This document shows positions 1-64,000 of a stretch of DNA of 64,000 nucleotides, in pieces; position 1 is the stretch's first letter, and every line of letters starts with the position of its first letter. Below the pieces are notes generated by a model. That model did not search any database and was not told the DNA's origin. It saw nothing but the letters and a program-made list of their open reading frames with translations. Source of the DNA: Thermococcus eurythermalis (lineage in GTDB: Archaea; Methanobacteriota_B; Thermococci; Thermococcales; Thermococcaceae). Position numbers and translations under genes: made by a program. The stretch lies in the NCBI RefSeq assembly GCF_000769655.1, contig NZ_CP008887.1, positions 248,001 through 312,000 of the forward strand. The letters run 5' to 3'.

Positions 1-366
1 ATTGATACGAGCGTTCTGATTGACCTCTACAAGGCTAAAAAGCTTGAAGAATACGCAGGCTCGGCAATCTCGATAGTTACTCTCTTTGAGTTCGTTAGGG
101 GAATTCCAAGTGAAAGAAAGAGAGTAGCAGTTCTGAAGAGATTGGAAAAGCTGTTCAAGGTCGAACCTCTGGACAACTTGATAATCCTAACGGCCTCGAA
201 AATATACAGGTACCTAAAGAGGAAAGGAGAGCTAATCGATGACGCTGATATACTCATCGGCGCCACCGCGATAGTTAAAGGTTATACCGTGTGGACCACA
301 AACATTGACCATTTTGAGAGAATGAGGGACTTTGGGGTGAAATTGTACAAACCCCGGAAGAGGTGA
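1..366 (+). CDS. PIN-domain ribonuclease toxin, VapC type (5' truncated)
   Basis: The reading frame is open from the first base, so the start and any VapB-like antitoxin lie outside the window. The 121 visible residues look like a PIN domain. The acidic residues expected to bind the metal are present: Asp in IDTSVLID at the very start, Glu in TLFEFVRG, Asp in DDADILIGA, and Asp in TTNIDHF near the C-terminus. PIN proteins of this size usually act as RNases in VapBC toxin-antitoxin pairs. Only a few residues are probably missing, because the first motif is normally close to the N-terminus. The toxin role is inferred from the family; the antitoxin cannot be seen. Confidence 0.8.
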   Translation: MDTSVLIDLYKAKKLEEYAGSAISIVTLFEFVRGIPSERKRVAVLKRLEKLFKVEPLDNLIILTASKIYRYLKRKGELIDDADILIGATAIVKGYTVWTTNIDHFERMRDFGVKLYKPRKR

Positions 367-460
367 TGGCCTTGGGTGTTTACCTCGACCGCGAGGCGCT
401 TGAGATAGTGTTTTAAAAGAGAGACTCAGCCTCAAGAGAAGTGTCAAGACTCTAAAAGTT

Positions 461-1090
461 TTAAACTGCAGACTCTATCCCAAACTCCTCCGCCAGCTCG
501 TAGAAAAGCTCGTCCTCACCGAGCTCCTCGCGAAGCCTCTTAAAATTCTCCATCAGCCTCGGAAGCCTGCCCTTGCTCCTCCGCAACATCGAGTTGCCTA
601 TTTCGAGGGCGAAACGCAGGTAGTCGTCGCTGACGAGGACTTTTCCATCCCTGCCGAGCGGTGCCGTGAGATACTCTGTGGCGTTTATCTCGACGAGGTA
701 GCGCTTTGAGATGACCTTGAACGTAGTGTACTTAAAACCAGAGGCGAGGCCGAGCTCGTGGAGCTTTTTGGCCCGCTCAAGGTCTTCAGCAATGACATGG
801 AATATCGGGGGCTGGCTCTTCAGGAAGATGAGGCCTTTCTCAGCGTTCTTCAGCGCGGCCTTGGCCTCTTCGAACTCGATTGGGTGGTGCTCCTTTATCA
901 GCCACCTGCTGAGGGGCTTAGCACCGAGGGCAGGCTCCTCTATGATGCCTATCCTCCCGGAGCACGAGCTTGTGGTGTAAACTCCCCTGATTGAGTTGAT
1001 TAGAAGGAGAAGGTCTATTATATCCTCATCAACTTTTCCCTCTCTCATTGCTGTGAACAGGCTAACTAGGGCCTCACGCTTCGCTTTCAT
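461..1090 (-). CDS. taw3: tRNA(Phe) wybutosine methyltransferase Taw3 (TYW3 family)
   Basis: The 209-aa product resembles TYW3/Taw3, which methylates the N4 position of the wybutosine precursor at G37 of tRNA-Phe using S-adenosylmethionine. The family hallmark SCSGRI is at residues 42-47, followed by a conserved PPIFHV segment. The length is normal for archaeal members. The ATG at 1088-1090 is the first Met of the family-like sequence. The gene stands alone, facing away from tRNA-His. The family assignment is fairly firm; position 37 chemistry is from family knowledge. Confidence 0.85.
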   Translation of the reverse strand: MKAKREALVSLFTAMREGKVDEDIIDLLLLINSIRGVYTTSSCSGRIGIIEEPALGAKPLSRWLIKEHHPIEFEEAKAALKNAEKGLIFLKSQPPIFHVIAEDLERAKKLHELGLASGFKYTTFKVISKRYLVEINATEYLTAPLGRDGKVLVSDDYLRFALEIGNSMLRRSKGRLPRLMENFKRLREELGEDELFYELAEEFGIESAV

Positions 1091-1195
1091 TCGTTAACCC
1101 CCCGTGCGGTTTTCAACAGCAGTTTTATGACATCTATGCCTTACTTTCGGATTAAAGCAGAACCTACGACCTCCGCTCCCGGCATCTGACGAAAA

Positions 1196-1205
1196 CTTTA
1201 TAAAT
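1196..1205 (+). promoter_or_regulatory. TATA box of tRNA-His
   Basis: CTTTATAAAT lies about 27 bases before the tRNA-His 5' end, the spacing expected for an archaeal TBP/TFB promoter. Confidence 0.7.
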
Positions 1206-1231
1206 CTAACCCGAAAGCTTAAGCTGGACGT

Positions 1232-1309
1232 GGCCGGGGTGGTGTAGCCTGGTCAGCACAGGGGACTGTGGATCCCCTAGCCCGGGTTCAAATCCCGGCC
1301 CCGGCCCCA
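1232..1309 (+). tRNA. tRNA-His (GTG), with encoded G-1 and CCA
   Basis: A full cloverleaf can be drawn. The acceptor stem is GCCGGGG (1233-1239) with CCCCGGC (1299-1305), the T arm is CCGGG/CCCGG with loop TTCAAAT, and the anticodon loop CTGTGGA gives anticodon GTG. The base before the stem is G (1232) and the discriminator is C (1306), so the extra G-1 needed by HisRS is genome-encoded and can pair with C73. The CCA end (1307-1309) is encoded. No intron is seen. Confidence 0.95.
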
Positions 1310-1647
1310 TAACAGCCCTTTGCTTCGCAAAGCGCTGGCGGAAAGATGGCGTGCAATTCTAAAAACGCTTGTCCTCTAAGTGGTTTACACTTCAATTGCC
1401 ACTTTTACAGTGTTTCACTTCCCACAAGGCGTTCAACGAACGCCAGAATAAAAAGCGAAACCCGCTCAACAGTCTATTTTAAAGCCAAACACTCATCGCA
1501 GGCAAATTTCAGAGCGCACGCTTTATTCTCTGCCAGTTCAGCAGGAAAGGAACATCTTTTGGTGAAGCTTTTTCCAAAAGCTTCATGTATTCTCAAACAC
1601 CCAACATCTTTAAAACTCCTGGCAATTATATCCACAGGGTGAGTTTC
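1310..1647. other. Non-coding stretch after tRNA-His, rich in short hairpins
   Basis: No convincing gene is present in these 338 bases. Several perfect short inverted repeats are: CTTTGC-ttc-GCAAAG (1318-1332), GGCGTTC-aac-GAACGCC (1428-1444), and GAAGCTTTT-tcc-AAAAGCTTC (1564-1584). The last one, with five further upstream bases, recurs exactly after tRNA-Trp at 41508-41533. The far end carries the ribosome binding site of the next gene. The role of the hairpins is unknown. Confidence 0.6.
1559..1584 (+). repeat. 26-base palindromic repeat, copy 1
   Basis: TTGGT followed by a 21-base palindrome with 9-base arms and a 3-base loop. It is identical over 26 bases to 41508-41533. Both copies lie 200-300 bases downstream of a tRNA gene in hairpin-rich DNA. 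Confidence 0.8.
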
Positions 1648-2175
1648 ATGACGTGGAAGGAAAAACTTGGCCTTGTCCATATCTACACAGGGAACGGGAA
1701 GGGGAAGACGACGGCCGCTTTTGGCCTGGCTATCAGGATGCTTGGCTCCGGCGGAAGGGTGATAATCATTCAGTTCATGAAAGCCGGAGGAGTGTACGGC
1801 GAGCAGAAAAAGATAGCGGAGTGCGGCGCTGTCATAGAGTCCTTCGGTCTGCCGAAGTTTGTGCACGGGAAGCCCGAGCCAGACGACATCGAAGCGGCCA
1901 AAAGAGCCCTGGAAAGGGCAAAGGAAGTCGTCTCAAGCGGCGAGTGGGACCTGGTAATCCTCGATGAAATCTGCGTTGCCCTCGGCTTCAAGATGCTCGA
2001 TGTTGAAGACGTCAAAGAGCTCATTAAGAACAAGGCACCCAACACCGAGCTCGTCCTCACGGGCAGGTACTGTCCGGAGGAGCTGTTCGAGCTGGCGGAC
2101 TACGTCACGGAGATGAGGGAGGTAAAGCACCCATACCAGAGGGGAGTCATTGCAAGGAAGGGTGTGGAATACTAG
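1648..2175 (+). CDS. cobO: cob(I)alamin adenosyltransferase (CobO/BtuR/CobA type)
   Basis: The 175-aa P-loop protein carries YTGNGKGKTT near residue 14 (an unusual Walker A typical of the CobA/BtuR family), an IIQFMK segment, and WDLVILDEI as Walker B. These enzymes transfer the adenosyl group of ATP to cob(I)alamin or related corrinoids. The ATG at 1648 follows GGTGA at the right distance; longer in-frame starts upstream run into the hairpin repeat. No other cobalamin genes are adjacent, so it probably serves corrinoid salvage; this is inference. Confidence 0.88.
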   Translation: MTWKEKLGLVHIYTGNGKGKTTAAFGLAIRMLGSGGRVIIIQFMKAGGVYGEQKKIAECGAVIESFGLPKFVHGKPEPDDIEAAKRALERAKEVVSSGEWDLVILDEICVALGFKMLDVEDVKELIKNKAPNTELVLTGRYCPEELFELADYVTEMREVKHPYQRGVIARKGVEY

Positions 2176-2278
2176 CCCTTTGTTGTCAGCAAACCCCAAA
2201 AAGCAGACCGAAGACACGCCAAGCTTGGGCCAGGCCTTACCTAAAAATTTTTAATCCCGCTAGTTGTGTTAAACTAGG

Positions 2279-2728
2279 GTGTTTAAAGTGGGGGGCAGGA
2301 GCTTTCTGACAGAGCAGCAGATTAAAATCCTCAGGCTCAGGGCAAAGGGCCTCAAGCAGAGCGAGATTGCGGAGCTTCTGGGCACAAGCAGGGCCAACAT
2401 CAGCATACTGGAGAGACGGGCCCTCGAAAAGATTGAGAAGGCGAGAAACACCCTCCTCATATGGGAGCAGATAAACTCCAAGGTGAGCGTCGAAGTGAGG
2501 GCTGGAGATGACATATTCACGGTTCCGGAAAAGCTCTTCAGGAAGGCCGACGAGCTCGGCGTTAAAGTCCCCTACAGCACGGCTGAGATAATTGCTTTTC
2601 TCGTGGAGCACGCACCGATACACGACAGGATAGCTAAGCGGGACTTCACGCTCTTTCTCGACGCCAAAGACAGGCTCAGGATAAGCGAGTGCATCTTAGA
2701 GGACTTCGATGAGGTAAGGAAGGACTAA
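2279..2728 (+). CDS. Tfx-family DNA-binding transcriptional regulator
   Basis: The product (149 aa from GTG 2279, 146 from GTG 2288) starts with a helix-turn-helix, residues about 9-50: FLTEQQIKILRLRAKGL, then EIAELLG, then ANISILERRA. The sigma-70 region 4-like HTH plus the rest (SVEVRAGDDIFTVPEK; STAEIIAFLVEHAP) is the Tfx family. In Methanothermobacter, Tfx binds downstream of the fmd promoter; the Thermococcales target is unknown. A TATA-like CTAAAAATTTTTAA lies upstream and no clear ribosome site separates the two GTG candidates. Its 3' end overlaps the convergent lrgB-like gene by 33 bases. Confidence 0.8.
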   Translation: MFKVGGRSFLTEQQIKILRLRAKGLKQSEIAELLGTSRANISILERRALEKIEKARNTLLIWEQINSKVSVEVRAGDDIFTVPEKLFRKADELGVKVPYSTAEIIAFLVEHAPIHDRIAKRDFTLFLDAKDRLRISECILEDFDEVRKD

Positions 2729-3367
2729 AGCAGTAAAGACGCCGTTCAGGGCCATCGCCAGCCCGCTAACTGCTCCCGCCAGCTCGTCCTCGGTTATTAT
2801 CCTCGCCGTTCCGAGGCCGTGCGAAGATACACCCGTCGCAAGGCCCCTCGCTATTCTGTCCCTCACCCCAAAGAGGTTCAGCAGCTCTGGCGCGAAGGCG
2901 TTGCCGAGAAGCCCCGTGAGAATCACGAGGACTGCGGTTAGTGCCGGAATGCCCCCTATCTCCTCGCTCACGCCGATGGCTATGGCGGTGGTAACGCTCT
3001 TCGGGGCAATGCTCAGAACGACTTCTCTGCCCCCTCCCAGGAGTTCGGCAATATAGAACGCGCTCAGGATTGCAGCTGTTCCGCCGACGGCTATCCCAAG
3101 CGCTATCTCTCTTGCATATGCCTTTATCGTGTCTCTGCCCTTGTAGACCGGGACGGCCAAACTAACCACCGCGGGCCCGAGGAGGAACTTGAGAAAGGCC
3201 GCGCTCTCCATGTAGGATTCGTAAGAGAAGCCGCCGAGGGTGAGGAGTCCCGCTATAGTGGCTATCGAAAGGAGAACAGGGTTCGTGTAGAAGGCCTTCC
3301 TCCTTGCGTGGAGCTCCGAGAACAGGTAGAACACAACGAGGGTCAGGGTTATCCCATAAGGGTTCAT
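2696..3367 (-). CDS. lrgB: LrgB/CidB-family membrane protein
   Basis: This 223-aa protein is almost entirely hydrophobic, with about six or seven membrane segments. LrgB signatures are visible: SIAPKSVTTAIAIGVSEEIGG in the middle and GVSSHGLGTARI near residue 180. In bacteria LrgB works with LrgA in holin-like control of murein hydrolases or in transport of small carboxylates. Archaea lack murein, so a transport or turgor role is more likely here (inference). Its ATG overlaps the stop of the lrgA-like gene (ATGA), indicating translational coupling. Confidence 0.85.
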   Translation of the reverse strand: MNPYGITLTLVVFYLFSELHARRKAFYTNPVLLSIATIAGLLTLGGFSYESYMESAAFLKFLLGPAVVSLAVPVYKGRDTIKAYAREIALGIAVGGTAAILSAFYIAELLGGGREVVLSIAPKSVTTAIAIGVSEEIGGIPALTAVLVILTGLLGNAFAPELLNLFGVRDRIARGLATGVSSHGLGTARIITEDELAGAVSGLAMALNGVFTALVLPYLIEVL

Positions 3368-3711
3368 TTTCTTCCCCTCCTGAGGATTTCAACGGTCTTT
3401 GCAGTCACCAAGAGGGTCACGAGGAAGCTGATGACGAGCGCCCCCACGATTGGCACGGCCTGGCTCTTTATGAGGGCCGTATATGCGACTATCCCAACCC
3501 CCGGGGGAATGAACATAACGCTCATGTTCCTCACGAGGAGTTCTGCCTCGCCCTCCACCCACTCAAGCCTAACTGCCCCCGAAAGGAGCGCCGCGAGGAG
3601 GAAGAGCATTCCGAGCACGCTACCCGGGACGGGCAGGTCGAGAGCCAAGCTCGTGAACTCGCCCAGCGCGTAGAAGCCGAATATTATCACCAGTCCCCTG
3701 TACGGCCTCAT
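3364..3711 (-). CDS. lrgA: LrgA/CidA-family membrane protein
   Basis: The product of about 115 aa has four predicted membrane helices and the LrgA-like segment LPVPGSVLGMLFLL (residues about 25-40), followed by a helix with SVMFIPPGVGI. It is the upstream partner of lrgB. A TATA-like TTTTTATACTC (reading on the minus strand, near 3733-3742) is only about 25 bases upstream, so the message is probably leaderless and begins at ATG 3711 or the in-frame GTG at 3717. Confidence 0.82.
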   Translation of the reverse strand: MRPYRGLVIIFGFYALGEFTSLALDLPVPGSVLGMLFLLAALLSGAVRLEWVEGEAELLVRNMSVMFIPPGVGIVAYTALIKSQAVPIVGALVISFLVTLLVTAKTVEILRRGRK

Positions 3712-3795
3712 AGTCACTTATAGGGCCCCGGAGTATAAAAACCCACCCCCGAAAGGGCAATAAAGGACAATGTTATACTCACCCTGGGTGATACA

Positions 3796-5262
3796 ATGCT
3801 CCTGAAGAACTACCGGTTCCCTGGAAGATACGGCCCGGAGTGGGGCAGCGGTGGAATCTTCGGGCTGAGGTACCACAACGGGACGCTCTACTTTACGCTG
3901 GCTTTCGAGGCTGAGGCACACTTCATAGACTTGGAGAGCGGCGAGGAAAAGGTATACGACTTCACGCTCCTCGGCGACGCCCCGACGAGCGGCGGTGACA
4001 CATACAACGCTGTTGAGACCGTTGACGAGTTCATATACTTCGGCGGCTGGGTTCACGCACCGGCCATCTACCGCGAGGAGGGAAGGATACTCTTCCACAA
4101 CAAGTACTCCCACGTCCACGCCTACGACACAGAGGAAGGAACCGTAAAGCTCCTCTGGAAGGACTCAATCCACCACGAGACAGACTGGGCCGGAGAAGTT
4201 AGCGACATCATCTACGACCCTGCCAACGACAGGCTACTCCTCGCGAGGGAGGACGGCCACGCGAACCTCGGCGTCTACGCCCTCGACAGAAGAACAGGGG
4301 AGGCCAAAGCCCTTATCAACGGGCCAGTGCCGAAGGGGACAAGAGTCCACGACACGGCGTTTTTCGGCGTTGGGAACAACTTCACAGGCGGCTTAAGGGA
4401 GATAAAGGCCCTCGACTTGATAAGCGGAAAGTGGGAAATCTTCAAGCCGGGCGGGAGCGTGGACGGAAGGCCCTACATAAGGCCGGAGCTCGGTGCTATG
4501 GCATCCGCATACAACAGGGCCTTTGCCTTCGTCCGTGGGGGCATACTGGCGGGCAACCCGTTCATGGGTGAAGACTTCAGGTTCTTCCGCCTCTTCGAGT
4601 TCTACACCTTCTACGTCCCGTTCAGGGTGAACGCAATAAACGTCGGTGGGGGGATCCTCACGGCATACAACGCCCACCACGACGCCTCATACCGCCCAAG
4701 CTCAGAGGACGCCGGCGTTCACTGGGCCACAACCAACACGATATCCGGGCCGAGCGTCCTCATCTACGTCGCCCCGCCGATGGTGAAGATAGTGGGCGCC
4801 TTCGGGGCTAGGGTCACGAGCATCGAGAAAGTTGATGGAAAGCTCCTTGTCGCCACGAACACGACGCCGAACACAGGTGCGACGGAGGCGACACCCTTCG
4901 ACACCGGCAGCAGGGATATAGTTGTTCTGGACGAGAAGGTTATCCAAGAGAGGCCCCCTGCGGTGAGCTTCTCCGTCCCGCTCTCGCTTCCTGCCATAGC
5001 AAAGAAGATGGGTGCGGGAACCTTCGGAGGAATTCCGCTCGACGGCTACCGCGAGCCGAGAATGGTTCTCCACCTCAGCAGGGACAACAGGCTGACTGTC
5101 CACGAGTACGACCTCTCGTTGCCGGCCGGAGAAGCCGTCTCGGAGACCTTTGACGTGAAAGCGGGCAGAAACGTCATTGACCTAAGCTCTTTCAGCGGAA
5201 TCGTGGGCTTCGAGCTGGAAAAAGAAGATGTAAGAGGAAAAGCAAGAATAGAGCTCCGCTGA
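3796..5262 (+). CDS. DUF2139-like protein, probable beta-propeller
   Basis: The 488-aa protein begins at ATG 3796 after GGGTGATA. It has repeated short beta-rich units of the form GGIFGLRYHNGTLYFTL, NAVETVDEFIYFGGWV and DIIYDPANDRLLLA, suggesting a propeller fold. It has no signal peptide and no membrane helix, so it is probably cytoplasmic. The overall pattern matches the archaeal family I recall as DUF2139, for which no function is established. It stands alone between the lrgAB pair and a convergent chemoreceptor gene. Confidence 0.65.
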   Translation: MLLKNYRFPGRYGPEWGSGGIFGLRYHNGTLYFTLAFEAEAHFIDLESGEEKVYDFTLLGDAPTSGGDTYNAVETVDEFIYFGGWVHAPAIYREEGRILFHNKYSHVHAYDTEEGTVKLLWKDSIHHETDWAGEVSDIIYDPANDRLLLAREDGHANLGVYALDRRTGEAKALINGPVPKGTRVHDTAFFGVGNNFTGGLREIKALDLISGKWEIFKPGGSVDGRPYIRPELGAMASAYNRAFAFVRGGILAGNPFMGEDFRFFRLFEFYTFYVPFRVNAINVGGGILTAYNAHHDASYRPSSEDAGVHWATTNTISGPSVLIYVAPPMVKIVGAFGARVTSIEKVDGKLLVATNTTPNTGATEATPFDTGSRDIVVLDEKVIQERPPAVSFSVPLSLPAIAKKMGAGTFGGIPLDGYREPRMVLHLSRDNRLTVHEYDLSLPAGEAVSETFDVKAGRNVIDLSSFSGIVGFELEKEDVRGKARIELR

Positions 5263-5273
5263 GCTTTTCTTTT

Positions 5274-7583
5274 TCACAGTTTGAATTTGCTGATGATTTC
5301 TCTGAGTTGTTTGACGATGTTTTTGAGGTCGTCTGCAGCCCTCTGGAGTTCCTCAGTAGCGGCAGTCTGCTCTTCAACAGCCGAACTAACCTCCTCAGCA
5401 CTGGCAGTAGTCTCCTCAGCACTGGCAGCCAAGTTCTCCAAAGCCCTAAGAGCCTTCTCAACCTCCTCCTGAGTCCTAACAATCTGCTCCTTCACCTCAC
5501 CCATCCTACCACTAGCATCCTGCAACAAATCAGCAATATTCGCCAAGTAAGTTATAGTCTCCTTCAACGTGTCCGCACTTTCACTCACCACCGAAACGCC
5601 CTTCTGGGTACTCTCAACAGCATCATGAATCTCACTGGTTATCTGGTCAATGATACTCTTGATGTTGTCTGCGGCCTGCTTGCTCTCCTCGGCAAGCTTC
5701 CTAATCTCCTGGGCAACCACTGCAAAACCCCTGCCAGCCTCACCAGCACGAGCAGCCTCAATAGCCGCATTCAAAGCAAGCAGATTCGTCTGCTCGGCAA
5801 TGTTGGTAATCACATTCGTAATCTCCTCAATACTCCTGCTCATCTCAGCAACCTTGCTGACGGCGTTCTCAATCCTGCCCATCATCTCCTGAATGCTTTC
5901 AATTTGTTTGGCTGAGACTTCGCTTTTCTCCCTGCCCTCATTGGCGATGTTGACGACTTCATTTACAGCACCTTCAAACTCGTCCATTGCCCTGACGCTC
6001 TCAGCGCTCGTCTCTGCCACGAAGCGCATTCCCTCGGTAATCTCGTTAATGTGCTCCTGCTGGCGCTGGGCTTCAACGCTGACCTGCTGGACGGCCTCAT
6101 TAACCTGGTTGATTGCCTCCGTAACGTCTGAGGCAATTCTTGCAAGAACGTTGGCGCGCTCTTCGAGAGTGTCGGTGATGCTGACGACCTGTCCAATGAG
6201 TTCTTTGAGTTTGTGAGTGGTGTTCTTCAGGTCTTCGAGGATTTCTTTGAGTTCGCCCTTGGCTTCCATGGTGAGGCCGTTGCTCAAGTCGCCCTCAGCG
6301 AGGCGTTCGAGCTTTGTGGCGATTGTATCAAGGGTTCCAACGAGGTCTTTACCAACCGCCTCAAAGGCCTTTATGAGGGCTCCAATCTCATCATCCTCAA
6401 TGTAGTGAATCTGCTGAAGCCTCTTACGCACTTCGCTGAGTCTACCTTCAGCGAGGGCATGAGCAACATCCCTAAGAGCCTCAAGCGGCTCAAGTGTTCC
6501 TTGGAGGTTTCTATACCCGATGACTAGCATTACGAGGCCCACCAATGCCGCTAAGAGCGCCCCCGTCATGGTTGTCCTGATACTGTCGTCAACAACCTTG
6601 TTAATGGACTTGGTTATCTCATCCGTGCTCTCGTTAACGGCGGCGGATATGGCATTGGTCAGCGGGTCGGTGAGCTCGTGGAGCGGCACTGTAGCCAGAA
6701 CTATCCATCCGGTGGTTCTCATCCTCTTGTAGCCGGCGACCTTCTCGACTCCCTGGAAGGAGTAAACGACCCAACCACTGTCCTTGTTTTTGTCGAGTTC
6801 ATCTGTGAGAGATTTGAGGTTGGGATCGTCGTGTATGTTTAATGTTTGAACCAGGCTCTCATCAGGGTGCACAATGATGGTGCCGTCCTTGTTTATTATC
6901 GCTATGTAGCCGCTCCGGCCAATCTTTATCTCATTGGCCTGCTTGATTAGGTTGGACACGAAGACGTCAACTCCTATAACACCTACGAGCTTGCCGTTGA
7001 TGTAAACGGGCTCAGAATAGGTAACGACCCACTTGCCTGTGGACGCATCTTTGTAGGGCTCGGTCCATACCGGGCCGTTCTTTGCTACGGCCTCCTGGTA
7101 CCACGGCCTCACACGGGGGTCATAGCCTTCCGGCAAAGGCTCGTCGGGCCACATGTACATGTTACCGTCGGTGCTTCCAAAGTACACGTAAGCAACGTTC
7201 GAGTCGAGGTCTTTCACCGCCTTGAACCTGTTGAGCAGAAACTGCCTGAACGCGGAATCATCCGGGTTGTAGTTTGTGTAAGCAACATGAACCGCCTCTA
7301 TTGCAACCTTCCCCATCATTCGCATCTTGTCAAAGTAGTCATCAAACAGCTTTGCACCAAGCTCCGCCGAACCTATCGCTATCGTTCCCGCTTCCTCCGT
7401 TATTGGGTCTTTGATGTGCTCCGATACAAGCTCCGGAAGGTGGTGGTTCAGCTCTGTGTCGAGGGAGGCCCGTACGTTGTCCCTCATATGGAGGGAGGAG
7501 TACAACACTATGGTAGAGCCCATCAATATCGTAACGAGCAGAACCACGGCCATGGTAAGAACAATCTTTTTCTTGAACTGCAT
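5274..7583 (-). CDS. methyl-accepting chemotaxis protein with extracellular Cache-type sensor
   Basis: The 769-aa receptor has an N-terminal membrane helix (residues about 8-28), a long extracellular domain of the dCache type ([42 protein letters not shown]), and a second helix near residue 340 ([19 protein letters not shown]). A HAMP-like linker and a cytoplasmic signalling coiled coil follow. The tip motif [16 protein letters not shown] identifies the MCP domain that binds CheW/CheA. The chosen ATG (7583) sits six bases after GAGGTG; the in-frame GTG at 7592 overlaps that site and is rejected. No che genes are adjacent, so it is an orphan receptor; amino acids are the usual dCache ligand but the true ligand is unknown. 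Confidence 0.93.
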
Positions 7584-7803
7584 GGGAACCACCTCGCGTG
7601 GCTGGCAACAATGGCCAGACTACCCTAAAGGGATCCGGCTATCTTGATTATACCATCTCAGAACTTAAAGCGATTTTGTGTAGGGTAATGTGTAGGTGGT
7701 TACTCCTTTTTGGCGGATAAGGGTTTTAAAGATTCTGAGCACTCAACAGAGAAGCGAATGAGCCGTGATGAGTATAAGATAAAAAGGTACCAAAGAAAAA
7801 ACT

Positions 7804-8103
7804 TCAAGCATTCGAAAGGACGTTGTTCCAGGAGTAGCTGGACTCCAGGAGTTCCTCCACAGTTATTTGTTCTTCTTTGACGATTTCTGGCTTGAGGTCT
7901 TCTAGCTTCTCAATGAGTTCTTTCTTGGGCATTTTTTCTTCGTCAAAGACTACGATGCCCTTCTTGGAATAGCCGTTGATGAAGGCCCTCCAGACCCGGA
8001 CGTCTGTGAGGAGCTCGTACTGCTTTGCGGTGGCCTTTTCCCAGTCAACGTTTTCAAATTTTAGGGTAATCTTCGTGAGCTTCTTCTCCGGGCTGACGCT
8101 CAT
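7804..8103 (-). CDS. small acidic/basic protein downstream of the tes-like gene
   Basis: A 99-aa soluble protein of unrecognised family. It is highly charged with conserved-looking aromatic positions (FENVDWEKATAKQYELL, VWRAFINGYSKKG). ATG 8103 follows GAGGTGGTGAAA; the in-frame GTG at 8112 overlaps the ribosome site. Its start is 11 bases past the stop of the radical SAM gene, so the two are almost surely one transcript and the small protein may be an accessory factor. That role is inference. Confidence 0.75.
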   Translation of the reverse strand: MSVSPEKKLTKITLKFENVDWEKATAKQYELLTDVRVWRAFINGYSKKGIVVFDEEKMPKKELIEKLEDLKPEIVKEEQITVEELLESSYSWNNVLSNA

Positions 8104-8113
8104 TTTCACCACC

Positions 8114-9889
8114 TCAGTTCTTGGTGTTCACTCCGAAGTAGTCTTCTATGTCAATGTAGGTCTTCCTGTAGAGCTCGCTCTTCTTCATCTTCTCGACGAA
8201 CTCCTTGCTCCTGAAGTACTTGTCCTTCTTGTAGTCCCAGTCTGGGTGGAGCTTCTTCCATTCGTCCCAGGTGTAGCTGAACTGCGCCTGAACCTTGTCC
8301 CTGTAGAGCTCCGGAATCACGTTGAACGTACAGAACGGCACTATCCTTCCGTCAGGCATCGCGTAGTGTATGACACAGCGCTCAACCCTCTCAACGTCGT
8401 AGTTGTACTCGTCCATGAAGTGCATCATTCCTATGAAGAGCGCGTTCTCGTGGAACTTGCCGAGGGCATCGTAGGTGCCGTGAACGAAGGCGTTCTTTAT
8501 GAGACCGAGAACGTCCAGTCCCTTCGGTGCGTACTTCTCGTCGTAGAAGCTCTTGAACTTGAGGAATATCTCCGCTCCAAGCTTGAGCTTCTGGAGCCTG
8601 CCGAGCTTCTTCCACTGCTCTATTTCCTCCGCCTTGGTCTCAAGGTACTCGACGAAGCCCTCAACGTCTATGAAGCGCGGAATCGGGACGACGCGCTTGT
8701 TCTCGCGGTCGAGGAAGACGTATGTGGCAGCTCCACAGGCGAAGTGGCTGGTCATGTAGTAGCGTGAGCCGGTAAAGGCCTCAAAGAACCTCGCGATGTG
8801 GCCGGCTATCGGGATTGGGTACCAGTCCTCCTTTGTGATGACACCATTGGTCTGCTCCTCTATGCGCTTTATTGCTCCCGGAATCGTTATCCTGAACCTC
8901 TGGCGCTCCTTCTTCGGAACTCTACCGACCTGCGAGATGGGCTGGAAGTTTACACCGCGAACGATGTCGAGGTGGTTGAGGCCGAAGTTGATTATGGCTC
9001 CGAGCTCGTGGTCGTTGACGTTCCTTATCGTGGTTGGCACGAGGACTATTCCCGGCCCGCCGGCCTTCCTCACGTTCTCAAAGATGAGCGGAATCTCCCA
9101 GTGGTTCTTCCAGTTGGTCTGGGGTGTCATTCCGTCGTAGCTCAGGTAGAGGGTGTTCGTTCCGGCCCGCCTGATCTTTTTAACCAGCTCTGGGTCAAAG
9201 GCGAGCTTTATTCCGTCGGTGTTGAGCTGGACGTGGTCGTAGCCTTCCTCCTTGGCGATTTTGATGATTTCAATCAGGTCGTCGCGAAGGGTCGGTTCAC
9301 CGCCGGTGAACTGGACGGCGTTCGCTCCTATGGGGTGCTCCTTCTTGGCGTTGCGGAGCATCATGCGTATCTGCTCAAGCGTCGGCTCGTAAATCGGCTG
9401 GCCCTCCTTGGCGTAGAAGAAGCAGTACCAGCACGAGAGGTTGCACCTGTTGGTAAGGACGATGTTCAGAAGGTTCGTGTGGGAGCGGTGTCTAGCGCAC
9501 AGCCCGCAGTCAAGGGGGCAGTTAACACCGGTGTTTTCAACGTTTGCACTGAAAATCTCTTTCTCCGTCCAGAGCCACCTCTTAAAGCGGTTGTAGGTTT
9601 CAACATCCTCGTAATAGAGGTCAGTTATCATGCCCTCAGGGCAACGTTTGGTTATCCAGACCTTGCCGTCCTTCTCCCATACCACGGCGGGGACAACCCG
9701 TCTTGTTTCAGGACAGAGGGAGTACGTCCTGTGGGGCAACTCCCCCCCGTAACCCCTGCTGGCGGTTTTAAGCATCTCTTTAAACTCTTCCTCGCTTATT
9801 TCAGGAAAATCGACGATATCTCTAATTCTCTTGGTGGATTCAGCGAACTCTTTCTCGCCGCTGGGAATTTCACCAATGTTCTCAGCCAT
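8114..9889 (-). CDS. radical SAM enzyme resembling tetraether lipid synthase (Tes / MJ0619 type)
   Basis: The 591-aa protein has a canonical radical SAM motif CNLSCWYC (residues about 148-155), GGEP (about 197-200), and extra cysteine sets before it: CPETRRVV...RC (residues about 58-83), then CPLDCGLCARHRSH (about 124-137). A C-terminal extension has further Cys (FACGA, RCVIHYAM, FCTF). This arrangement of several clusters plus a rubredoxin-like N-terminal site is what I recall for MJ0619-type Tes, which joins two archaeol chains into GDGT membrane-spanning lipids. Thermococcales make GDGT, which fits. Other enzymes of the same broad COG1964-like group cannot be excluded. ATG 9889 follows AGGTGA. 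It is the first gene of a two-gene unit. Confidence 0.72.
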   Translation of the reverse strand: MAENIGEIPSGEKEFAESTKRIRDIVDFPEISEEEFKEMLKTASRGYGGELPHRTYSLCPETRRVVPAVVWEKDGKVWITKRCPEGMITDLYYEDVETYNRFKRWLWTEKEIFSANVENTGVNCPLDCGLCARHRSHTNLLNIVLTNRCNLSCWYCFFYAKEGQPIYEPTLEQIRMMLRNAKKEHPIGANAVQFTGGEPTLRDDLIEIIKIAKEEGYDHVQLNTDGIKLAFDPELVKKIRRAGTNTLYLSYDGMTPQTNWKNHWEIPLIFENVRKAGGPGIVLVPTTIRNVNDHELGAIINFGLNHLDIVRGVNFQPISQVGRVPKKERQRFRITIPGAIKRIEEQTNGVITKEDWYPIPIAGHIARFFEAFTGSRYYMTSHFACGAATYVFLDRENKRVVPIPRFIDVEGFVEYLETKAEEIEQWKKLGRLQKLKLGAEIFLKFKSFYDEKYAPKGLDVLGLIKNAFVHGTYDALGKFHENALFIGMMHFMDEYNYDVERVERCVIHYAMPDGRIVPFCTFNVIPELYRDKVQAQFSYTWDEWKKLHPDWDYKKDKYFRSKEFVEKMKKSELYRKTYIDIEDYFGVNTKN

Positions 9890-10043
9890 GGGGCTTCACC
9901 TCTAGCTCACATCTGCCATTCTTTCAATCGCGGAGTATAAAAGCTTTTGCGTAAATATGAAGGTTTTCCTTCATAGGTATGCCCCAAATCGGTAAAGTCA
10001 CTAAGGTTAAAAGCACTTCCGACGATGCCACACGGGTGATAAA

Positions 10044-10394
10044 ATGCCGGCTCGCGAGATGAGGATGGAGATGTTCGTCAGGGCCCTCCTTAAAAGGGAC
10101 TTCAGCAGGGCAAAGGGCCACTTGGAAAAGCTCATCAAGATAGCAGGCAGCGATGAGTGGGGCAGGGGCTACTCAAGGGCCGTCGAGGGCATAATGAACG
10201 CTCTCAAGGACAACGACACCGATTCACTGATTGTCCAGCTGATTTCTGGCAACGACAGGAAGAGGGCAGAGGAGTTGCTTGGGAACTACTCAAAGCTCGC
10301 CGGCCAGGACTTCCGCGACGACTACGAGAGGGGCTTTTACACGGCCTGGAGCGAGTTTCTGAAAGCCTACCTGAACCAGAAGACACTCGCGTGA
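10044..10394 (+). CDS. small helical protein upstream of uracil-DNA glycosylase
   Basis: A 116-aa, all-helical, basic protein of unrecognised family (AREMRMEMFVRALLKRDFSRAK...). Two similar halves appear to repeat a helix-hairpin pattern (RGYSRAVEGIMNAL and RGFYTAWSEFLKAYL). ATG 10044 follows GGGTGA. Its stop TGA overlaps the ATG of the glycosylase gene by one base (TGATG), so the two are translationally coupled and may share a DNA-repair role (inference). Confidence 0.75.
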   Translation: MPAREMRMEMFVRALLKRDFSRAKGHLEKLIKIAGSDEWGRGYSRAVEGIMNALKDNDTDSLIVQLISGNDRKRAEELLGNYSKLAGQDFRDDYERGFYTAWSEFLKAYLNQKTLA

Positions 10395-10987
10395 TGCCGA
10401 TGGGGAAGGAAGAGCTCATGAAGAAGCTTGAGGAGAAAATCAGGAACTGCCGGAAGTGCCCCCTCGGCAAGCTCAGGACGAACGCGGTGCCTGGGGCTGG
10501 AAGCTACGACGCCAAGGTGATGTTCGTAGGCGAAGCGCCGGGCTACTGGGAGGACCAGAAGGGGCTTCCCTTCGTCGGCAGGGCTGGAAAGGTTCTCGAC
10601 GAGCTACTGGCGGAGATAGGCCTGAGCAGGGACGAGGTTTACATAACCAACATCGTCAAGTGCAGGCCACCCGAAAACCGCGACCCGACCGAGGAGGAGA
10701 TAAAGGCCTGCGCCCCCTACCTAGACAGGCAGATTGACATAATAAGGCCGAAGGTGATAGTCCCTCTCGGCAGGCACTCGATGAAGTACATCCTTGAGAA
10801 GTTCGGCTTCAAGGCGGAGCCGATAAGCAAAATCCATGGAAAGACTTTCGAGGCACGGACGCTCTTCGGGAGGATAGTCATAATGCCGATGTACCACCCG
10901 GCCGCGGCCCTGTACAGGCCACCAATAAAGGAGGAGCTCAGAAAGGACTTTCAGAAGCTGAAGGAGCTCCTGAGCTCCGCGTTATGA
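10394..10987 (+). CDS. udg: uracil-DNA glycosylase, family 4
   Basis: The 197-aa enzyme removes uracil from DNA, important where cytosine deaminates quickly at high temperature. Family 4 features are clear: Fe-S cysteines CRKCPLG near the N-terminus (first two of four), GEAPGYWEDQKGLPFVGRAG as the catalytic motif 1 (residues about 43-62), TNIVKCRPPENR, a further Cys in IKACAPYL, and MYHPAAALY as the C-terminal motif. The start is either ATG 10394 or ATG 10400; the first is preferred because it overlaps the upstream stop. Confidence 0.93.
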   Translation: MPMGKEELMKKLEEKIRNCRKCPLGKLRTNAVPGAGSYDAKVMFVGEAPGYWEDQKGLPFVGRAGKVLDELLAEIGLSRDEVYITNIVKCRPPENRDPTEEEIKACAPYLDRQIDIIRPKVIVPLGRHSMKYILEKFGFKAEPISKIHGKTFEARTLFGRIVIMPMYHPAAALYRPPIKEELRKDFQKLKELLSSAL

Positions 10988-11297
10988 ACCTTTTTTCACC
11001 TTTAAGATTACTATTCTGAGTGAACAAGCCCCAGTGCGGTTTTTGTCGAGATTTTCCTTGCCCCTTGCAGAATTTTTCCGGGAAAGGTTTTTATGACATA
11101 AAAGAGCAATATAGTACTTGAAGGTACCCAGTAATGCACGACAGCATTGATACATGCTAAACTATGCAGTATAATACCCCCAACTGCCATAGTAGTCCAG
11201 CAATATTTTCGAAGATTTAACTATCTGCCAAAGATGTTGCGACAAGATTTATAAATCGCCGATATTTATGGGTTCAAAACCCGCTGGAGGTGAATTC
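10988..11297. other. Intergenic region with the nhaC promoter
   Basis: These 310 bases contain no credible gene. ATTTATAAATC near 11246-11257 is a good TATA box, followed by the ribosome site GGAGGTGA (11286-11293) before the antiporter start. The stretch upstream (11000-11230) is unusually AT-rich and shows no clear RNA or repeat. Confidence 0.6.
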
Positions 11298-12956
11298 ATG
11301 TCGGACTTTGGTGTGCTGGCTCTGCTTCCACCACTGGTTGCGATTGTTCTGGCGATATGGACGAAGAGGGTTATCCTGGCGCTGTTTGCTGGAGTCTGGA
11401 TTGGTGGAGTAATGGTCGCAGGGGGTAACCCGATAATGGGAACAACCCAGACGCTGGAGTGGGTTGTTGGTAGCGTTACAGACGACTGGAACGCAAGGAT
11501 ACTCATTTTTGACTTCCTGATAGGTGCGGGTGTTGGTCTTGTGTACAAGTCCGGTGCTGTTCACGCCCTTGCGGCTTCCCTCGCAAAGAGGGTCAAGAGC
11601 AGCAGAGGGGCCTCGCTTCTCGGGTGGCTCCTTGGCGTCCTGGTGTTCTTCGATGATTACACCAACACGATAGTCGTCGGGAACACCATGAGGCCCATAA
11701 CGGACAGGACGAGGGTCTCAAGGGAGATGCTGGCCTATATAGACGACTCCACAGCCGCACCGGTCGCCGGGCTGGCGCTGATATCCACCTGGATAGGATA
11801 CGAACTTGCCATGATAGGAAGGGGTTTCACGAGCGCAAAGGTCGATTATGGCACCTACGACGCCTGGCTCTCAAGCGTCCCGTACAGGTTCTATTCAATA
11901 CTTGCAATACTGCTCGTCTTCATTGTGGCTTACACCCACAGGCACTACGGCCCCATGCTCAAGGCCGAATACCGCGCCAGAACCACCGGAAAGGTGCTTC
12001 GCGACGGTGCGAAGCCGCTCATGAGCACGGAGACTGACCTCGGAGCGCCAAAGAGGAACGGAAACCTCTGGGACTTTGTAATCCCAATCCTAGTCCTCGT
12101 TGGCGTATCAATGGTGGGCCTCTGGTACACCGGCGCGGCGAACCTTGAAGCATACAGCCAGGATTTGGGGTGGTGGACCGAGCTGGACGACCCCTTCGGC
12201 GTAAACTTCCTCAACTACGGCTTCGTTGACTCCTTCCGCGAGGCCGATGCGGCGACGGCCCTCCTCTGGGGTTCATTTGCCATGGTCGTCGTCGCCAGCG
12301 TAATGCTCCTCGGCAGGAAGAAGATGACGATAGAGGAGTGGGAGGACACCATAATAAGGGGAATGAAGCAGATGATATTCGCAAACACAGTCCTCGTCCT
12401 CGCATGGAGCCTCGGCACTGCCGCTGAAACCGTTGGAACCGGCGACTACATCATCAGCCTCGCCACAGGCTCCGGGGCGAACCTAGGGCCGTGGATGCCC
12501 CTCATAATGTTCCTCGCGGCTATGTTCGTCGCCTTCACCACGGGAACCAGCTGGGGGACGTTCTCAATCATGGTTCCGCTCGGTGTCGAGCTGAGCCTTG
12601 CCTTCACCGGGGGCCACGTCAACGAGATAGTCTTCGCCACAATAGGGGCGACGTTTACGGGCTCGATATTCGGCGACCACTGCTCCCCGATAAGCGACAC
12701 CACCATAATGAGCTCCATGTTCAGCGGCTCCGACCACATAGACCACGTAACAACCCAGGTGCCCTACGCCGTCACGGTTGCGGCAATAGGCGCCGTGCTC
12801 TACGTCCTCTTCGGCCTCGGAGTGAGAAGCTGGGCGATCCTTCTCCCCATCGGAATAGTGCTTCTCATCGGTGCCTGGTACGTCCTCAGCGAGTGGTACG
12901 GCAAGAAGTACGGCATACCTCACGGTAAGGTGCCAATCTATGTAGTTGAGGAGTGA
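11298..12956 (+). CDS. nhaC: Na+/H+ antiporter, NhaC family
   Basis: The 552-aa protein has about a dozen membrane helices. NhaC signatures include VFFDDYTNTIVVGNTMRPI (residues about 115-133), ISREMLAY-type and DDSTAAPVAGLALISTWIGYE, and FTTGTSWGTFSIMVPLG with SIFGDHCSPISDTTIMSS near the C-terminal third; the Asp residues of these motifs are expected to carry cations. ATG 11298 sits after GGAGGTGAATTC. It has its own TATA box and a T-rich 3' end, so it is probably monocistronic, working in sodium and pH homeostasis. Confidence 0.93.
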   Translation: MSDFGVLALLPPLVAIVLAIWTKRVILALFAGVWIGGVMVAGGNPIMGTTQTLEWVVGSVTDDWNARILIFDFLIGAGVGLVYKSGAVHALAASLAKRVKSSRGASLLGWLLGVLVFFDDYTNTIVVGNTMRPITDRTRVSREMLAYIDDSTAAPVAGLALISTWIGYELAMIGRGFTSAKVDYGTYDAWLSSVPYRFYSILAILLVFIVAYTHRHYGPMLKAEYRARTTGKVLRDGAKPLMSTETDLGAPKRNGNLWDFVIPILVLVGVSMVGLWYTGAANLEAYSQDLGWWTELDDPFGVNFLNYGFVDSFREADAATALLWGSFAMVVVASVMLLGRKKMTIEEWEDTIIRGMKQMIFANTVLVLAWSLGTAAETVGTGDYIISLATGSGANLGPWMPLIMFLAAMFVAFTTGTSWGTFSIMVPLGVELSLAFTGGHVNEIVFATIGATFTGSIFGDHCSPISDTTIMSSMFSGSDHIDHVTTQVPYAVTVAAIGAVLYVLFGLGVRSWAILLPIGIVLLIGAWYVLSEWYGKKYGIPHGKVPIYVVEE

Positions 12957-12974
12957 TTTCTCTCTTTTTCTTCT
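12957..12974 (+). terminator. T-rich terminator after nhaC
   Basis: A run of TTTCTCTCTTTTTCTTCT directly after the stop codon fits archaeal oligo-T termination; no hairpin is needed. Confidence 0.55.
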
Positions 12975-13019
12975 AAACCTTTTAAAAAGCCCAGTTCAAT
13001 TCCTTCTGGAGGTGACGCA

Positions 13020-13934
13020 ATGCTCGTCAGAGCCTTCGTTCCGGCCCATATCACGGCGTTCTTCGTCCCGCGCTTTAACGATGACCCCCTCAGAGCGGGC
13101 TCACTCGGTGCTGGAATCAACCTAGATAAGGGCACAAACATCTTTGCGAGCATAGAAACTGGAACGCTGGAGAGGCACATACACGTTGCCTTCAACGGTG
13201 AACCAGTAAAGAGGGAGGAGGCCGTCATAAGCTACTCCGTCGCAGAACGGCTCGTCCCGGAGGGGTTCATAGGCGAGGTCGAAATCTGGCAGTACTTCGA
13301 CTTCCCCAACGGCTACGGCTTCGGCAACAGCGCCGGCGGTGCCCTGGGGACTGCCCTGGCACTGAGCTACAGGTTCGGGGGGACGTGGCTCAGGGCGGCT
13401 CAAACTGCACACGAAGCCGAGGTAAGGCACAGGGGCGGGCTCGGGGACGTCATAGCCCAGCTCGCAGGCGGAATTGAGGTCAGGGTTAAAGCGGGCGGGC
13501 CAGGGATAGGCGTCGTTGACAACCTGTTCTTTGGGGACTACAAGGTTCTGGTCGTGCCTCTAGGGAAGCTCTCGACGAGGGAAGTTCTCGACGGGGACGT
13601 CGTCAAGGCAATAGAGGCAGAAGGCTCAAAAGCCCTTGAGAAGCTCCTGGCGGAGCCGACACCCGAGCGCATGATGGCCCTTGCGAGGGACTTCGCCGAA
13701 AAAACCGGCCTCCTGAACGGTGAAGTCCTTGAGCTGGCGAGGGAGCTGGACAAAGTCATTTCCACTCCCAGCTCGATGATAATGCTCGGAAAAGGTCTCT
13801 TCGCGCTCGTAAGGGGAGAAGAGGTTGAGAGCATTAAGGCGATTCTTGCAGACCTCGAAGTGCCATATGACATCGTGGAGATATACGAAGGGAAGCCGAG
13901 GGTCGAAAGGTGGTTTGAAGGGGGGTCAAAATGA
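13020..13934 (+). CDS. pantoate kinase (GHMP family), archaeal CoA biosynthesis
   Basis: The 304-aa GHMP kinase matches archaeal pantoate kinase, which phosphorylates pantoate to 4-phosphopantoate before the archaeal phosphopantothenate synthetase. Visible features are an N-terminal VPAHITAFFVP, the glycine-rich ATP loop PNGYGFGNSAGGALGTALAL (residues about 97-116), HRGGLGDVIAQLAGGIEVR and the C-terminal STPSSMIMLGKGLFAL. ATG 13020 follows GGAGGTGA. It overlaps the next small gene by four bases (ATGA). Confidence 0.87.
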   Translation: MLVRAFVPAHITAFFVPRFNDDPLRAGSLGAGINLDKGTNIFASIETGTLERHIHVAFNGEPVKREEAVISYSVAERLVPEGFIGEVEIWQYFDFPNGYGFGNSAGGALGTALALSYRFGGTWLRAAQTAHEAEVRHRGGLGDVIAQLAGGIEVRVKAGGPGIGVVDNLFFGDYKVLVVPLGKLSTREVLDGDVVKAIEAEGSKALEKLLAEPTPERMMALARDFAEKTGLLNGEVLELARELDKVISTPSSMIMLGKGLFALVRGEEVESIKAILADLEVPYDIVEIYEGKPRVERWFEGGSK

Positions 13935-14155
13935 ACACCACACTGTTTGTCCTGGCGGTTGCATTCATAATACTTGCCACCTACGCCAACATGAAAGGTG
14001 CCCACAAGCCAGGACTTGCGCTTTCGGGAGTCGCAGGCGGGCTCGCCACTATGGTGCTTTTTGAGGGCAAACTCAACCCCAGCATAGCGTTTGCAGTAGG
14101 GTTCGTAGCCACAGTGGCCTTCGAGAAGGCAAGGTTTTCCTGGACAAGGCGCTGA
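13931..14155 (+). CDS. small two-to-three-helix membrane protein
   Basis: A 74-aa hydrophobic protein with likely membrane segments at residues about 3-19, 27-43 and 48-64, and a basic tail. The family is not recognised. Its ATG overlaps the pantoate kinase stop and the ligase gene follows 39 bases later, so it lies inside a three-gene unit, with no evident functional link. Confidence 0.7.
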   Translation: MNTTLFVLAVAFIILATYANMKGAHKPGLALSGVAGGLATMVLFEGKLNPSIAFAVGFVATVAFEKARFSWTRR

Positions 14156-14194
14156 GTTTTTATCCCCTTCGCCGTATTTCTTCCGGTGGTGGGA

Positions 14195-15883
14195 GTGAGC
14201 GATATGAAGTACTCCGAGTTGGCGGAGCTCTACAGGAGGCTCGAAAAGACGACGCTCAAGACCCTCAAGACCAAGTTCGTTGCAGACTTCCTGAAGAAGA
14301 CGCCGGACGAGCTTCTTGAGGTAGTCCCGTACCTTATACTGGGAAAGGTCTTCCCGGACTGGGACGAGAGGGAGCTTGGGGTCGGCGAGAAGCTCCTGAT
14401 AAAGGCCGTCTCCATGGCCACGGGTGTCCCCGAAAAGGAAATCGAGGACTCTGTTAGGGACACTGGCGATTTGGGTGAGAGCGTTGCCCTGGCTTTGAAG
14501 AAAAAGAGACAGAAGAGCTTCTTCAGCCAGCCCCTCACGATAAAGCGCGTCTACAGCACCTTCGTCAAGGTTGCAGAGGCGAGCGGAGAGGGAAGCCAGG
14601 ACAGGAAGATGAAGTACCTGGCGAACCTCTTCATGGACGCCGGGCCGGAGGAGGGCAAGTACATAGCCAGAACCGTCCTCGGGACGATGAGAACTGGAGT
14701 TGCCGAGGGAATCCTGCGCGATGCCATAGCAGAGGCCTTCCGGGTGAAGCCCGAGCTTGTGGAGAGGGCCTACATGCTCACGAGCGACTTCGGCTACGTG
14801 GCGAAGGTTGCCAAGCTCGAGGGGAACGAGGGGCTCTCGAAGGTCAGCATACAGATTGGGAAGCCGATAAGGCCGATGCTTGCCCAGAACGCCGCCAACG
14901 TCAAGGAAGCGCTGATAGAGATGGGCGGTGAGGCGGCCTTCGAGATTAAGTATGACGGCGCACGCGTTCAGGTCCACCGCGACGGCGACAGGGTGATAAT
15001 CTACTCGAGGAGACTTGAGAACGTCACCCGCTCGATTCCAGAGATAGTCGAGGCGGTAAAGGCCTCGCTGAAGCCTTCTAAGGTCATAGTAGAGGGCGAG
15101 CTGGTTGCCGTCGGCGAGAACGGTCGCCCAAGGCCCTTCCAGTACGTCCTGAGGAGGTTCAGGAGAAAGTACAACATCGAGGAGATGATTGAGAAGATTC
15201 CGCTCGAGCTCAACCTCTTCGACATCCTCTACGTTGACGGCGAGAGCCTCATAGACACGAAGTTCGCCGAGAGGAGGAAGAAGCTCGAGGAGAGCGTTGA
15301 AGAGAGGGAGAAGATAAAGATTGCTGAACAGCTCGTGACCAAGAAAGTGGAGGAGGCAGAGGAGTTCTACAAGAGGGCACTAGAGCTCGGTCACGAGGGC
15401 CTGATGGCCAAGAGGCTAGACTCCGTCTACGAGCCCGGAAACCGCGGAAAGAAGTGGCTCAAGATTAAGCCCACGATGGAGAACCTCGACCTCGTCATTA
15501 TCGGGGCGGAGTGGGGCGAGGGAAGGCGCGCGCACCTGCTCGGTTCCTTCCTCGTTGCGGCCTACGACCCGGAGAGCGGTGAGTTCGTCCCGGTGGGCAA
15601 GGTTGGAAGCGGCTTCACCGATGAAGATTTAGTCGAGTTCACCAAGATGCTCAAGCCCCTGATTATCAGGGAGGAAGGGAAGTTCGTCGAGATTGAGCCC
15701 AAGGTCGTCATCGAGGTCACCTACCAGGAGATACAGAAGAGCCCGAAGTACAGGAGCGGTTTCGCGTTAAGGTTCCCGCGCTACGTGGCGTTGAGGGAAG
15801 ATAAAAGCCCGGAGGAGGCAGACACGATAGAGAGGGTCGCCCAGCTCTACGAGCTCCAGGAGAAGTTCAAGGCAAAGAAGTAA
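14195..15883 (+). CDS. lig: ATP-dependent DNA ligase
   Basis: The 562-aa replicative/repair ligase has an N-terminal DNA-binding domain, then the adenylation motif [13 protein letters not shown] (nucleophilic Lys near residue 251), motif III FDILYV, motif IV EGLMAKR, motif V KWLKIKP and the OB domain. It is nearly identical to the T. kodakarensis ligase as I recall it, which also uses NAD+ in addition to ATP. GTG 14195 is chosen because it gives the remembered 562-aa length and N-terminus MSDM; ATG 14204 is the alternative. The 3' end overlaps the convergent gene by 17 bases. Confidence 0.97.
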
Positions 15884-16688
15884 AGCCCTCCGGGTCTTCG
15901 TCCTCGTTTTCCTCTTTCTGATTCTCTTTTTCAGGTTCTTCAACCCCAGGCATTTCTTCATCCCCATATCTGAGCACCTCATACCTCTCCTCAAAAGCCG
16001 CGTACATCTCCCTCTTCCGCTCCACGAGCTTCCTGGCATAGCTCACCGCGAACCCAAAGGCATCATCAACGGCCCCGTTGATGTAGATAAGTGCGGCTAT
16101 GCTCACCGGGACGATGAGACCCGCGAGACCCCCGAGGGGGTAGATGAGCATTATGGGCGCGTCGTAGAGGCAGTGGAGCAGTGCCGCCTTAAGGTAGCCG
16201 TCCCACAGGGAGCCTCTGAGGGCCCCTTCAAGCGCTATCGCAGTCCAGGCGACGTGGAACATCACGACCACGCCCCTGAGGATGGCGCCGAAAAAGTTCC
16301 CCATCGAAATCAGGAGCACAAAGTACATGAGCGCCTCGATGATTCCAAAGAACAGCGCCGTCCTCACGGTGAGGTGCCACCGGGTCATTGCGTTTTCGTC
16401 CTGTTTGACCACAAAGGGGAGAAGCTTGGCACCTTCCTCGATGGGGCCGACGACAATGGCCAGAGCAAGCATTGCAGTTGAGATTTCACGGGAGAAGCGC
16501 AGGACGAGCGACTCAAGAACCATGGCAGTGAAGAACGCCACAATTCCCCACCCCAGAACCGAGTAGAACGGCACCGGGAAGACAGTCCTGTCTGTCTCAG
16601 AAAGCCATGAAACGGTCTTGAAGAACACCATTATTCCAACGCCGATGGCGATGAGAACGTAGACCACAATCAGGAGTTCCCCTATCAT
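15867..16688 (-). CDS. PrsW-like intramembrane protease family protein
   Basis: The 273-aa protein has about eight membrane helices and a charged cytoplasmic tail. Possible catalytic motifs of the PrsW group are present: EEGAK (residues about 94-98), [15 protein letters not shown] and LLHCLYDAP, giving the Glu-Glu and two His expected of this group. Bacterial PrsW cleaves anti-sigma factors; archaeal substrates are unknown. The C-terminal 50 residues are strongly acidic, rich in E, K and D. The assignment is from the motif pattern only. Confidence 0.68.
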
Positions 16689-16811
16689 GTGACCACCGCT
16701 TAACTTTTGGTTGTGGTAACTTAAAGCTTTTGGTTGAGCCCATCATGTTAATTTCCCACACAAACCCAGCAGGTTTTTAAGCAAATTTGCCAAAGACCAA
16801 CGGTGGTTCCC

Positions 16812-17360
16812 ATGGGGAGCAAGGACGAACTCATCGAGATGTTCTTCAGCGAGGGGGCGATACTGTTTGGCCGCTTCGTCCTCACCTCTGGGAAGGAGAG
16901 CGACTACTACATCAACGTCAAGAAGCTCATCACGAACCCCAAAGCCCTGAAGCTCATCGCGGAGCTCATGAAAGAAAAAACCGAGGAGCTGGGGATTGAG
17001 TTCGACCGCGTTGCCGGCCCCGAGCTCGGAGCCGTCCCGATAGCAACGGCGCTTTCCCTCGAAACCGGAAAGCCCCTCGTAATCGTCAGGAAGAAGCCGA
17101 AGGGCCACGGCACGGGGAGCCAGATTGAGGGCGAGGTGAAACCAGGGGACAGAGTCCTCCTCGTAGAGGACGTGACGACGACTGGAGGAAGCGTCCTCCG
17201 CTCGGCTGAGGTGCTGGAAAAGGAGGGGGCAGAAGTAGCGGCTATCCTCGTGGTCGTGGACAGGGAGGAAGGCGCCCGCGAGAACCTCGCTGACTACCGC
17301 TTTGTTCCCCTCGTTACGGTCTCAGAGCTTTTTGCCAGAAGGGGTTCCGTGGAGGACTGA
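16812..17360 (+). CDS. pyrE: orotate phosphoribosyltransferase
   Basis: The 182-aa enzyme makes OMP from orotate and PRPP in pyrimidine synthesis. The PRPP-binding motif [13 protein letters not shown] (residues about 113-125) and the N-terminal [19 protein letters not shown] are typical. ATG 16812 follows GGTGG; the in-frame GTG at 16803 would overlap that site. The last 39 bases overlap the convergent MinD-like gene. No other pyr gene is adjacent. Confidence 0.95.
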
Positions 17361-18146
17361 CAGAAAAGCTTCCTTTATCTTTTCCCAGAGGCCTTTCTTT
17401 TCCCGCTTCCCAAACATCCGCTCGCTGAGGAGCATTCCCGCGGTTTTTATGTCCTTTGAAGCCTTTGCGTGGGGTGCAAACGCCAAAACGGGAACTCCCT
17501 CGTTCTGGCTCGCCGGCACAGTGGGGTCGTAAGAGACCACCCCCACGACGGGGACGTTAAAGCTCCCCTCAAGGAACTCAACGACGTCATCTATGACGGG
17601 CTCCGCCTCGCGGACTTTGTTCAGCAGGACACAGACATTAAGGCCGTAGGCCTCACCGAGGGCTTTGAGCTTTTCGACCTCGTTCTCGACCATCCTCTGA
17701 AAAGAGTGGATTGGCCCCCTCTCAACCTCGACGACTATCAGCTGGTACTGTGCCAGCCTGAACGTCGAAATCGTGTCGAAGGGGATTCCCACGGGGGAGT
17801 CTATTACCGTAACGTCGTACCTCGACCGGACATCGAGGACTACCTGCCTGAGCCTGCCCTGGTCAATGTCGAGGACGTCGTAAAGCTTCGAACTTCCCGG
17901 GAGAATGTCCACTCCAGTCCTCACGTCGCGGTAAATTGACTCGTCGAGGCTCGAATCTTCTTTTAAAAGCGTGTGGATGTTCGTCACAGGGTTGTATATC
18001 CCAAAGTGAAAGGCCAGTTTTGGCAGGTAAAGGTCTCCATCAACCGCGAGGGTCTTCAGGCCCATGCTTGAGAAGTAACTCGAAAGGTTGGCCGTCATCG
18101 TCGTCTTCCCGGCCCCGCCCCTTCCAGTAACCACTATCGCTACCAT
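17322..18146 (-). CDS. MinD/ParA-like P-loop ATPase
   Basis: The 274-aa protein begins with the deviant Walker [10 protein letters not shown] at residues 8-16, which holds Gly/Ala in place of the usual signature Lys but keeps the catalytic Lys. [14 protein letters not shown] and [14 protein letters not shown] are the switch and Walker B regions. The C-terminal tail ([19 protein letters not shown]) can form an amphipathic helix, as in membrane-targeted MinD proteins. Archaea encode several such ATPases whose cargo is unknown. A small DNA-binding-like protein is encoded 48 bases upstream on the same strand. Confidence 0.82.
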
Positions 18147-18194
18147 AAAGCATTATCTCCACCTTTTGTTGACTTAAAGAAAATGATTAGAGGG

Positions 18195-18410
18195 TTAGAT
18201 GTAGTCCTCAAGCGTCTTGGCCTTCACCATGATGGCCGCCTTTTCGCGGCCGTAGAAGACTTCAACGAGCCCTTCGGACTCAAGCTCCTTAACGGTCTTG
18301 AGCAGGGCAGGGGTTGGAGTTTCAAGCTCGGCACTGAGGCTCTGGAGGGCAACGGCCCTCTTCTTGGTTGCCAAAACCTTATAGACTATATCCTTACGGC
18401 GCCCGAACAT
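18195..18410 (-). CDS. small winged-helix-like protein
   Basis: The 71-aa protein resembles a minimal winged helix: MFGRRKDIVYKVLATKKRAV, then LSAELETPTPALLKTVKELESEGLVEVF as a recognition helix and wing. It probably binds DNA. It precedes the MinD-like gene in the same direction and a GTTTATCTA TATA-like site lies upstream, so the two probably form an operon. This pairing resembles partition or positioning systems, but that is inference. Confidence 0.65.
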   Translation of the reverse strand: MFGRRKDIVYKVLATKKRAVALQSLSAELETPTPALLKTVKELESEGLVEVFYGREKAAIMVKAKTLEDYI

Positions 18411-18466
18411 GAACTCGGCACCGATAGTAATACGACGTTAGACTAGATAAACCTTCCGTGAACACC

Positions 18467-18483
18467 TTTGACAGATAGTCAAA
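18467..18483. promoter_or_regulatory. Perfect inverted repeat in a divergent promoter region
   Basis: TTTGAC-AGATA-GTCAAA has 6-base arms and a 5-base spacer. It lies 7 bases upstream of the TATA box (TTTATAAG, 18491-18498) of the methyltransferase gene and faces the wHTH/MinD pair on the other side. Spacing and symmetry suit a dimeric regulator; the binder is unknown. Confidence 0.45.
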
Positions 18484-18519
18484 GGGCAGGTTTATAAGAG
18501 GTCGTGAGCATCGCCGGCC

Positions 18520-19770
18520 ATGAAGGGAGTAATAGAGAGGCTCAGCGATGACGGCCTGGGAGTGCTGCGAGAGGGGAAGCGAGAAGTCCTTGTGCCCTAC
18601 ACGGCCCCAGGAGACACCGTCAAGGTCAGGAAGTGGCGGAGAAAGAAGAGGAAGCTTATAGCCACTGATTTCGAGGTAATCAGCCCGTCAGATATTAGAG
18701 TTGAACCCAAATGCCCTTACTTCGGGGTATGCGGCGGCTGTCTGCTCCAGCACCTGCCTTACGAGGAACAGCTCCGCTTCAAGGCCTCCAAGCTCTCAAA
18801 GTACCTCGGCATCGACGTCGAGGTGATACCGTCTCCAAAGATATACGGCCACAGAAACAGGATTGACGTCGTTATTTCGACCACGGGAATCGGATTCAGG
18901 CGCTACGGGACGTGGTGGGATGCGGTTGACATAGAGGAGTGCCCGGTCTTCGGCAAGACGAGCGGAAAAGTCCTGAGGGCGCTTAGGGAGTTCATCGAAG
19001 ACGAAAAGCCTTCGCTCTACGATATACGCAGGAACAAGGGCTTTCTGCGCTACATCGTTATCCGCGAGGGTAAGTTCAGCGGGGAGGTCATGGTAAACCT
19101 CGTGACGAAGGAGGGAACCCTTCCGGAGTCCTTCCCCGAGTACTTCCCCTTCGCCACATCGCTCTACTGGAGCGTCAACAGGAGCGAGAGCGACGTCTCC
19201 TACGGCGACGTCGAGCGGTTCTGGGGGGAGCCGTTCATACGCGAGAGGCTGGACGACGTGACCTACCTCATCCACCCGAATTCGTTTTTCCAGACCAACA
19301 GCTACCAGGCGGTAAACCTCGTGAGGAAGGTCGCCGAGCTCGCCGACGGGGAGAAAATTTTAGACCTGTATTCCGGTGTCGGCACGTTCGGAGTTTACCT
19401 CGCGAAGAGGGGCTTCAGCGTCGAGGGAATTGAGATTAACCCCTTCGCAGTCGAGATGGCCAACAAAAACGCGGAGCTGAACGGTGTAAATGCAGAGTTC
19501 CACGTCGGGAGCGACCGGGACGTCGAAGACCTCTCAAAATACGACACGGTGATAGTCGACCCGCCCAGGGCAGGCCTCCACCCGAAATTGGTTCGGAAAA
19601 TCTTAAAAGACGGGCCGGAGAGGGTAATCTACGTCTCCTGCAACCCGAAGACGCTTTCAGAGAACCTCTTGACCCTAAAAGAAAGGTACCGCGTTGAGAG
19701 TGCTATTGGCCTCGATATGTTCCCACACACCCCGCACATTGAGGCCGTTACAGAGCTAAGAAAAGTTTGA
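18520..19770 (+). CDS. RNA uracil-5-methyltransferase, TrmA/RlmD family with TRAM domain
   Basis: The 416-aa protein begins with a TRAM RNA-binding domain (residues 1-55), has Fe-S ligand cysteines CPYFGVCGGC (about 66-75) with a fourth in ECPVFG, and a C-terminal Rossmann methyltransferase domain (LDLYSGVGTFG, IVDPPRAG, YVSCNPKT with the catalytic Cys). In Pyrococcus one paralogue makes m5U54 in tRNA and another modifies 23S rRNA; which one this is cannot be decided here. The TATA box lies only 22-29 bases before ATG 18520, so the message is likely leaderless. Confidence 0.9.
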   Translation: MKGVIERLSDDGLGVLREGKREVLVPYTAPGDTVKVRKWRRKKRKLIATDFEVISPSDIRVEPKCPYFGVCGGCLLQHLPYEEQLRFKASKLSKYLGIDVEVIPSPKIYGHRNRIDVVISTTGIGFRRYGTWWDAVDIEECPVFGKTSGKVLRALREFIEDEKPSLYDIRRNKGFLRYIVIREGKFSGEVMVNLVTKEGTLPESFPEYFPFATSLYWSVNRSESDVSYGDVERFWGEPFIRERLDDVTYLIHPNSFFQTNSYQAVNLVRKVAELADGEKILDLYSGVGTFGVYLAKRGFSVEGIEINPFAVEMANKNAELNGVNAEFHVGSDRDVEDLSKYDTVIVDPPRAGLHPKLVRKILKDGPERVIYVSCNPKTLSENLLTLKERYRVESAIGLDMFPHTPHIEAVTELRKV

Positions 19771-19838
19771 TGACTAAACCAAATAAGGCCGATACTTTAA
19801 TAAGAAGGTGTGCGTAATTAGAACTAAGGTGGTGAGAT

Positions 19839-20264
19839 ATGCTCGACGAGAGGGATAGAATTATACTGGAGATGCTCACCAAGGACGCGAGGACACCCTT
19901 CACGGAGATAGCGAAGGTTCTCGGCATCAGCGAGACGGCGGTGAGAAAGCGCGTCAAGGCACTTGAGGAGGCCGGTGTGATAAGGCAGTACACGATAGTC
20001 GTGGACCCCGCCAAGCTCGGCTACAACCTCGTGAGCATCACGGGGGTAGATACCAAGCCGGAGAAGATATTCGAAGTCGCCAGCAAGCTCAAGGAGTTTG
20101 ACTTCGTGAGGCACGTCTACCTCACGAGCGGAGACCACATGATAATGGCAGAAATCTGGGCAAAGGACGGAGAAGACCTTTCCGAGATAATCTCCAACAA
20201 GATTGGCAAAATTGACGGCGTCGTCAAGGTCTGCCCCGCGATTATCCTCGAAAGAATGAAGTGA
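19839..20264 (+). CDS. lrpA: Lrp/AsnC-family transcriptional regulator LrpA
   Basis: At 141 aa it has the same length and pattern as P. furiosus LrpA. The HTH occupies residues about 5-45 ([34 protein letters not shown]) and a RAM/AsnC ligand domain follows ([36 protein letters not shown]). P. furiosus LrpA represses its own promoter, so autoregulation is expected. The promoter ACTTTAATAAG is near 19795 and the ribosome site is AGGTGGTGA. Confidence 0.9.
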
Positions 20265-20284
20265 TGCCTCTTTTCTCTTTTCTT
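20265..20284 (+). terminator. Pyrimidine-rich terminator after lrpA
   Basis: TGCCTCTTTTCTCTTTTCTT directly follows the stop codon, a typical archaeal oligo-T termination signal. Confidence 0.5.
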
Positions 20285-20435
20285 AAATTTCCGAGGAATC
20301 TGCGTAGGCTATTTAAAACTCCTGAATTTTCACGGAAGACAGCACCTCTTCTCGATATTATGAGCACGCATCAAAACGATGGCTAAAATCCTCTCTGGAT
20401 TTGCAGTGAACCACAAGAAGCGTTTAGAATTCTGG

Positions 20436-20512
20436 TGGTCCCGCGGCCCGGATTTGAACCGGGGACCTGCGGATCTACAGTCCGCCGCCACTCCCAGGCT
20501 AGGTACCGCGGG
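20436..20512 (-). tRNA. tRNA-Tyr (GTA)
   Basis: Read on the minus strand, acceptor CCCGCGG pairs with CCGCGGG, so the first pair is C1-G72 as expected for archaeal tRNA-Tyr. The anticodon loop CTGTAGA gives GTA. The T arm is CCCGG/CCGGG with loop TTCAAAT, the discriminator is A and CCA is encoded. No intron is seen. Confidence 0.94.
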
Positions 20513-20590
20513 ACCCTACTGCCTGGCCCGAACCATAATCTTCGGGGCAGGTTTATAAATTTTTCCCTCCAAACACCGATGGTGGAGAAC

Positions 20591-21169
20591 ATGCAGGAGC
20601 CAATAGCGGTCGCGGTTCCGCTCGCGAAGAGGATGATGGACGTCATAGTCAGCGAAAAACGCCTTCCCAGCGGAGAAGAAGTCAAGGAATCCCTTAAAGA
20701 GCTCGGTCTTGAGGAGCTGTACTCGGGGAAGGGCCTGGCCCTGCTCAGGAGCAGGGACGTCGTGGCGCTGATATTCCCGAGGGAGAACATAGTCGTTGAC
20801 GTGCTCCCGGCCAGCGGCGAGGTTAGCGACGCCCTTGAGGTCATCGCGTACCACGACAAAAAGCTCAACTCCCTGATACTTGAAATCCTCCCGGCCAACG
20901 ACCTGGAGTACGAGGGCAACATAGGCATAGAGCCCGTGATAGTGAACCTCGAAACAGGGGAGCTTGAGAGCGTCCCAGTCCTGGGCGACTTCGAGGAAGA
21001 CAAGGACGGCTTCTACCTCGTTATAGACGAGGAAACGTTCGAGCGCTGGAAAGAGGAGGGAGACCTCAACACCTGCCCCCTCTGCGGGGGAGAGCTTTCG
21101 TGGCGTGGGAAGAGGGGACTGTGTCTCGACTGCGGCTACGGCGTTAAGGTGAGGGGTGGTAACGAATGA
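20591..21169 (+). CDS. uncharacterised protein with C-terminal zinc ribbon
   Basis: The 192-aa protein has a conserved-looking alpha/beta body and ends in a zinc ribbon, CPLCGG...CLDCG (residues about 165-185). The family is not recognised. ATG 20591 follows GGTGG; the in-frame ATG 20579 is possible because TTTATAAA (20551-20558) is only 25 bases away. Its stop overlaps the start of the aldolase-like gene, so both are in one operon. Confidence 0.72.
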   Translation: MQEPIAVAVPLAKRMMDVIVSEKRLPSGEEVKESLKELGLEELYSGKGLALLRSRDVVALIFPRENIVVDVLPASGEVSDALEVIAYHDKKLNSLILEILPANDLEYEGNIGIEPVIVNLETGELESVPVLGDFEEDKDGFYLVIDEETFERWKEEGDLNTCPLCGGELSWRGKRGLCLDCGYGVKVRGGNE

Positions 21170-21723
21170 GCAGAACCGCCAAGCGCCAGCTTGTCCTGTA
21201 CTCAAGAAAGGCCCACGAGAGGGGCCTAACGGCCGCTTTCGGCGGGAACCTGAGCGTCCGCTCGGGGAATCTGGTGTTCATCAAGGCAACTGGGGCGGTT
21301 ATGGACGAGATGACCGAAGAGCAGGTCGCGGTTATTGACCTGTCCGGAAGGCAGGTGTCGGGGGTCAGGCCTTCCTCCGAATACAGGCTCCACCTCGCGG
21401 TTTACAGAGCAAGGCCGGACGTAAGGGCAGTAGCCCACTTGCACCCGCCCTACTCGATAGTGGCCTCTACCCTGCTCGAAGGAGAGCTGCCGATAATAAC
21501 GCCCGAGGCCGAGATATACCTGAAGAGGATTCCGATTGCGCCGTTCCGCCCGGCAGGCACGGAAGAGCTGGCGGAAGTAACGGCGGAGGCATTGAAAAAA
21601 ACGGACGCGGTTCTGATGGCAAAGCACGGGATTGTGACGGTCGGCAGAAGTCTTAGAGAAGCGTTCTACAAGGCAGAGCTCGTAGAAGAGAGCGCAAAGC
21701 TCTGGTACTTAAGCAGGAAATGA
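21166..21723 (+). CDS. class II aldolase/adducin family protein
   Basis: The 185-aa protein shows the FucA/AraD pattern: AFGGNLSVR (residues about 24-32) for phosphate binding, an SSEYRLH segment, AHLHPPYS with two metal-binding His (about 88-95), and MAKHGIVTVG with a third His. Members cleave fuculose-, ribulose- or methylthioribulose-phosphates. The true substrate here is not evident. It is translationally coupled to the zinc-ribbon protein. Confidence 0.85.
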   Translation: MSRTAKRQLVLYSRKAHERGLTAAFGGNLSVRSGNLVFIKATGAVMDEMTEEQVAVIDLSGRQVSGVRPSSEYRLHLAVYRARPDVRAVAHLHPPYSIVASTLLEGELPIITPEAEIYLKRIPIAPFRPAGTEELAEVTAEALKKTDAVLMAKHGIVTVGRSLREAFYKAELVEESAKLWYLSRK

Positions 21724-21741
21724 GCGGGAAAAATCAAAGGC

Positions 21742-21993
21742 TCACTTGACCTGCTCGAGGGCACCGAGAACCTCCCAGATGATGGTCCTCGTGTGCATGG
21801 GCATGTTCGGGTCCTCGCTAATCTCCTCGAGAATGGCTATGGCATCGGCGGCCCTGACGGCCGGCTCCTTGCTCTCGTCGAGGAGGACCTCTATGGCCTG
21901 CTCGGCCGCCCTCCTAATGTTCCTCGGAACAACGGTGTCCTGAACAACCTGCTCCTTGAGAACCTGCACAATCTGCTGAATCAGGTCGCTCAT
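21742..21993 (-). CDS. UPF0147 family protein
   Basis: An 83-aa helical protein with the pattern [40 protein letters not shown], typical of the conserved archaeal UPF0147 family, for which no function is established. It is monocistronic with GGGGGTGAG before ATG 21993. Confidence 0.85.
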
Positions 21994-22225
21994 TTTCTCA
22001 CCCCCTCCGTGTTATCCTAAAAAATTGTTACTAAAACCTTCCCGGCTTATCTTAAGCATTCTTAACTAAAAAGCTTTTCGGTTTTTGAAAAATCTTTTCA
22101 GCATTCAAACACCCACAGGCCCCATGAACCCTCGAAAGCGTTTCTATCAATAAATCCACTCCTACCAGAAACTACAATAGATACCACTGCCCCCAGATGA
22201 CTTCAAGAACAGGCAAAAATTGGTG

Positions 22226-22303
22226 TGGTGCGGTGGCCGGGATTTGAACCCGGGTTACCGGCTTGGGAGGCCGGTGTCCTAGACCAGGCTAGACTACCAC
22301 CGC
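22226..22303 (-). tRNA. tRNA-Gly (CCC)
   Basis: On the minus strand acceptor GCGGTGG pairs with CCACCGC. The anticodon stem CCGGC/GCCGG encloses loop CTCCCAA, giving anticodon CCC. The T loop TTCAAAT, discriminator A and encoded CCA are present. No intron. Confidence 0.93.
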
Positions 22304-22316
22304 GCGCCCGTTATTC

Positions 22317-22949
22317 TTAAGGAGAGGGGACTTTAAAAGTTTTACTCTCCTCAATCTTCCGAGCGACGATTAAGCGGACTATTCCGCGGTAATAACTCTC
22401 CTCAAGCTCGACTTCAAAGTATTTCGAGACGAGTTTGTGCGTCTCCCGTAGCGGGTCGTCATCGAGGAGAAGCTTCAACGGCAACTTCAGGGGAAGAAGA
22501 AAGAGGTAGTTCAGCAAAGTTGAATCGCTCGTCGTGTGCTCAAGGAGAATCGCCTTCCCTCCGGGTTTCAAGACCCAGAAGATTTCCCTCATACCCCTCT
22601 CAGGATTGGGAACGGTGCAGAAGGCGAAGGAGCTCAGAACGGTGTCAAAGCTGTTGTCCGGAAATGGAAGCTTCTCAACGTCTGCAACCTCGAAACAGGC
22701 GTTAAGGTTAAGCTTTCGGGCCTTTTCTCTGGCAATCTTGAGTGTCTCGGGGACGGCATTGACGGCGCAGAGCTCAACATCACTCGGATAATAACGTAGT
22801 GTTTTCCCAACCCCAACACCGACTTCCAGAGTTTTTCCCTTAACCAACGAAACCGCCCTCTCGCGCAGGGGACAGAAAAACCTGTCGAGTGGCTTCTCAA
22901 GGGCCTCATAGTGCCTTGCTATGCGTGAATACTTGGCTTTGAACGACAT
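22317..22949 (-). CDS. class I SAM-dependent methyltransferase (UbiE-like)
   Basis: The 210-aa protein has motif I LEVGVGVGKTLRYYP (residues about 41-55), motif II ADVEKLPFPDNSFDTVLSSF (about 88-107), and motif III VLKPGGKAILLEH. This is a Methyltransf_11-type domain. The substrate cannot be inferred; the C-terminal hydrophobic stretch LLNYLFLLPLKLPLKLLL suggests membrane or lipid association. Confidence 0.85.
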   Translation of the reverse strand: MSFKAKYSRIARHYEALEKPLDRFFCPLRERAVSLVKGKTLEVGVGVGKTLRYYPSDVELCAVNAVPETLKIAREKARKLNLNACFEVADVEKLPFPDNSFDTVLSSFAFCTVPNPERGMREIFWVLKPGGKAILLEHTTSDSTLLNYLFLLPLKLPLKLLLDDDPLRETHKLVSKYFEVELEESYYRGIVRLIVARKIEESKTFKVPSP

Positions 22950-23005
22950 AGGTTGAGTTGGGAAGGACTTTTAAAAAGTTGAACCCAAATGGGGGCGGTG
23001 AGAGC

Positions 23006-23641
23006 ATGCCGTACCTCGTGATCGAGCACCTCGAGGAGATAAGCGACTGGCTGTGGCTGGAGTACAAGCACGTGAGCGAGTGGTGGAAGGAGGGACTGAT
23101 TTTCACCAACGTCCTGCCGGGGGAGAGGGAGAAGCTCGCGAAGCTCGGAAGCGTCATAGGTGAGAGCGTTACCAGGTTCCCGTTTGACCGCTCCAAAATC
23201 ATAGTCCTCGACCTCCAGGCGGAAGAGGAGCTCAAGCCGGAAGACATTGATGATGACACGATAATAGTCGTCGGCGGAATCCTCGGTGACGCCGTCCCGA
23301 GGGGCAGGACGAGGGAGTTCATCACGTCGAAGATGGAAGGCGTTAAAGTCAGGCACATCGGGAAACCCCAGTTCTCGATAGACGGGGCCAGCATAGTGGC
23401 CAGGCTCATCGCGGACGGCAAGAGGCTCGAAGAGATTGAGTACGAGCTGAACCCGACGATAAAGCTGGACGAGTTCAGCGAGATAACGCTCCACTACGCG
23501 GTTCCGAAGCTGGACGGGAAGCTCCTCCTAACGCCAGGCCTTATAGAGCTCCAGAAGAGGGAGCTGGGCTACACGGAAGCGGACGAGGAAATAAGCGACG
23601 AGGAGCTAATTGAGTTCTTTGAGGGGAAGAGGGAGCTTTAG
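23006..23641 (+). CDS. SFM1/DUF431-like SPOUT methyltransferase
   Basis: The 211-aa protein resembles PF04252 members: it starts with VIEHLEEISDWLWLEYKHVS and has IFTNVLPGE, VVGGILGDAVPRGRTREF (glycine-rich SPOUT-like core, residues about 88-110) and QFSIDGASIVARLI. The yeast member Sfm1 methylates an arginine of ribosomal protein Rps3; the archaeal target is unknown. ATG 23006 follows GGCGGTGAGAGC. It overlaps the convergent membrane gene by 36 bases. Confidence 0.75.
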   Translation: MPYLVIEHLEEISDWLWLEYKHVSEWWKEGLIFTNVLPGEREKLAKLGSVIGESVTRFPFDRSKIIVLDLQAEEELKPEDIDDDTIIVVGGILGDAVPRGRTREFITSKMEGVKVRHIGKPQFSIDGASIVARLIADGKRLEEIEYELNPTIKLDEFSEITLHYAVPKLDGKLLLTPGLIELQKRELGYTEADEEISDEELIEFFEGKREL

Positions 23642-25021
23642 TCCCTCCCGTTTGTAGATTTCTATCCCATCCTTTGAATAAACGCGGACGTATCTGGCAT
23701 CCACCATCTTGTTCAGCCTTTTCAGCCAAACACGGCCGCGGTATGTTTTTACATTGACCAGCACCAGGTCGGGCATGACCTTTGAGGGATAAACGTAGGC
23801 GTTGTCTTTGACTGCGAGGGCCGGATAGAACGCTGGCTGGGTGTAAACCGAGAGATTGGTCTTTAGAAGGGCGTCTATGACCTCCCACGCGGTTTTATAG
23901 CCCGGAGCGGGCTCAAGGATCAAGTAGTGGACTATGGGAACCGGCTCTTCTGGCGTGTGTATTACAACCGGCATCGTGGCCCAAGACGTCAGGAGACCAA
24001 TGACAACGAGCGTGTAGAACACCCTCTTAATCCTCCAGATTTCCAGCTCCTTTATGGCGAAGACTGTCCCCACGAAGGACAGTGGGACGAGCATGTAAGG
24101 GTAATGGAAGCCAAAGGTGTACTGACTCGCCCTCGACGAGAGGAGGCACTCAAGCCACGGGGGCGTTACGAGAACCCAGGTCCTCGGAAGGAAGAGGGCA
24201 AAAAGGCCAAAGCTCATATTAAAGAGCAGGAAGTACACGAGCTTTCTCCGGGTCAGGTGGAGGTTGCTGTAAAGGTCGTGGTAGATGTAGCCCCTCCCGA
24301 AGTAAGGGATTATGAACTTGATGACTACCAGCCCGTATAAACAGGCAAGAACACTCAAGATAAGAAAATCCCGGTTCCTCTTGAGGTTTTCAATAGAAAA
24401 GCCGCCGTGGAGGGCCCACCACAGGGAAAGGGCAGCAACCCCAAGAAAGGCGTCCTCTTTCACGGAGAGCAAGACCACGGAGGTCATGAAAAACGCCTTC
24501 TTCCTGCCGTCCACGAGGAAGACCGCCGCGAGGAGAAACAGGGGGACGGCAAGGGATACCGGGTGGAACTCAAAGAGGTTGATTCCAATGAGCGAAGAGT
24601 TGAGTGCGTAGAGACCGGTAAGGAAGAGGGCCAGTTTCTCGTTTAGAACCTTCCTGGCAAGGGTATACGCCAGCAGTATTGAAGAGCCGAGCGCGAGGCT
24701 CTGGACGACAAGGAGGGTCTTCGCAGAGGGGAAGAGCCAGAACAGGGGGACGAGCAGGAATAGAATCGGCTGAAAGTGGACTCCAAAGTGGCTGGAAACG
24801 CCGTGGGCCTGCCACTCCCCCGTGTTGAAGAAAAGGCGTCCGTGGAGAAACTCAGCAAGGGACTGCGTGAATATTCCGAGGTCGAAGCTGGTGTAGCGGA
24901 GGTACCTGAACTTGAGCAAACTCAGATAGATCATGAGGAGAGAATAACCTAAGGCCGTAAATACAGCGGCAACATCGTATGGTGATAACCTATTGAATTT
25001 TAGCTTTAATTCTGCCATCAT
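23606..25021 (-). CDS. DUF2079 polytopic membrane protein
   Basis: The 471-aa protein has about eleven membrane helices, a FDLGIFTQSLAEFLHGR segment and WQAHGVSSHFGVHFQPILFLLVPL near the N-terminus, followed by FEFHPVSLAVP and KEDAFLGVAALSLWW. These match the DUF2079 group, which is distantly related to GT-C glycosyltransferases. A role in glycosylation is possible, not shown. Near its C-terminus the soluble part has LEPAPGYKTAWEVIDALLK. Confidence 0.8.
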   Translation of the reverse strand: MMAELKLKFNRLSPYDVAAVFTALGYSLLMIYLSLLKFRYLRYTSFDLGIFTQSLAEFLHGRLFFNTGEWQAHGVSSHFGVHFQPILFLLVPLFWLFPSAKTLLVVQSLALGSSILLAYTLARKVLNEKLALFLTGLYALNSSLIGINLFEFHPVSLAVPLFLLAAVFLVDGRKKAFFMTSVVLLSVKEDAFLGVAALSLWWALHGGFSIENLKRNRDFLILSVLACLYGLVVIKFIIPYFGRGYIYHDLYSNLHLTRRKLVYFLLFNMSFGLFALFLPRTWVLVTPPWLECLLSSRASQYTFGFHYPYMLVPLSFVGTVFAIKELEIWRIKRVFYTLVVIGLLTSWATMPVVIHTPEEPVPIVHYLILEPAPGYKTAWEVIDALLKTNLSVYTQPAFYPALAVKDNAYVYPSKVMPDLVLVNVKTYRGRVWLKRLNKMVDARYVRVYSKDGIEIYKREGLKLPLPLKELN

Positions 25022-25183
25022 ATAAAGTTGGAAAAGCGATTCGATTTAAAATCGTTTCGCACCCGCTAAGTTCTTAGCATCACAAGCAGGTACAAGCTGG
25101 CATACTGCCGTGGGATGCTCATACAAAAAGAGTGAGAGTAATTCACGAGTTAGTGAAAGTCCCCTGAATTTAAACCGGGAGCT

Positions 25184-25480
25184 TTAGTCCCTCCAATCCT
25201 CCGCTAATCTTTCAATTTCCGCCCAGACCCTCTGCCTATCGGCCTTATCCACGACGAGAAAAACTTCCTGAACGGAGCCATCGCTCTTGGCGACGAGCTT
25301 AAGGCCTGTCTGCGTCTCCCGCGTCACCTTGATCTCGAAGCCCCTTGAGTCGCTCGCGTAAATCCTTCCAGGGATTACCTTTTTGACGCCGGGAATCAAG
25401 GCTATCTCTTCCAGCGGCTTCTCAAGGCCCTTCAGGAAGTGGTGTTCCCTCTTGACTCCTCGTTTGAAGTACTTGGGCAT
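25184..25480 (-). CDS. DUF2103-like small protein
   Basis: The 98-aa basic protein (FKRGVKREHHFLKGLEKPLEE, IPGVKKVIPGRIYASDSRG) fits the archaeal DUF2103 family, described as possible metal- or nucleic-acid-binding. Its ATG is 92 bases from the divergent Argonaute start. No function is known. Confidence 0.72.
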   Translation of the reverse strand: MPKYFKRGVKREHHFLKGLEKPLEEIALIPGVKKVIPGRIYASDSRGFEIKVTRETQTGLKLVAKSDGSVQEVFLVVDKADRQRVWAEIERLAEDWRD

Positions 25481-25525
25481 GAAGGGAGATAAAAAAGCGG
25501 GTTTTTAGGATTTTCTCTAGAAAAA

Positions 25526-25562
25526 CCTTTATAACCCCATAACAACATAATCCTCTTAGGTG
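25526..25562 (+). promoter_or_regulatory. Argonaute promoter and ribosome binding site
   Basis: CCTTTATAACCCC (about 25526-25538) is the TATA region, and TAGGTG (25557-25562) a ribosome site 10 bases before ATG 25573. The untranslated leader is about 20 bases. The gene therefore has its own promoter. Confidence 0.6.
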
Positions 25563-25572
25563 CCAAAGTACT

Positions 25573-27837
25573 ATGAATATAGACGAATATCAAACTAATA
25601 TGTACAAAATAAAATCCTCTATCGTCAAAGAGGCCTTTTCTGACCTAGTTTCAGTTGAGATATTATTGGGACAAAAGCTAAACCACAGGGAAATATATAG
25701 GATAGTTCAGGGAAAATTCGGAGGACTTGTTTATAAGCATGATGAAATGCTTGGAAAGGTAGTTGCAGTAATCAAGGAAGAATATATTTCAGAATTAGAA
25801 AATGAGCCCGAGATTCAGGTGCTAAGCATACAAGCATTTGACGTGTCCTCACTTGATAAAAACAAAAGAGAAAAACTATTGCTCAATATTCTCAAAAAGA
25901 AAGGGCATTTATTCCAGATCTTGAGGCATAAACAAGTTATTGGCAAAATAGAAAACCGAACAATCAGAAGAACATTTAGGGTATCCATTGAATCGGAGGG
26001 CAAGGAATACTACATTGTAGTGCTACCGAGACATGAAATTATTGAAGATTCCACTATTATGGATCTTCTTATTAAGGGAGAGCTAACCATTGAGGATCTG
26101 AAAATCAACTTAATAGAAAAAGGAACCTGGAAAATAACGTCATTCCGAAAAGATATCGACGTATCCCCCAATGCCGTTGAAGAAATTATCTTAAAAGTGG
26201 AAGATCCCTCCCGGTATAACGCAGAGCTAAAGCGAATAAATGAATATTTTATAACAAGGACTTCGCTCGAACCTATTGACGATTCTAAGTATCCAGATAA
26301 ATATAACATGATACTAATAACCAAAGGCAAAAGATACTCATATCATCCCTCCAGAGCAATGCTTATCCGTCCAGTGGAGGGAGAACTTCAAAAAAAGATA
26401 CATCACTCTGGGGAATTCCTCAAAGCCTTAAATATAGCCGCAGAATATATAAAAGATATAATCGAAACTTCAAAAAGAGCGACTTTTGAGGGAGTTCAAA
26501 TTCCATCTCAAGATATCTATTACAAGGCAACCTTTTTAGAAAACGGCAGAATAATCAGAAAGAAGATAGCCCCCTATTACAATATTAAAAATACGTTCAA
26601 TTGGTTGTTTAAAAATGAGCCGTTTGAAAAAACATATTCATTAATTGTCCCAACAAAAACACCCAAGTTTATCAAGGATAAAAAGATAGCCATTTATTTG
26701 CTATATCCAAAGGAGTTCTCCAAAGAAAGGACAACACTGGTAAGTGACGTAAAATCCGCTCTAGACAGAGTCTCCGAATACTTTGCTTACTTGCGTACTA
26801 TTAGTATGACCTCTAGCCTATCTTTACCGGTAGAGATTACAACTCCCCTCATTGCTGTAGATTACACTAACCTTGCTCAACGACTCACCAAAATATTCGA
26901 AAAATATGAGAATTATGATTATCACCTAGCGATTACCTTCGTGCCATCCATGAGTAGGGAGCAGTTTGATCGTATAAAAAAGTTCTTTTTTGAACGAGGA
27001 ATAATCCATAAAGCCATAAATATAGACAATCTTAACTCAAAGTTTGGAAAGAATAAACAAAGGATTATTGAGAGCGTGATACTCCAAGCACTGTATGCAT
27101 TTGGGATATATTTTTATTCTCTGGATAATTTGCCCTATGACATAATAATTGGTATAGACGTAACCAGAGAGAAAGACAAGAATGGAAAATACTATGGGAT
27201 CTCTGGGGCTGCTGTAGTACAAAATAAAAACGGAGAAATCATAAAAATAGTTCCTATAACTCAGCCACAGTCCAGCAGTGAAACTGTAGATGTCGAAAAA
27301 ATATTTGAGAGCCTACAGCCAGAACTTGATCAAATTGTAGAGACAAAGTCAAATGTTGATATCCTCATTTTAAGAGATGGAAGAATACCTTCTCGTGAAA
27401 TTGAACAACTCAAAAGACTATCTCTCAGACGGCCATACACGTTTACGCTTGTAGGGATTATAAAAAGACCTCTCGTGAGATTTTTCAAAGGAACTGATAG
27501 ACATTTATTTGGACCAAAACCAAACTACTACTTCAGAATTGGTGACACATATTATTTAACTTCCCACTTTCTAGAACACTATCTAAAAGTCCCGTTAAAA
27601 TTGGAAAGAAAGTACGTAATAAGCAGAGGGAAACTAGCCACTAGTCCATTAAATCACGAAGATATTTTGGCCATAACGAAACTGACAAAACTGAACTACT
27701 CCCAACCAAAAAATCCAGATAGAATGAAATTGCCAGCCCCCGTGCATTTGTCTCATAGGCTCATAAACTATGAAAGAAGAGGATTAAGATTTGCCCGCCC
27801 AGAATTCCTACAAGAGGGGGCACTATATTTCCTTTAG
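25573..27837 (+). CDS. long prokaryotic Argonaute nuclease, catalytically intact
   Basis: The 754-aa protein has the N, L1, PAZ, L2, MID and PIWI layout. The PIWI catalytic tetrad DEDH is present: Asp529 (IIGIDVTREK), Glu570 (SSSETVDVEK), Asp602 (ILRDGRI) and His725 (PAPVHLSHR), comparable to P. furiosus Ago D558/E596/D628/H745. The MID pocket has HK (IIHKAI) in place of YK. It ends with LYFL, the usual buried C-terminus. Such enzymes use short DNA guides to cut DNA and protect against plasmids. The gene is clearly richer in A+T and in AAA/ATA/AGA-type codons than both neighbours, a sign of lateral gain. It stands alone: no Cas, nuclease or helicase partner is next to it. Confidence 0.95.
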   Translation: MNIDEYQTNMYKIKSSIVKEAFSDLVSVEILLGQKLNHREIYRIVQGKFGGLVYKHDEMLGKVVAVIKEEYISELENEPEIQVLSIQAFDVSSLDKNKREKLLLNILKKKGHLFQILRHKQVIGKIENRTIRRTFRVSIESEGKEYYIVVLPRHEIIEDSTIMDLLIKGELTIEDLKINLIEKGTWKITSFRKDIDVSPNAVEEIILKVEDPSRYNAELKRINEYFITRTSLEPIDDSKYPDKYNMILITKGKRYSYHPSRAMLIRPVEGELQKKIHHSGEFLKALNIAAEYIKDIIETSKRATFEGVQIPSQDIYYKATFLENGRIIRKKIAPYYNIKNTFNWLFKNEPFEKTYSLIVPTKTPKFIKDKKIAIYLLYPKEFSKERTTLVSDVKSALDRVSEYFAYLRTISMTSSLSLPVEITTPLIAVDYTNLAQRLTKIFEKYENYDYHLAITFVPSMSREQFDRIKKFFFERGIIHKAINIDNLNSKFGKNKQRIIESVILQALYAFGIYFYSLDNLPYDIIIGIDVTREKDKNGKYYGISGAAVVQNKNGEIIKIVPITQPQSSSETVDVEKIFESLQPELDQIVETKSNVDILILRDGRIPSREIEQLKRLSLRRPYTFTLVGIIKRPLVRFFKGTDRHLFGPKPNYYFRIGDTYYLTSHFLEHYLKVPLKLERKYVISRGKLATSPLNHEDILAITKLTKLNYSQPKNPDRMKLPAPVHLSHRLINYERRGLRFARPEFLQEGALYFL

Positions 27838-29544
27838 TTATGCCCGCTTCCTCACCTTGACGGCGACGCCCTTCTTCGCCCTGACCATCTCCTCGCCGCT
27901 CAGGACGGCCTTGCCCACGCCAACGACCTGCTCGTCCCTAACGACCGCAACGATGTCGTCTGGCCTTATGGCAGGGTCGGCCTCATTAACGCCCACCGCA
28001 AAGACGTCGCCGCGCAGGTCGAAGTCAATCTTCACCCAGTAGGCATTGAGGGAGTCGTAAATCCTCTGCATTCCGAAGGGCGTGACGCTTATGACGCCGT
28101 CCCTGAAAGTTCCCGTCTGCTGGTTTTCAACGAAGAGGCGGAGCATTTTAGAGCCTTTGACGTGGCCGTTATCAGGAAGGACGGCCTCGCCAGCGCCGAC
28201 GCCAAAGTAGAAGTCGAAGACCTTCCTAATGTTCTCAAAATAGCGGTAGGTTCTGTCCTCCTTCGTGCCCTCAAGCTCGAACTCCTTCAGCGTCTCGGTG
28301 AGCGAGCTGAGGCTCTCCCTGCTCGTCGTTCCGTTCTTCACGTCGGTGAAGATTATCTCCCTGCCGGAGAGCTCGCTCGCGAGCTTCGCTATCTCAACGT
28401 AGGCCTTGTCGAGGTGGGCTATTATCGGGACGTCCTTCGGGTACTTCTCAAGGGTCTTCGCGAGGAGCTCGGCCGCGGGCTTAATCTCCTCCTCTCCCCA
28501 GTGGCCTGTAACCACTATGTCGTACTTCGCTAGCCACTCCCACTCCCTCGGGACGACGCCGAAGGGTGAGGTGAGTATCAGCTCGTGGACTCTGCTGATT
28601 CCAGAGCCGAGGGCCTCTTTTACAGCCCTGCGGTAGAGCGTGTGGCTCCTTGAGAAGGAGTAGGGCTTCCTAGCCGAGCACGGGAAGATGAGCACGAGCT
28701 CGGTGTTCTTGGGCGGGGTGAAGCGCTCAACGACGCGGGAGTGCCAGCGCCTCACTTCGGGCCTCCTGATGGAGGCGTCGCTGATGAAGTAGACGGTCTC
28801 CTTCTGGATCGGCGTGTACTTCTCGAGGTAATCGGCGTGTTCCAAATCCGCTATGCGGAGAATTCCAGCGTGGTACTGGGTGTAAAACAGGTTCTCGACG
28901 AGGTAGCGGAGCTTACCGCTCTCAAGGGCCTTCCTCACGAGGAGTATCGTCTCCCTGGCGAAGTTGAGGGAGTTCGGCTCCTTCCCCCAAAGGAAGGGGC
29001 TGTACTGGGTGAACCCCTTGCTCTCGAAGTCGTAGAGCCTGAGTGAGCGCGTGTCGAAGGCGTCAACGCCGAGGTAAACTGCTAACGGATAGAAGAACGG
29101 CTCCAAATCCGCTATAATCATCAGGTTGGGGAACCTCTCGCGGAGCGCGCGGAGGATTTTAACGAAGTAGCGGTACTCCTTGACGAGGATTTTGGAGTTG
29201 CCGAGGTAGACGGCATCGAAGTTGTACCGCTCGATTATCTTGAAGAACTCCTCGAGGTACTCAGTTTTCCGTAGGGCTGGAAGGTAGAAGGCGTTGAAAC
29301 CTTCGTAGTTAACGCTCCAGAGCCTTCCAAGGGCTTTCTCAATGACCTCAGCTGGGGTGTAAAAGCCGAGGGGTATGGACGGAGCCAGGTTGAAGTCGTA
29401 ATCGCCCGGCTCCTTCGGGTGGAAGAATGAGTTGAAGGGCGAGAGCGTAAAGTCTACCCCGGCCAAAGCGGGGGTTCTGAAGGAGTAGTCCTCTAAGCGG
29501 ACTAACCCAAGCCTCCCAGGCCCTTCGTGCTTGATGACCTCCAT
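27838..29544 (-). CDS. arcS: archaeosine synthase ArcS (TgtA2)
   Basis: The 568-aa protein carries the ArcS hallmark PCSARKPYSFSRSH (PCSxxKPYxxSxSH) near residue 290, downstream of a TGT-like N-terminal domain and followed by a C-terminal PUA domain (QQTGTFRDGVISVTPFG...). ArcS acts on preQ0 at G15 of tRNA, following ArcTGT, to form archaeosine; in Thermococcus it adds lysine and a radical SAM partner (RaSEA) completes the reaction. ATG 29544 is used since GAGG lies seven bases upstream, while the TTG at 29550 is too close. It is the downstream gene of the coiled-coil protein, 9 bases away. Confidence 0.92.
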   Translation of the reverse strand: MEVIKHEGPGRLGLVRLEDYSFRTPALAGVDFTLSPFNSFFHPKEPGDYDFNLAPSIPLGFYTPAEVIEKALGRLWSVNYEGFNAFYLPALRKTEYLEEFFKIIERYNFDAVYLGNSKILVKEYRYFVKILRALRERFPNLMIIADLEPFFYPLAVYLGVDAFDTRSLRLYDFESKGFTQYSPFLWGKEPNSLNFARETILLVRKALESGKLRYLVENLFYTQYHAGILRIADLEHADYLEKYTPIQKETVYFISDASIRRPEVRRWHSRVVERFTPPKNTELVLIFPCSARKPYSFSRSHTLYRRAVKEALGSGISRVHELILTSPFGVVPREWEWLAKYDIVVTGHWGEEEIKPAAELLAKTLEKYPKDVPIIAHLDKAYVEIAKLASELSGREIIFTDVKNGTTSRESLSSLTETLKEFELEGTKEDRTYRYFENIRKVFDFYFGVGAGEAVLPDNGHVKGSKMLRLFVENQQTGTFRDGVISVTPFGMQRIYDSLNAYWVKIDFDLRGDVFAVGVNEADPAIRPDDIVAVVRDEQVVGVGKAVLSGEEMVRAKKGVAVKVRKRA

Positions 29545-29553
29545 AGGCAAGCC

Positions 29554-30459
29554 TCAGACGAGGTTGTACCTCTGGAGGAGCAGCAGCTCGTCGAGGGTGA
29601 GCTTCTCACCGCGCTTGAACTTCTCAAGGGCCTCAACGGCCTTCTCGAAGCTGGCGTCCTTCTTGGAGCGCATCTTCGCGACGAGCCTGTAGGCGATGAG
29701 CTCCTTGTGCTTCTCATCGTACTCGCGGATCTTCCTCTCGATTTCCCTGAGCTCCCTCCTGAGCTCCCTGACCTTCTCGCGGAGCTCGACGACCTTGGCA
29801 TGGTACTCGTCGGCCTCCTTCTTGACCTCGTCGGCCTTGTTGAAGGCCTGAATCATCTGCTCGTGGTACTGCTGGCTCTGGTTGGCGAGCTTCTGTATCT
29901 CAAGGCTTATGGCCTTCCTGGCCTTCTTGAGCTGGTCGACCTTCTTCCTCGTCTCGACGAGCTTCTTGTGGAAGCGGTCAGCCTGCTGGATTATCTCAAG
30001 CTCGGTCGCGAGAACCTGTATCTGGTCGACTATCTGCTTCTCCCTCTCGGGAGTGATGTTCGGGTTGGTCTGGAGCTCCCACTCGAGCTTCTCTATCCTC
30101 TCCTGAATCTTCTCCGGCCTCATCTTGAGCCTCCTGAGCTGGTTGTACTCGTCCCTCTTGGTCTTGTACTCAAGGATTTCCTGGTAGAGGAGGTCGAGCT
30201 TGGCGTTGATTTCCTCCCTGTTCTTCTTGAGCTCCTGAATCTTCTGGTTTATCTCGTCCCTCTTTGCCTTGTACTCCCTGCCCTTCTGGCGGAGCTGCTG
30301 CACTTCCTTATTCTTCTCATCTCTCTTCTGAATCCAGGTCTGTAGCTCCTTTTCGAGCTCATCTAATTTGGCCCTTATCTCGTTTCTCTCCTTTTCAAGA
30401 GCCTCAATTTCTCTCTTGATCCTCTTAATCTCCTCTGGGTCTACTTTAACCGTTGGCAT
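29554..30459 (-). CDS. long coiled-coil protein (COG1340-like)
   Basis: The 301-aa protein is almost wholly charged heptads (EIKRIKREIEALEKERNEIR and so on) from residue 8 to about 255, with a short globular end (DASFEKAVEALEKFKRGEKL). No signal or membrane segment. Such archaeal proteins are sometimes mislabelled phosphoserine phosphatase. ATG 30459 follows GGGGTAAGAG; longer frames upstream are not supported. It is co-directional and nearly contiguous with arcS. Confidence 0.85.
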   Translation of the reverse strand: MPTVKVDPEEIKRIKREIEALEKERNEIRAKLDELEKELQTWIQKRDEKNKEVQQLRQKGREYKAKRDEINQKIQELKKNREEINAKLDLLYQEILEYKTKRDEYNQLRRLKMRPEKIQERIEKLEWELQTNPNITPEREKQIVDQIQVLATELEIIQQADRFHKKLVETRKKVDQLKKARKAISLEIQKLANQSQQYHEQMIQAFNKADEVKKEADEYHAKVVELREKVRELRRELREIERKIREYDEKHKELIAYRLVAKMRSKKDASFEKAVEALEKFKRGEKLTLDELLLLQRYNLV

Positions 30460-30678
30460 TTCTCTTACCCCTCTCCAATTTTTAGAACAGCTCTGTTCAC
30501 TCCAAACATCTGGACTGAAAAATGAGGAATCAAATAAAAACTTTTTGGCCAGAGGAACTGAAAAGTCCAAAGAAAAACACCCTCAACGCCTCCGCTTCTA
30601 GAGGGGATATAAATCCAACCGTGAGGGACACACAGGAAATTCAAGCGTGTCCGGATAAGGAGAAAAGTAGAGACACGG

Positions 30679-31623
30679 TTATGCCCTCACGACCTGAGTC
30701 CCGGTCTTTCCTTCGAGCGCTTCAACCGCCCTGTCGAGCGAAGCTATTATCGCCCTCTCTCCACCCCACTCGATGAACCTGATAACCGCGAGAACCTTCG
30801 GCCCCATGCTGCCCTTCTTGAAGTGGCCCTCCTCGTAGTAGCGCTTGAGCTCCTCGACGGTGACCTTTCCGAGCCATTCCTCGTCGGGCTTTCCGAAGTT
30901 TATGGCCGCACCGTTGACGTCCGTGAGTATCATAAAGATGTCCGCGTTCACTTCCTCAGCAAGCCGCTCTCCAGCTAAATCCTTGTCTATGACAGCCTCA
31001 ACGCCCTTGAGCTGGCCGTTTTCCTCGATGACTGGAACCCCACCGCCGCCGCTGGCTATGACTATGAAGCCCTTCTCCACGAGGTCTTGAATAACCGGGG
31101 CCTCAACGTGGTGCTTGGGGTCTGGGCTCGGCACGACGCGCCTCCAGCCCCTGCCGGAGTCCTCTATAACAGTCCAGCCCTTCTCCCTCGCGAGCTTTTT
31201 GGCAGTTTCCTCGTCGTAGAAAGGCCCAACCGGCTTGCTCGGGTTCTGGAAGGCCGGGTCGTCCCTGTCAACTACCGTCTGGGTCACTATCGTTGCCACA
31301 GGCCGTTCTATTCCACGGGCGCGGAGCTCGTTGATTAACGCCTGTTGAATCATGTATCCAATCTGTCCCTGTGTCATTGCCCCGGCAACGTCCATGGGCT
31401 GGGCCGGTATGCCGTGAACCTGCTGGCCAGCGTCCATGTGGAGAAGGAGCGCACCGACCTGAGGGCCGTTGCCATGAGTAATGACAACCTCGTAACCCTT
31501 CTCGATTATATCGGCTATCTGCCCGGCAGTTCTCCTCACGTTCTCCATCTGCTCCTCGTAGGTTCCCTTTTGGCCCCTCTGAAGGATTGCATTACCGCCA
31601 AGGGCTATTACAACTCTCTTCAC
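30679..31623 (-). CDS. arcC: carbamate kinase
   Basis: The 314-aa enzyme has the same length and near-identical motifs as the P. furiosus carbamate kinase: [16 protein letters not shown] at the start, [60 protein letters not shown] and GSMGPKVLA. It transfers phosphate between carbamoyl phosphate and ADP/ATP, providing ATP or carbamoyl phosphate for arginine and pyrimidines. The start is GTG 31623, six bases after GGGGGTG, matching the remembered MGKRVVIAL-type N-terminus; ATG 31638 is the alternative. It is monocistronic. Confidence 0.95.
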
Positions 31624-31765
31624 AGCATTCACCCCCATTGATGGATAATTCCGGGTATGAGAATAAAAACGTTCGTTAGGTACCAACGATGTCCATTTGA
31701 AAAAGGTTCGGCCCATTTATGCCGTAATTTACAAATGCAAAGAATAATGGGAGAGAGGCTTTCAT

Positions 31766-33025
31766 TCATAAATACCATTCCGAAAAGCTTCCAAGACCGA
31801 GTTTCTCAAGCGTCCTCATCACGCCTAGCGCTATCCCCTCGACCTCTATTCCTCCGGGGAGCTTGTAGGCGTCGCCGACGACGTAAACGTCCTCGACCGG
31901 AAAGCCTTCAACCACCTGCCCACTCGCCACCCTGTTCACGGGGTTTCCGTCTAGGTATGTCTGAATCAGCAGGATTTTCCCCTCCTCGTCGAGGTTCGGG
32001 AAGATTCTGTAGATGTCCTCGATACCTTTCTTCTGCTCGGCCTTCACGTTCCTGCTCTGAAGGGCATGGTGGAGCATTATCAGGGTGTAGCCCTCTTTGG
32101 CGAGCTCGGAGCTGAGCGATGAAGGCTCGTTGTAGCCGTTTATCCTCTCGGTGTCGAGGGTGAAGACGACGGTGTTGCCTATCCTCGGCCCACCCTTCAG
32201 CGCCACGTTGTACTTTATGCCCTCGCTCGGCTTTAGGGAATCAACCCGCTTGAGGTAGTCGCGGTCGAAGCTGTCTCTACCGATTAGCTCGACGGTCTCC
32301 TTTATGCCGATGTTTGAGATGAGCACATCATAGGAGAACTCCTCACCGTCGGCAGTGACTACCTTCTTTGAGTCGGCATCAACCTCAACGGCCTTCTTCC
32401 TCGTGAGTATCTTCCCGCCGTTTTCCCTCACAATTCTTGCGAGCTCCCCGGTCAGGGCCTTACAGCCGCCCTTAACAAGGCCGGGCCCGCCCCACTTCAG
32501 GGCGGCCTTGATTTCTCTCGCCAGCTCTCCGGCCGGGACGTCTAAGACGCTGTCAGCCCAGCCAAGGAAGCTCTTGATGAAGAGGTCAACGAACTCGTTG
32601 TCGCCTATCTTCTCCCGAATCCACTCGCGACCGCTCATCTCCGGGTCGTCCACAGGCAGCTTCCCGCGCTTAATGTCGAGGAGAAGCTTCGTGGCCTTCG
32701 CCTTCTCGGTAATGCTCAGGTACTTCCAGCCCTCGCGGTAGTGGAAGGTCTTTCCCTCGTAGAATATCATTCCCTTTGGGTCAGAGTTCACTATCTGGAC
32801 GTTGGCACCGAGGAGCTTGAGGAGATAGGCTAAAGGCCCGTCCTCACCGTGGGGGAGCATGTGGAAGGCCCCGGTGGAGAGGCCGAAGCCTCTGTATGGA
32901 AGGTTCGCGAACCTGCCGCCGATGTAAGGAGACTTTTCGATGACGGTGACATCGTAACCGTTTTTGGCCAGGAACGAGGCCGTCAGAAGGCCTCCGATTC
33001 CAGAGCCTATTACAACTGCCCTCAT
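31766..33025 (-). CDS. phytoene desaturase-like FAD-dependent oxidoreductase
   Basis: The 419-aa flavoprotein starts with the dinucleotide-binding motif VVIGSGIGGLLTASFLAKNG, then EKSPYIGGR, and ends with VYVVGDAYKLPGGIEVEGIALG, the usual CrtI/amine oxidase FAD domain. Substrates of such archaeal proteins include polyprenyl chains (desaturation, saturation or isomerisation); the exact one is unknown. Its promoter, with CCTTTATAATATC at about 33055-33065 (minus reading), has a palindrome directly upstream. Confidence 0.85.
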   Translation of the reverse strand: MRAVVIGSGIGGLLTASFLAKNGYDVTVIEKSPYIGGRFANLPYRGFGLSTGAFHMLPHGEDGPLAYLLKLLGANVQIVNSDPKGMIFYEGKTFHYREGWKYLSITEKAKATKLLLDIKRGKLPVDDPEMSGREWIREKIGDNEFVDLFIKSFLGWADSVLDVPAGELAREIKAALKWGGPGLVKGGCKALTGELARIVRENGGKILTRKKAVEVDADSKKVVTADGEEFSYDVLISNIGIKETVELIGRDSFDRDYLKRVDSLKPSEGIKYNVALKGGPRIGNTVVFTLDTERINGYNEPSSLSSELAKEGYTLIMLHHALQSRNVKAEQKKGIEDIYRIFPNLDEEGKILLIQTYLDGNPVNRVASGQVVEGFPVEDVYVVGDAYKLPGGIEVEGIALGVMRTLEKLGLGSFSEWYL

Positions 33026-33073
33026 TCTACCACCTAAGAAGATGTCGGGATAGATATTATAAAGGGTTTGGCT

Positions 33074-33091
33074 GTTGCACGACTATGCAAC
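33074..33091. promoter_or_regulatory. Perfect inverted repeat upstream of the FAD oxidoreductase promoter
   Basis: GTTGCA-cgacta-TGCAAC has 6-base arms separated by 6 bases. On the minus strand it lies about 10 bases upstream of the TATA box of the FAD oxidoreductase gene, a place typical of archaeal activator sites. It could also serve the divergent peptide cluster. The binding protein is unknown. Confidence 0.45.
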
Positions 33092-33194
33092 TCTTTTACT
33101 CTGGCTTCTTTTGGTCCGTTCTAATAGGAAAACTCAGGTTCGAATAAGCTCATACTCTAAAAAAAGAAAGAACCTATACCTAAAGTAAAAGGAA

Positions 33195-33249
33195 AGATTT
33201 ATAAGTGGAAGTTGGTTAAAATATAATGCAAAAACTTTAGGAGGTGATG
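33195..33249 (+). promoter_or_regulatory. Promoter and ribosome site of the peptide cluster
   Basis: GATTTATAAGT (about 33196-33206) with purine-rich BRE GGAAA is a strong TATA region. AGGAGGTGAT (33239-33248) fits the archaeal anti-Shine-Dalgarno exactly and lies 3 bases before ATG 33252. Strong initiation suits a small abundant product. Confidence 0.7.
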
Positions 33250-33251
33250 AC

Positions 33252-33356
33252 ATGGAAGAGTTGATTGTACTGGAAAAAGGTGCATTCGGGTTCAACGAGC
33301 CAAACTTTTTCATCTGCGGGAGCTTCTGTAATCCTGTAAAGGATAACCCGAACTGA
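33252..33356 (+). CDS. putative 34-aa RiPP precursor peptide
   Basis: An ATG with a near-perfect ribosome site opens a 34-codon frame. The N-terminal part MEELIVLEKGAFGFNEPN looks like a leader, and the C-terminal part FFICGSFCNPVKDNPN holds two cysteines four apart (CGSFC, Cys22 and Cys26). It stands directly before a radical SAM protein and an ABC exporter, the usual layout for sactipeptide or ranthipeptide genes. It belongs to no family I recognise. The frame is too short to prove by length alone; support comes from the ribosome site, promoter and neighbours. Confidence 0.72.
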   Translation: MEELIVLEKGAFGFNEPNFFICGSFCNPVKDNPN

Positions 33357-33391
33357 TTGTGTTTCTTTATTTTTTACTACTTATTTTATTT
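33357..33391 (+). terminator. T-rich stretch between peptide and maturase genes
   Basis: This segment contains TTTCTTTATTTTTT and later TTATTTTATTT. As archaeal termination needs only oligo-T, part of the transcripts may stop here. This would give more peptide mRNA than maturase mRNA. A faint TATA (ACTATAAAAAT, about 33397-33407) follows but is too close to the next start to be a convincing promoter. Confidence 0.4.
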
Positions 33392-33421
33392 CAGATACTA
33401 TAAAAATTAGGAGGTGTGAAT

Positions 33422-34078
33422 ATGGAAATGAACGGGATCAAACTTTCAAGATATACTCTCGCTGTTCCATATCAGGGACGTGTGATACTATTTAATACCC
33501 TTTCACGCTCTTTAGTTGCCATTTCAGAAGAAGTTTGGAACAGACTTAAAAATAGTATCAACAATGCCAACGTTGGTATTGATAATGGAACGCTTAATGA
33601 TCAGCTAATTAAAGAACTAACAGCTTTAGGATTTTTGATACCCTCTGAATTAGATGAAAAAGAGCTGATGCGAACCCATGTGAATATTCTAAAATATACG
33701 CCAACACACATGGGAATGTTTGTGAACTTAACCTCAAGATGTAATCTCTCTTGCCCTTATTGTTACCAAGATTTAAGAAAAGCTCTAGATAATAATCAAG
33801 ATTTAACAACTGATGGCTGGAATAGAATAATGAAATTAATAAACAAGCGGACAAACATTCTGAGAAATGTTAATGTTGTATTCTTCGGAGGAGAACCAAT
33901 GTTGAATTATGATACTCTAAAAGTGGCAGTAAGAGATTTAGATTCTTTAAGGGAAATTGGCATTAAAGCATCAAAATCCAAAATTTCCTGTAATATAGAA
34001 CACCTACAGAATTACAGCGAATTTCTAACACTTTATGTTAAGTCAAGATACAAAAAACTCCTGGAGGGTGAACAATGA
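33422..34078 (+). CDS. short radical SAM peptide maturase-like protein (SPASM part missing)
   Basis: The 218-aa protein starts at ATG 33422 five bases after AGGAGGTG. Residues 1-95 resemble the N-terminal peptide-recognition region of radical SAM maturases (LSRYTLAVPYQGRVILFNTL). The radical SAM motif CNLSCPYC is intact (Cys107, Cys111, Cys114) and GGEP is at 156-159. Shortly after, at residue about 190, the sequence passes into a short tail ending in YVKSRYKKLLEGEQ. The second half of the TIM barrel and all C-terminal SPASM cysteines of a normal 400-450 residue enzyme are absent. No frameshifted remainder is found before the next gene, whose ATG overlaps this stop (ATGA). It is either a deletion derivative or a genuinely short enzyme. 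The DNA is strongly AT-rich. Confidence 0.75.
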   Translation: MEMNGIKLSRYTLAVPYQGRVILFNTLSRSLVAISEEVWNRLKNSINNANVGIDNGTLNDQLIKELTALGFLIPSELDEKELMRTHVNILKYTPTHMGMFVNLTSRCNLSCPYCYQDLRKALDNNQDLTTDGWNRIMKLINKRTNILRNVNVVFFGGEPMLNYDTLKVAVRDLDSLREIGIKASKSKISCNIEHLQNYSEFLTLYVKSRYKKLLEGEQ

Positions 34079-34983
34079 ACGTGATAGAGATTAACGACCT
34101 CACCAAGGTCTATCCCGACGGAACAAAGGCCAACGACCGAATTTCAATCAAAGTTAGAAAGAACGAGATTGTAGGCCTCATCGGGCCCAACGGTGCGGGA
34201 AAGACAACACTAATACGTCAGCTGTTGGGGCTTTTGAAACCCACCGAAGGTTCCATTCGAGTCGTGGGCGAAGACATAGCTGAGAATCCAGACGTCATAA
34301 AAAGAACGCTCGCCTACGTGCCCCAGTACCCCCTGAGCTTTCCATCCCTGCGGGTTGAGGAAGTTCTTGAATACGTTTTCAGGATGAGGCACGGGAACGC
34401 TCCACGGAAGGAAATGGAGAAAAAGATCTCGGAAGTTCTGAGCCTTGTTGGGCTCGACGGGGCATCAAAGTTCTTCGGGTATCAGCTGTCTGGTGGCATG
34501 AAGAAGTCCCTCCTGCTCGCGATGGCACTCGTCCAGGAGCTTCCCGTCCTTGTGCTCGACGAGCCGACGAGTATGGTGGATATCGTTACAAAACATCGTC
34601 TCTGGGAGGTCATAAGAAACTCAAACCGCGATGGAATTCTTCTCGCCAGCCACGACATGAATGAAGTCAAAGCCCTGTGCGATAGGGTGTACCTTCTCGT
34701 CCACGGAAAGATAGTAACCTCCGGCACTCCCGCCGACATAGTTTCAATGATTAAAATGCCCACTGAGGTTCGTTTAATACCCCAAAGGGAGATACCCGCA
34801 AGCATCCTTCCCAAGGAGCACAAAAAACGCGGAGACCTCTACGAGATGGCATTTGATACGCTTGAGAAAGCTCTGGAGACCGTTGAGACTATCACCAAGA
34901 GCGTCGGTGTGTCTTATCTCGAACTCGAGTCTCCCTCCTTTGAAAACCTCGTTATAAATCTCATTGGGAGGGATAGAGAATGA
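34075..34983 (+). CDS. ABC transporter ATP-binding protein, peptide-cluster exporter
   Basis: The 302-aa ATPase has Walker A GPNGAGKTT (residues about 37-45), signature LSGGMKKS (about 139-146), Walker B VLVLDEPTS and the H-loop ASHD. The C-terminal 80 residues are an accessory domain typical of DrrA/NatA-like exporters. Its start overlaps the maturase stop and its stop overlaps the permease start, so translation of all three is coupled. Likely function is exporting the processed peptide or giving immunity (inference). Confidence 0.92.
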   Translation: MNVIEINDLTKVYPDGTKANDRISIKVRKNEIVGLIGPNGAGKTTLIRQLLGLLKPTEGSIRVVGEDIAENPDVIKRTLAYVPQYPLSFPSLRVEEVLEYVFRMRHGNAPRKEMEKKISEVLSLVGLDGASKFFGYQLSGGMKKSLLLAMALVQELPVLVLDEPTSMVDIVTKHRLWEVIRNSNRDGILLASHDMNEVKALCDRVYLLVHGKIVTSGTPADIVSMIKMPTEVRLIPQREIPASILPKEHKKRGDLYEMAFDTLEKALETVETITKSVGVSYLELESPSFENLVINLIGRDRE

Positions 34984-35696
34984 TTCGGCCCCTAATCAGA
35001 ATGGAGCTAAAGGGAATGAGAATTTACAAGACTTTCCTCACAGTCAATCTCCTTATCATGCCGCTCGCCCTTCTGTTTATGATGATTATGAACTCCGGCT
35101 CAAGAACCCCCGAGGACATCTCATACCTTGTGAGCGGTTTCATCGTCGTTTCGCTGGTGAGTTCTTTCCTTGGAACGCTGACGAACAGGGTCAGCAACAT
35201 CTTTGAACCCAGCGTTCTTGAACTCTACTCGACGTTGCCACCAAAGATTTCCACAGTTGTTCTCGCACAGTTCCTAACGTACTCTCTCATGGTCATTCCT
35301 CAAGTACTAATAGGTCTCACCGTTATACTCTATTACCAAGGAGTGAGCAGGATAAACGTTCCGCTCTTAGTCCTGGCACTTTTGCTCACCTTCCTTGAAC
35401 TAGGAGCATTGGCAGTCGCAATAGGGGCAAGGATTGGAAACCCCTACAAGGCAATGGCCGTTACGGGAATACTTCCCTGGCTCTTCGTGGTGTTCTCCCC
35501 TGCCTACTACCGCTCAAGCTTTCCGGCGCTCTACCTGAATCCCGTTACGCATCTCCTCTTGTGTGTCCGCTCAGCAATTGGGCTTCAGGAGATAAGCCCA
35601 ATACCCTGGCTGGTATCCGGAGCTCTGACGGTTATTTTCACAGCCTTTGCAATCAGAAACGTTGGCTCCAGCTATATGCTTGAAAAGCCGTTTTAG
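34980..35696 (+). CDS. ABC-2 type transporter permease
   Basis: The 238-aa protein has about six membrane helices (residues about 20-38, 48-68, 90-115, 125-150, 156-175, 208-228) and resembles ABC-2 permeases. It forms a transporter with the preceding ATPase. The ATG overlaps the ATPase stop (ATGA). A T-rich terminator follows. Confidence 0.88.
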   Translation: MIRPLIRMELKGMRIYKTFLTVNLLIMPLALLFMMIMNSGSRTPEDISYLVSGFIVVSLVSSFLGTLTNRVSNIFEPSVLELYSTLPPKISTVVLAQFLTYSLMVIPQVLIGLTVILYYQGVSRINVPLLVLALLLTFLELGALAVAIGARIGNPYKAMAVTGILPWLFVVFSPAYYRSSFPALYLNPVTHLLLCVRSAIGLQEISPIPWLVSGALTVIFTAFAIRNVGSSYMLEKPF

Positions 35697-35719
35697 CCTT
35701 TTTTATCCCTCATTTTTGA
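35697..35719 (+). terminator. T-rich terminator of the peptide/ABC operon
   Basis: CCTTTTTTATCCCTCATTTTT starts right after the permease stop: two oligo-T runs without a stem, as archaeal terminators look. Confidence 0.55.
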
Positions 35720-35906
35720 TGTTTGCCCAATTGCCCAAGAAACGGAAAGCACATCCTAGGTGTCCCATGGAACTACTAGTCGCCCCGATGGATAATTAAA
35801 CTACAACAGTACTCGGAAAAAAGCAGAAATATTTACTTGAAATAGGAAGGAAACTTATAAAGATTAATTGCACATTTAACAACGGAAAACTTGTGGGGTG
35901 AAGGCA

Positions 35907-37289
35907 GTGCGGAAGAGGCTGTTTATTGGACTTCTACTAACGGCTTCACTCCTCATCGCGGTAGTTGCCACGGCCACCCCGATTGGAAAAGTCGAGGTTG
36001 ATGTCTCAACTCCTCCCGCGTTCCAGGGGGCTAAGATATACTACGCGGTATGGACATTCGCTGAAAATGGAAGTCCAATAGTAATAAAAAGAGGAGTACT
36101 CAGTGACCACTTGTTTTTCAAGGACAGCATTTACCTCTCAAAAAGTGAACTTCAGAGGATAGAAAACACGGCAAAGAAAATTGGGTCGAAAACCGCGTTC
36201 ATTGGAATAGACGTGTGGGTGGAAAAAGATGGCAAAGTGTACAGTTTGGTTGATGGATTTGACAGGTCCTTGAGCGGATGGGAGCTCGAAAAGAGCATAA
36301 AGTTCAAATTAAACCTCAAAGAGGCCTCCGTTGTTTCTATTCCATCACCCCACATAATTAGAACTTCGTCCAAAGAGATTACTCCGATGAGTCCAACGAA
36401 GCACTGGTACGAGTGGAGAACGGCTGATGAACGCTATTTTACAAACATCAAGATACCTTTACTCATAATTCACAAAAAGTCGAAAACAAAAATCAGTGCC
36501 ACAGTCCAGCTCGGAGCAAAACATGGCTCGTACATGGGGCCCGACATCACAGTCGCTTTTGGAGACCAGATTTCGAAGAAAGTCTCGTTTGATCCGAGTT
36601 CAATAAAACTGAAAGTTTTAGGAAGGTCTTTTACAGACTGGTACCGCGGTGGCAGTATTATAAACATGGAACCCAGCAACACGTGGGGGTACATATGGGT
36701 GAAGGGCACTATCCACTACATACATCAAAAGGAGTACTTCTGCTACAAGAGCGCGTATCACCCCAATCCAACATGTCTCTTTACTGGAAATGAAAGGTAC
36801 TTCGCAAAGATTGACCGCTTTGAGTATTCATCTCAACATGGATCAGTTAAAGACATAGAATCTGGAGTAAGCTTCGAGAAACCTCAATTTTACCCGGAGG
36901 ACGTTCCAATGGAATACGTAACGTTAAACGCCCCCAGGGGTAAAGACGTCTACCTTGCGGACTTCTTTGACAAAATATACACTGAAACAAAAGGATATTC
37001 CTTTGGAATAGGTGCACCCGTTGGAGCATTGATAAACTACCTTACAGGGGAAAGACTGCCCCCCTGGTTTAACTCACTGCTCGTGGGCTTCAGCGTTGAG
37101 GGATACTCCACATATGCAGTCATGGGTGAAATCCGGAACGATGGTTCAGTCAACAATGTGAAGTTCTCAGCGGCAAAATCGGCTTACAAAATCTCGATTC
37201 CAATCAACAAGCCATGGTGGGAGTTCTGGAAGTCAGACCACGTTAATACCAACGTCCCGGTCGGGTTCTACGTTGAAGTCTTCAGTTAA
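35907..37289 (+). CDS. secreted protein of unknown function next to the peptide cluster
   Basis: The product of 460 aa starts with a signal sequence (basic MRKRLF, then hydrophobic IGLLLTASLLIAVVATATP, cut probably after the ATA region). The rest is soluble and beta-rich, with many Trp, Tyr and charged residues and only two Cys (FCYKSAYHPNPTC). GTG 35907 follows GGGGTGA; GTG 35898 lies inside that site. It has its own TATA (AACTTATAAAG, about 35851-35861). Family not recognised. It could be a target or protectant linked to the peptide system, or simply a neighbour; both DNA composition and position mark it as accessory. Confidence 0.75.
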   Translation: MRKRLFIGLLLTASLLIAVVATATPIGKVEVDVSTPPAFQGAKIYYAVWTFAENGSPIVIKRGVLSDHLFFKDSIYLSKSELQRIENTAKKIGSKTAFIGIDVWVEKDGKVYSLVDGFDRSLSGWELEKSIKFKLNLKEASVVSIPSPHIIRTSSKEITPMSPTKHWYEWRTADERYFTNIKIPLLIIHKKSKTKISATVQLGAKHGSYMGPDITVAFGDQISKKVSFDPSSIKLKVLGRSFTDWYRGGSIINMEPSNTWGYIWVKGTIHYIHQKEYFCYKSAYHPNPTCLFTGNERYFAKIDRFEYSSQHGSVKDIESGVSFEKPQFYPEDVPMEYVTLNAPRGKDVYLADFFDKIYTETKGYSFGIGAPVGALINYLTGERLPPWFNSLLVGFSVEGYSTYAVMGEIRNDGSVNNVKFSAAKSAYKISIPINKPWWEFWKSDHVNTNVPVGFYVEVFS

Positions 37290-37346
37290 CTTTCGTTTTT
37301 CACTTTTCAACAAAAAGGACACATAAAAAAGGGTGTAGAGGTACTC

Positions 37347-39305
37347 TCAAAGCCTCCACTCCACTCCAAGCTCCTCGCTGTACGCATCGAGAACCCTGCT
37401 GAGGTACTCCTTCGCCGTGCCGACCTTGTCAATCTTAAAGCGCTCGGCCCAGCGCTCGTTCCCGAACTCCTCGCTTCCAGCGGCCACGAGATCTATGACG
37501 CGCATGCTGTCCCAGAAGGCCGGGGTGTAGCCGGCTTTCCTGGCATACTCTATAAGGCGCCTTATCTGTTTCCTTGCGTGCTCTTCCATGTCAACGTTCT
37601 CGCCGTAGGCCTCCATGAAGAGAGCCTTGAGGACGGGCTTCATCCATCCCCTGTGGAAGCGGCACCAGCCGACGTTGTCGTACCAGAACTCCCAGAGGGC
37701 GCTGGCTATTATCTTCTGGGCGAGCTCCTCAGGCTCAAGGAAGACGCCGAACTGGTAGAACGTCCAGTAGCGGCCCTGGATTGGGAGCGGGATGTAGTTG
37801 CCTATCGCCCAGTACATCGTCGGGGTCATCTCACCGTCCTCGCCGAGCGGGGTGAAGACGGCGTAGTCCTTGAAGCTCTCGCCGTAGCTCAGCCTGTCCT
37901 TGAACTTCTCGTCGAAGATTACGCTCGCCTTCCTCTTGCCGAGGCCTATTATCTTGGCAATCTCGTTCTCGGCGAAAGCAACTCTATGAGCCAGCTCTGC
38001 AACGAGCTTCGCGTTGACCTCGCTCGCCTCGACCGGGCGCTCGATGAGTGCCTCCTTCGTGAACTCGGGCTTTCCGCTTATGCCGACCTCTTCGGGCTTG
38101 AGCAGACCGCGGTGGACGAGCTCAAGAACCCAGGCAGCTGTTCCACCGAACTCGATGGCGTCGAAGCCCATCGCATCAACGGCGTGGACGCTTATGTCGC
38201 TGGCGCGGAGGCTTATACTTCCGCTGAGCGGGCCGTTGGCCTCGTAGGGCTCGTACTCGACGTGGTGGCCGCGGCGGTACTTCTTACAGACGACCGGACA
38301 GGGCTCGCCACAGGTCGTCCAGTTCTTGGGCTTTATCGCCTCCTCATTGAAGGGCTCCCAGTAGTGCTTCATTATGTTCTCGTGGATCTTAATGCGCTCC
38401 TCCTTCGGGATGTAGGGCATCTGCCAGTTGAGTATCGGGACAAAGTCGCCTTCAGCGGGATAGTTTCCGCCGAAGGTTCCGCCGGTGTTGAGCTTGGGGT
38501 TGAAGCGGTACTTGGTCGTCTTCTCGGCTATGACCTCGTTGTAGGGCTTCTTGTGGACGCCCTCAACTATCCCCTTGGAGGTCTTGAAGTTGCTGATGTC
38601 CTCGCCCGGGAATTTCCTCTTCCTCGGCTTTCCGCCAAAGATAATTCCAACGACGTTGTGGGCACGGAGGAGAACGCTTCCCGAGCCACCTCTCGCGGCC
38701 CAGTCCTCGCTGCCAACAAGCCTCTCTCCCTTCCTGAGGGCCTGGGAGAATATCGCACCGTAGTTGGTGTTAAGAGCCGCCGGTCCGACAACGGCTATGC
38801 GGTACTCGAAGTCAAAGCGTCCGCCGAAGGTGTCGATGAGGTACTGGGTAAGGGCATAGACACCCTCCTCGCCCTTGTAGCCCCTCCAGATTTCAACGAC
38901 CTTCTCAAGTTCAATCTCGTGGAGCTCAACTTTAATGTTCTCGCCGTCGTTGTAGAGGAGAACCACGACGGGCTTCTCGGCCTTGCCCTCAAAGGTCACG
39001 AAGTCAACGCCGACGTTCTTGAAGGCGTAGGCCGCTCCACCCATAGCGGAGGGGAACAGCGTCCCGTAGAGCGGTGAGCGGAAGAAGAACATGAGCCTGT
39101 GCGCTCCGGGGAGAGTCGAGCCAGAAAACGGCCCCATACCCATGACAACGACGTTCTTGGGGTCGTAGGGGTCGAGGGAGTGGGTTTCAAGAGATTCGTG
39201 AAGGTCGATACCGTAGTCTATGATGCCGTACACTCCGTCCTTCTCAAGCTCTTCGTTCTCCACCTTTTTTTCGCCCAGGTTGATCCTGAGAACTGTGAAC
39301 TTCAT
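37347..39305 (-). CDS. gor: glyceraldehyde-3-phosphate:ferredoxin oxidoreductase (GAPOR)
   Basis: The 652-aa tungstopterin enzyme oxidises glyceraldehyde-3-phosphate to 3-phosphoglycerate with ferredoxin in the modified Embden-Meyerhof pathway. It is nearly colinear with P. furiosus GAPOR as recalled, including FFFRSPLYGTLFPSAMGGA, the cofactor segment NTGGTFGGNYPAEGD, cluster cysteines CGEPCPVVC (residues about 328-336) and GWCRFHRGW. ATG 39305 follows GGGGTGAGG. The promoter carries a glycolytic motif downstream of its TATA box, so the gene is expected to be repressed without sugar by the Tgr regulator. Confidence 0.95.
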   Translation of the reverse strand: MKFTVLRINLGEKKVENEELEKDGVYGIIDYGIDLHESLETHSLDPYDPKNVVVMGMGPFSGSTLPGAHRLMFFFRSPLYGTLFPSAMGGAAYAFKNVGVDFVTFEGKAEKPVVVLLYNDGENIKVELHEIELEKVVEIWRGYKGEEGVYALTQYLIDTFGGRFDFEYRIAVVGPAALNTNYGAIFSQALRKGERLVGSEDWAARGGSGSVLLRAHNVVGIIFGGKPRKRKFPGEDISNFKTSKGIVEGVHKKPYNEVIAEKTTKYRFNPKLNTGGTFGGNYPAEGDFVPILNWQMPYIPKEERIKIHENIMKHYWEPFNEEAIKPKNWTTCGEPCPVVCKKYRRGHHVEYEPYEANGPLSGSISLRASDISVHAVDAMGFDAIEFGGTAAWVLELVHRGLLKPEEVGISGKPEFTKEALIERPVEASEVNAKLVAELAHRVAFAENEIAKIIGLGKRKASVIFDEKFKDRLSYGESFKDYAVFTPLGEDGEMTPTMYWAIGNYIPLPIQGRYWTFYQFGVFLEPEELAQKIIASALWEFWYDNVGWCRFHRGWMKPVLKALFMEAYGENVDMEEHARKQIRRLIEYARKAGYTPAFWDSMRVIDLVAAGSEEFGNERWAERFKIDKVGTAKEYLSRVLDAYSEELGVEWRL

Positions 39306-39321
39306 ACTCCTCACCCCTTTG

Positions 39322-39338
39322 TATCACTCCGGGTGTTA
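39322..39338. promoter_or_regulatory. Thermococcales glycolytic motif in the GAPOR promoter
   Basis: TATCAC-TCCGG-GTGTTA differs from the TATCAC-N5-GTGATA consensus at one base. On the minus strand it lies between the TATA-like AATATTTAAG (39353-39362) and the start, overlapping the expected transcription start. Tgr bound here should repress, as for other glycolytic genes. Confidence 0.75.
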
Positions 39339-39472
39339 GCTTTTTAGTGAAGAATATTTAAGGCTTCCGATTGTTTCAATAAAGTAGTTGGGTGTTGAAT
39401 TATAAAAACCTTAGCAATTTAACCCATGATAGCACTCTGAAAGCAAGTAAAACCAAGAAGAAGAGAAAAGAA

Positions 39473-40600
39473 TCACTCGATGTCCTCAAAGCGCTCCTCA
39501 AGCCTCTTCAGCACACCGGGCAGGGTGGTGTACTCCATGTCCTCGAGCGGAAGCCTGTGGGGCTCGAACGGGCCGTGCCTGCGCATGTATTCTGTAATCT
39601 CAAGGGCCTTCTGCCTGGCGTAGTCAAAGGCCGGGTCGTCGAAGAGGTCAACAGGACCGACGAGCTTTCCTTCTGGGCTTATCTGCCAGCCGAGGGCGAC
39701 GACGCGCGGCGGGCCGTCGAACCTCGTCGGGTTGGCCTGGTGCATCGGGACGGGCATTATCGGGCCGTTGTGGCTTCCCCTCATCCAGCCGCTGACGAGG
39801 TGCGGGAAGGCGAATGGCTCAAGGACTTCTCCGAGGGCAGGGAGCCCGCTCTGGGCCCTAACTATCGCAACCGGGTCGTCCTTGCCGACGTACTCGCCGG
39901 CTATCTCGTAGAGCTTCTCGGTGCTGATGACGGCGACCGGCTCGTCCTTTGGAATTGGGTGGCCCTCCTTCGGGAAGACGCGCTTGATGACGTAGCGGCT
40001 CTTAGCTCCTATGAGGGCAAGGAGGTCGTAGAGCTCCTCTGGGGTGTTGAGGATAACGCGCTTGTGCTCCTTTATGTCCCAGACCTCGAAGCGGAAGCCC
40101 ATGTGCATCTTGGGGTCAATGACCAAACCAGCGGTGTTGAACGGGTCGGCGAACATCCTGAATATCGGCAGGTTGAAGGCACCGGGCTCGGTCTTGTCCA
40201 TGTGGAAGGTAACCACCGGCTCGCTCTTCCTTAGGGCAATCTCCATCTCGGCAACGCCTGGGCCCATTCCGCGGACGTTTCCGCTGAAGGCGTCCTTGAG
40301 AAGGTCCTGCCCGGCACCGTAGAGTCCGAGCTCCTTGGCGACCTTGGTTGCCTCCTCGAAGGCCTTCCAGGCAAGTCCGTGAACGTCGGGGCTGTCAACG
40401 CCCTTCTTGTGGGTCATGATGAGCTGGAGGTCGTCGCCCGCGTAGGCCACGTAGAAGTCGATTATTGTTCCTTCCTCTTTGGCCTTGGCGAGAACTTCCT
40501 CAGCGGTCTCGATGAGCTGGGGGTGCACCCTTGAGTGTCCCGGCCAGCCGCCGATGTCGGCCTTGATTACACTAATCGTTATCTTGTCTCCAACTGCCAC
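39473..40600 (-). CDS. fbp: bifunctional fructose-1,6-bisphosphate aldolase/phosphatase
   Basis: The 375-aa enzyme condenses triose phosphates and dephosphorylates FBP to F6P, driving gluconeogenesis. Visible are ITISVIKADIGGWPGHS at the start (metal ligands D and H), AGDDLQLIMTHKKG, and SRYVIKRVF with the Schiff-base Lys and catalytic Tyr. GTG 40600 is chosen because GGTGG lies five bases upstream and the length agrees with the T. kodakarensis protein. It stands next to GAPOR in the same direction but with its own promoter. Confidence 0.95.
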   Translation of the reverse strand: MAVGDKITISVIKADIGGWPGHSRVHPQLIETAEEVLAKAKEEGTIIDFYVAYAGDDLQLIMTHKKGVDSPDVHGLAWKAFEEATKVAKELGLYGAGQDLLKDAFSGNVRGMGPGVAEMEIALRKSEPVVTFHMDKTEPGAFNLPIFRMFADPFNTAGLVIDPKMHMGFRFEVWDIKEHKRVILNTPEELYDLLALIGAKSRYVIKRVFPKEGHPIPKDEPVAVISTEKLYEIAGEYVGKDDPVAIVRAQSGLPALGEVLEPFAFPHLVSGWMRGSHNGPIMPVPMHQANPTRFDGPPRVVALGWQISPEGKLVGPVDLFDDPAFDYARQKALEITEYMRRHGPFEPHRLPLEDMEYTTLPGVLKRLEERFEDIE

Positions 40601-40634
40601 AGCAACCACCCCGAGAAAAATTGAGTATTTTATG

Positions 40635-40666
40635 TTTATAAAACGTTAATATCACCGCCGATGATA
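40635..40666 (-). promoter_or_regulatory. FBPase promoter with upstream glycolytic motif
   Basis: The motif TATCAC-CGCCG-ATGATA occupies 40650-40666 (one mismatch to TATCAC-N5-GTGATA) and the TATA box TTTATAAAA occupies 40635-40643. On the minus strand the motif is directly upstream of the TATA box, the arrangement by which Tgr activates gluconeogenic genes. Confidence 0.78.
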
Positions 40667-40739
40667 TACAAGAAGGCGTCAAAATCCAAATGAGATGCGG
40701 GAAGCAGAAAAAATAGGGGGTTGCCCAGAAATCAGGAAA

Positions 40740-40976
40740 TCACTCACAGATATCCGTCCAGCCGAACTGCTCCTTTACGACCTTTATAAGGTTCTTGAGC
40801 TCGTCTTTCTTGATGTTGACACTTGAGCTTGCGCCGACGAGGGCAATGATGCCGTGAACTTCTTCCTGAACCTGTATGACGTCGTCGTGAACTTTAACGA
40901 CGCGGAGCTCCCTCTTGGCGGTCTCGTCCTCCCCAATCCTGAACTTGTCCTTTCCGATAACAACGGGCTCCTCCAT
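40740..40976 (-). CDS. small conserved-looking protein of unknown function
   Basis: The 78-aa acidic protein (KDKFRIGEDETAKRELRVVKVHDDVIQVQEE...) is probably an alpha/beta domain with a single Cys next to its C-terminus. ATG 40976 follows GAGGTGG. The family is not recognised. It lies between the FBPase promoter and tRNA-Trp. Confidence 0.7.
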   Translation of the reverse strand: MEEPVVIGKDKFRIGEDETAKRELRVVKVHDDVIQVQEEVHGIIALVGASSSVNIKKDELKNLIKVVKEQFGWTDICE

Positions 40977-41070
40977 ACTTGGCCACCTCAGAATATTTTT
41001 GGGCATTGATGGTAATAAAACTTCCGGGAGCAAAGTTTATAAACCCCAGACGGTTAAGGTTGTGTCGGAC

Positions 41071-41210
41071 GGGGGCGTGGTGTAGCCTGGTCCATCATCG
41101 CGGGCTCCAGAGGTATGAGGACTTGCGGGTTTGCTGATTGGGGATGAGCCTTTGGAGCTCTGACCCGGAGAAACCCGCGGACCGGGGTTCAAATCCCCGC
41201 GCCCCCACCA
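41071..41210 (+). tRNA. tRNA-Trp (CCA) with intron
   Basis: The acceptor GGGGGCG (41071-41077) pairs with CGCCCCC (41200-41206); the discriminator is A and CCA is encoded. The anticodon stem GCGGG/CCCGC encloses loop CTCCAGA once the intron is removed, giving anticodon CCA at 34-36. The intron lies between positions 37 and 38, about 41111-41172, the canonical archaeal site. The TATA box GTTTATAAA is near 41035-41043. Confidence 0.94.
41111..41172 (+). ncRNA. box C/D guide RNA inside the tRNA-Trp intron
   Basis: Within the intron are box C-like ATGAGGA (41115-41121), D' CTGA (41134-41137), C' GGATGAG (41142-41148) and D CTGA (41160-41163). The segment before D (TTGGAGC) pairs with the anticodon loop so that the fifth base from D faces C34. 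The segment before D' (GCGGGTTT) pairs with the 3' exon so that the fifth base faces C39. This matches the known self-guiding tRNA-Trp intron of euryarchaea (2'-O-methylation of 34 and 39). Confidence 0.85.
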
Positions 41211-41622
41211 TTGCAAACTTCGCCTGCGCGAAGTTTGACCAAGGTTCAAGAATACACAATTCTAAGAAGTTTGAGCTTTTAAACGGCCATTTTCTTGGAG
41301 GAATTCCCTTTAAGAGGGCCTTAAAGGTGGGTTTTCTCTAAGAAGCGCTCCTGCGGAGCGCAAGAAAAAAGCAAACCTAAATCCAAACGTTTTCAAAATC
41401 ATGGAATTCCACAGCTCACGGGAGCTGTTAAAAGCGCAAACGCTCTTGAAGAAGCCCCTGTTAGAAGAATCACAAACTTTGATGAAACTTTGCGAAGGCA
41501 AAGTTTCTTGGTGAAGCTTTTTCCAAAAGCTTCTTGCCAGCCTTTCCTGAAGGACATTAATAGCTTCAAACCGCTCTCATAGCGTTCAAACGTTTCAACT
41601 GATAGCGAAAGATAAAGTCACT
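41211..41622. other. Non-coding hairpin-rich stretch after tRNA-Trp
   Basis: No credible gene lies in these 412 bases. Five perfect short palindromes do: 41215-41236 (9-base arms), 41345-41361 (7), 41411-41428 (7), 41484-41507 (9) and 41513-41533 (9), with loops of 3-6 bases and different stems. The last is shared with the stretch after tRNA-His. The function is unknown; they could be RNA hairpins, mobile palindromes or remains of an integrated element. Confidence 0.6.
41508..41533 (+). repeat. 26-base palindromic repeat, copy 2
   Basis: Identical to 1559-1584: TTGGT followed by a palindrome with GAAGCTTTT arms and loop TCC. Confidence 0.8.
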
Positions 41623-42453
41623 TTACTCTCCCCTTCCAAGAAGGATTCCCACCACTATCAGAACCAAGCCCAGAACGGTTGTCGGTTCTATTCTCTCACC
41701 CAGGACGAGGGAGATAAAGAACAGGCTGAGGAAGGGCACAAGATAAGCTAGGTTCGAGGCGAAGGCAACGTCGCTCTCAACTGCCCGGTACCAGAGGAGG
41801 AACGTAACCCCCATCTCGAACAGACCTACATAAACCGCACCCGCGAGGCCCTGAAGGGGAGGCACTGAAAACTCTCCCGAAACGGCAACTGCCACGGATA
41901 TGTATGCAAGCCCAAAGATGAAGTTCCAGAACATCTTTTCAATGAGAGGCCTCCCGTCCCGGAGGTTCAGCAGCCAGTAGCCCGCCCAGATAACCGCGCT
42001 CCCCAGGCCGAGGGCTACACCTATTGGGTCGGTAAAGTTCAGTCCCGTGACGTTGCCCTTCGTCGCAACGATGATTGCGCCCAGAAAGCCAAGGAAGAGG
42101 CCAAATACCGTCCTCATACCGGGTCTCTTCCCAAGGAGCGGGATTGAGAGGAGGACGAGCATCAGAGGCCAGGTGTAGTTTAGCGCCTGGGCTTCCTGGG
42201 CCGGCAAGCGGTCGTAAGCGGAGAAGAGCACGGTGTAGTAGAGGAAGGGGTTTATCAGACCGAGGTAGGCCGAGCGGAGGTTCTCCCTCGTGGGCCTAAA
42301 CTCCCTCGCGTAGAGGATTCCGAAGAGGACGAGCGAAGTTAGGGACGCGTAGAACAGGAGCTGAAGCGGGCTCATGTAGCGGAGCGAGAGCTTAAAGGCG
42401 CTGGCAACCGTTGACCACAGTAGCACCGCACCAACGGCGTGTTTTTTAGACAT
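41623..42453 (-). CDS. EamA/DMT-superfamily transporter
   Basis: The 276-aa protein has ten membrane helices in two similar halves, typical of DMT-type exporters of amino acids or other metabolites. Near the start, LLWSTVASAFKLSLRYMSPLQLLFY and PFLYYTVLFSAYDRLPAQEAQALNYTWPL belong to the first half; AVIWAGYWLLN and VAFASNLAYLVPFLSLF to the second. ATG 42453 lies 41 bases after the gcvT stop, so it is probably co-transcribed with gcvT. The substrate is unknown. Confidence 0.85.
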   Translation of the reverse strand: MSKKHAVGAVLLWSTVASAFKLSLRYMSPLQLLFYASLTSLVLFGILYAREFRPTRENLRSAYLGLINPFLYYTVLFSAYDRLPAQEAQALNYTWPLMLVLLSIPLLGKRPGMRTVFGLFLGFLGAIIVATKGNVTGLNFTDPIGVALGLGSAVIWAGYWLLNLRDGRPLIEKMFWNFIFGLAYISVAVAVSGEFSVPPLQGLAGAVYVGLFEMGVTFLLWYRAVESDVAFASNLAYLVPFLSLFFISLVLGERIEPTTVLGLVLIVVGILLGRGE

Positions 42454-42493
42454 GATCGAAGTGGAAGAAGAGAAGAATAAAAAATTTCCGGAA

Positions 42494-43690
42494 TCACTCC
42501 TCCCTAAAGGCACCGTACTTCTTGGGGTCATAGAAGGGCGGAGTTACAGTTACAGCCTTCTTGGGCTTGCCCCTAATCTCGACCTCAATTTCGAGGCCCG
42601 GCTTGGCATACTCTTCCTTCACGAAGGCTATTCCGATGCCGATTCCAAGGAGCGGTGAGAGCGTTCCGCTGGTGACCTCACCGATGACCTCACCGTTGGC
42701 CAGAACCTTATAGCCTTCTCTCGGGATTCCCTTGTCAACCATCTTGAAGTGCACCATCTTCCTGCCGAGGCCGCGCTCCCTCTGCTTGAGGAGTGCCTCC
42801 TTGCCTATGAACTCCTTGTCCCAGAATATGGCGAAGTCGAGGTTGGCCTGGAGCGGGGTGACCTCGTCAATATCAGTGCTGAGGAGCTGGAGCTCCTTGG
42901 TCTCGTTTCCGTATAGGGTGTAGCCGGCCTCAAGCCTGAGGGTGTCCCTTGCTCCAAGTCCCGCGGGCTTTATGCCGTACTTCTCGCCGGCCTCCAGAAT
43001 CGTCTCCCAGACGTGCAGGGCCTTTTCGGGCTCGCCCCTCTTCTCCGGGTCGGGGTGGTAGGGGTTCTTATCTTCGAAGTAGACCTCGAAGCCGTTCTCA
43101 CCGGTGTAGCCGCTCCTCGAGAGGAGCATCTTGATTCCGTCGAGTTCAACCTCCTTGGCCTGGAACCACCAGAGTTCGTTGATGTCTATGCCGAAGAGCT
43201 CCTTCGCGAGGTCCCTCGCCTTCGGGCCCTGGATTGAGAACATGACCATGTCGTAGGTCTTGTTTTCGATTTCGAGGTCAAGCTCGCCGAACTTCTCAAT
43301 CCCGCGCTTTATCGCGTTGAACCAGGCGTCGAGCTTCTCAAAGGCGTCGCTGTCGCAGACCATCATGTAGGTGTCGTCCCCCATGTTGAAGACGAGGGTC
43401 TCGTCCTTAACGGCTCCCCTCTCGTTGAGGACGAGCGTGTAGGTTCCGCTTATCGCAGGCGGCTTGCTTATGTCGTTAGTCGTGACGTACTGGAGGAACT
43501 CAAGAGCGTCCTTACCGCGGAATATGAACTCTCCCATGTGGGAGACGTCGAATATTCCAACGCCATTCCTGACGGCGAGGTGCTCCTCCTTTATGCTGGA
43601 GTACCAGATAGGCATCTCCCAGCCCGCAAACTCTTCAACCTTCTTGGCATGCTCCTTATGCCAGTCGAAAAGGTGAACCCTCTTGACCAT
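42494..43690 (-). CDS. gcvT: glycine cleavage T protein (aminomethyltransferase)
   Basis: The 398-aa protein transfers the methylene group of glycine's aminomethyl moiety to a pterin carrier. Family motifs include [34 protein letters not shown] (N-terminal), [26 protein letters not shown] (with the catalytic region) and the C-terminal [23 protein letters not shown] 43690 follows GGTGA. The other gcv genes are not in the window. Confidence 0.95.
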
Positions 43691-43794
43691 AGCAATCACC
43701 GCTCAAACTTGGACTTGAACGTTATAACGCTTTCCAATAGCTCATCGCAACGATAATAAACATTGGAGGACATATTTATACTTGGGTGACCAAA

Positions 43795-44631
43795 ATGTTT
43801 GAGAGAATTCTGTATCCAACCGACTTTTCTGATGTATCTCTCCACGCGCTGAGGACGTGCATCCCCAAGCTCTTCGAAATGGGGGCCAAGGAGCTCTACC
43901 TCCTCCACGTCATAGACCTGACCGTTGCAGAGCTTGAGGCATTTGAGCTTGAGGAAATCTACCGCGAGAAGCTCGAAGAGCTCGCAAAAGAGCTCAGGGA
44001 GAAGGGAATCAACGCCAAGGCAGAGGTGAGAGTGGGAATTCCTTCTCTGGAGATAGCCGAGGCCAGCGAGGAAGCTGGGGTAGACCTCGTCGTGACGCCA
44101 AGCGTCGGCGAGAACGTATGGAGGCAGATGTTTCTTGGGAGCACCGCCTCGAACCTCACGAGGACGACGAAGAAGCCCGTCCTGTTGCTCAAGTACGTCA
44201 AAAAGGACGACTCCTTTGAGCTGGCGGTGGACTGCTCCGAAATCTTCAGGAGACCCCTCGTGGCGCTCGACTTCTCCAAGTGCTCCATTAAGATAGTCAA
44301 GACCGTCAGGAAGTTCGAGGAGCTCATAGAGAAGGGAATCCTCCTCCACTCGGTCGATTACGGAAAAATCGACGAGCTTGAGCACAACATTGAGATCGCC
44401 AAGGAGAATCTTGAAAAGACTGCCAAAGGAGTCAAAGCCGAGTTCGAACGCGAAGTCCTGGTGGGAGCCGCAAGCCAAGCGATAATAGGAACCGCTCTAG
44501 CCAAAGGGGCAACCCTCATAGTCATCGGCAAGAAGGGACGCAGCGTCCTCAAAGACCTGATACTCGGAAGCACTGCGGAGAGGGTCATGAGGGACTCAAA
44601 AGCTCCCGTCCTCCTCGTCCCGTGCGAGTGA
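43795..44631 (+). CDS. tandem universal stress protein
   Basis: The 278-aa protein joins two Usp domains. The first (residues 1-about 140: YPTDFSDVSLHAL, DLVVTPSVGENVWRQMFLGSTASNL) has lost the ATP motif. The second (about 150-278) has the complete nucleotide-binding pattern GKKGRSVLKDLILGSTAERV and VLLVP. ATG 43795 follows GGGTGA. The role in stress is from the family. Confidence 0.88.
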   Translation: MFERILYPTDFSDVSLHALRTCIPKLFEMGAKELYLLHVIDLTVAELEAFELEEIYREKLEELAKELREKGINAKAEVRVGIPSLEIAEASEEAGVDLVVTPSVGENVWRQMFLGSTASNLTRTTKKPVLLLKYVKKDDSFELAVDCSEIFRRPLVALDFSKCSIKIVKTVRKFEELIEKGILLHSVDYGKIDELEHNIEIAKENLEKTAKGVKAEFEREVLVGAASQAIIGTALAKGATLIVIGKKGRSVLKDLILGSTAERVMRDSKAPVLLVPCE

Positions 44632-44690
44632 CCTCAGACTGGAACGGCTTCCTCATCACTTCGGTAGCTACCCTGTTGCCATCATCGGTC
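44630..44690 (-). ncRNA. candidate box C/D small RNA
   Basis: Reading the minus strand between two convergent genes: box C-like ATGATGG (44679-44685), a 14-base guide, D'-like CCGA (44661-44664), box C' GTGATGA (44653-44659), a 15-base guide, box D CTGA (44634-44637). Spacings match archaeal C/D sRNAs of about 60 bases. Each guide would direct 2'-O-methylation opposite its fifth base from D or D'. The rRNA or tRNA targets could not be checked. Boxes C and D' each differ from consensus at one base. Confidence 0.6.
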
Positions 44691-44720
44691 GTTTCTTCCT
44701 ATCTTTTCGGCCTTATAAAG

Positions 44721-45308
44721 CTACTCCCTCGTGCTCTCGCCGGTCATAACGGCGCTCGCCACGATGTGTGCAAGCCTGAGGGGCTCGGGGATTAAGCCCG
44801 TCCTCGTCGTTACCCTGACGACCTCAAACGCGGTCTCGGGCTCCAGCCCGACGGCCTGGACGTAGAGCTTTCCTGGGATCATCTCAAGGAGCGGCGGGGC
44901 CTTTCTGAGAAGTTCGGCCCGCCCCTCCCAGTCGGGGAAGTGTTTCCTCAGCGCGAGCTCCATCACCTTCAGGTCTGGCCTCTTCCTTACGACGACAATA
45001 ACCGGCAGGCCCGTCTCGCGGTGGAGGGCCTCAAGGTCGACCACGTTGAAGCCGCCGTAGGTAATCCCCTTGAGGAGAATCACCCTCAAGTCCTTGAAGC
45101 GGGAATTGACAACGGCATCGATAAGCTTCTCCGTGGCATCGGTGCCGTCAACGGTTATCCACCTCGATACCGCACCAACGACTTCCCTAGAGCCCTTCAT
45201 GACGACGCCAAAGAGGATTGTCTTCTCCCTTTCGAGCTTGGAAGAAAAGGAGAAGGTCCCGTCGTCAAACCCAACGACGCGGATTTCGGGTTTAACCTTC
45301 CTAATCAT
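44721..45308 (-). CDS. DUF99 family protein (endonuclease V-like)
   Basis: The 195-aa protein fits DUF99/UPF0215: GFDDGTFSF near the start, [40 protein letters not shown] in the middle, and [24 protein letters not shown] at the end. The family is distantly related to endonuclease V; its activity is not established. ATG 45308 overlaps the cutA stop, showing coupling. Confidence 0.85.
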
Positions 45309-45619
45309 CCAAACAGCACCTTCGCCATCCACTCTGAGTACTCCCTGTTGAGCTTGTCGAGGTCAATTCTGGCTATTATGGGAACAGTATAGGGGTGGAG
45401 CTCCTTCAGAGCCTCCCTGAGGTCTTTCCACTTGCTGACCTCGGTCTTGAGAATTACGCCGATTTCCCGGCCCTCCTCGATTTTCCCTTCCCACCAGTAC
45501 ATGGCCTCGTGCTCCCTCATGTTGGCGCAGACTACCAGCTTCCTCTCAAGGAGCTCCCTGACGACTTTCCTAGCGCTCTCCCAGTCAGGGAAGGTCGTGT
45601 AAACGAATATCGCCTCCAT
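45305..45619 (-). CDS. cutA: CutA1-like divalent cation tolerance protein
   Basis: The 104-aa trimeric ferredoxin-like protein has the CutA pattern: [37 protein letters not shown] and [23 protein letters not shown]. Its link to metal tolerance is from bacterial homologues. It lies upstream of, and overlaps, the DUF99 gene. Confidence 0.93.
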
Positions 45620-45689
45620 CGGACATCCCTTATATAATGGGCCAATAAAGCTTAAATTCATTGTGGGAGAAATTGAAACGGGATGGTGT

Positions 45690-45965
45690 ATGGGCAAGGT
45701 CAGGGCTCACCTAAGGATATACGGAAGAGTCCAGGGAGTGGGATTCCGCTGGAGCATGCAGAGGGAAGCGAGGAAGCTCGGAGTGGCTGGCTGGGTAAGG
45801 AACCTGCCGGACGGCAGCGTCGAAGCAGTCATAGAAGGCGATGAAGAAAGGGTCGAGGCACTGATAGGCTGGGCCCACCAGGGGCCGCCCCTAGCGAGGG
45901 TAACGAGGGTGGAGGTAAAGTGGGAAGAACCGGAGGGCCTTGAGGGCTTCAAGGTCGTTGGGTAG
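45690..45965 (+). CDS. acyP: acylphosphatase
   Basis: The 91-aa enzyme hydrolyses acyl phosphates. The active-site loop [16 protein letters not shown] (residues about 11-26, catalytic Arg) and [16 protein letters not shown] (catalytic Asn) are intact. ATG 45690 follows GGATGGTGT. The 3' end overlaps the convergent regulator gene by 17 bases. Confidence 0.95.
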
Positions 45966-46542
45966 TCGCCTCAAGGAGAACTCTCTTCGGGCAGTACTTG
46001 ACCTCACAGTAGTTGCACACCAGCTTTTCCTTCTCCCTCTCAGGCGTGTGGAGTATGAACTTCTGGAACCCGCGGATGTCCTTTATCTTTGCGAACGTTT
46101 CGACTGGGAGGGTGCCGTCTATGACGATGAATATCTTGCTCGTTCCCTCCCGCAGGTTTCTGCTGAAGACCTCCATGACGCGGACGTTGTTCTCGGCGAG
46201 AATCCGCATTACCTCGGCAAAGGCCCTCTCGTAGCCCCCCTTATCCACGTCAATCTCAAGCACTTCCCAGCCCATTAAAGGCGCGACGTCTATGAGGCCC
46301 GGAAGAGGGTTCAGGCGCTCGAAAATGAGCTTGAGGGAGTAAGTCTTCTCGATGTATTCTATGGTGTGGTAGATTATCTTCCTGTTCACCCCTATTGCCC
46401 TCGCGAGCTCGCTTATTGGAACCTCCACGTTCCTGATGTAAATTTTACCGTTACGCACGCTCAGGCCGTTCTCAAACAGGAACTCGGCAACCTTTCTTCT
46501 GGCAGGATAGTTCTTGAAGTAAGCCTCGAGTATGAGCATCAT
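45949..46542 (-). CDS. transcriptional regulator with HTH and ACT-like domain
   Basis: The 197-aa protein has an N-terminal HTH ([27 protein letters not shown], residues about 39-65), an ACT-like domain ([36 protein letters not shown], about 92-127), and a C-terminal cysteine cluster CNYCEVKYC that may bind metal. ATG 46542 follows GAGGTGGACAAAG; the earlier ATG 46563 lies upstream of the transcription start predicted from TTTAAATAT (about 46580). The ACT part suggests an amino acid ligand. It is divergent from the PfkB gene. Confidence 0.75.
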
Positions 46543-46666
46543 CTTTGTCCACCTCTTACTCATATGTGGGTAGGAATGGATATTTAAACTTTTTTCTGGA
46601 GACAAAGGTTAATAACGCAAATACCCTAATGCCCACACAATTCGAGAGCTGAGGGAGGTGAGAAAG

Positions 46667-47539
46667 ATGTTTGACGTCATCGGGATGGGCAACCTCAACT
46701 ACGACATAATTTTCCTCCTTGACCGCTTCCCCGAGTTCCATGAGAAGGTCGTCTCAAAGGAGGCACACTTCGGCCTCGGAGGTGCCGCCGGGAACACGAT
46801 AAGCTGGCTCGCGACGTTCGGACTGAAGACCGGATTCATCGGCGCCGTTGGAAGGGACGAGATTGGCGAGGCCCACCTGAGGTACTTCGAAAAGCTAGGC
46901 GTTGACACGTCCGGCATAGACGTTGTTGACGTCCCGTCAGGAGTGGCTGTGGCCATGGTTCACGGGGACGACAAGAGGATTATCAAGCACCCCGGCGCCA
47001 ACGCACTCAGGAAGTTCAAGCCGGACTACGCGAGAAAGGCGAAGCTCCTGCACCTCTCGTCCAACCCGCCGGAGCTCATAGAGGAAGCCGTCCGCTTCGC
47101 GAACGCCAACGGAATCCTGATTTCGGTGGACATCGGAGAGGCGACTCTGCCGAGAGAAGTTGAGGGGATGATAGACCACCTCCTGATGAACGAAGACGAG
47201 TACAGGAGGAAGTACGGCTCCCTCGACACTTCCCTCAGCAACGCAAAGAACCTCATAATAACCCTCAATGGGGGAGGAGCACTCGTCCGTGAAGGGGACG
47301 AGACCTACGAAGTCCGCGGACTGAGCGCAAGGGTCGTTGACAGCACGGGGGCGGGAGACTCCTTCGACGCGGGAGTGATTTACGGGGTTCTCCAGGGATG
47401 GTCTCTCAGAGACGCCGCCAAGCTCGGCATGCTCCTGGCCTATCTGACCGTCCAGAAGGTCGGCGCGAGGAGTGCAATAATACCGCTCGAAGAGGTCATC
47501 AAAATGTCAAAAGAGCTGAACCTCGATTTGCCATGGTAA
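46667..47539 (+). CDS. PfkB-family sugar/nucleoside kinase
   Basis: The 290-aa kinase has the N-terminal [18 protein letters not shown] signature and the C-terminal [18 protein letters not shown] with the catalytic Asp. Thermococcales use such enzymes on nucleosides, ribose-1-phosphate, inositol and other substrates; I cannot assign one. ATG 46667 follows GGGAGGTGA. The divergent ACT regulator may control it (inference). Confidence 0.88.
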
Positions 47540-47621
47540 CAATGGCCCTCCACCGTTGGAAAACCTTAAAAATTCGGGCTTCAAAAAAGGTTAGAGAGGC
47601 TAAAGAGCGGAGGTGAGCCCT

Positions 47622-47909
47622 TTGGAAATAGTGATTGACAACTTCAAGCCAAAGATAACAAGGCCATTCAAGAGAAAAAACGAGTACTGGGTCAAGCTCA
47701 TCCTTCCTGATGGAGAGGAGTACATAATGAAGTTCAAGAGCCCCCTTGAGGCAGAGGACGCGATATACGGCATGCTCGACGACCTTCAGGTCTACGGAGG
47801 AAAGGTCAAGCTCAAGCTCCGCGAGGGGAACGTCATCGAGGACATCGAGGTTATCGAGCTCTACAAGCCGTCCGCAAAGGAACTCCTCAACGAGTACTTC
47901 AACGACTGA
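47622..47909 (+). CDS. small conserved-looking protein of unknown function
   Basis: The 95-aa beta-rich protein (NEYWVKLILPDGEEYIMKFKSPLEAEDAIYGML) resembles an OB- or barrel-like fold. TTG 47622 is preferred because GGAGGTGA (47609-47616) lies five bases upstream and the in-frame GTG 47613 falls inside that site. It is 75 bases after the kinase. Its own TATA-like site is CCTTAAAAATTC. Confidence 0.65.
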   Translation: MEIVIDNFKPKITRPFKRKNEYWVKLILPDGEEYIMKFKSPLEAEDAIYGMLDDLQVYGGKVKLKLREGNVIEDIEVIELYKPSAKELLNEYFND

Positions 47910-47948
47910 CGTCCTTTTCTGTTCATTATCGTTGTCATTTTGACAGGA

Positions 47949-47961
47949 AACTTATATATAG
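47949..47961 (+). promoter_or_regulatory. TATA box of the TFE gene
   Basis: ACTTATATATAGC is a strong TATA box, about 80 bases before the GTG start of tfe, leaving an unusually long leader of about 55 bases that includes short inverted repeats (CAATA...TATTG and GGTG...CACC). Confidence 0.6.
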
Positions 47962-48041
47962 CCCCACGCCCAATATTTATATTGGAGTCTATCCGTTTAG
48001 GTGTCTTAGGCACCACGATCAAATACGTGGAGGTCGTCCCA

Positions 48042-48578
48042 GTGGCAAGACGGAAGGACAAGGAGCTCATCGAGATTGCAATGGACATCGGTGGAGAAGA
48101 GGCCGTTGAGGTAGTTAAGGCCCTCGAAAAAATGAAGGAAGCCACCGACGAGGAGCTGGCCGAGAAAACGGGCATAAGGGTCAACACTGTGAGAAGAATA
48201 CTCTACCAGCTCAACGATCAGGGGCTGGCCGACTTCAAGAGAATCCGCGACCCGGAGACGGGGTGGTATTACTACTACTGGCGCCTTGAGACCAAGAGGC
48301 TGCCCGAAGTAATAAGGGCCAAGAAAATGGCCGAACTGAAGAAGCTCAAGGAGATGCTCGAAGAGGAGACCAGCGAGATTTACTACTGGTGCGGTGAGGA
48401 GGGGCACCCGAGGCTCACCTTCGACGAGGCCATGGAGTACGAGTTCCAGTGCCCGATATGCGGTAAGATGCTCATGCAGTACGACAACAGCCGAATTGTC
48501 GAAGAGCTCAAGAAGCGTATAGAAGAGCTTGAAATTGAACTGGGCCTCAGGAAGAAGCCCAGGCAGAAGAAGAGTTAA
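48042..48578 (+). CDS. tfe: transcription initiation factor TFE (alpha subunit)
   Basis: The 178-aa factor has an N-terminal extended winged helix (residues about 5-85: [38 protein letters not shown]) and a zinc ribbon C...C-CPICGK region. TFE aids promoter opening by RNA polymerase with TBP and TFB. GTG 48042 follows GGAGGT and gives the usual N-terminus. The DUF2110 gene follows after about 46 bases. Confidence 0.94.
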
Positions 48579-48624
48579 AATAAGGGGGAATGGCTCCCTT
48601 TAATGAACTTCGGGGATGGTGAAG

Positions 48625-49356
48625 ATGGAAGAAGTGGTTATTCTTGAGAAGGTTTACGGGGACAGGAGCGGTTTTGACAAGCTCAACAGGAAGCTCCGCC
48701 CCCTTTTGGCGGACCTGGAAGTCGAGTGGAAGCTCTCGGCAACGACCAAGAACTGGGTGAAGGTAAGCCTCTCCGGCGAGGACGAAGAGGTAAGCGCCAA
48801 CCTCGTCAGAGAGGAGTTCGGCGAGGTTCCCTACAGCCTCAAGAACGTTGAAGTTGGGAAGACCTACAGGGGGCGCTTCATAGACCTCGGTAAGGTCGGG
48901 TACGGCACCTACGTCGATATAGGGATTTTCAAGCCCAGGCCAAAGGACGCGCTAATTCCCCTTTACTACCTCAAGAAGACCTTCAGGGACAAGCCGGTAA
49001 GGCAGATGATACGCGAGTTCGGCTGGATTGACAACCTCCCGGTAGAGGTGGAAGTCACTGACATCGAGTTTGGGGCGAGGGAAGTCGAGCTCGCCTTCAG
49101 CGAAGCCCAGCTGAGGAAGATTAAGGAGTGGCTGAGCGACGGCCACGACAAGCTCTTCATAGCGGGAACCATAAGCGAGAAGGTCGAAGAGGCGCTTATC
49201 AAAACCGGTCACGGAAGGGACGTCAAGAGGATGGAAGAGCTCGGGCTCATGGAGACCCTTCTCGTCCTAAAGAAGGGCACCCAGGCACCGGGCATCATCA
49301 AGGAAATCGGCCCCCACCTCAAGGGAGCCGTTTTCGGGGCAATCAAGTTTGAATGA
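48625..49356 (+). CDS. DUF2110-like protein
   Basis: The 243-aa protein has an S1/OB-like section (VGKTYRGRFIDLGKVGYGTYVDIGIFKPRPKDALIPL) that could bind RNA. It fits the archaeal DUF2110 family, often found beside tfe in Thermococcales. ATG 48625 follows GGTGA. Its 3' end overlaps the convergent membrane gene by 14 bases. No function is established. Confidence 0.8.
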   Translation: MEEVVILEKVYGDRSGFDKLNRKLRPLLADLEVEWKLSATTKNWVKVSLSGEDEEVSANLVREEFGEVPYSLKNVEVGKTYRGRFIDLGKVGYGTYVDIGIFKPRPKDALIPLYYLKKTFRDKPVRQMIREFGWIDNLPVEVEVTDIEFGAREVELAFSEAQLRKIKEWLSDGHDKLFIAGTISEKVEEALIKTGHGRDVKRMEELGLMETLLVLKKGTQAPGIIKEIGPHLKGAVFGAIKFE

Positions 49357-50701
49357 CCGAGTGAACGAGCCTGACTGCGAGCACTGAAATGAGAACCAGG
49401 ACGTAGGGGAATAACCCCTCAACGAAAGGTGCCATCAGAAAGAACGCAAGCGTCGAGAGCGTTATGAACGCAGTCGGGCCCTTCCACCTTATTTTTCTAA
49501 AACTTGCCGCCAGGGCGTAGAGCAAAACTACAAGGCTTAAGAAAGACTGCGATACTATGCCCTCAAAGAAACCCACGTTGAACTGAAAGCTCGTCCAACT
49601 TGCCAACCAGTCGGAGCCGTAAACTCTAACCAGAGCTCCAAAGCCAGCCCACGTCAGGACAAGGTAGAGATAGTTCATGGACTTTCTTCCGGGGTACGTG
49701 AGGGCGAGAAACAGGGGAAACAGCAGGGCGTAGGGGTTCACGAGGGACGCGACGAGCGTGGCGAACGAAAGCACCAGTACCTGAACAGTTCTTCCCATGC
49801 CAGGGGTAACTGGCAGGTTCATTGCCAGGGCAAGGGCGAGGAGCATCAGTACGACGCCCGGGAGGACTGAGCCGAGGGCACAGACCTCGGAGCGGAAGAC
49901 CGGCGAAGATAGGGCCAGCCCAAGGGCGACAAAGCCGAGTCCCCTCTCATGTCTGGGCGCAACATAAAAGAACAGTCCTGCCATTGAGAGGAGGAGAAGC
50001 CAGTGAACCAGCCAGAGGTTCTCGTCAACCGGAGGGATGACGGAAAGAATGCCTCCCACCAATGTAGCCAGTGGAGAAGACGACGCTCCACCGGATGAAA
50101 CGGTCAGTGCCTCAAAGAGGAAATTCACTGAGTTTTCAGAGAGAGAAGGTTCATTGGAGACAAAGAACCACGAAAGTACCAAAGAAGCCGCAAGGATAAA
50201 GAACCTGGGGGAGTAGTCCCTGCCCTTTCTGAGACTGAGCACCACGAGAATGATTATAGCCAGCGCCAGCACTGCAAAGACGGTTAATGCCTCCTTAGTA
50301 GGGGCCCAGATTTCGGAGAAAGCCTCGTGCGTCAGGTAGATGTTGTCCTCGGCCCCGGTTATAAAAACGGTGTCGTTAACGACAACCACCATCGGGGAAA
50401 GGGAGAAGCTTTCAGGGAGACCCGTCAGGTTCCAAAGCAGTCTCATCTCGGGGTTCTCGTAGACGTTACCAACGAGAACTGTTGTGCCGTTTCCGTGCTC
50501 CAAGACCTCACCGAGCTTTGCATCAACGTAGCGCGCCCAGCCCCTCGCCCATGCGTCCTCTCCGGGAACAACTTGATAGGTTGTGTTGGACTGCAAAAAC
50601 TCTTCAAAACTGGCCTTATCAGGATAATAACTAACCCCGCCGGCAGAAACGGGCGGCAAGAGGAGCAGGAGAAGCAAAAGCACGGCCGAAACCTTTCTCA
50701 T
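49343..50701 (-). CDS. secreted-domain plus polytopic membrane protein
   Basis: The 452-aa protein has a signal peptide (MRKVSAVLLLLLLLLPPVSAGG), an extracytoplasmic domain of about 110 residues with several N-glycosylation sequons (SNTTY, NGTT, NDT), and some ten membrane helices. Its family is not recognised; it could be a glycosyltransferase-like or transport protein. A GC-rich structured element lies directly upstream. Confidence 0.78.
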   Translation of the reverse strand: MRKVSAVLLLLLLLLPPVSAGGVSYYPDKASFEEFLQSNTTYQVVPGEDAWARGWARYVDAKLGEVLEHGNGTTVLVGNVYENPEMRLLWNLTGLPESFSLSPMVVVVNDTVFITGAEDNIYLTHEAFSEIWAPTKEALTVFAVLALAIIILVVLSLRKGRDYSPRFFILAASLVLSWFFVSNEPSLSENSVNFLFEALTVSSGGASSSPLATLVGGILSVIPPVDENLWLVHWLLLLSMAGLFFYVAPRHERGLGFVALGLALSSPVFRSEVCALGSVLPGVVLMLLALALAMNLPVTPGMGRTVQVLVLSFATLVASLVNPYALLFPLFLALTYPGRKSMNYLYLVLTWAGFGALVRVYGSDWLASWTSFQFNVGFFEGIVSQSFLSLVVLLYALAASFRKIRWKGPTAFITLSTLAFFLMAPFVEGLFPYVLVLISVLAVRLVHSVIQT

Positions 50702-50741
50702 TCTCCCCCCTCTGTTATAAGTGGAGACAGGGGTTAAAAGC

Positions 50742-50806
50742 TTAACGTAGCCTGGTCCAGCGCGGCCCCATCGCAACGGCTCCCGCCGGCCTGAGCCGCG
50801 CCGGGG
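50742..50806. other. GC-rich structured element, possible small RNA
   Basis: In an AT-rich gap, about 60 bases are very GC-rich. AGCGCGGC (50759-50766) pairs with GCCGCGC (50795-50801), and CGGC-tccc-GCCG forms an inner hairpin, leaving an internal loop. A tRNA-like GTAGCCTGGTCCAG precedes it but no T arm or anticodon arm follows, so it is not a tRNA. It may be a hairpin RNA of H/ACA type or a tRNA relic; the strand is undecided and no ACA box was found. Confidence 0.35.
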
Positions 50807-50831
50807 AAAAATGAGTAAAAGGAGTTAAAAA

Positions 50832-51728
50832 TCACTCGGTTTTCTGCTCCTCTCCCTCCCCCTTGAGCTCCTCAAGCTTCTTCACGAGCTCATCGGCTAT
50901 CTCCATGAAGGCCTTCGCCGCAGGGGTGTCGCCGTAGAGGACTATCGGCATGCCGGCGTCGCTGGCTTCCCTGGCCTTGAGGTCTATCGGGACATCACCG
51001 AGGAAATCAACCCCCTCCTTCTCGGCCAGCTTCCTGCCTCCGCCCTTGCCGAAGAGGTCAATCTCGTTGCCGCAGTGCGGACAGATGAGGTAGCTCATGT
51101 TTTCAACGACGGCTATGTAGGGCACTTCCATCTTCTTCATCATGTTGACGGCCTTGCCGGTGTCGAGGAGGGCAACTTCCTGTGGGGTAGTGACTATAAC
51201 CGCCGCGTCGAGCTGGACGTTCTGGACGACCGTGAGGATTTCATCGCCCGTTCCGGGCGGGAAGTCGATTATCATGAAGTCGAGCTCACCCCACTTCACG
51301 TCGCCGAGGAGCTGTTTGATGGCCTTGGTAACGAGGGCCCCACGCCAGATTATCGGCTGGTCTTCGGGGACGAGGAAGCCCATGCTCATGACTTTGATCG
51401 GGGTCGTCTGGCCGAGGAAGTCGTTCATGGGGGGAATCATCTCGAAGTGCCCGTCCTCCATGCGCTCGGCCAGGACATCGGCCTTGTCAACGCCGAGCAT
51501 CTTCGCCACGTTCGGCCCGTGTATGTCCGCGTCGAGGAGGCCAACGTAGTAGCCCTTCTTGGCGAGGGCCGTGGCAAGGTTAACCGCAACGGTGCTCTTT
51601 CCAACGCCACCCTTACCGCTGAGGACGGCTATCCTGTACTTCCACTTCTTCTGCTTCTCCTTAATCCTCTCGGTGAGCGGGTCAGTGCCCAGACCACCCA
51701 CGTTAAGTGTCGGAGCCTTGATCGTCAT
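50832..51728 (-). CDS. mrp: Mrp/NBP35-type Fe-S cluster carrier ATPase
   Basis: The 298-aa protein has the Walker A VLSGKGGVGKSTVAVNLA (residues about 34-51), DADIHGPNVAKMLG, FPPGTGDE and the cluster-binding CPHC motif (about 214-217). It is expected to carry or insert Fe-S clusters, needed for the many ferredoxin-linked enzymes encoded next to it. ATG 51728 follows GGTGATG. Confidence 0.93.
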   Translation of the reverse strand: MTIKAPTLNVGGLGTDPLTERIKEKQKKWKYRIAVLSGKGGVGKSTVAVNLATALAKKGYYVGLLDADIHGPNVAKMLGVDKADVLAERMEDGHFEMIPPMNDFLGQTTPIKVMSMGFLVPEDQPIIWRGALVTKAIKQLLGDVKWGELDFMIIDFPPGTGDEILTVVQNVQLDAAVIVTTPQEVALLDTGKAVNMMKKMEVPYIAVVENMSYLICPHCGNEIDLFGKGGGRKLAEKEGVDFLGDVPIDLKAREASDAGMPIVLYGDTPAAKAFMEIADELVKKLEELKGEGEEQKTE

Positions 51729-51824
51729 TTACATCACCGGAGAGAATAGTTCGGGCAACTTAAAAACCTTTGTCCCAAAATCCGGCAGAATTGCTCAAAT
51801 ATGGGTAGAAAAGAGGGGAAAGGT

Positions 51825-52820
51825 TCACTCCTCCGGCTTCGGGAGGGTGACATCGACGCCGAGGACTTTCCACATGGCCTTTATCTGCTCGCGGAGCTCG
51901 TCGATGGCTTCAGGCTTCTTGAAGAGGTGCTTGAACCTGCCCTGGAGCTTGAGGTACTCCTCTATGGGCTTCTTAAACTCGATGGCAACTACTTTACCTC
52001 CCTCGCGCTTGACCTTGGCGCCTCCTCCGGGCGGCTGTATCTTGATGTTGTGGAAGTCGCCGTTCTCAATCTCGAAGAGCGGCCAGACACCGGTCTCGAT
52101 GGCGAGGCGGGCTATCTCAACGCCCTTCTCAAGCGGGCTCTTCCAGCCGGTCGGGCAGGTGCAGTGAACCTGGACGAAGGCCGGGCCGTCCACCTTGGCG
52201 GCCTTCTTCATCTTCCTGACGAAGTCGAACGGGTTTCCAATGCTGGCGGTGGCGACGTAGGGCACCTGGTGGGCTGCAGCTATAAGCGCGACCCACTTCT
52301 TGGGCTTGTCCTCACCGATGGAGTACTTGCCGGGCGGGCTGGTGGTCGTCCAGGCTCCATAGGGGGTCGAGCTCGACCTCTGGATTCCGGTGTTCATGTA
52401 GGCCTCGTTGTCGTACATGAGGTAGACCACGTTGTGCCAGCGCTCGAGCATACCGCTGAGGGCCTGCATACCGATGTCGGCGGTACCACCGTCTCCACCG
52501 ATGGCCAGTATCTTGCCCTTCCTTCCGAGCTTCTTCCAAGCGGCTTCGACACCACTGGCGGCGGCGGCCGCGTTCTCGAAGGCAACGTGCACCCATGGGA
52601 CTTTCCAGGCAGTGTACGGGAAGACGGCACTAACGACCTCCATACATCCGGTGGCCTGGGCTATGGCGAAGGCGTTCGGGTCGCCGTACTTCTCCTCCAT
52701 GGCCTCGCTGAAGGCCTTTGTGGCGAGCTTAAGAGCGATGGCACAGCCACAGCCGGCACACGCAGCGTGGCCCGGTGCCCAGTACTCGCGAGTGGTAATG
52801 GGGGGCTTCCTAACGGCCAT
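51825..52820 (-). CDS. porB: pyruvate:ferredoxin oxidoreductase, beta subunit
   Basis: The 331-aa TPP-binding subunit has [10 protein letters not shown] (two cluster Cys), [18 protein letters not shown] (the GDG TPP motif), and [15 protein letters not shown] fourth cluster Cys lies in HCTCPTGW. It is the last gene of the POR/VOR operon. ATG 52820 follows GAGGTGAGGAAA. It is a clear paralogue of vorB. Confidence 0.95.
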
Positions 52821-52830
52821 TTTCCTCACC

Positions 52831-54015
52831 TCACAGGATCTCCTTCCTAAGTCCTATCCAGTTGACCTCATCAAACTCCTCTCCAGCGAGGGCCTTCTGG
52901 GCGATCGCGAGGGCCTCGTCGAGGTCCTTGAAGGTGACGTCCCTTCCACCGAGACCGAGGATGAAGTCGACGATCTTCGGCTTCTCCTCCTGGTTGATGA
53001 GGGCCCTGCTGAAGTCCTGGAAGAGTGCTCCACCGACGCTGAAGGTGACGTTCTTCTCAAGGAGCGCGAGAACCTTGGCCTTCTTGGCGAGCTCCCTGAC
53101 CTCCTCGGTCGGGAACGGGCGGTAAACGGTGAGCTTCGCGGCACCGACCTTGAGGCCCTTCTCCCTGAGGTGGTCAACATACTCCTTGACGGTTCCGGCG
53201 AGGGAGCCCATGGTGACGAAGATTATCTCCGCGTCGTCGGTCCTGTACTCCTCAACCTTCTGGTACTTTCTACCAAAGCGCTTCTCGAACTCGGCGAAGA
53301 CCTCGTCGATGACCTTCTTGGCGTTCTCGTTGGCCTGCCAGACGGTGTAGCGGGCCTCCATGTAGTGGGCCGGGAAGGCGAGCGTACCCTGGGTGATCGG
53401 CCTGGCCGGGTCGAGGTAGGCGTGCTTCGGCTCGTACTCGCCGAGGAACTCGTCAACGAGCTCCTGGTCAGGTATCTCGACGGGCTCGACGGTGTGTGTG
53501 AGAATGAACGCGTCGAAGCCGACCATCGCCGGGAGGAGGACACGCTCGTCCTCGGCGACCTTGAAGGCCATCAGGATGAGGTCTAAAGCTTCTTGATTGT
53601 TCTCGGCGTAGAACTGGAGCCAGCCGGTGTCGCGCTCGCTGATGGTGTCCTGCCAGTCGTTCCAGATGTTGATCGGAGCGCTTAAAGCCCTGTTTCCAAC
53701 GGCGATGACTATCGGAAGGCGCATTCCCGCTGCTATGAAGAGGATTTCATGCATCAGGGCGAGACCCTGGGAAGCGGTCGCGGTGAAAGTCCTGACGCCC
53801 GCGGCGGAGGCACCGACACAAGCGGAGATAGCGGAGTGCTCGCTCTCGACCTTGATGAACTCGGCGTCGAGCTCGCCGTTGGCGACGAACTCGCTGATCT
53901 TCTCGGGGACGAGGGTTGACGGGGTAATGGGGAACGCGGCTATAACCTTCGGCTTGGCAAGCTTCGCGGCCCAAGCGGCGGCTTCATTTGCCTTCATAAC
54001 GGTTCTAATCGGCAT
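52831..54015 (-). CDS. porA: pyruvate:ferredoxin oxidoreductase, alpha subunit
   Basis: The 394-aa subunit has [25 protein letters not shown] at the N-terminus (contact with TPP and substrate), [39 protein letters not shown], and a TK C-terminal-like domain. Together with beta, delta and gamma it oxidises pyruvate to acetyl-CoA using ferredoxin. Ten bases separate it from porB. Confidence 0.95.
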
Positions 54016-54026
54016 TTTTCACCACC

Positions 54027-54344
54027 TCACTTGCTCTCCCTAACCATAACTATGGCATCAACAGGGCACTCGTTCGCACAAATACCACAGCCCTTACAGT
54101 AGTCGTAGTCAAAGACCGGGTAGCCCTCCTCGTCAAGGTAGATTGCAGGCTCAGGGCAGTAGATGTAGCAGAGGTAGCACCTGGTGCACTTGTCCCTGTT
54201 GAACTCGGGCATGAAGACTCTCCAGCTTCCGGTCTTGTTGATTACGCTACTGCCCGGGATGTAAGCAATTGCTCCCGGTGTCATCTTTTCGCTATACTCC
54301 TTCTGAACCCGCTCAATGTCGGCCTTAAACGGACTCTCAGCCAT
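54027..54344 (-). CDS. porD: pyruvate:ferredoxin oxidoreductase, delta subunit (2[4Fe-4S])
   Basis: The 105-aa ferredoxin-like subunit has two clusters' ligands: CTRCYLCYIYCP and CKGCGICANECP. It passes electrons from the TPP site to soluble ferredoxin. ATG 54344 follows CGAGGTGAT. Confidence 0.94.
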   Translation of the reverse strand: MAESPFKADIERVQKEYSEKMTPGAIAYIPGSSVINKTGSWRVFMPEFNRDKCTRCYLCYIYCPEPAIYLDEEGYPVFDYDYCKGCGICANECPVDAIVMVRESK

Positions 54345-54402
54345 ATGTATCACCTCGGGTGAGTTATCAGCGGGAAACTTAAACCTTATGGAAAAGGAAA
54401 GG

Positions 54403-55338
54403 TCAGCCGAAGACCTCGGCAAGCTTCTTGAGCTTCTCCCACTCGCGGAGCACCCAGCTCTGGAGGTTCTCGATGTCCTCCTTTGTCATGTACTTGAACC
54501 TGCCCTGGAGCTTGAGGAACTCCTCGATGGGCTTGGGCTCCTTCTTCGGGCTGGGCATGTTTATCTTGTACTTGCCGTTCTCGTACTCGAAGAGCGGGAA
54601 GTATGCGGTCTGAACGGCGAGCCTCGCGAGCTCGATGCTCTTGTCGGTCGGGGCGCGCCAGCCGGTCGGGCACGGGGCAAAGAGCTGGATAAAGCTCGGG
54701 CCCTCAATCTCCCTGGCCTTCTTGAGCTTTCTTATAAAGTCCTCGGGATAAGCCACGCTAGCGGTCGCCGCATATGGAATGTTGTGGGCTATGACGATGT
54801 CGATGACCTTCTTCTTGTGCCTCTTCTCAAGGAAGTGCTTCTTTCCGCCCGGAGTGTTGGTGGTCCACGCACCGTAGGGGGTTGAACTTGACCTCTGGAT
54901 TCCGGTGTTCATGTAAGCCTCATTGTCGTACATTATGTAGACCGCGTCGTGGCCCCTCTCAAGGAAGCCCGAAAGCGCCTGGAGACCGATGTCGGCGGTA
55001 CCACCGTCGCCGGCCCAGCCGACGACCATGACTCCGTCCTCGCCCTTGACCTTGATTCCCCTCGCCTTCAGGGCGGCCTCTATACCGCCAAGGACGGCAC
55101 CGGTCGTCTCGAACGCGGTGTGGAAGAGGTTCGCATCAAGGGCGGTGTAGGGCCAGGGGCCGGCTATGATGGTCGAACAGCAAGCCGGGATGGTGAAGAT
55201 GGTCTTCCTCCCGTAGGCCTTGAGGACGTAACGGAGGCCCAGGGCGGCACCACAGCCCTGGCAGGCGGTGTGACCAGCGTAAAAGTGCTCCTCAGCGGGA
55301 ATGCTCAACCTCTTCTTAACGTTCTCAGGAATCTCCAT
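54403..55338 (-). CDS. vorB: 2-ketoisovalerate:ferredoxin oxidoreductase, beta subunit
   Basis: The 311-aa subunit has [30 protein letters not shown] (TPP) and [16 protein letters not shown]. It shows the same layout as porB with a shorter C-terminus. VOR oxidises branched 2-keto acids from valine, leucine and isoleucine. Its start overlaps the vorA stop region (ATG 55338, vorA stop 55344-55346). Confidence 0.93.
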   Translation of the reverse strand: MEIPENVKKRLSIPAEEHFYAGHTACQGCGAALGLRYVLKAYGRKTIFTIPACCSTIIAGPWPYTALDANLFHTAFETTGAVLGGIEAALKARGIKVKGEDGVMVVGWAGDGGTADIGLQALSGFLERGHDAVYIMYDNEAYMNTGIQRSSSTPYGAWTTNTPGGKKHFLEKRHKKKVIDIVIAHNIPYAATASVAYPEDFIRKLKKAREIEGPSFIQLFAPCPTGWRAPTDKSIELARLAVQTAYFPLFEYENGKYKINMPSPKKEPKPIEEFLKLQGRFKYMTKEDIENLQSWVLREWEKLKKLAEVFG

Positions 55339-55343
55339 CGTTC

Positions 55344-56534
55344 TCACCTCTTAAGGTGGTACCAGTCAACCTCCACATCAAGCTCGCCCTTCTCGATTAT
55401 GGCCTTCATGTTCTCTGCAATCTTCTTGACGTCCGGCACTGTGAAGTCCCTGCCTCCGAGACCGACGATGTAGTTCTTCATTATCGGCCTCGCCGAGGTG
55501 TTGTAGAGCGCTCCCTTGGCCTCGTTGAAGAGTATGCCCTCCTGGCCGAAGGAGAAGTTCCTGTCGAGAACCGCTATTCCCTTAACGCTCTCGGCTATCT
55601 CCTTGAGCTCTTCCTTCGGGAACGGGCGGAACCATCTAACTTTCGCGTAGCCGACCTTGTAGCCCTCCTTCCTGAGGAGCTCGACGGCCTCCTTGACGGT
55701 TCCCATGAGGGAGCCCATACCCATGAAGACGAAGTCGGCATCGTCAACGTAGCCCTTCTCAATCATATCGCTGTAGTCCCTGCCGAAGCGCTCGCCGAAC
55801 TCCTTACCGACGTCCTTGATGACCTTCTTGGCGTCTTCCATGGCCTTGGCTATCTTGTAGCGGAACTCGTAGTAGTCAGCCGGAGTTCCAAGGGCACCGA
55901 CTGAAAATGGCCTGCTGAAGTCGGCCAGGTCGTAGAGCGGCTTCCTCGGCGGGAGGAACTCGTCAACGAGCTCCTGCGGAATCATCTCGACGACGTCGTA
56001 GGTGTGGCTCAGGATGAAGGCGCTCTCAACGACCATAGCCGGAAGGTTGACGGTTTCGGCTATCTTAAAGGCCATCAGGACGCCGTCGTAGACCTCCTGG
56101 TTGTTCTCGGCGTAGAACTGCATCCAGCCAGTATCACGCTGGGCCAGGCTGTCGGTCTGGTCGTCCCAAACGCTCCACGGCGGAGCCATGGCACGGTTAA
56201 CGTCAACCATAACTATCGGCAGTCTCGCACCGCTCGCCCAGTGGAGCATCTCGTGCATGAGGGCAAGGCCCTGGGCGGAAGTAGCCGTGAAGGCCCTCGC
56301 ACCGGCCGCGGAAGCGCCTATGCACGCGGCCATGGCGGAGTGCTCGCTCTCGACGGGGACGTACTGGAGGTTCTCAACCTCACCGTTGGCTATGAACTCG
56401 GCAACCTTCTCAATGATGCTGGTCTGGGGGGTTATCGGGTAAGCGGCAACTACCTGGACGCGGGCGTGCTTGACGGCGTAAGCGGCCGCGTAGTTACCAC
56501 TCACAACCTTCCTAATAGGCTTGTACTCGGCCAT
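55344..56534 (-). CDS. vorA: 2-ketoisovalerate:ferredoxin oxidoreductase, alpha subunit
   Basis: The 396-aa subunit has YAVKHARVQVVAAYPITPQT and VPVESEHSAMAACIGASAAGARAFTA. The sequence is a paralogue of porA. ATG 56534 follows GGAGAAGTGAT. Substrate class is taken from the order known in P. furiosus (shared gamma, vorDAB, porDAB), as the sequences alone hardly distinguish POR from VOR. Confidence 0.92.
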   Translation of the reverse strand: MAEYKPIRKVVSGNYAAAYAVKHARVQVVAAYPITPQTSIIEKVAEFIANGEVENLQYVPVESEHSAMAACIGASAAGARAFTATSAQGLALMHEMLHWASGARLPIVMVDVNRAMAPPWSVWDDQTDSLAQRDTGWMQFYAENNQEVYDGVLMAFKIAETVNLPAMVVESAFILSHTYDVVEMIPQELVDEFLPPRKPLYDLADFSRPFSVGALGTPADYYEFRYKIAKAMEDAKKVIKDVGKEFGERFGRDYSDMIEKGYVDDADFVFMGMGSLMGTVKEAVELLRKEGYKVGYAKVRWFRPFPKEELKEIAESVKGIAVLDRNFSFGQEGILFNEAKGALYNTSARPIMKNYIVGLGGRDFTVPDVKKIAENMKAIIEKGELDVEVDWYHLKR

Positions 56535-56535
56535 A

Positions 56536-56853
56536 TCACTTCTCCTCCTTCTCCATTGTTATGGCCTTGGTCGGGCACTCGTTCGCACAAATACCACAGC
56601 CCTTACAGTAGTCGTAGTCAATCGCCACGTAGCCGTCTTCCTTGATGTATATCGCCGGCTCTGGGCAGAACTTCCAGCAGATGTAGCACTTGACACACTT
56701 GTCTTCATTAACAACCGGTATGAAAGTTCTCCAGTCGCCCGTGAAGTTTACCAGGGTAGTCCCCAGGGTTATCGGCGCCTCCGGGTACTGCTCAACAGAC
56801 GTGAAAGTGAGCTTCTCGGCCCGCGCCTTCTTTTCTCCAAACAAAGTGTTCAA
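56536..56853 (-). CDS. vorD: 2-ketoisovalerate:ferredoxin oxidoreductase, delta subunit
   Basis: The 105-aa 2[4Fe-4S] subunit has CVKCYICWKFCP and CKGCGICANECP. TTG 56853 is chosen because it yields the MNTLFG N-terminus remembered from P. furiosus and follows GGTGGTGAAG; GTG 56859 is an alternative. Confidence 0.9.
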   Translation of the reverse strand: MNTLFGEKKARAEKLTFTSVEQYPEAPITLGTTLVNFTGDWRTFIPVVNEDKCVKCYICWKFCPEPAIYIKEDGYVAIDYDYCKGCGICANECPTKAITMEKEEK

Positions 56854-56893
56854 CTTCACCACCACCCGCCTCTTTAAGGAAGGGAAGAGAAGA

Positions 56894-57451
56894 TCAGAGC
56901 TCGTAGACAACGGTCTTGTTGAATGCCTCTTCGGCGGCCTTGGCGTTCTTCTCGCCGAGGGCTCCCGAGAAGGTCTCCTTGATGGCCTCCTTGACGTAGT
57001 CGAGCTCGACTATGCCGGTGGCCTTGGCGACGGCGCCGAGGATAGCGGTGTTGGTGATCGGGAGGCCGAGCACGTCAAGGGCGATGGTGGTAGCATCTAC
57101 GAGGGCCAGCTTGGCCGGCTTCTTCTTGAGCTTCTCAAGGACCTCCTCCTTGCTCTTCTCGGTGTTGACGATGACTATTCCGTCGTCCTTGAGACCGGCG
57201 GTAACGTCGACGGTGTCGAGAAGGCTCGGGTCGAGGACGACAACGATGTCGGGCTCGTAAATCTGGGTCTTAATCCTTATCGGCTTGTCGTCAATCCTGG
57301 TGAAAGCCGTAACCGGCGCTCCACGCCTCTCAACACCGAAGAAGGGGAACGCCTGGACGTACTTGCCTGCCTTGAAGGCTGCTGAGGCTAAAATGTTGGC
57401 GGCCGTAACGGCACCCTGTCCACCCCTACCGTGAAAACGTATCTCAATCAT
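56894..57451 (-). CDS. porG: shared gamma subunit of pyruvate/2-ketoisovalerate:ferredoxin oxidoreductases
   Basis: The 185-aa subunit starts [20 protein letters not shown] and has [23 protein letters not shown] and [13 protein letters not shown], all typical of the gamma domain. It is the first gene of the operon porG-vorD-vorA-vorB-porD-porA-porB and is known in P. furiosus to be used by both enzymes. ATG 57451 follows an AAGGAGGCAGG ribosome site. Confidence 0.94.
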
Positions 57452-57489
57452 CTTCCCTGCCTCCTTGAGGTTTTTCACCCGTAGTTAAT

Positions 57490-57513
57490 CCGAAACATTT
57501 ATTTAGGTTTCGG
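57490..57513. promoter_or_regulatory. POR/VOR promoter with TATA box inside a palindrome
   Basis: CCGAAAC (57490-57496) and GTTTCGG (57507-57513) are perfect 7-base arms around ATTTATTTAG. On the minus strand the 10 bases between read CTAAATAAAT, the TATA box of the operon. A dimeric repressor bound here would block TBP. The regulator is unknown. Confidence 0.55.
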
Positions 57514-57620
57514 TATCGTGTTTAGGAATTCTAAATGGGGATTTTTTGGGTAAAGGTGAACTTTGAGTTCCGCCGATGGTTTTTTTCGCTCATCGTTTCC
57601 CGAAAACTTTTTTAATCAGC

Positions 57621-57638
57621 TATATAGACTATATAGGT
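57621..57638 (+). promoter_or_regulatory. 9-base direct repeat at the Pit gene transcription start
   Basis: CTATATAGA-CTATATAGG occurs at about 57621-57638, downstream of the TATA-like CTTTTTTAATC (57607-57617) and just before the ribosome site GGTGGTGGG. It overlaps the expected start and may be a regulator site, for example for phosphate control (inference). Confidence 0.4.
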
Positions 57639-57650
57639 CAGGTGGTGGGC

Positions 57651-58613
57651 ATGGAGGGAATAGCAATAGCAGCGATTGCAGTGGCCTTCTACATCGCATG
57701 GAACATAGGCTCAAACGACTCGGCGAACGCCATGGGAACCGCCGTAGGTTCCGGAATACTGAGCTTCCGCCAGGCAACCCTCACGATAGCGATATTCGTC
57801 CTTCTCGGGGCATACCTGAAGGGCCACAAGGTCATGAAAACGGTCGGAAAGGGCATAGTGCCCGAAGGCTTCCTTACGATGGAGATGGCACTCATAGCCT
57901 TATTAGCCGCAGGGGTCTGGGTGACAATAGCGACCGTAAAAGGCCTCCCGGTTTCAACGACGCAGGCAATAGTCGGGGGCGTCATAGGGGTCGGCTTAGC
58001 CATGAAGGCCCCCGTCAACTGGGCCACCCTCGGAAAGATAGCCGCCGCGTGGGTGGTCTCGCCAATACTATCTGGAGTCTTTGCAATGGTTCTCTACAAG
58101 TTTTACTCCCGCATGATTTCGAGCATAAAGAGCGTCTCGACGATTGAGACCCTCTACAAGGCACTCGCTATTCTCGGAGGCTCTTACATGGCCTTCAACT
58201 TCGGGACTAACGAGGTGGCCAACGCCTCCGGGCCGATAGTTGGTGCCGGCTTTATGGAGCCCAAAACAGCTGGAATCCTCGTCGCCCTAAGCCTCGCGGT
58301 AGGCTCTCTTACATTCAGCTACGCTGTGATGCACACCGTCGGAAAGAAGATAACGGCCCTCGGCCCCGTCTCGGCCTTCGCGGCCCAGTTCGGCTCTGCC
58401 ATAGCTGTCAGCCTCGCCAACTTCTTCGGCCTCCCGGTCAGCTCAAGCCAGTCCATAGTGGGCGGTGTCGTCGGGGTCGGCCTGCTGGCCGGGCAGAAAG
58501 TCGAGAAGAGGGTCATCAAGGACATCATATTCGGCTGGGTGGCGACTCCTTCGACGGCAATTGTGATTTCATTCGTCCTCGTCAAGATTTTCAGCCTCGC
58601 CGGAATGGTGTGA
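57651..58613 (+). CDS. pit: inorganic phosphate permease, Pit family
   Basis: The 320-aa transporter has about ten membrane helices and two inverted copies of the Pit signature: IAWNIGSNDSANAMGTAVGSG (residues about 15-35) and MAFNFGTNEVANASGPIVGAG (about 181-201). Repeated GLPVSTTQAIVGGVIGVG and GLPVSSSQSIVGGVVGVG follow each. It carries phosphate with a cation. ATG 57651 follows GGTGGTGGGC; there is no phoU-like gene adjacent. Confidence 0.95.
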   Translation: MEGIAIAAIAVAFYIAWNIGSNDSANAMGTAVGSGILSFRQATLTIAIFVLLGAYLKGHKVMKTVGKGIVPEGFLTMEMALIALLAAGVWVTIATVKGLPVSTTQAIVGGVIGVGLAMKAPVNWATLGKIAAAWVVSPILSGVFAMVLYKFYSRMISSIKSVSTIETLYKALAILGGSYMAFNFGTNEVANASGPIVGAGFMEPKTAGILVALSLAVGSLTFSYAVMHTVGKKITALGPVSAFAAQFGSAIAVSLANFFGLPVSSSQSIVGGVVGVGLLAGQKVEKRVIKDIIFGWVATPSTAIVISFVLVKIFSLAGMV

Positions 58614-58616
58614 GGG

Positions 58617-59891
58617 TCAGGAGGGGCGCTCTATCCTGGCCCCCATTCTCGTGAGCTCCTTCAGCATGCCGGTCTGAATATAGGCCCTCACCCTTGTCAC
58701 ATCACCGTAGTCCACCGAAAGAACCTCGCCCACAGAGCTCACGAAGGAAATGACGGCGGGAACCTTTGAGGGGTCTTCAACGACTATCTCAAAGTGGCCG
58801 TACTTCGGTAGCTTGAGGAGAGTCCCCTCAAGGAGTGAGTAGAGCTCGTCAAGCCGGCCCTCTTTGGCAGATACCTTCGCAACGCCACCTATCGGGATTC
58901 CCAGCTCTTCACCGAGTTCAGCTATGAGCCTCGCCTTCTCCTCCGCGTCTTCCCGCTCGATTAGGTCAACCTTGTTGAGGACAACCAGGAGGGGCTTGTC
59001 GAGGGCCTTCAGCTCGCGGAGGACGTCTATAGACGCCCTAAACTTCCTCGCAATTTCACGCCAGGGTTCGCTCGAATCGAGGACGAGGAGGACTATATCC
59101 GCCTTGACTATCTCTTCAAGCGTCGAGTGGAAAGCCTCGACTATGAACGGGGGGAGGCCGTCTATGAACCCGACAGTGTCGGTGATGAGAACCCTCTTGC
59201 CCCCTAACCTGAAGCGCCTTGTAGTGGTGTCCAACGTCGTAAACATCTGGTTTCTGGCCTCTACGCTCTCCCCGGCCAGCGCGTTGAGGAGGGTTGACTT
59301 CCCCGCGTTCGTATACCCGGCAAGGGAGACCAGTATAAAGCCCACTTCTTCGCGCTTCTTTCTCCTGACTTCGCGCTCGGCCTTTACCCTTTCAAGCTCC
59401 TTCCTTATCTTACCCATGCGGTAGCGTATGTGTTTGAGGTACTGATGGGTCTGGTACTCACCCATGCCCTTAAAACCCGCCCTGTCACCGAGCTTGATTC
59501 GCCTTATTGCCTCTTTTACCAGCGGAATTTCGTACTGGAGGGAAGCCAGCTCGACCTGGAGCTTGGCCTCCTTGGAGTGGGCCCTCTTTTCGAAAATCTC
59601 AAGGACGAGCTGCCAGCGATCCATTATCTCAACTCGAAGCTCCTTCCAGAGGTTGTACGCCTGGGAGGGGGTCAGCCTGTTTGCAAAAATAACCTTATCC
59701 GGCCCCAGCTCTTTAACGAGTTCCTTAAGTTCTTCAAGCTTTCCCTTTCCTATGTTGTAGCGCGGGTGCTCCTCACGGTTCTGCTCAAGGACGGCCACGA
59801 CATCATAGCCCGCGCTCCTAAGGAGCTCCTCAAACTCCACGCGGCTGAGCCTTTCCCTTCGAGAGTACCTGATGACACCTATTGCCCTCAT
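58617..59891 (-). CDS. hflX: ribosome-associated GTPase HflX
   Basis: The 424-aa GTPase has the N-terminal HflX domain (YNIGKGKLEELKELV, FANRLTPSQAYNLWKEL), a coiled linker (residues about 150-185), and the G domain: G1 GYTNAGKST (about 193-201), G3 DTVGFI, G4 NKVD. A C-terminal domain follows. HflX binds the large ribosomal subunit and splits stalled ribosomes in bacteria. Its ribosome site GGGGGT lies in a palindrome (59898-59912). Confidence 0.94.
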   Translation of the reverse strand: MRAIGVIRYSRRERLSRVEFEELLRSAGYDVVAVLEQNREEHPRYNIGKGKLEELKELVKELGPDKVIFANRLTPSQAYNLWKELRVEIMDRWQLVLEIFEKRAHSKEAKLQVELASLQYEIPLVKEAIRRIKLGDRAGFKGMGEYQTHQYLKHIRYRMGKIRKELERVKAEREVRRKKREEVGFILVSLAGYTNAGKSTLLNALAGESVEARNQMFTTLDTTTRRFRLGGKRVLITDTVGFIDGLPPFIVEAFHSTLEEIVKADIVLLVLDSSEPWREIARKFRASIDVLRELKALDKPLLVVLNKVDLIEREDAEEKARLIAELGEELGIPIGGVAKVSAKEGRLDELYSLLEGTLLKLPKYGHFEIVVEDPSKVPAVISFVSSVGEVLSVDYGDVTRVRAYIQTGMLKELTRMGARIERPS

Positions 59892-59897
59892 CGTCTA

Positions 59898-59912
59898 CCC
59901 CCTTGAAGGGGG
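59898..59912 (-). promoter_or_regulatory. Palindrome covering the hflX ribosome binding site
   Basis: CCCCCTT-g-AAGGGGG, read on the minus strand, ends 6 bases before ATG 59891. In mRNA it can form a 6-base stem with a 3-base loop that holds the GGGGG ribosome site. It could alternatively be a DNA operator in the divergent promoter region. Confidence 0.4.
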
Positions 59913-59973
59913 GCTTAATAACCTTTGGGCTAAGCTTAAATCCAAACACACCGTAATATGTTAGGGGAAGACA

Positions 59974-61515
59974 ATGCCGTGGCTAACACTCCTCGCCGTT
60001 CTGAACGGTAAAGATATAATTGTAGATAAAGGCGGCATAAAAGAAGACCTCTTGGCGTGGCGTCTTAATGACATCAAGATGCTAGCCGAGGAGTACGACA
60101 AGGCCTTCACGACCCTTCTCGAACTGCTAAACGACGACAACCCCCACGTGAGGGCGAACGTTATTCAGGTGCTCATGGACATGCTCTCAGAAGGAAAACT
60201 AGAAGGCGAAAGGCTAAAGCTCGCGCTCGATTCCGTGCTCGAGCTGGTGAAGGACGAAGACGAGAGGGTAGCACTGAAGGCCCTTGAATTCATAAACGCA
60301 CTCCTTGAAACCGGTGAACTCACGGAGGAAGAGTATAAAAGGGTCACCGAGGCGCTGAAAGAGGTCGTGAAGTCCGGAATGCCCATTCTTGGCGAATATG
60401 CGGCCGAGGGCCTGGGCAAACTAGGCGCAAAGGTCGCCAGGATAGCATACAAGATAATCCAGTGGCTGTTTTCGCTCATAGGCTCAAGCAAAAAGAGGGA
60501 AGTCCAGAGCGCGGCGATAACTGCCCTGACCGAGATGGCCATGAAGACCAGCGACAGCAGGGTTCTAAACGAGGTCTTTGACGGAATATCCGACCTGCTC
60601 GCACACCCCGACCCGTACGTCGTTGAAAGGGCCCTCTACTCCATTGACCGAATGCTCTCAAGGGAAAAGGACATCAGCATGAGGAACAAACTAAAAGCGA
60701 TAACTAGAATAAAGGAGCTTAGAAGTGACATCAAGCTCGGAACCAAAGCGTCCCAGGTGCTTGAAAAGCTTGAAAAAGCCACCGTGACGAGCGAGGAGGT
60801 AATAAGCGAGGCAGAGGCCAAAAAGAGGCTTGAGATAAGCCAATACAGCATAGACGACGTTGACAGGCTCTTGGACGCCGGAAAGACCGAGATAGTCGCA
60901 GAGATGGCCAAACTCGACTCAAACGTTATGGACATGGTTCTCGATATGCTGGAAAGCGACGACTACAGCAGGAGAATGGACGCGCTCTGGATTGTCGCAC
61001 GGCTGACGAGCCACTTGACCCCAAGCGACGCCTATAGAATTCTTCCCGTGCTCGGGGACTTCCTGAAGAGCAAAAACCCATGGGCCCGTGAGACGGCCGC
61101 GAAGGTTCTCGCAGACATATACGCCCTCTACCCGGGCACGTCCAGGTTTTTCACCACGCTCCTTGACACCCTCCTTAAGTCGGGCAATCCAAGGGACGTT
61201 GAGGGGGCCCTCGAACTAATGGCCAAACTCTTAGACAGACTGCCGTCAAAAGATATGTTCACCGGAATGCTCAAGCTGGTTCTAAGGCTGCTGGACGACG
61301 AGAAAACCAGGGGAGTTACACTCCGCGTCCTCGCGAGGGAAGCACAGAAGCTCCTCGACCTGGACACGGAAGACCTCTTTGCGCTGGAACACAAGCTAAA
61401 GGAAATCTACGGAAAAGAAGGTGGAAAATACGACAACATAATAGCGGGCCTCATAGACGTGATAGAGGACATCCTCAAAATGCGCAGACAGGGAATAGTG
61501 ATGACGAGCGATTGA
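59974..61515 (+). CDS. HEAT-repeat protein
   Basis: The 513-aa protein is built of helical repeats of about 35-40 residues, such as LLELLNDDNPHVRANVIQVLMDML, ALEFINALLE and LWIVARLTSHLTP, characteristic of HEAT/armadillo folds. The N-terminal 25 residues (MPWLTLLAVLNGKDIIVDKG) are more hydrophobic, not a clear signal. It likely acts as a protein-binding scaffold; the partner is unknown. It has its own promoter (GCTTAAATCC near 59933). Confidence 0.82.
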   Translation: MPWLTLLAVLNGKDIIVDKGGIKEDLLAWRLNDIKMLAEEYDKAFTTLLELLNDDNPHVRANVIQVLMDMLSEGKLEGERLKLALDSVLELVKDEDERVALKALEFINALLETGELTEEEYKRVTEALKEVVKSGMPILGEYAAEGLGKLGAKVARIAYKIIQWLFSLIGSSKKREVQSAAITALTEMAMKTSDSRVLNEVFDGISDLLAHPDPYVVERALYSIDRMLSREKDISMRNKLKAITRIKELRSDIKLGTKASQVLEKLEKATVTSEEVISEAEAKKRLEISQYSIDDVDRLLDAGKTEIVAEMAKLDSNVMDMVLDMLESDDYSRRMDALWIVARLTSHLTPSDAYRILPVLGDFLKSKNPWARETAAKVLADIYALYPGTSRFFTTLLDTLLKSGNPRDVEGALELMAKLLDRLPSKDMFTGMLKLVLRLLDDEKTRGVTLRVLAREAQKLLDLDTEDLFALEHKLKEIYGKEGGKYDNIIAGLIDVIEDILKMRRQGIVMTSD

Positions 61516-61547
61516 GGTACGGCGAACAAAAGGGTAAGAGGAGATTA

Positions 61548-61883
61548 TTACTCCCCGCTGAGCTTGAGGATTGCCTCAGCTATGTCGCCCTTCGTTTCTT
61601 TTAGGGCCTTGAGGGCCGTCTCCCTGTCAACTCCGGCCTGCTCCATGACGAGCTGGATGTCCTCTTCAGGTATCTCAATGACTTCCCTAACCTCCTCACT
61701 CCCGGGAACAATCTGGTAGGTCTTCTCGCCCTGGACGACCATCACGGTAACGGCGGGATCCTTAAGGACGATCTCCTTCCCCTCAAACCTCAGGACGACC
61801 TCCTTAACGCCCTCAAGCTCCTCCATCTTTATGCCGAGCTGGCGCATGAGCTTCTTCATCTGCCTCGGGTTCATACCCATCAT
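61548..61883 (-). CDS. nac: nascent polypeptide-associated complex protein
   Basis: The 111-aa protein begins with a basic ribosome-binding segment (MNPRQMKKLMRQLGIKM), has a NAC domain (VVLRFEGKEIVLKDPAVTVMVVQGEKTYQIVPG) and a C-terminal UBA domain (IQLVMEQAGVDRETALKALKETKGDIAEAIL). Three Met codons are adjacent; ATG 61883 fits best to the AGGTGG spacing. It shields nascent chains on the ribosome. Confidence 0.93.
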   Translation of the reverse strand: MMGMNPRQMKKLMRQLGIKMEELEGVKEVVLRFEGKEIVLKDPAVTVMVVQGEKTYQIVPGSEEVREVIEIPEEDIQLVMEQAGVDRETALKALKETKGDIAEAILKLSGE

Positions 61884-61973
61884 CATGACCACCTAATAAG
61901 GAAGTCCCTCCGCAGTTTTAAAAAGGTTGGCAAAGTTTTTCAGGTGCTCCGCGAAATCCCGTTCGGTGAGAGT

Positions 61974-62156
61974 ATGCCCTACATCCCACAGAGGGTTCCC
62001 TCTGATTTCCAAATTCTATTCGGCACACTGGGTGTAGTCCTGCTTTTTCTCGTATTCTGGCTCTTCTCTAACTGGATGAAGAGGTACGCAGAGAGAAAGG
62101 AGAAGGAAATCGAAGAGGAGCTTAAAGAGTTGGAGCAAATTGGGGAGCTACATTAG
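61974..62156 (+). CDS. small single-span membrane protein
   Basis: The 60-aa protein has one membrane helix (residues about 15-35, ILFGTLGVVLLFLVFWLFS) and a charged cytoplasmic tail forming a short coiled coil (ERKEKEIEEELKELEQI). ATG 61974 follows GGTGAG. Its function is unknown. Confidence 0.65.
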   Translation: MPYIPQRVPSDFQILFGTLGVVLLFLVFWLFSNWMKRYAERKEKEIEEELKELEQIGELH

Positions 62157-62240
62157 CCTACGTACAGACCGTTTGTCCCAGAACTGATAAACATAGAAAA
62201 AGAGCCGTGCCGCAGTTAGGAGAAGAAAAAACCTTCAGCC

Positions 62241-63275
62241 TCAGGCCCCTTCCTTTTCATCGCCGGGGAAGTTTGAGGTCTCCTCGTTGGCCTTCATTAT
62301 CTTTTGCCTGTACTCCTCGTACTTCCTCCGCGCCTCTTCTGCCTTCTCCTTCTCGCCGAGGTACTCGTAGGCCTCTGCAACGTGCTTCCACCACATCGGG
62401 TCATTTTCAGCTTCCTTGAGGCAGTACTCGAGGAACTTCTGGTATGCCTCGCGGGCCAGCTCCTCTCTGCCGAGCTTCCTCGCTATGTTGCCGACGTCCT
62501 CCCAGAAGACGCCCTCCTCCTGGGCCTCCTTGGTGTAGTACTCAAGGGCCTTCTCCCAGGCTTCCTTAGCTTTCTCCTCGTTTCCGAGCTCCTCGTAGAG
62601 CTTGGCAACGTCCTCCCAGAACCAGGGCTCCTCCTCGGCGTACTTTTCAAGCGCCTTGGCGGCCCTCTCCATGTTTCCGGCCTTCTTCCAGTACTCGTGG
62701 GCCTCCTTCAGGTAGTAGGTGTCCTTTTCCTTGTCGTAGAGGGCCTCGTATATCTCGGCGGCCTTCTCGTACTTTCCGGCCTTCTCGTAGGCCCAGGCGG
62801 CGCTCTCAAGCCAGCCGAGCTTTAGGTACATCTCCGCGGCCTTCTCGTAGTTGCCGGCCTTCTCGTACTTCCTGGCGGCCTGCTTGTAGCGGCCCATCTT
62901 TTCAAGCTTCTCAGCGGAGCGGAAGCGGTCGGCTATGCTCAAATCGGGCTCGCTTATGTACCATATTCCGAAGGCCAGCAGGAGGACGAAGAACGCTATG
63001 ATTCCCCCAACGATTTCGAGCTTCTGCCAGGTGAGCACGAGGTAGGAGCCGTAGCCCGCTATCGCGGTGAGGACTGCCAGAATGGCCCCGTACTTCCAGC
63101 TCTCGGCGTAGAGTGTCAGCGCCGTAAAGAAGAGCAGCGCGAGCGTGAAACCGACGAAGCCTATCGCGAGGACAACCTGCACCAGCTTCCAGAAGCCCCA
63201 GTTGTAGACTATGAAACCGGCCACCGCAAGGAGGGCAACGAGGAAGCCGATTATATAGGCTTTCAGCTTGTCCAT
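62241..63275 (-). CDS. membrane-anchored TPR protein
   Basis: The 344-aa protein has four membrane helices (residues about 7-25, 33-53, 62-82, 88-106) and then a long run of TPR-like repeats rich in A, E, K, Y and W (YKQAARKYEKAGNYEKAAEMYLKLGWLESAAWAYEKAG; AEEEPWFWEDVAKLYEELGNEEKAKEAW). The tail probably binds proteins on the inner face of the membrane. The start overlaps the MGMT stop by 13 bases, so the two are co-transcribed. Confidence 0.85.
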   Translation of the reverse strand: MDKLKAYIIGFLVALLAVAGFIVYNWGFWKLVQVVLAIGFVGFTLALLFFTALTLYAESWKYGAILAVLTAIAGYGSYLVLTWQKLEIVGGIIAFFVLLLAFGIWYISEPDLSIADRFRSAEKLEKMGRYKQAARKYEKAGNYEKAAEMYLKLGWLESAAWAYEKAGKYEKAAEIYEALYDKEKDTYYLKEAHEYWKKAGNMERAAKALEKYAEEEPWFWEDVAKLYEELGNEEKAKEAWEKALEYYTKEAQEEGVFWEDVGNIARKLGREELAREAYQKFLEYCLKEAENDPMWWKHVAEAYEYLGEKEKAEEARRKYEEYRQKIMKANEETSNFPGDEKEGA

Positions 63276-63787
63276 TCCTTCACCCCCTCAAGTTCGAGCA
63301 GGAACTTCTTTTCTTCAATCCCAAGGTTATAGTGGCCTATGCCGTCATTCGCCACAACCCTGTGGCAGGGGACGATTATTGGATACGGATTCCTCTTCAT
63401 CGCCCCGCCGACCGCTCTCGGCGACGTTTCAAGGGCCTTTGCAAGGCTACCGTAGGTTATAACAGCCCCTCTTTTAACGTTTTTCGTGAGCCATTCGTAA
63501 ACGCGCCTCTCAAAGGGTGTTACACCCTCGAAGGAGAGCTCGGAAAGGGCTTTCCCGTTGTCAAGCTCCCCAACCATAACGCGATAAACGAGCTCGGTGT
63601 AGTTGCTCGGCTGGACGTCGAGGGAAATGGCAACGTTTCTCCCCCGCAGGAACTCGGCAAGGTTTCTGATTCTCTCCAAAAGCTCGCCCCTCGTGAAGGC
63701 GAAGCTTACACCCTGAATCCTCCCGTGAAAGATTACCCCAATCCAGACGTCTCTCCCGTTGACCCTAAACCTCTCCACCGCGAGCAT
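63263..63787 (-). CDS. ogt: O6-methylguanine-DNA methyltransferase
   Basis: The 174-aa repair protein removes methyl groups from O6 of guanine. The active-site PCHRVV (Cys near residue 141), the helix-turn-helix YGSLAKALETSPRAVGGAMKRNP, and the same length as T. kodakarensis MGMT support the call. ATG 63787 adjoins the stop of the preceding gene. Confidence 0.96.
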   Translation of the reverse strand: MLAVERFRVNGRDVWIGVIFHGRIQGVSFAFTRGELLERIRNLAEFLRGRNVAISLDVQPSNYTELVYRVMVGELDNGKALSELSFEGVTPFERRVYEWLTKNVKRGAVITYGSLAKALETSPRAVGGAMKRNPYPIIVPCHRVVANDGIGHYNLGIEEKKFLLELEGVKEWTS

Positions 63788-64000
63788 TCAGCATTCCTCC
63801 AGCCTCTTAACGGCCCTTCTCAGCGGGCCCATGAGGGTGTGCACCTCCCGACCATAGAGGAAGGCCTTACCGACTGCCTTCCGGAAGACCTTAACGAAAA
63901 CCTCTCGCCTCTCCTCGTCCTTGGGGTAGTTGAGAGCGTTTAAAAGCTCGGCCCATACCCTAACGAGCGCCTCCTTTTCCCGCAGGGTCGCCGGCTCAAG
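63788..64000 (-). CDS. C-terminal part of an unknown protein
   Basis: The window ends inside this gene; only the last 70 residues are visible (ending HTLMGPLRRAVKRLEEC). The piece is helical and basic with a terminal Cys. Its TGA overlaps the MGMT ATG by nothing but is immediately adjacent, so it is in one operon with ogt and the TPR gene. The family cannot be told. Confidence 0.7.
   Translation of the reverse strand, partial: LEPATLREKEALVRVWAELLNALNYPKDEERREVFVKVFRKAVGKAFLYGREVHTLMGPLRRAVKRLEEC

Follow-up and report, generated by a model that had tools for sequence, protein, structure and literature searches.

The locus spans positions 33195-35719 of a 64,000-nt stretch of Thermococcus eurythermalis DNA (the window) and was compared with 94 Thermococcaceae genomes. 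The four ORFs named in an earlier note on this DNA, a 34-codon frame, a radical SAM ORF, an ABC ATPase and a permease, all lie where that note had placed them (Table 1). The 34-codon frame has, as claimed, a good ribosome site (AGGAGGTGATGAC-ATG) and a promoter, with the TATA box about 46 bp upstream. The second ORF carries the CNLSCPYC motif and is open at 33416-34078; judged by the ribosome site, ATG 33422 is better placed as its start than GTG 33416. ATPase and permease genes follow with an ATGA overlap at each junction. Regarding domain content, Pfam Radical_SAM matches the second ORF over the first half of the model only, the third ORF matches ABC_tran, and the fourth gives a sub-threshold ABC-2 permease match (25.6 bits, cut-off 31.6).

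Table 1. Position of the features in the window and the observations on which each is based.
Feature	Position	Strand	Basis
Promoter cassette	33075..33207	+	Match to model R1, 109.6 bits
Recently exchanged block	33159..34172	+	100% identity to G063 except deletion; flanks 82-83%
RiPP precursor peptide MEELIVLEKGAFGFNEPNFFICGSFCNPVKDNPN	33252..33356	+	Upstream of every full-length maturase; purifying selection
Maturase remnant, 218-220 aa, from a 447-aa radical SAM/SPASM maturase	33422..34078	+	Relatives, NCBIfam, Pfam
Deletion junction, 681 bp absent vs G063	33967..33968	+	DNA comparison with G063
ABC ATPase, DrrA-like, PF00005, intact	34075..34983	+	Pfam; purifying selection also in maturase-less genomes
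ABC-2-type permease, intact	34980..35696	+	Pfam; kept in relatives
3' half-copy of promoter cassette	35805..35862	+	R1 match 16.9 bits, E 4.6e-4 in window
Secreted protein, Sec-type signal, unknown family	35907..37289	+	G059 homologue under full cassette

A conserved peptide and its maturase family

A 34-aa peptide is encoded just upstream of the maturase gene, with a spacing of about 50-80 bp and its own ribosome site each time, in all five close relatives with a full-length maturase, which belong to three genera. Absence of the frame from maturase-keeping relatives had been named in the earlier note as an outcome that would speak against a RiPP locus, and with the peptide present in 5/5 the reading survives this check. 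The window peptide consists of a leader-like part (EELIVLE..G..GF.EPNF) and a core-like CGSFCNPVK with two Cys (C-x3-C). The corresponding precursors are MEELIVLEKGAFGFNEPNFFTCGCFCSPIKGGDNPN in G054, MEELIVLERGSASFDEPNFCGVFCNPVKGGDNPN in G021, MEEVKEIVVLDRGSSGFDEPNFCGVFCNPVKD in G008 and MPERQEEVIVLEFGNPSFGEPNFVCGLCGFCGAFPLPT in G093, the last two genomes being placed in another and in a third genus by kinship data. Common to the precursors are a leader-like E..IVL..G...F.EPNF and a core-like CG-x-F-C motif, the latter varied in G093, where the core differs and contains three Cys. Differences between the window peptide and those of G054, G021 and G008 are mostly silent (pS 0.49-1.02, pN 0.07-0.19; for example 0.07 vs 0.49 against G054 and 0.11 vs 0.87 against G021), and pN/pS values of 0.13-0.19 indicate purifying selection. 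Across the Thermococcaceae, a search with the peptide gave significant matches nowhere except at full-length maturase loci. In this family a small precursor gene thus adjoins the maturase gene and is conserved with it, as expected of a radical SAM RiPP cluster, and the C-x3-C core would be the substrate of thioether cross-linking.

Full-length maturases are 442-466 aa long (open frames of 443-495 aa) and occur in few of the 94 genomes, namely G063 (447 aa), G054, G021, G008 and G093. They contain CxxxCxxC, GGEP and conserved C-terminal cysteines, that is, a radical SAM core together with a SPASM domain; Pfam finds the core only, and the SPASM assignment comes from NCBIfam maturases that align over nearly the full length. 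The best of these, NF038107 (CefB), TIGR04280 (geopeptide) and TIGR04463, likewise act beside small Cys-rich precursors, but the Thermococcaceae proteins score only 151-179 bits against them and do not reach the curated cut-offs of 400-600, for which reason we regard the full-length members as a separate, so far unnamed, subfamily of Cys-rich-peptide maturases. Among solved structures the best relative is CteB (5wgg), followed by 8vpo and, more distantly, SkfB (6efn). The ranthipeptide maturases CteB/SCIFF and PapB share the radical SAM/SPASM type but differ in that the proteins studied here fall below the family cut-offs and that the core in the window has two Cys. The N-terminal ~90 aa align with the corresponding part of RiPP maturases and of 8vpo, without a Pfam PqqD match; an AlphaFold model of the full-length maturase was too poor for a fold search (mean pLDDT 41.7), so that a recognition domain at this end is proposed from profile alignment. 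Viperin was considered as an identity for the radical SAM protein and rejected, the match being far below cut-off.

Beyond the Thermococcaceae, the matches of our scan were for the most part RlmN-like proteins and remote maturases of clostridia, with no informative precursors. Two side observations concern other maturase-like genes. In G046, another Thermococcus, a CefB-like maturase lies with a 70-aa Cys-rich precursor (MEFYILETGSRERVAGNF...) and a similar upstream region (L055:7150-8830), a different archaeal RiPP candidate. G113, from another family of the class, carries seven maturase-like radical SAM genes, some of them in adjacent pairs (L069, L076, L079, L080).

Deletion of 681 bp within a recently exchanged allele

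The description of the radical SAM protein as a short maturase did not hold: compared with the full-length relatives, the ORF lacks 681 bp, which accounts for its size. The G063 protein matches the window protein at both ends, and at the DNA level 552 nt and 111 nt of the gene are identical to G063 while exactly 681 nt are missing between them, in frame. No microhomology or repeats were seen at the junction (zero shared bases). Since the gene is full length in G063, G054, G021, G008 and G093, the deletion is the derived state. About residues 185-411 of 447 are lost, comprising the second half of the barrel, where the TNGT motif and the segment after it lie, as well as the SPASM domain with C338, C357, C392, C396, C402 and C406, all six of which are invariant in our alignment (A1). 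The N-terminal domain, CxxxCxxC and GGEP are retained, and NCBIfam peptide maturases align with the remnant only over the first ~180 of ~440 positions. A search with the full-length protein found no second copy in the T. eurythermalis genome, which therefore lacks a complete maturase. The proposal of a RiPP locus is hence upheld for the family as a whole and fails for the T. eurythermalis copy.

The surroundings of the deletion point to its age. Positions 33159-34172 are 100% identical to G063 outside the deletion, while identity is 82% in the upstream oxidoreductase gene and 83% at the start of the permease; it drops at ~33060-33095, at the edge of the promoter cassette, and at ~34540, inside the ATPase gene. 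The donor-like allele of G063 lies on a 3.3-kb contig of a MAG that is 85% complete. A sharp-edged block of identity of this kind is what homologous replacement of the peptide-maturase cassette leaves behind when the flanks are conserved, and because of it we take the cassette to have been recently swapped in and then broken; with zero point differences in ~1 kb, both acquisition and deletion are recent. The view that the system is AT-rich and accessory was borne out, and it is in addition exchanged horizontally between species. The G021 maturase is a mosaic with respect to G063 (~40-76% nucleotide identity before the GGEP region, ~81-92% after it), and since the G021 peptide differs along with it, this suggests that the peptide and the recognition half of the maturase travel together.

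Two explanations would leave T. eurythermalis with a working module. The cluster could be intact, with the 220-aa protein a genuinely short maturase able to modify the peptide: the reading frame is preserved across the deletion, both CxxxCxxC and GGEP survive, and the 1014 nt contain no other mutations. However, chance would leave one deletion in three in frame and the lack of further mutations shows only recency, whereas all five relatives have 442-466 aa and the missing part holds many invariant barrel residues and every conserved C-terminal cysteine except one; on comparison with these relatives we reject the short-enzyme reading, to which we give hardly any credence. The deletion could also be an assembly error in a strain with an intact module, as the perfect identity to G063 on both sides and the junction without microhomology might suggest. 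This we hold to be very improbable, the genome consisting of a 2.12-Mb contig and a 3.6-kb plasmid at 99.99% completeness and similar losses being seen in relatives. A derived, recently broken maturase gene is the reading we carry forward. As a separate observation, a 3629-bp plasmid (contig C2 of G000, L147) shares 81% identity with NC_009658, the 3.6-kb plasmid of Thermococcus nautili.

A promoter cassette shared with secreted proteins

The region upstream of the peptide gene belongs to a conserved element of 134 positions (134 bp) with a mean column identity of 80% over 15 loci. Its parts are a palindrome (TTGCACGACTATGCAA), a CTTTTACTCTGGCTTCTTTTG block, an operator-like TACCTAAAGTA at 33177-33187 and the TATA box at ~33199-33205. 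With a model built from sequence only (R1), the cassette was found in 78 of the 94 Thermococcaceae genomes in up to 13 copies each, with five copies in T. eurythermalis. Most of the inspected copies (36/43) precede secreted proteins, mostly 44-49 bp after the TATA box, three precede a RiPP precursor, and the remainder look decayed. The secreted cargo (L094-L151) has a nearly constant Sec-type signal (MRWKPLLAVLLGLLMVGVTAGSA...) followed by very different bodies, and at the site between the oxidoreductase gene and an AOR-type gene the cargo differs by species. A role of the palindrome as a module-specific operator was rejected, as it is part of the cassette, whose copies mostly stand before other genes. 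The cassette also contains a possible tiny leader ORF, MQLFYSGFF, with suggestive third-position variation, although it is short and not present in all copies.

TACTN3AGTA stands at a constant spacing ahead of the TATA box, exactly in 31 of 44 copies and with at most one mismatch in 41, where 0.16 would be expected by chance; TACCTAAAGTA is the window copy, with one mismatch. TACTN3AGTA is the published operator motif of the TrmB TM system (PMC10667668). Because it is deduced from this motif, control of the cassette by a TrmB-family regulator is our guess.

Downstream of the permease, the half-copy of the cassette precedes an ORF whose product (~460 aa) had no Pfam, NCBIfam or PHROG match. In G059 a homologue of this ORF lies directly under the full cassette, replacing peptide and maturase. 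At the same locus in G025, G040 and G070 (L083, L087, L093) we noted a secreted ~285-aa protein paired with a ~560-aa protein that has a prenyltransferase-like alpha-alpha toroid domain (PF00432). Thermococcus-specific variable loci of secreted proteins were described by Makarova and co-workers, who, in the relevant passages, suggest bacteriocin-like or signalling roles (PMC4158269); these suggestions agree with the cassette cargo. Both the secreted proteins arCOG10027, arCOG10066 and arCOG10028 and the VARTIG loci resemble the loci described here as variable accessory loci with a proposed part in inter-microbial conflict, but differ in that the relevant passages on these loci describe no radical SAM peptide maturase, ABC pair or shared promoter for such a system (PMC4158269, PMC8416519). 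They may overlap with the proteins under the cassette.

The ABC transporter and the fate of the module

The ABC ATPase is intact in five further genomes without a maturase (G048, G051, G059, G072, G088), and the permease is likewise kept wherever the contig extends far enough. Among the maturase-less G048, G059 and G072, pN/pS is 0.11-0.14 for the ATPase, as low as in other pairs, and 0.12-0.22 for the permease, again as in other pairs. Loss of the maturase with retention of the transporter has thus occurred repeatedly. The lost maturase of G072 has left 56 nt of its 3' end between promoter and ATPase, a match not equalled in 1000 shuffles. The short putative remnants of G048, G059 and G088 fall on the ribosome-binding site of the ATPase and prove less alone, because they could be just that site; they do place the ends of the putative deletions ahead of the ABC translation signal.

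An ATPase and an ABC-2 permease beside a maturase recall SkfEF and EpeAB, published as transporters that confer autoimmunity in radical SAM peptide systems (PMC13343845). The earlier note had assigned the pair to export. A transporter used for export alone would be expected to degenerate once the maturase is lost, whereas an immunity pair should persist in non-producers exposed to producers; as purifying selection still acts on the pair in the maturase-less genomes compared, self-immunity is likely the better fit than export alone, with export perhaps in addition.

That the RiPP of the relatives is a signal or another non-antagonistic peptide, with the ABC pair purely its exporter, we consider unlikely. 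The gene order precursor-maturase-ABC would suit such a role, and some radical SAM peptide systems are not known to be toxic. Nevertheless, decay would then be expected in genomes lacking maturase and peptide, where the ABC genes are under purifying selection, and the promoter is common to variable secreted proteins, a locus type suspected in microbial conflict in the part of PMC4158269 that deals with it. Rather less plausible is an independent housekeeping or drug-efflux pair alongside which peptide and maturase were inserted by chance. Several genomes do have the ABC genes without a maturase, and their G+C content is higher (50.6% vs 34%); but the same ABC pair recurs directly 3' of the same maturase at unrelated places in two other genera, and close homologues, found in ~12 of the 94 genomes, are nearly always accompanied by a maturase, maturase remnants or the promoter cassette.

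We therefore favor, with a probability of roughly 0.7, the explanation that the locus is an allele of a Thermococcaceae RiPP module that was recently acquired and then broken in its maturase, with the peptide gene and the immunity transporter kept. In intact relatives, the module would be expressed from the cassette shared with the hypervariable secreted proteins; the maturase would recognise the ~34-aa precursor via its EELIVLE..G..F.EPNF leader and form thioether links from the C-x3-C core, and the leader would be removed by an unlinked protease, no leader peptidase being encoded in the locus. A role like that of SkfEF or EpeAB would fall to the DrrA-type ABC-2 transporter: protection of the producer from the product and perhaps release of the latter. 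In T. eurythermalis, the peptide-maturase cassette would have been acquired through recombination bounded by the conserved promoter on one side and the conserved ABC gene on the other, before the maturase lost 681 bp, which makes this strain most likely a non-producer; since its peptide is probably made unmodified and the ABC pair is kept, it is likely an immune one. More tentatively, and at somewhat less than even odds, all observations can be joined in one picture: the Thermococcaceae would share a promoter cassette, dedicated to this use and equipped with a TrmB-type operator, into which antagonism cargo of either kind, hypervariable secreted proteins or a radical SAM RiPP, can be plugged interchangeably. 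Cargo would pass between species through recombination in the promoter and in the partner gene downstream, and producers would repeatedly turn into immune non-producers by losing the maturase and keeping the ABC pair, the window representing one such loss soon after acquisition.

In gene order and proposed working principle the module resembles skf and epe of B. subtilis. The skfABCEFGH operon for the sactipeptide sporulation killing factor also combines a small precursor, a radical SAM/SPASM maturase, SkfB (6efn), which is a distant sequence relative of the Thermococcaceae enzymes, and an ABC ATPase and permease that give autoimmunity (PMC13343845, PMC8172795). In contrast to skf, the archaeal locus has no SkfC-like protease or SkfH, its core is C-x3-C, head-to-tail cyclisation is not indicated for its product and the maturase is broken in the window copy. 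The epeXEPAB operon for the epipeptide EPE likewise has a precursor, a radical SAM enzyme and an ABC autoimmunity pair (PMC13343845), but there the radical SAM enzyme is an epimerase accompanied by the membrane peptidase EpeP, whereas the Thermococcaceae precursor has conserved Cys and the locus encodes no protease. Our literature search found no radical SAM RiPP from Thermococcus, Pyrococcus or other Thermococcales, in line with the earlier note, which knew of no described Thermococcus product, and nothing on the promoter cassette; nor did the archaeal subfamily, the shared promoter or the series from producer to non-producer appear in the literature searched.

Peptide antagonism in hyperthermophilic archaea is, to our knowledge, little explored. 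The intact clusters of G063, G054, G021, G008 and G093 are available for expression, while the T. eurythermalis strain is the wrong choice when testing for a product; the proposed immunity function of the ABC pair is now testable, and the common promoter with its candidate operator links the RiPP to a large unexplained secretome. Two decayed copies of the module were noted besides: a second locus in G021 (L061) holds a SPASM fragment near a peptide-like start together with a frameshifted ATPase, and G005 (L060) has a truncated ATPase beside an intact permease.
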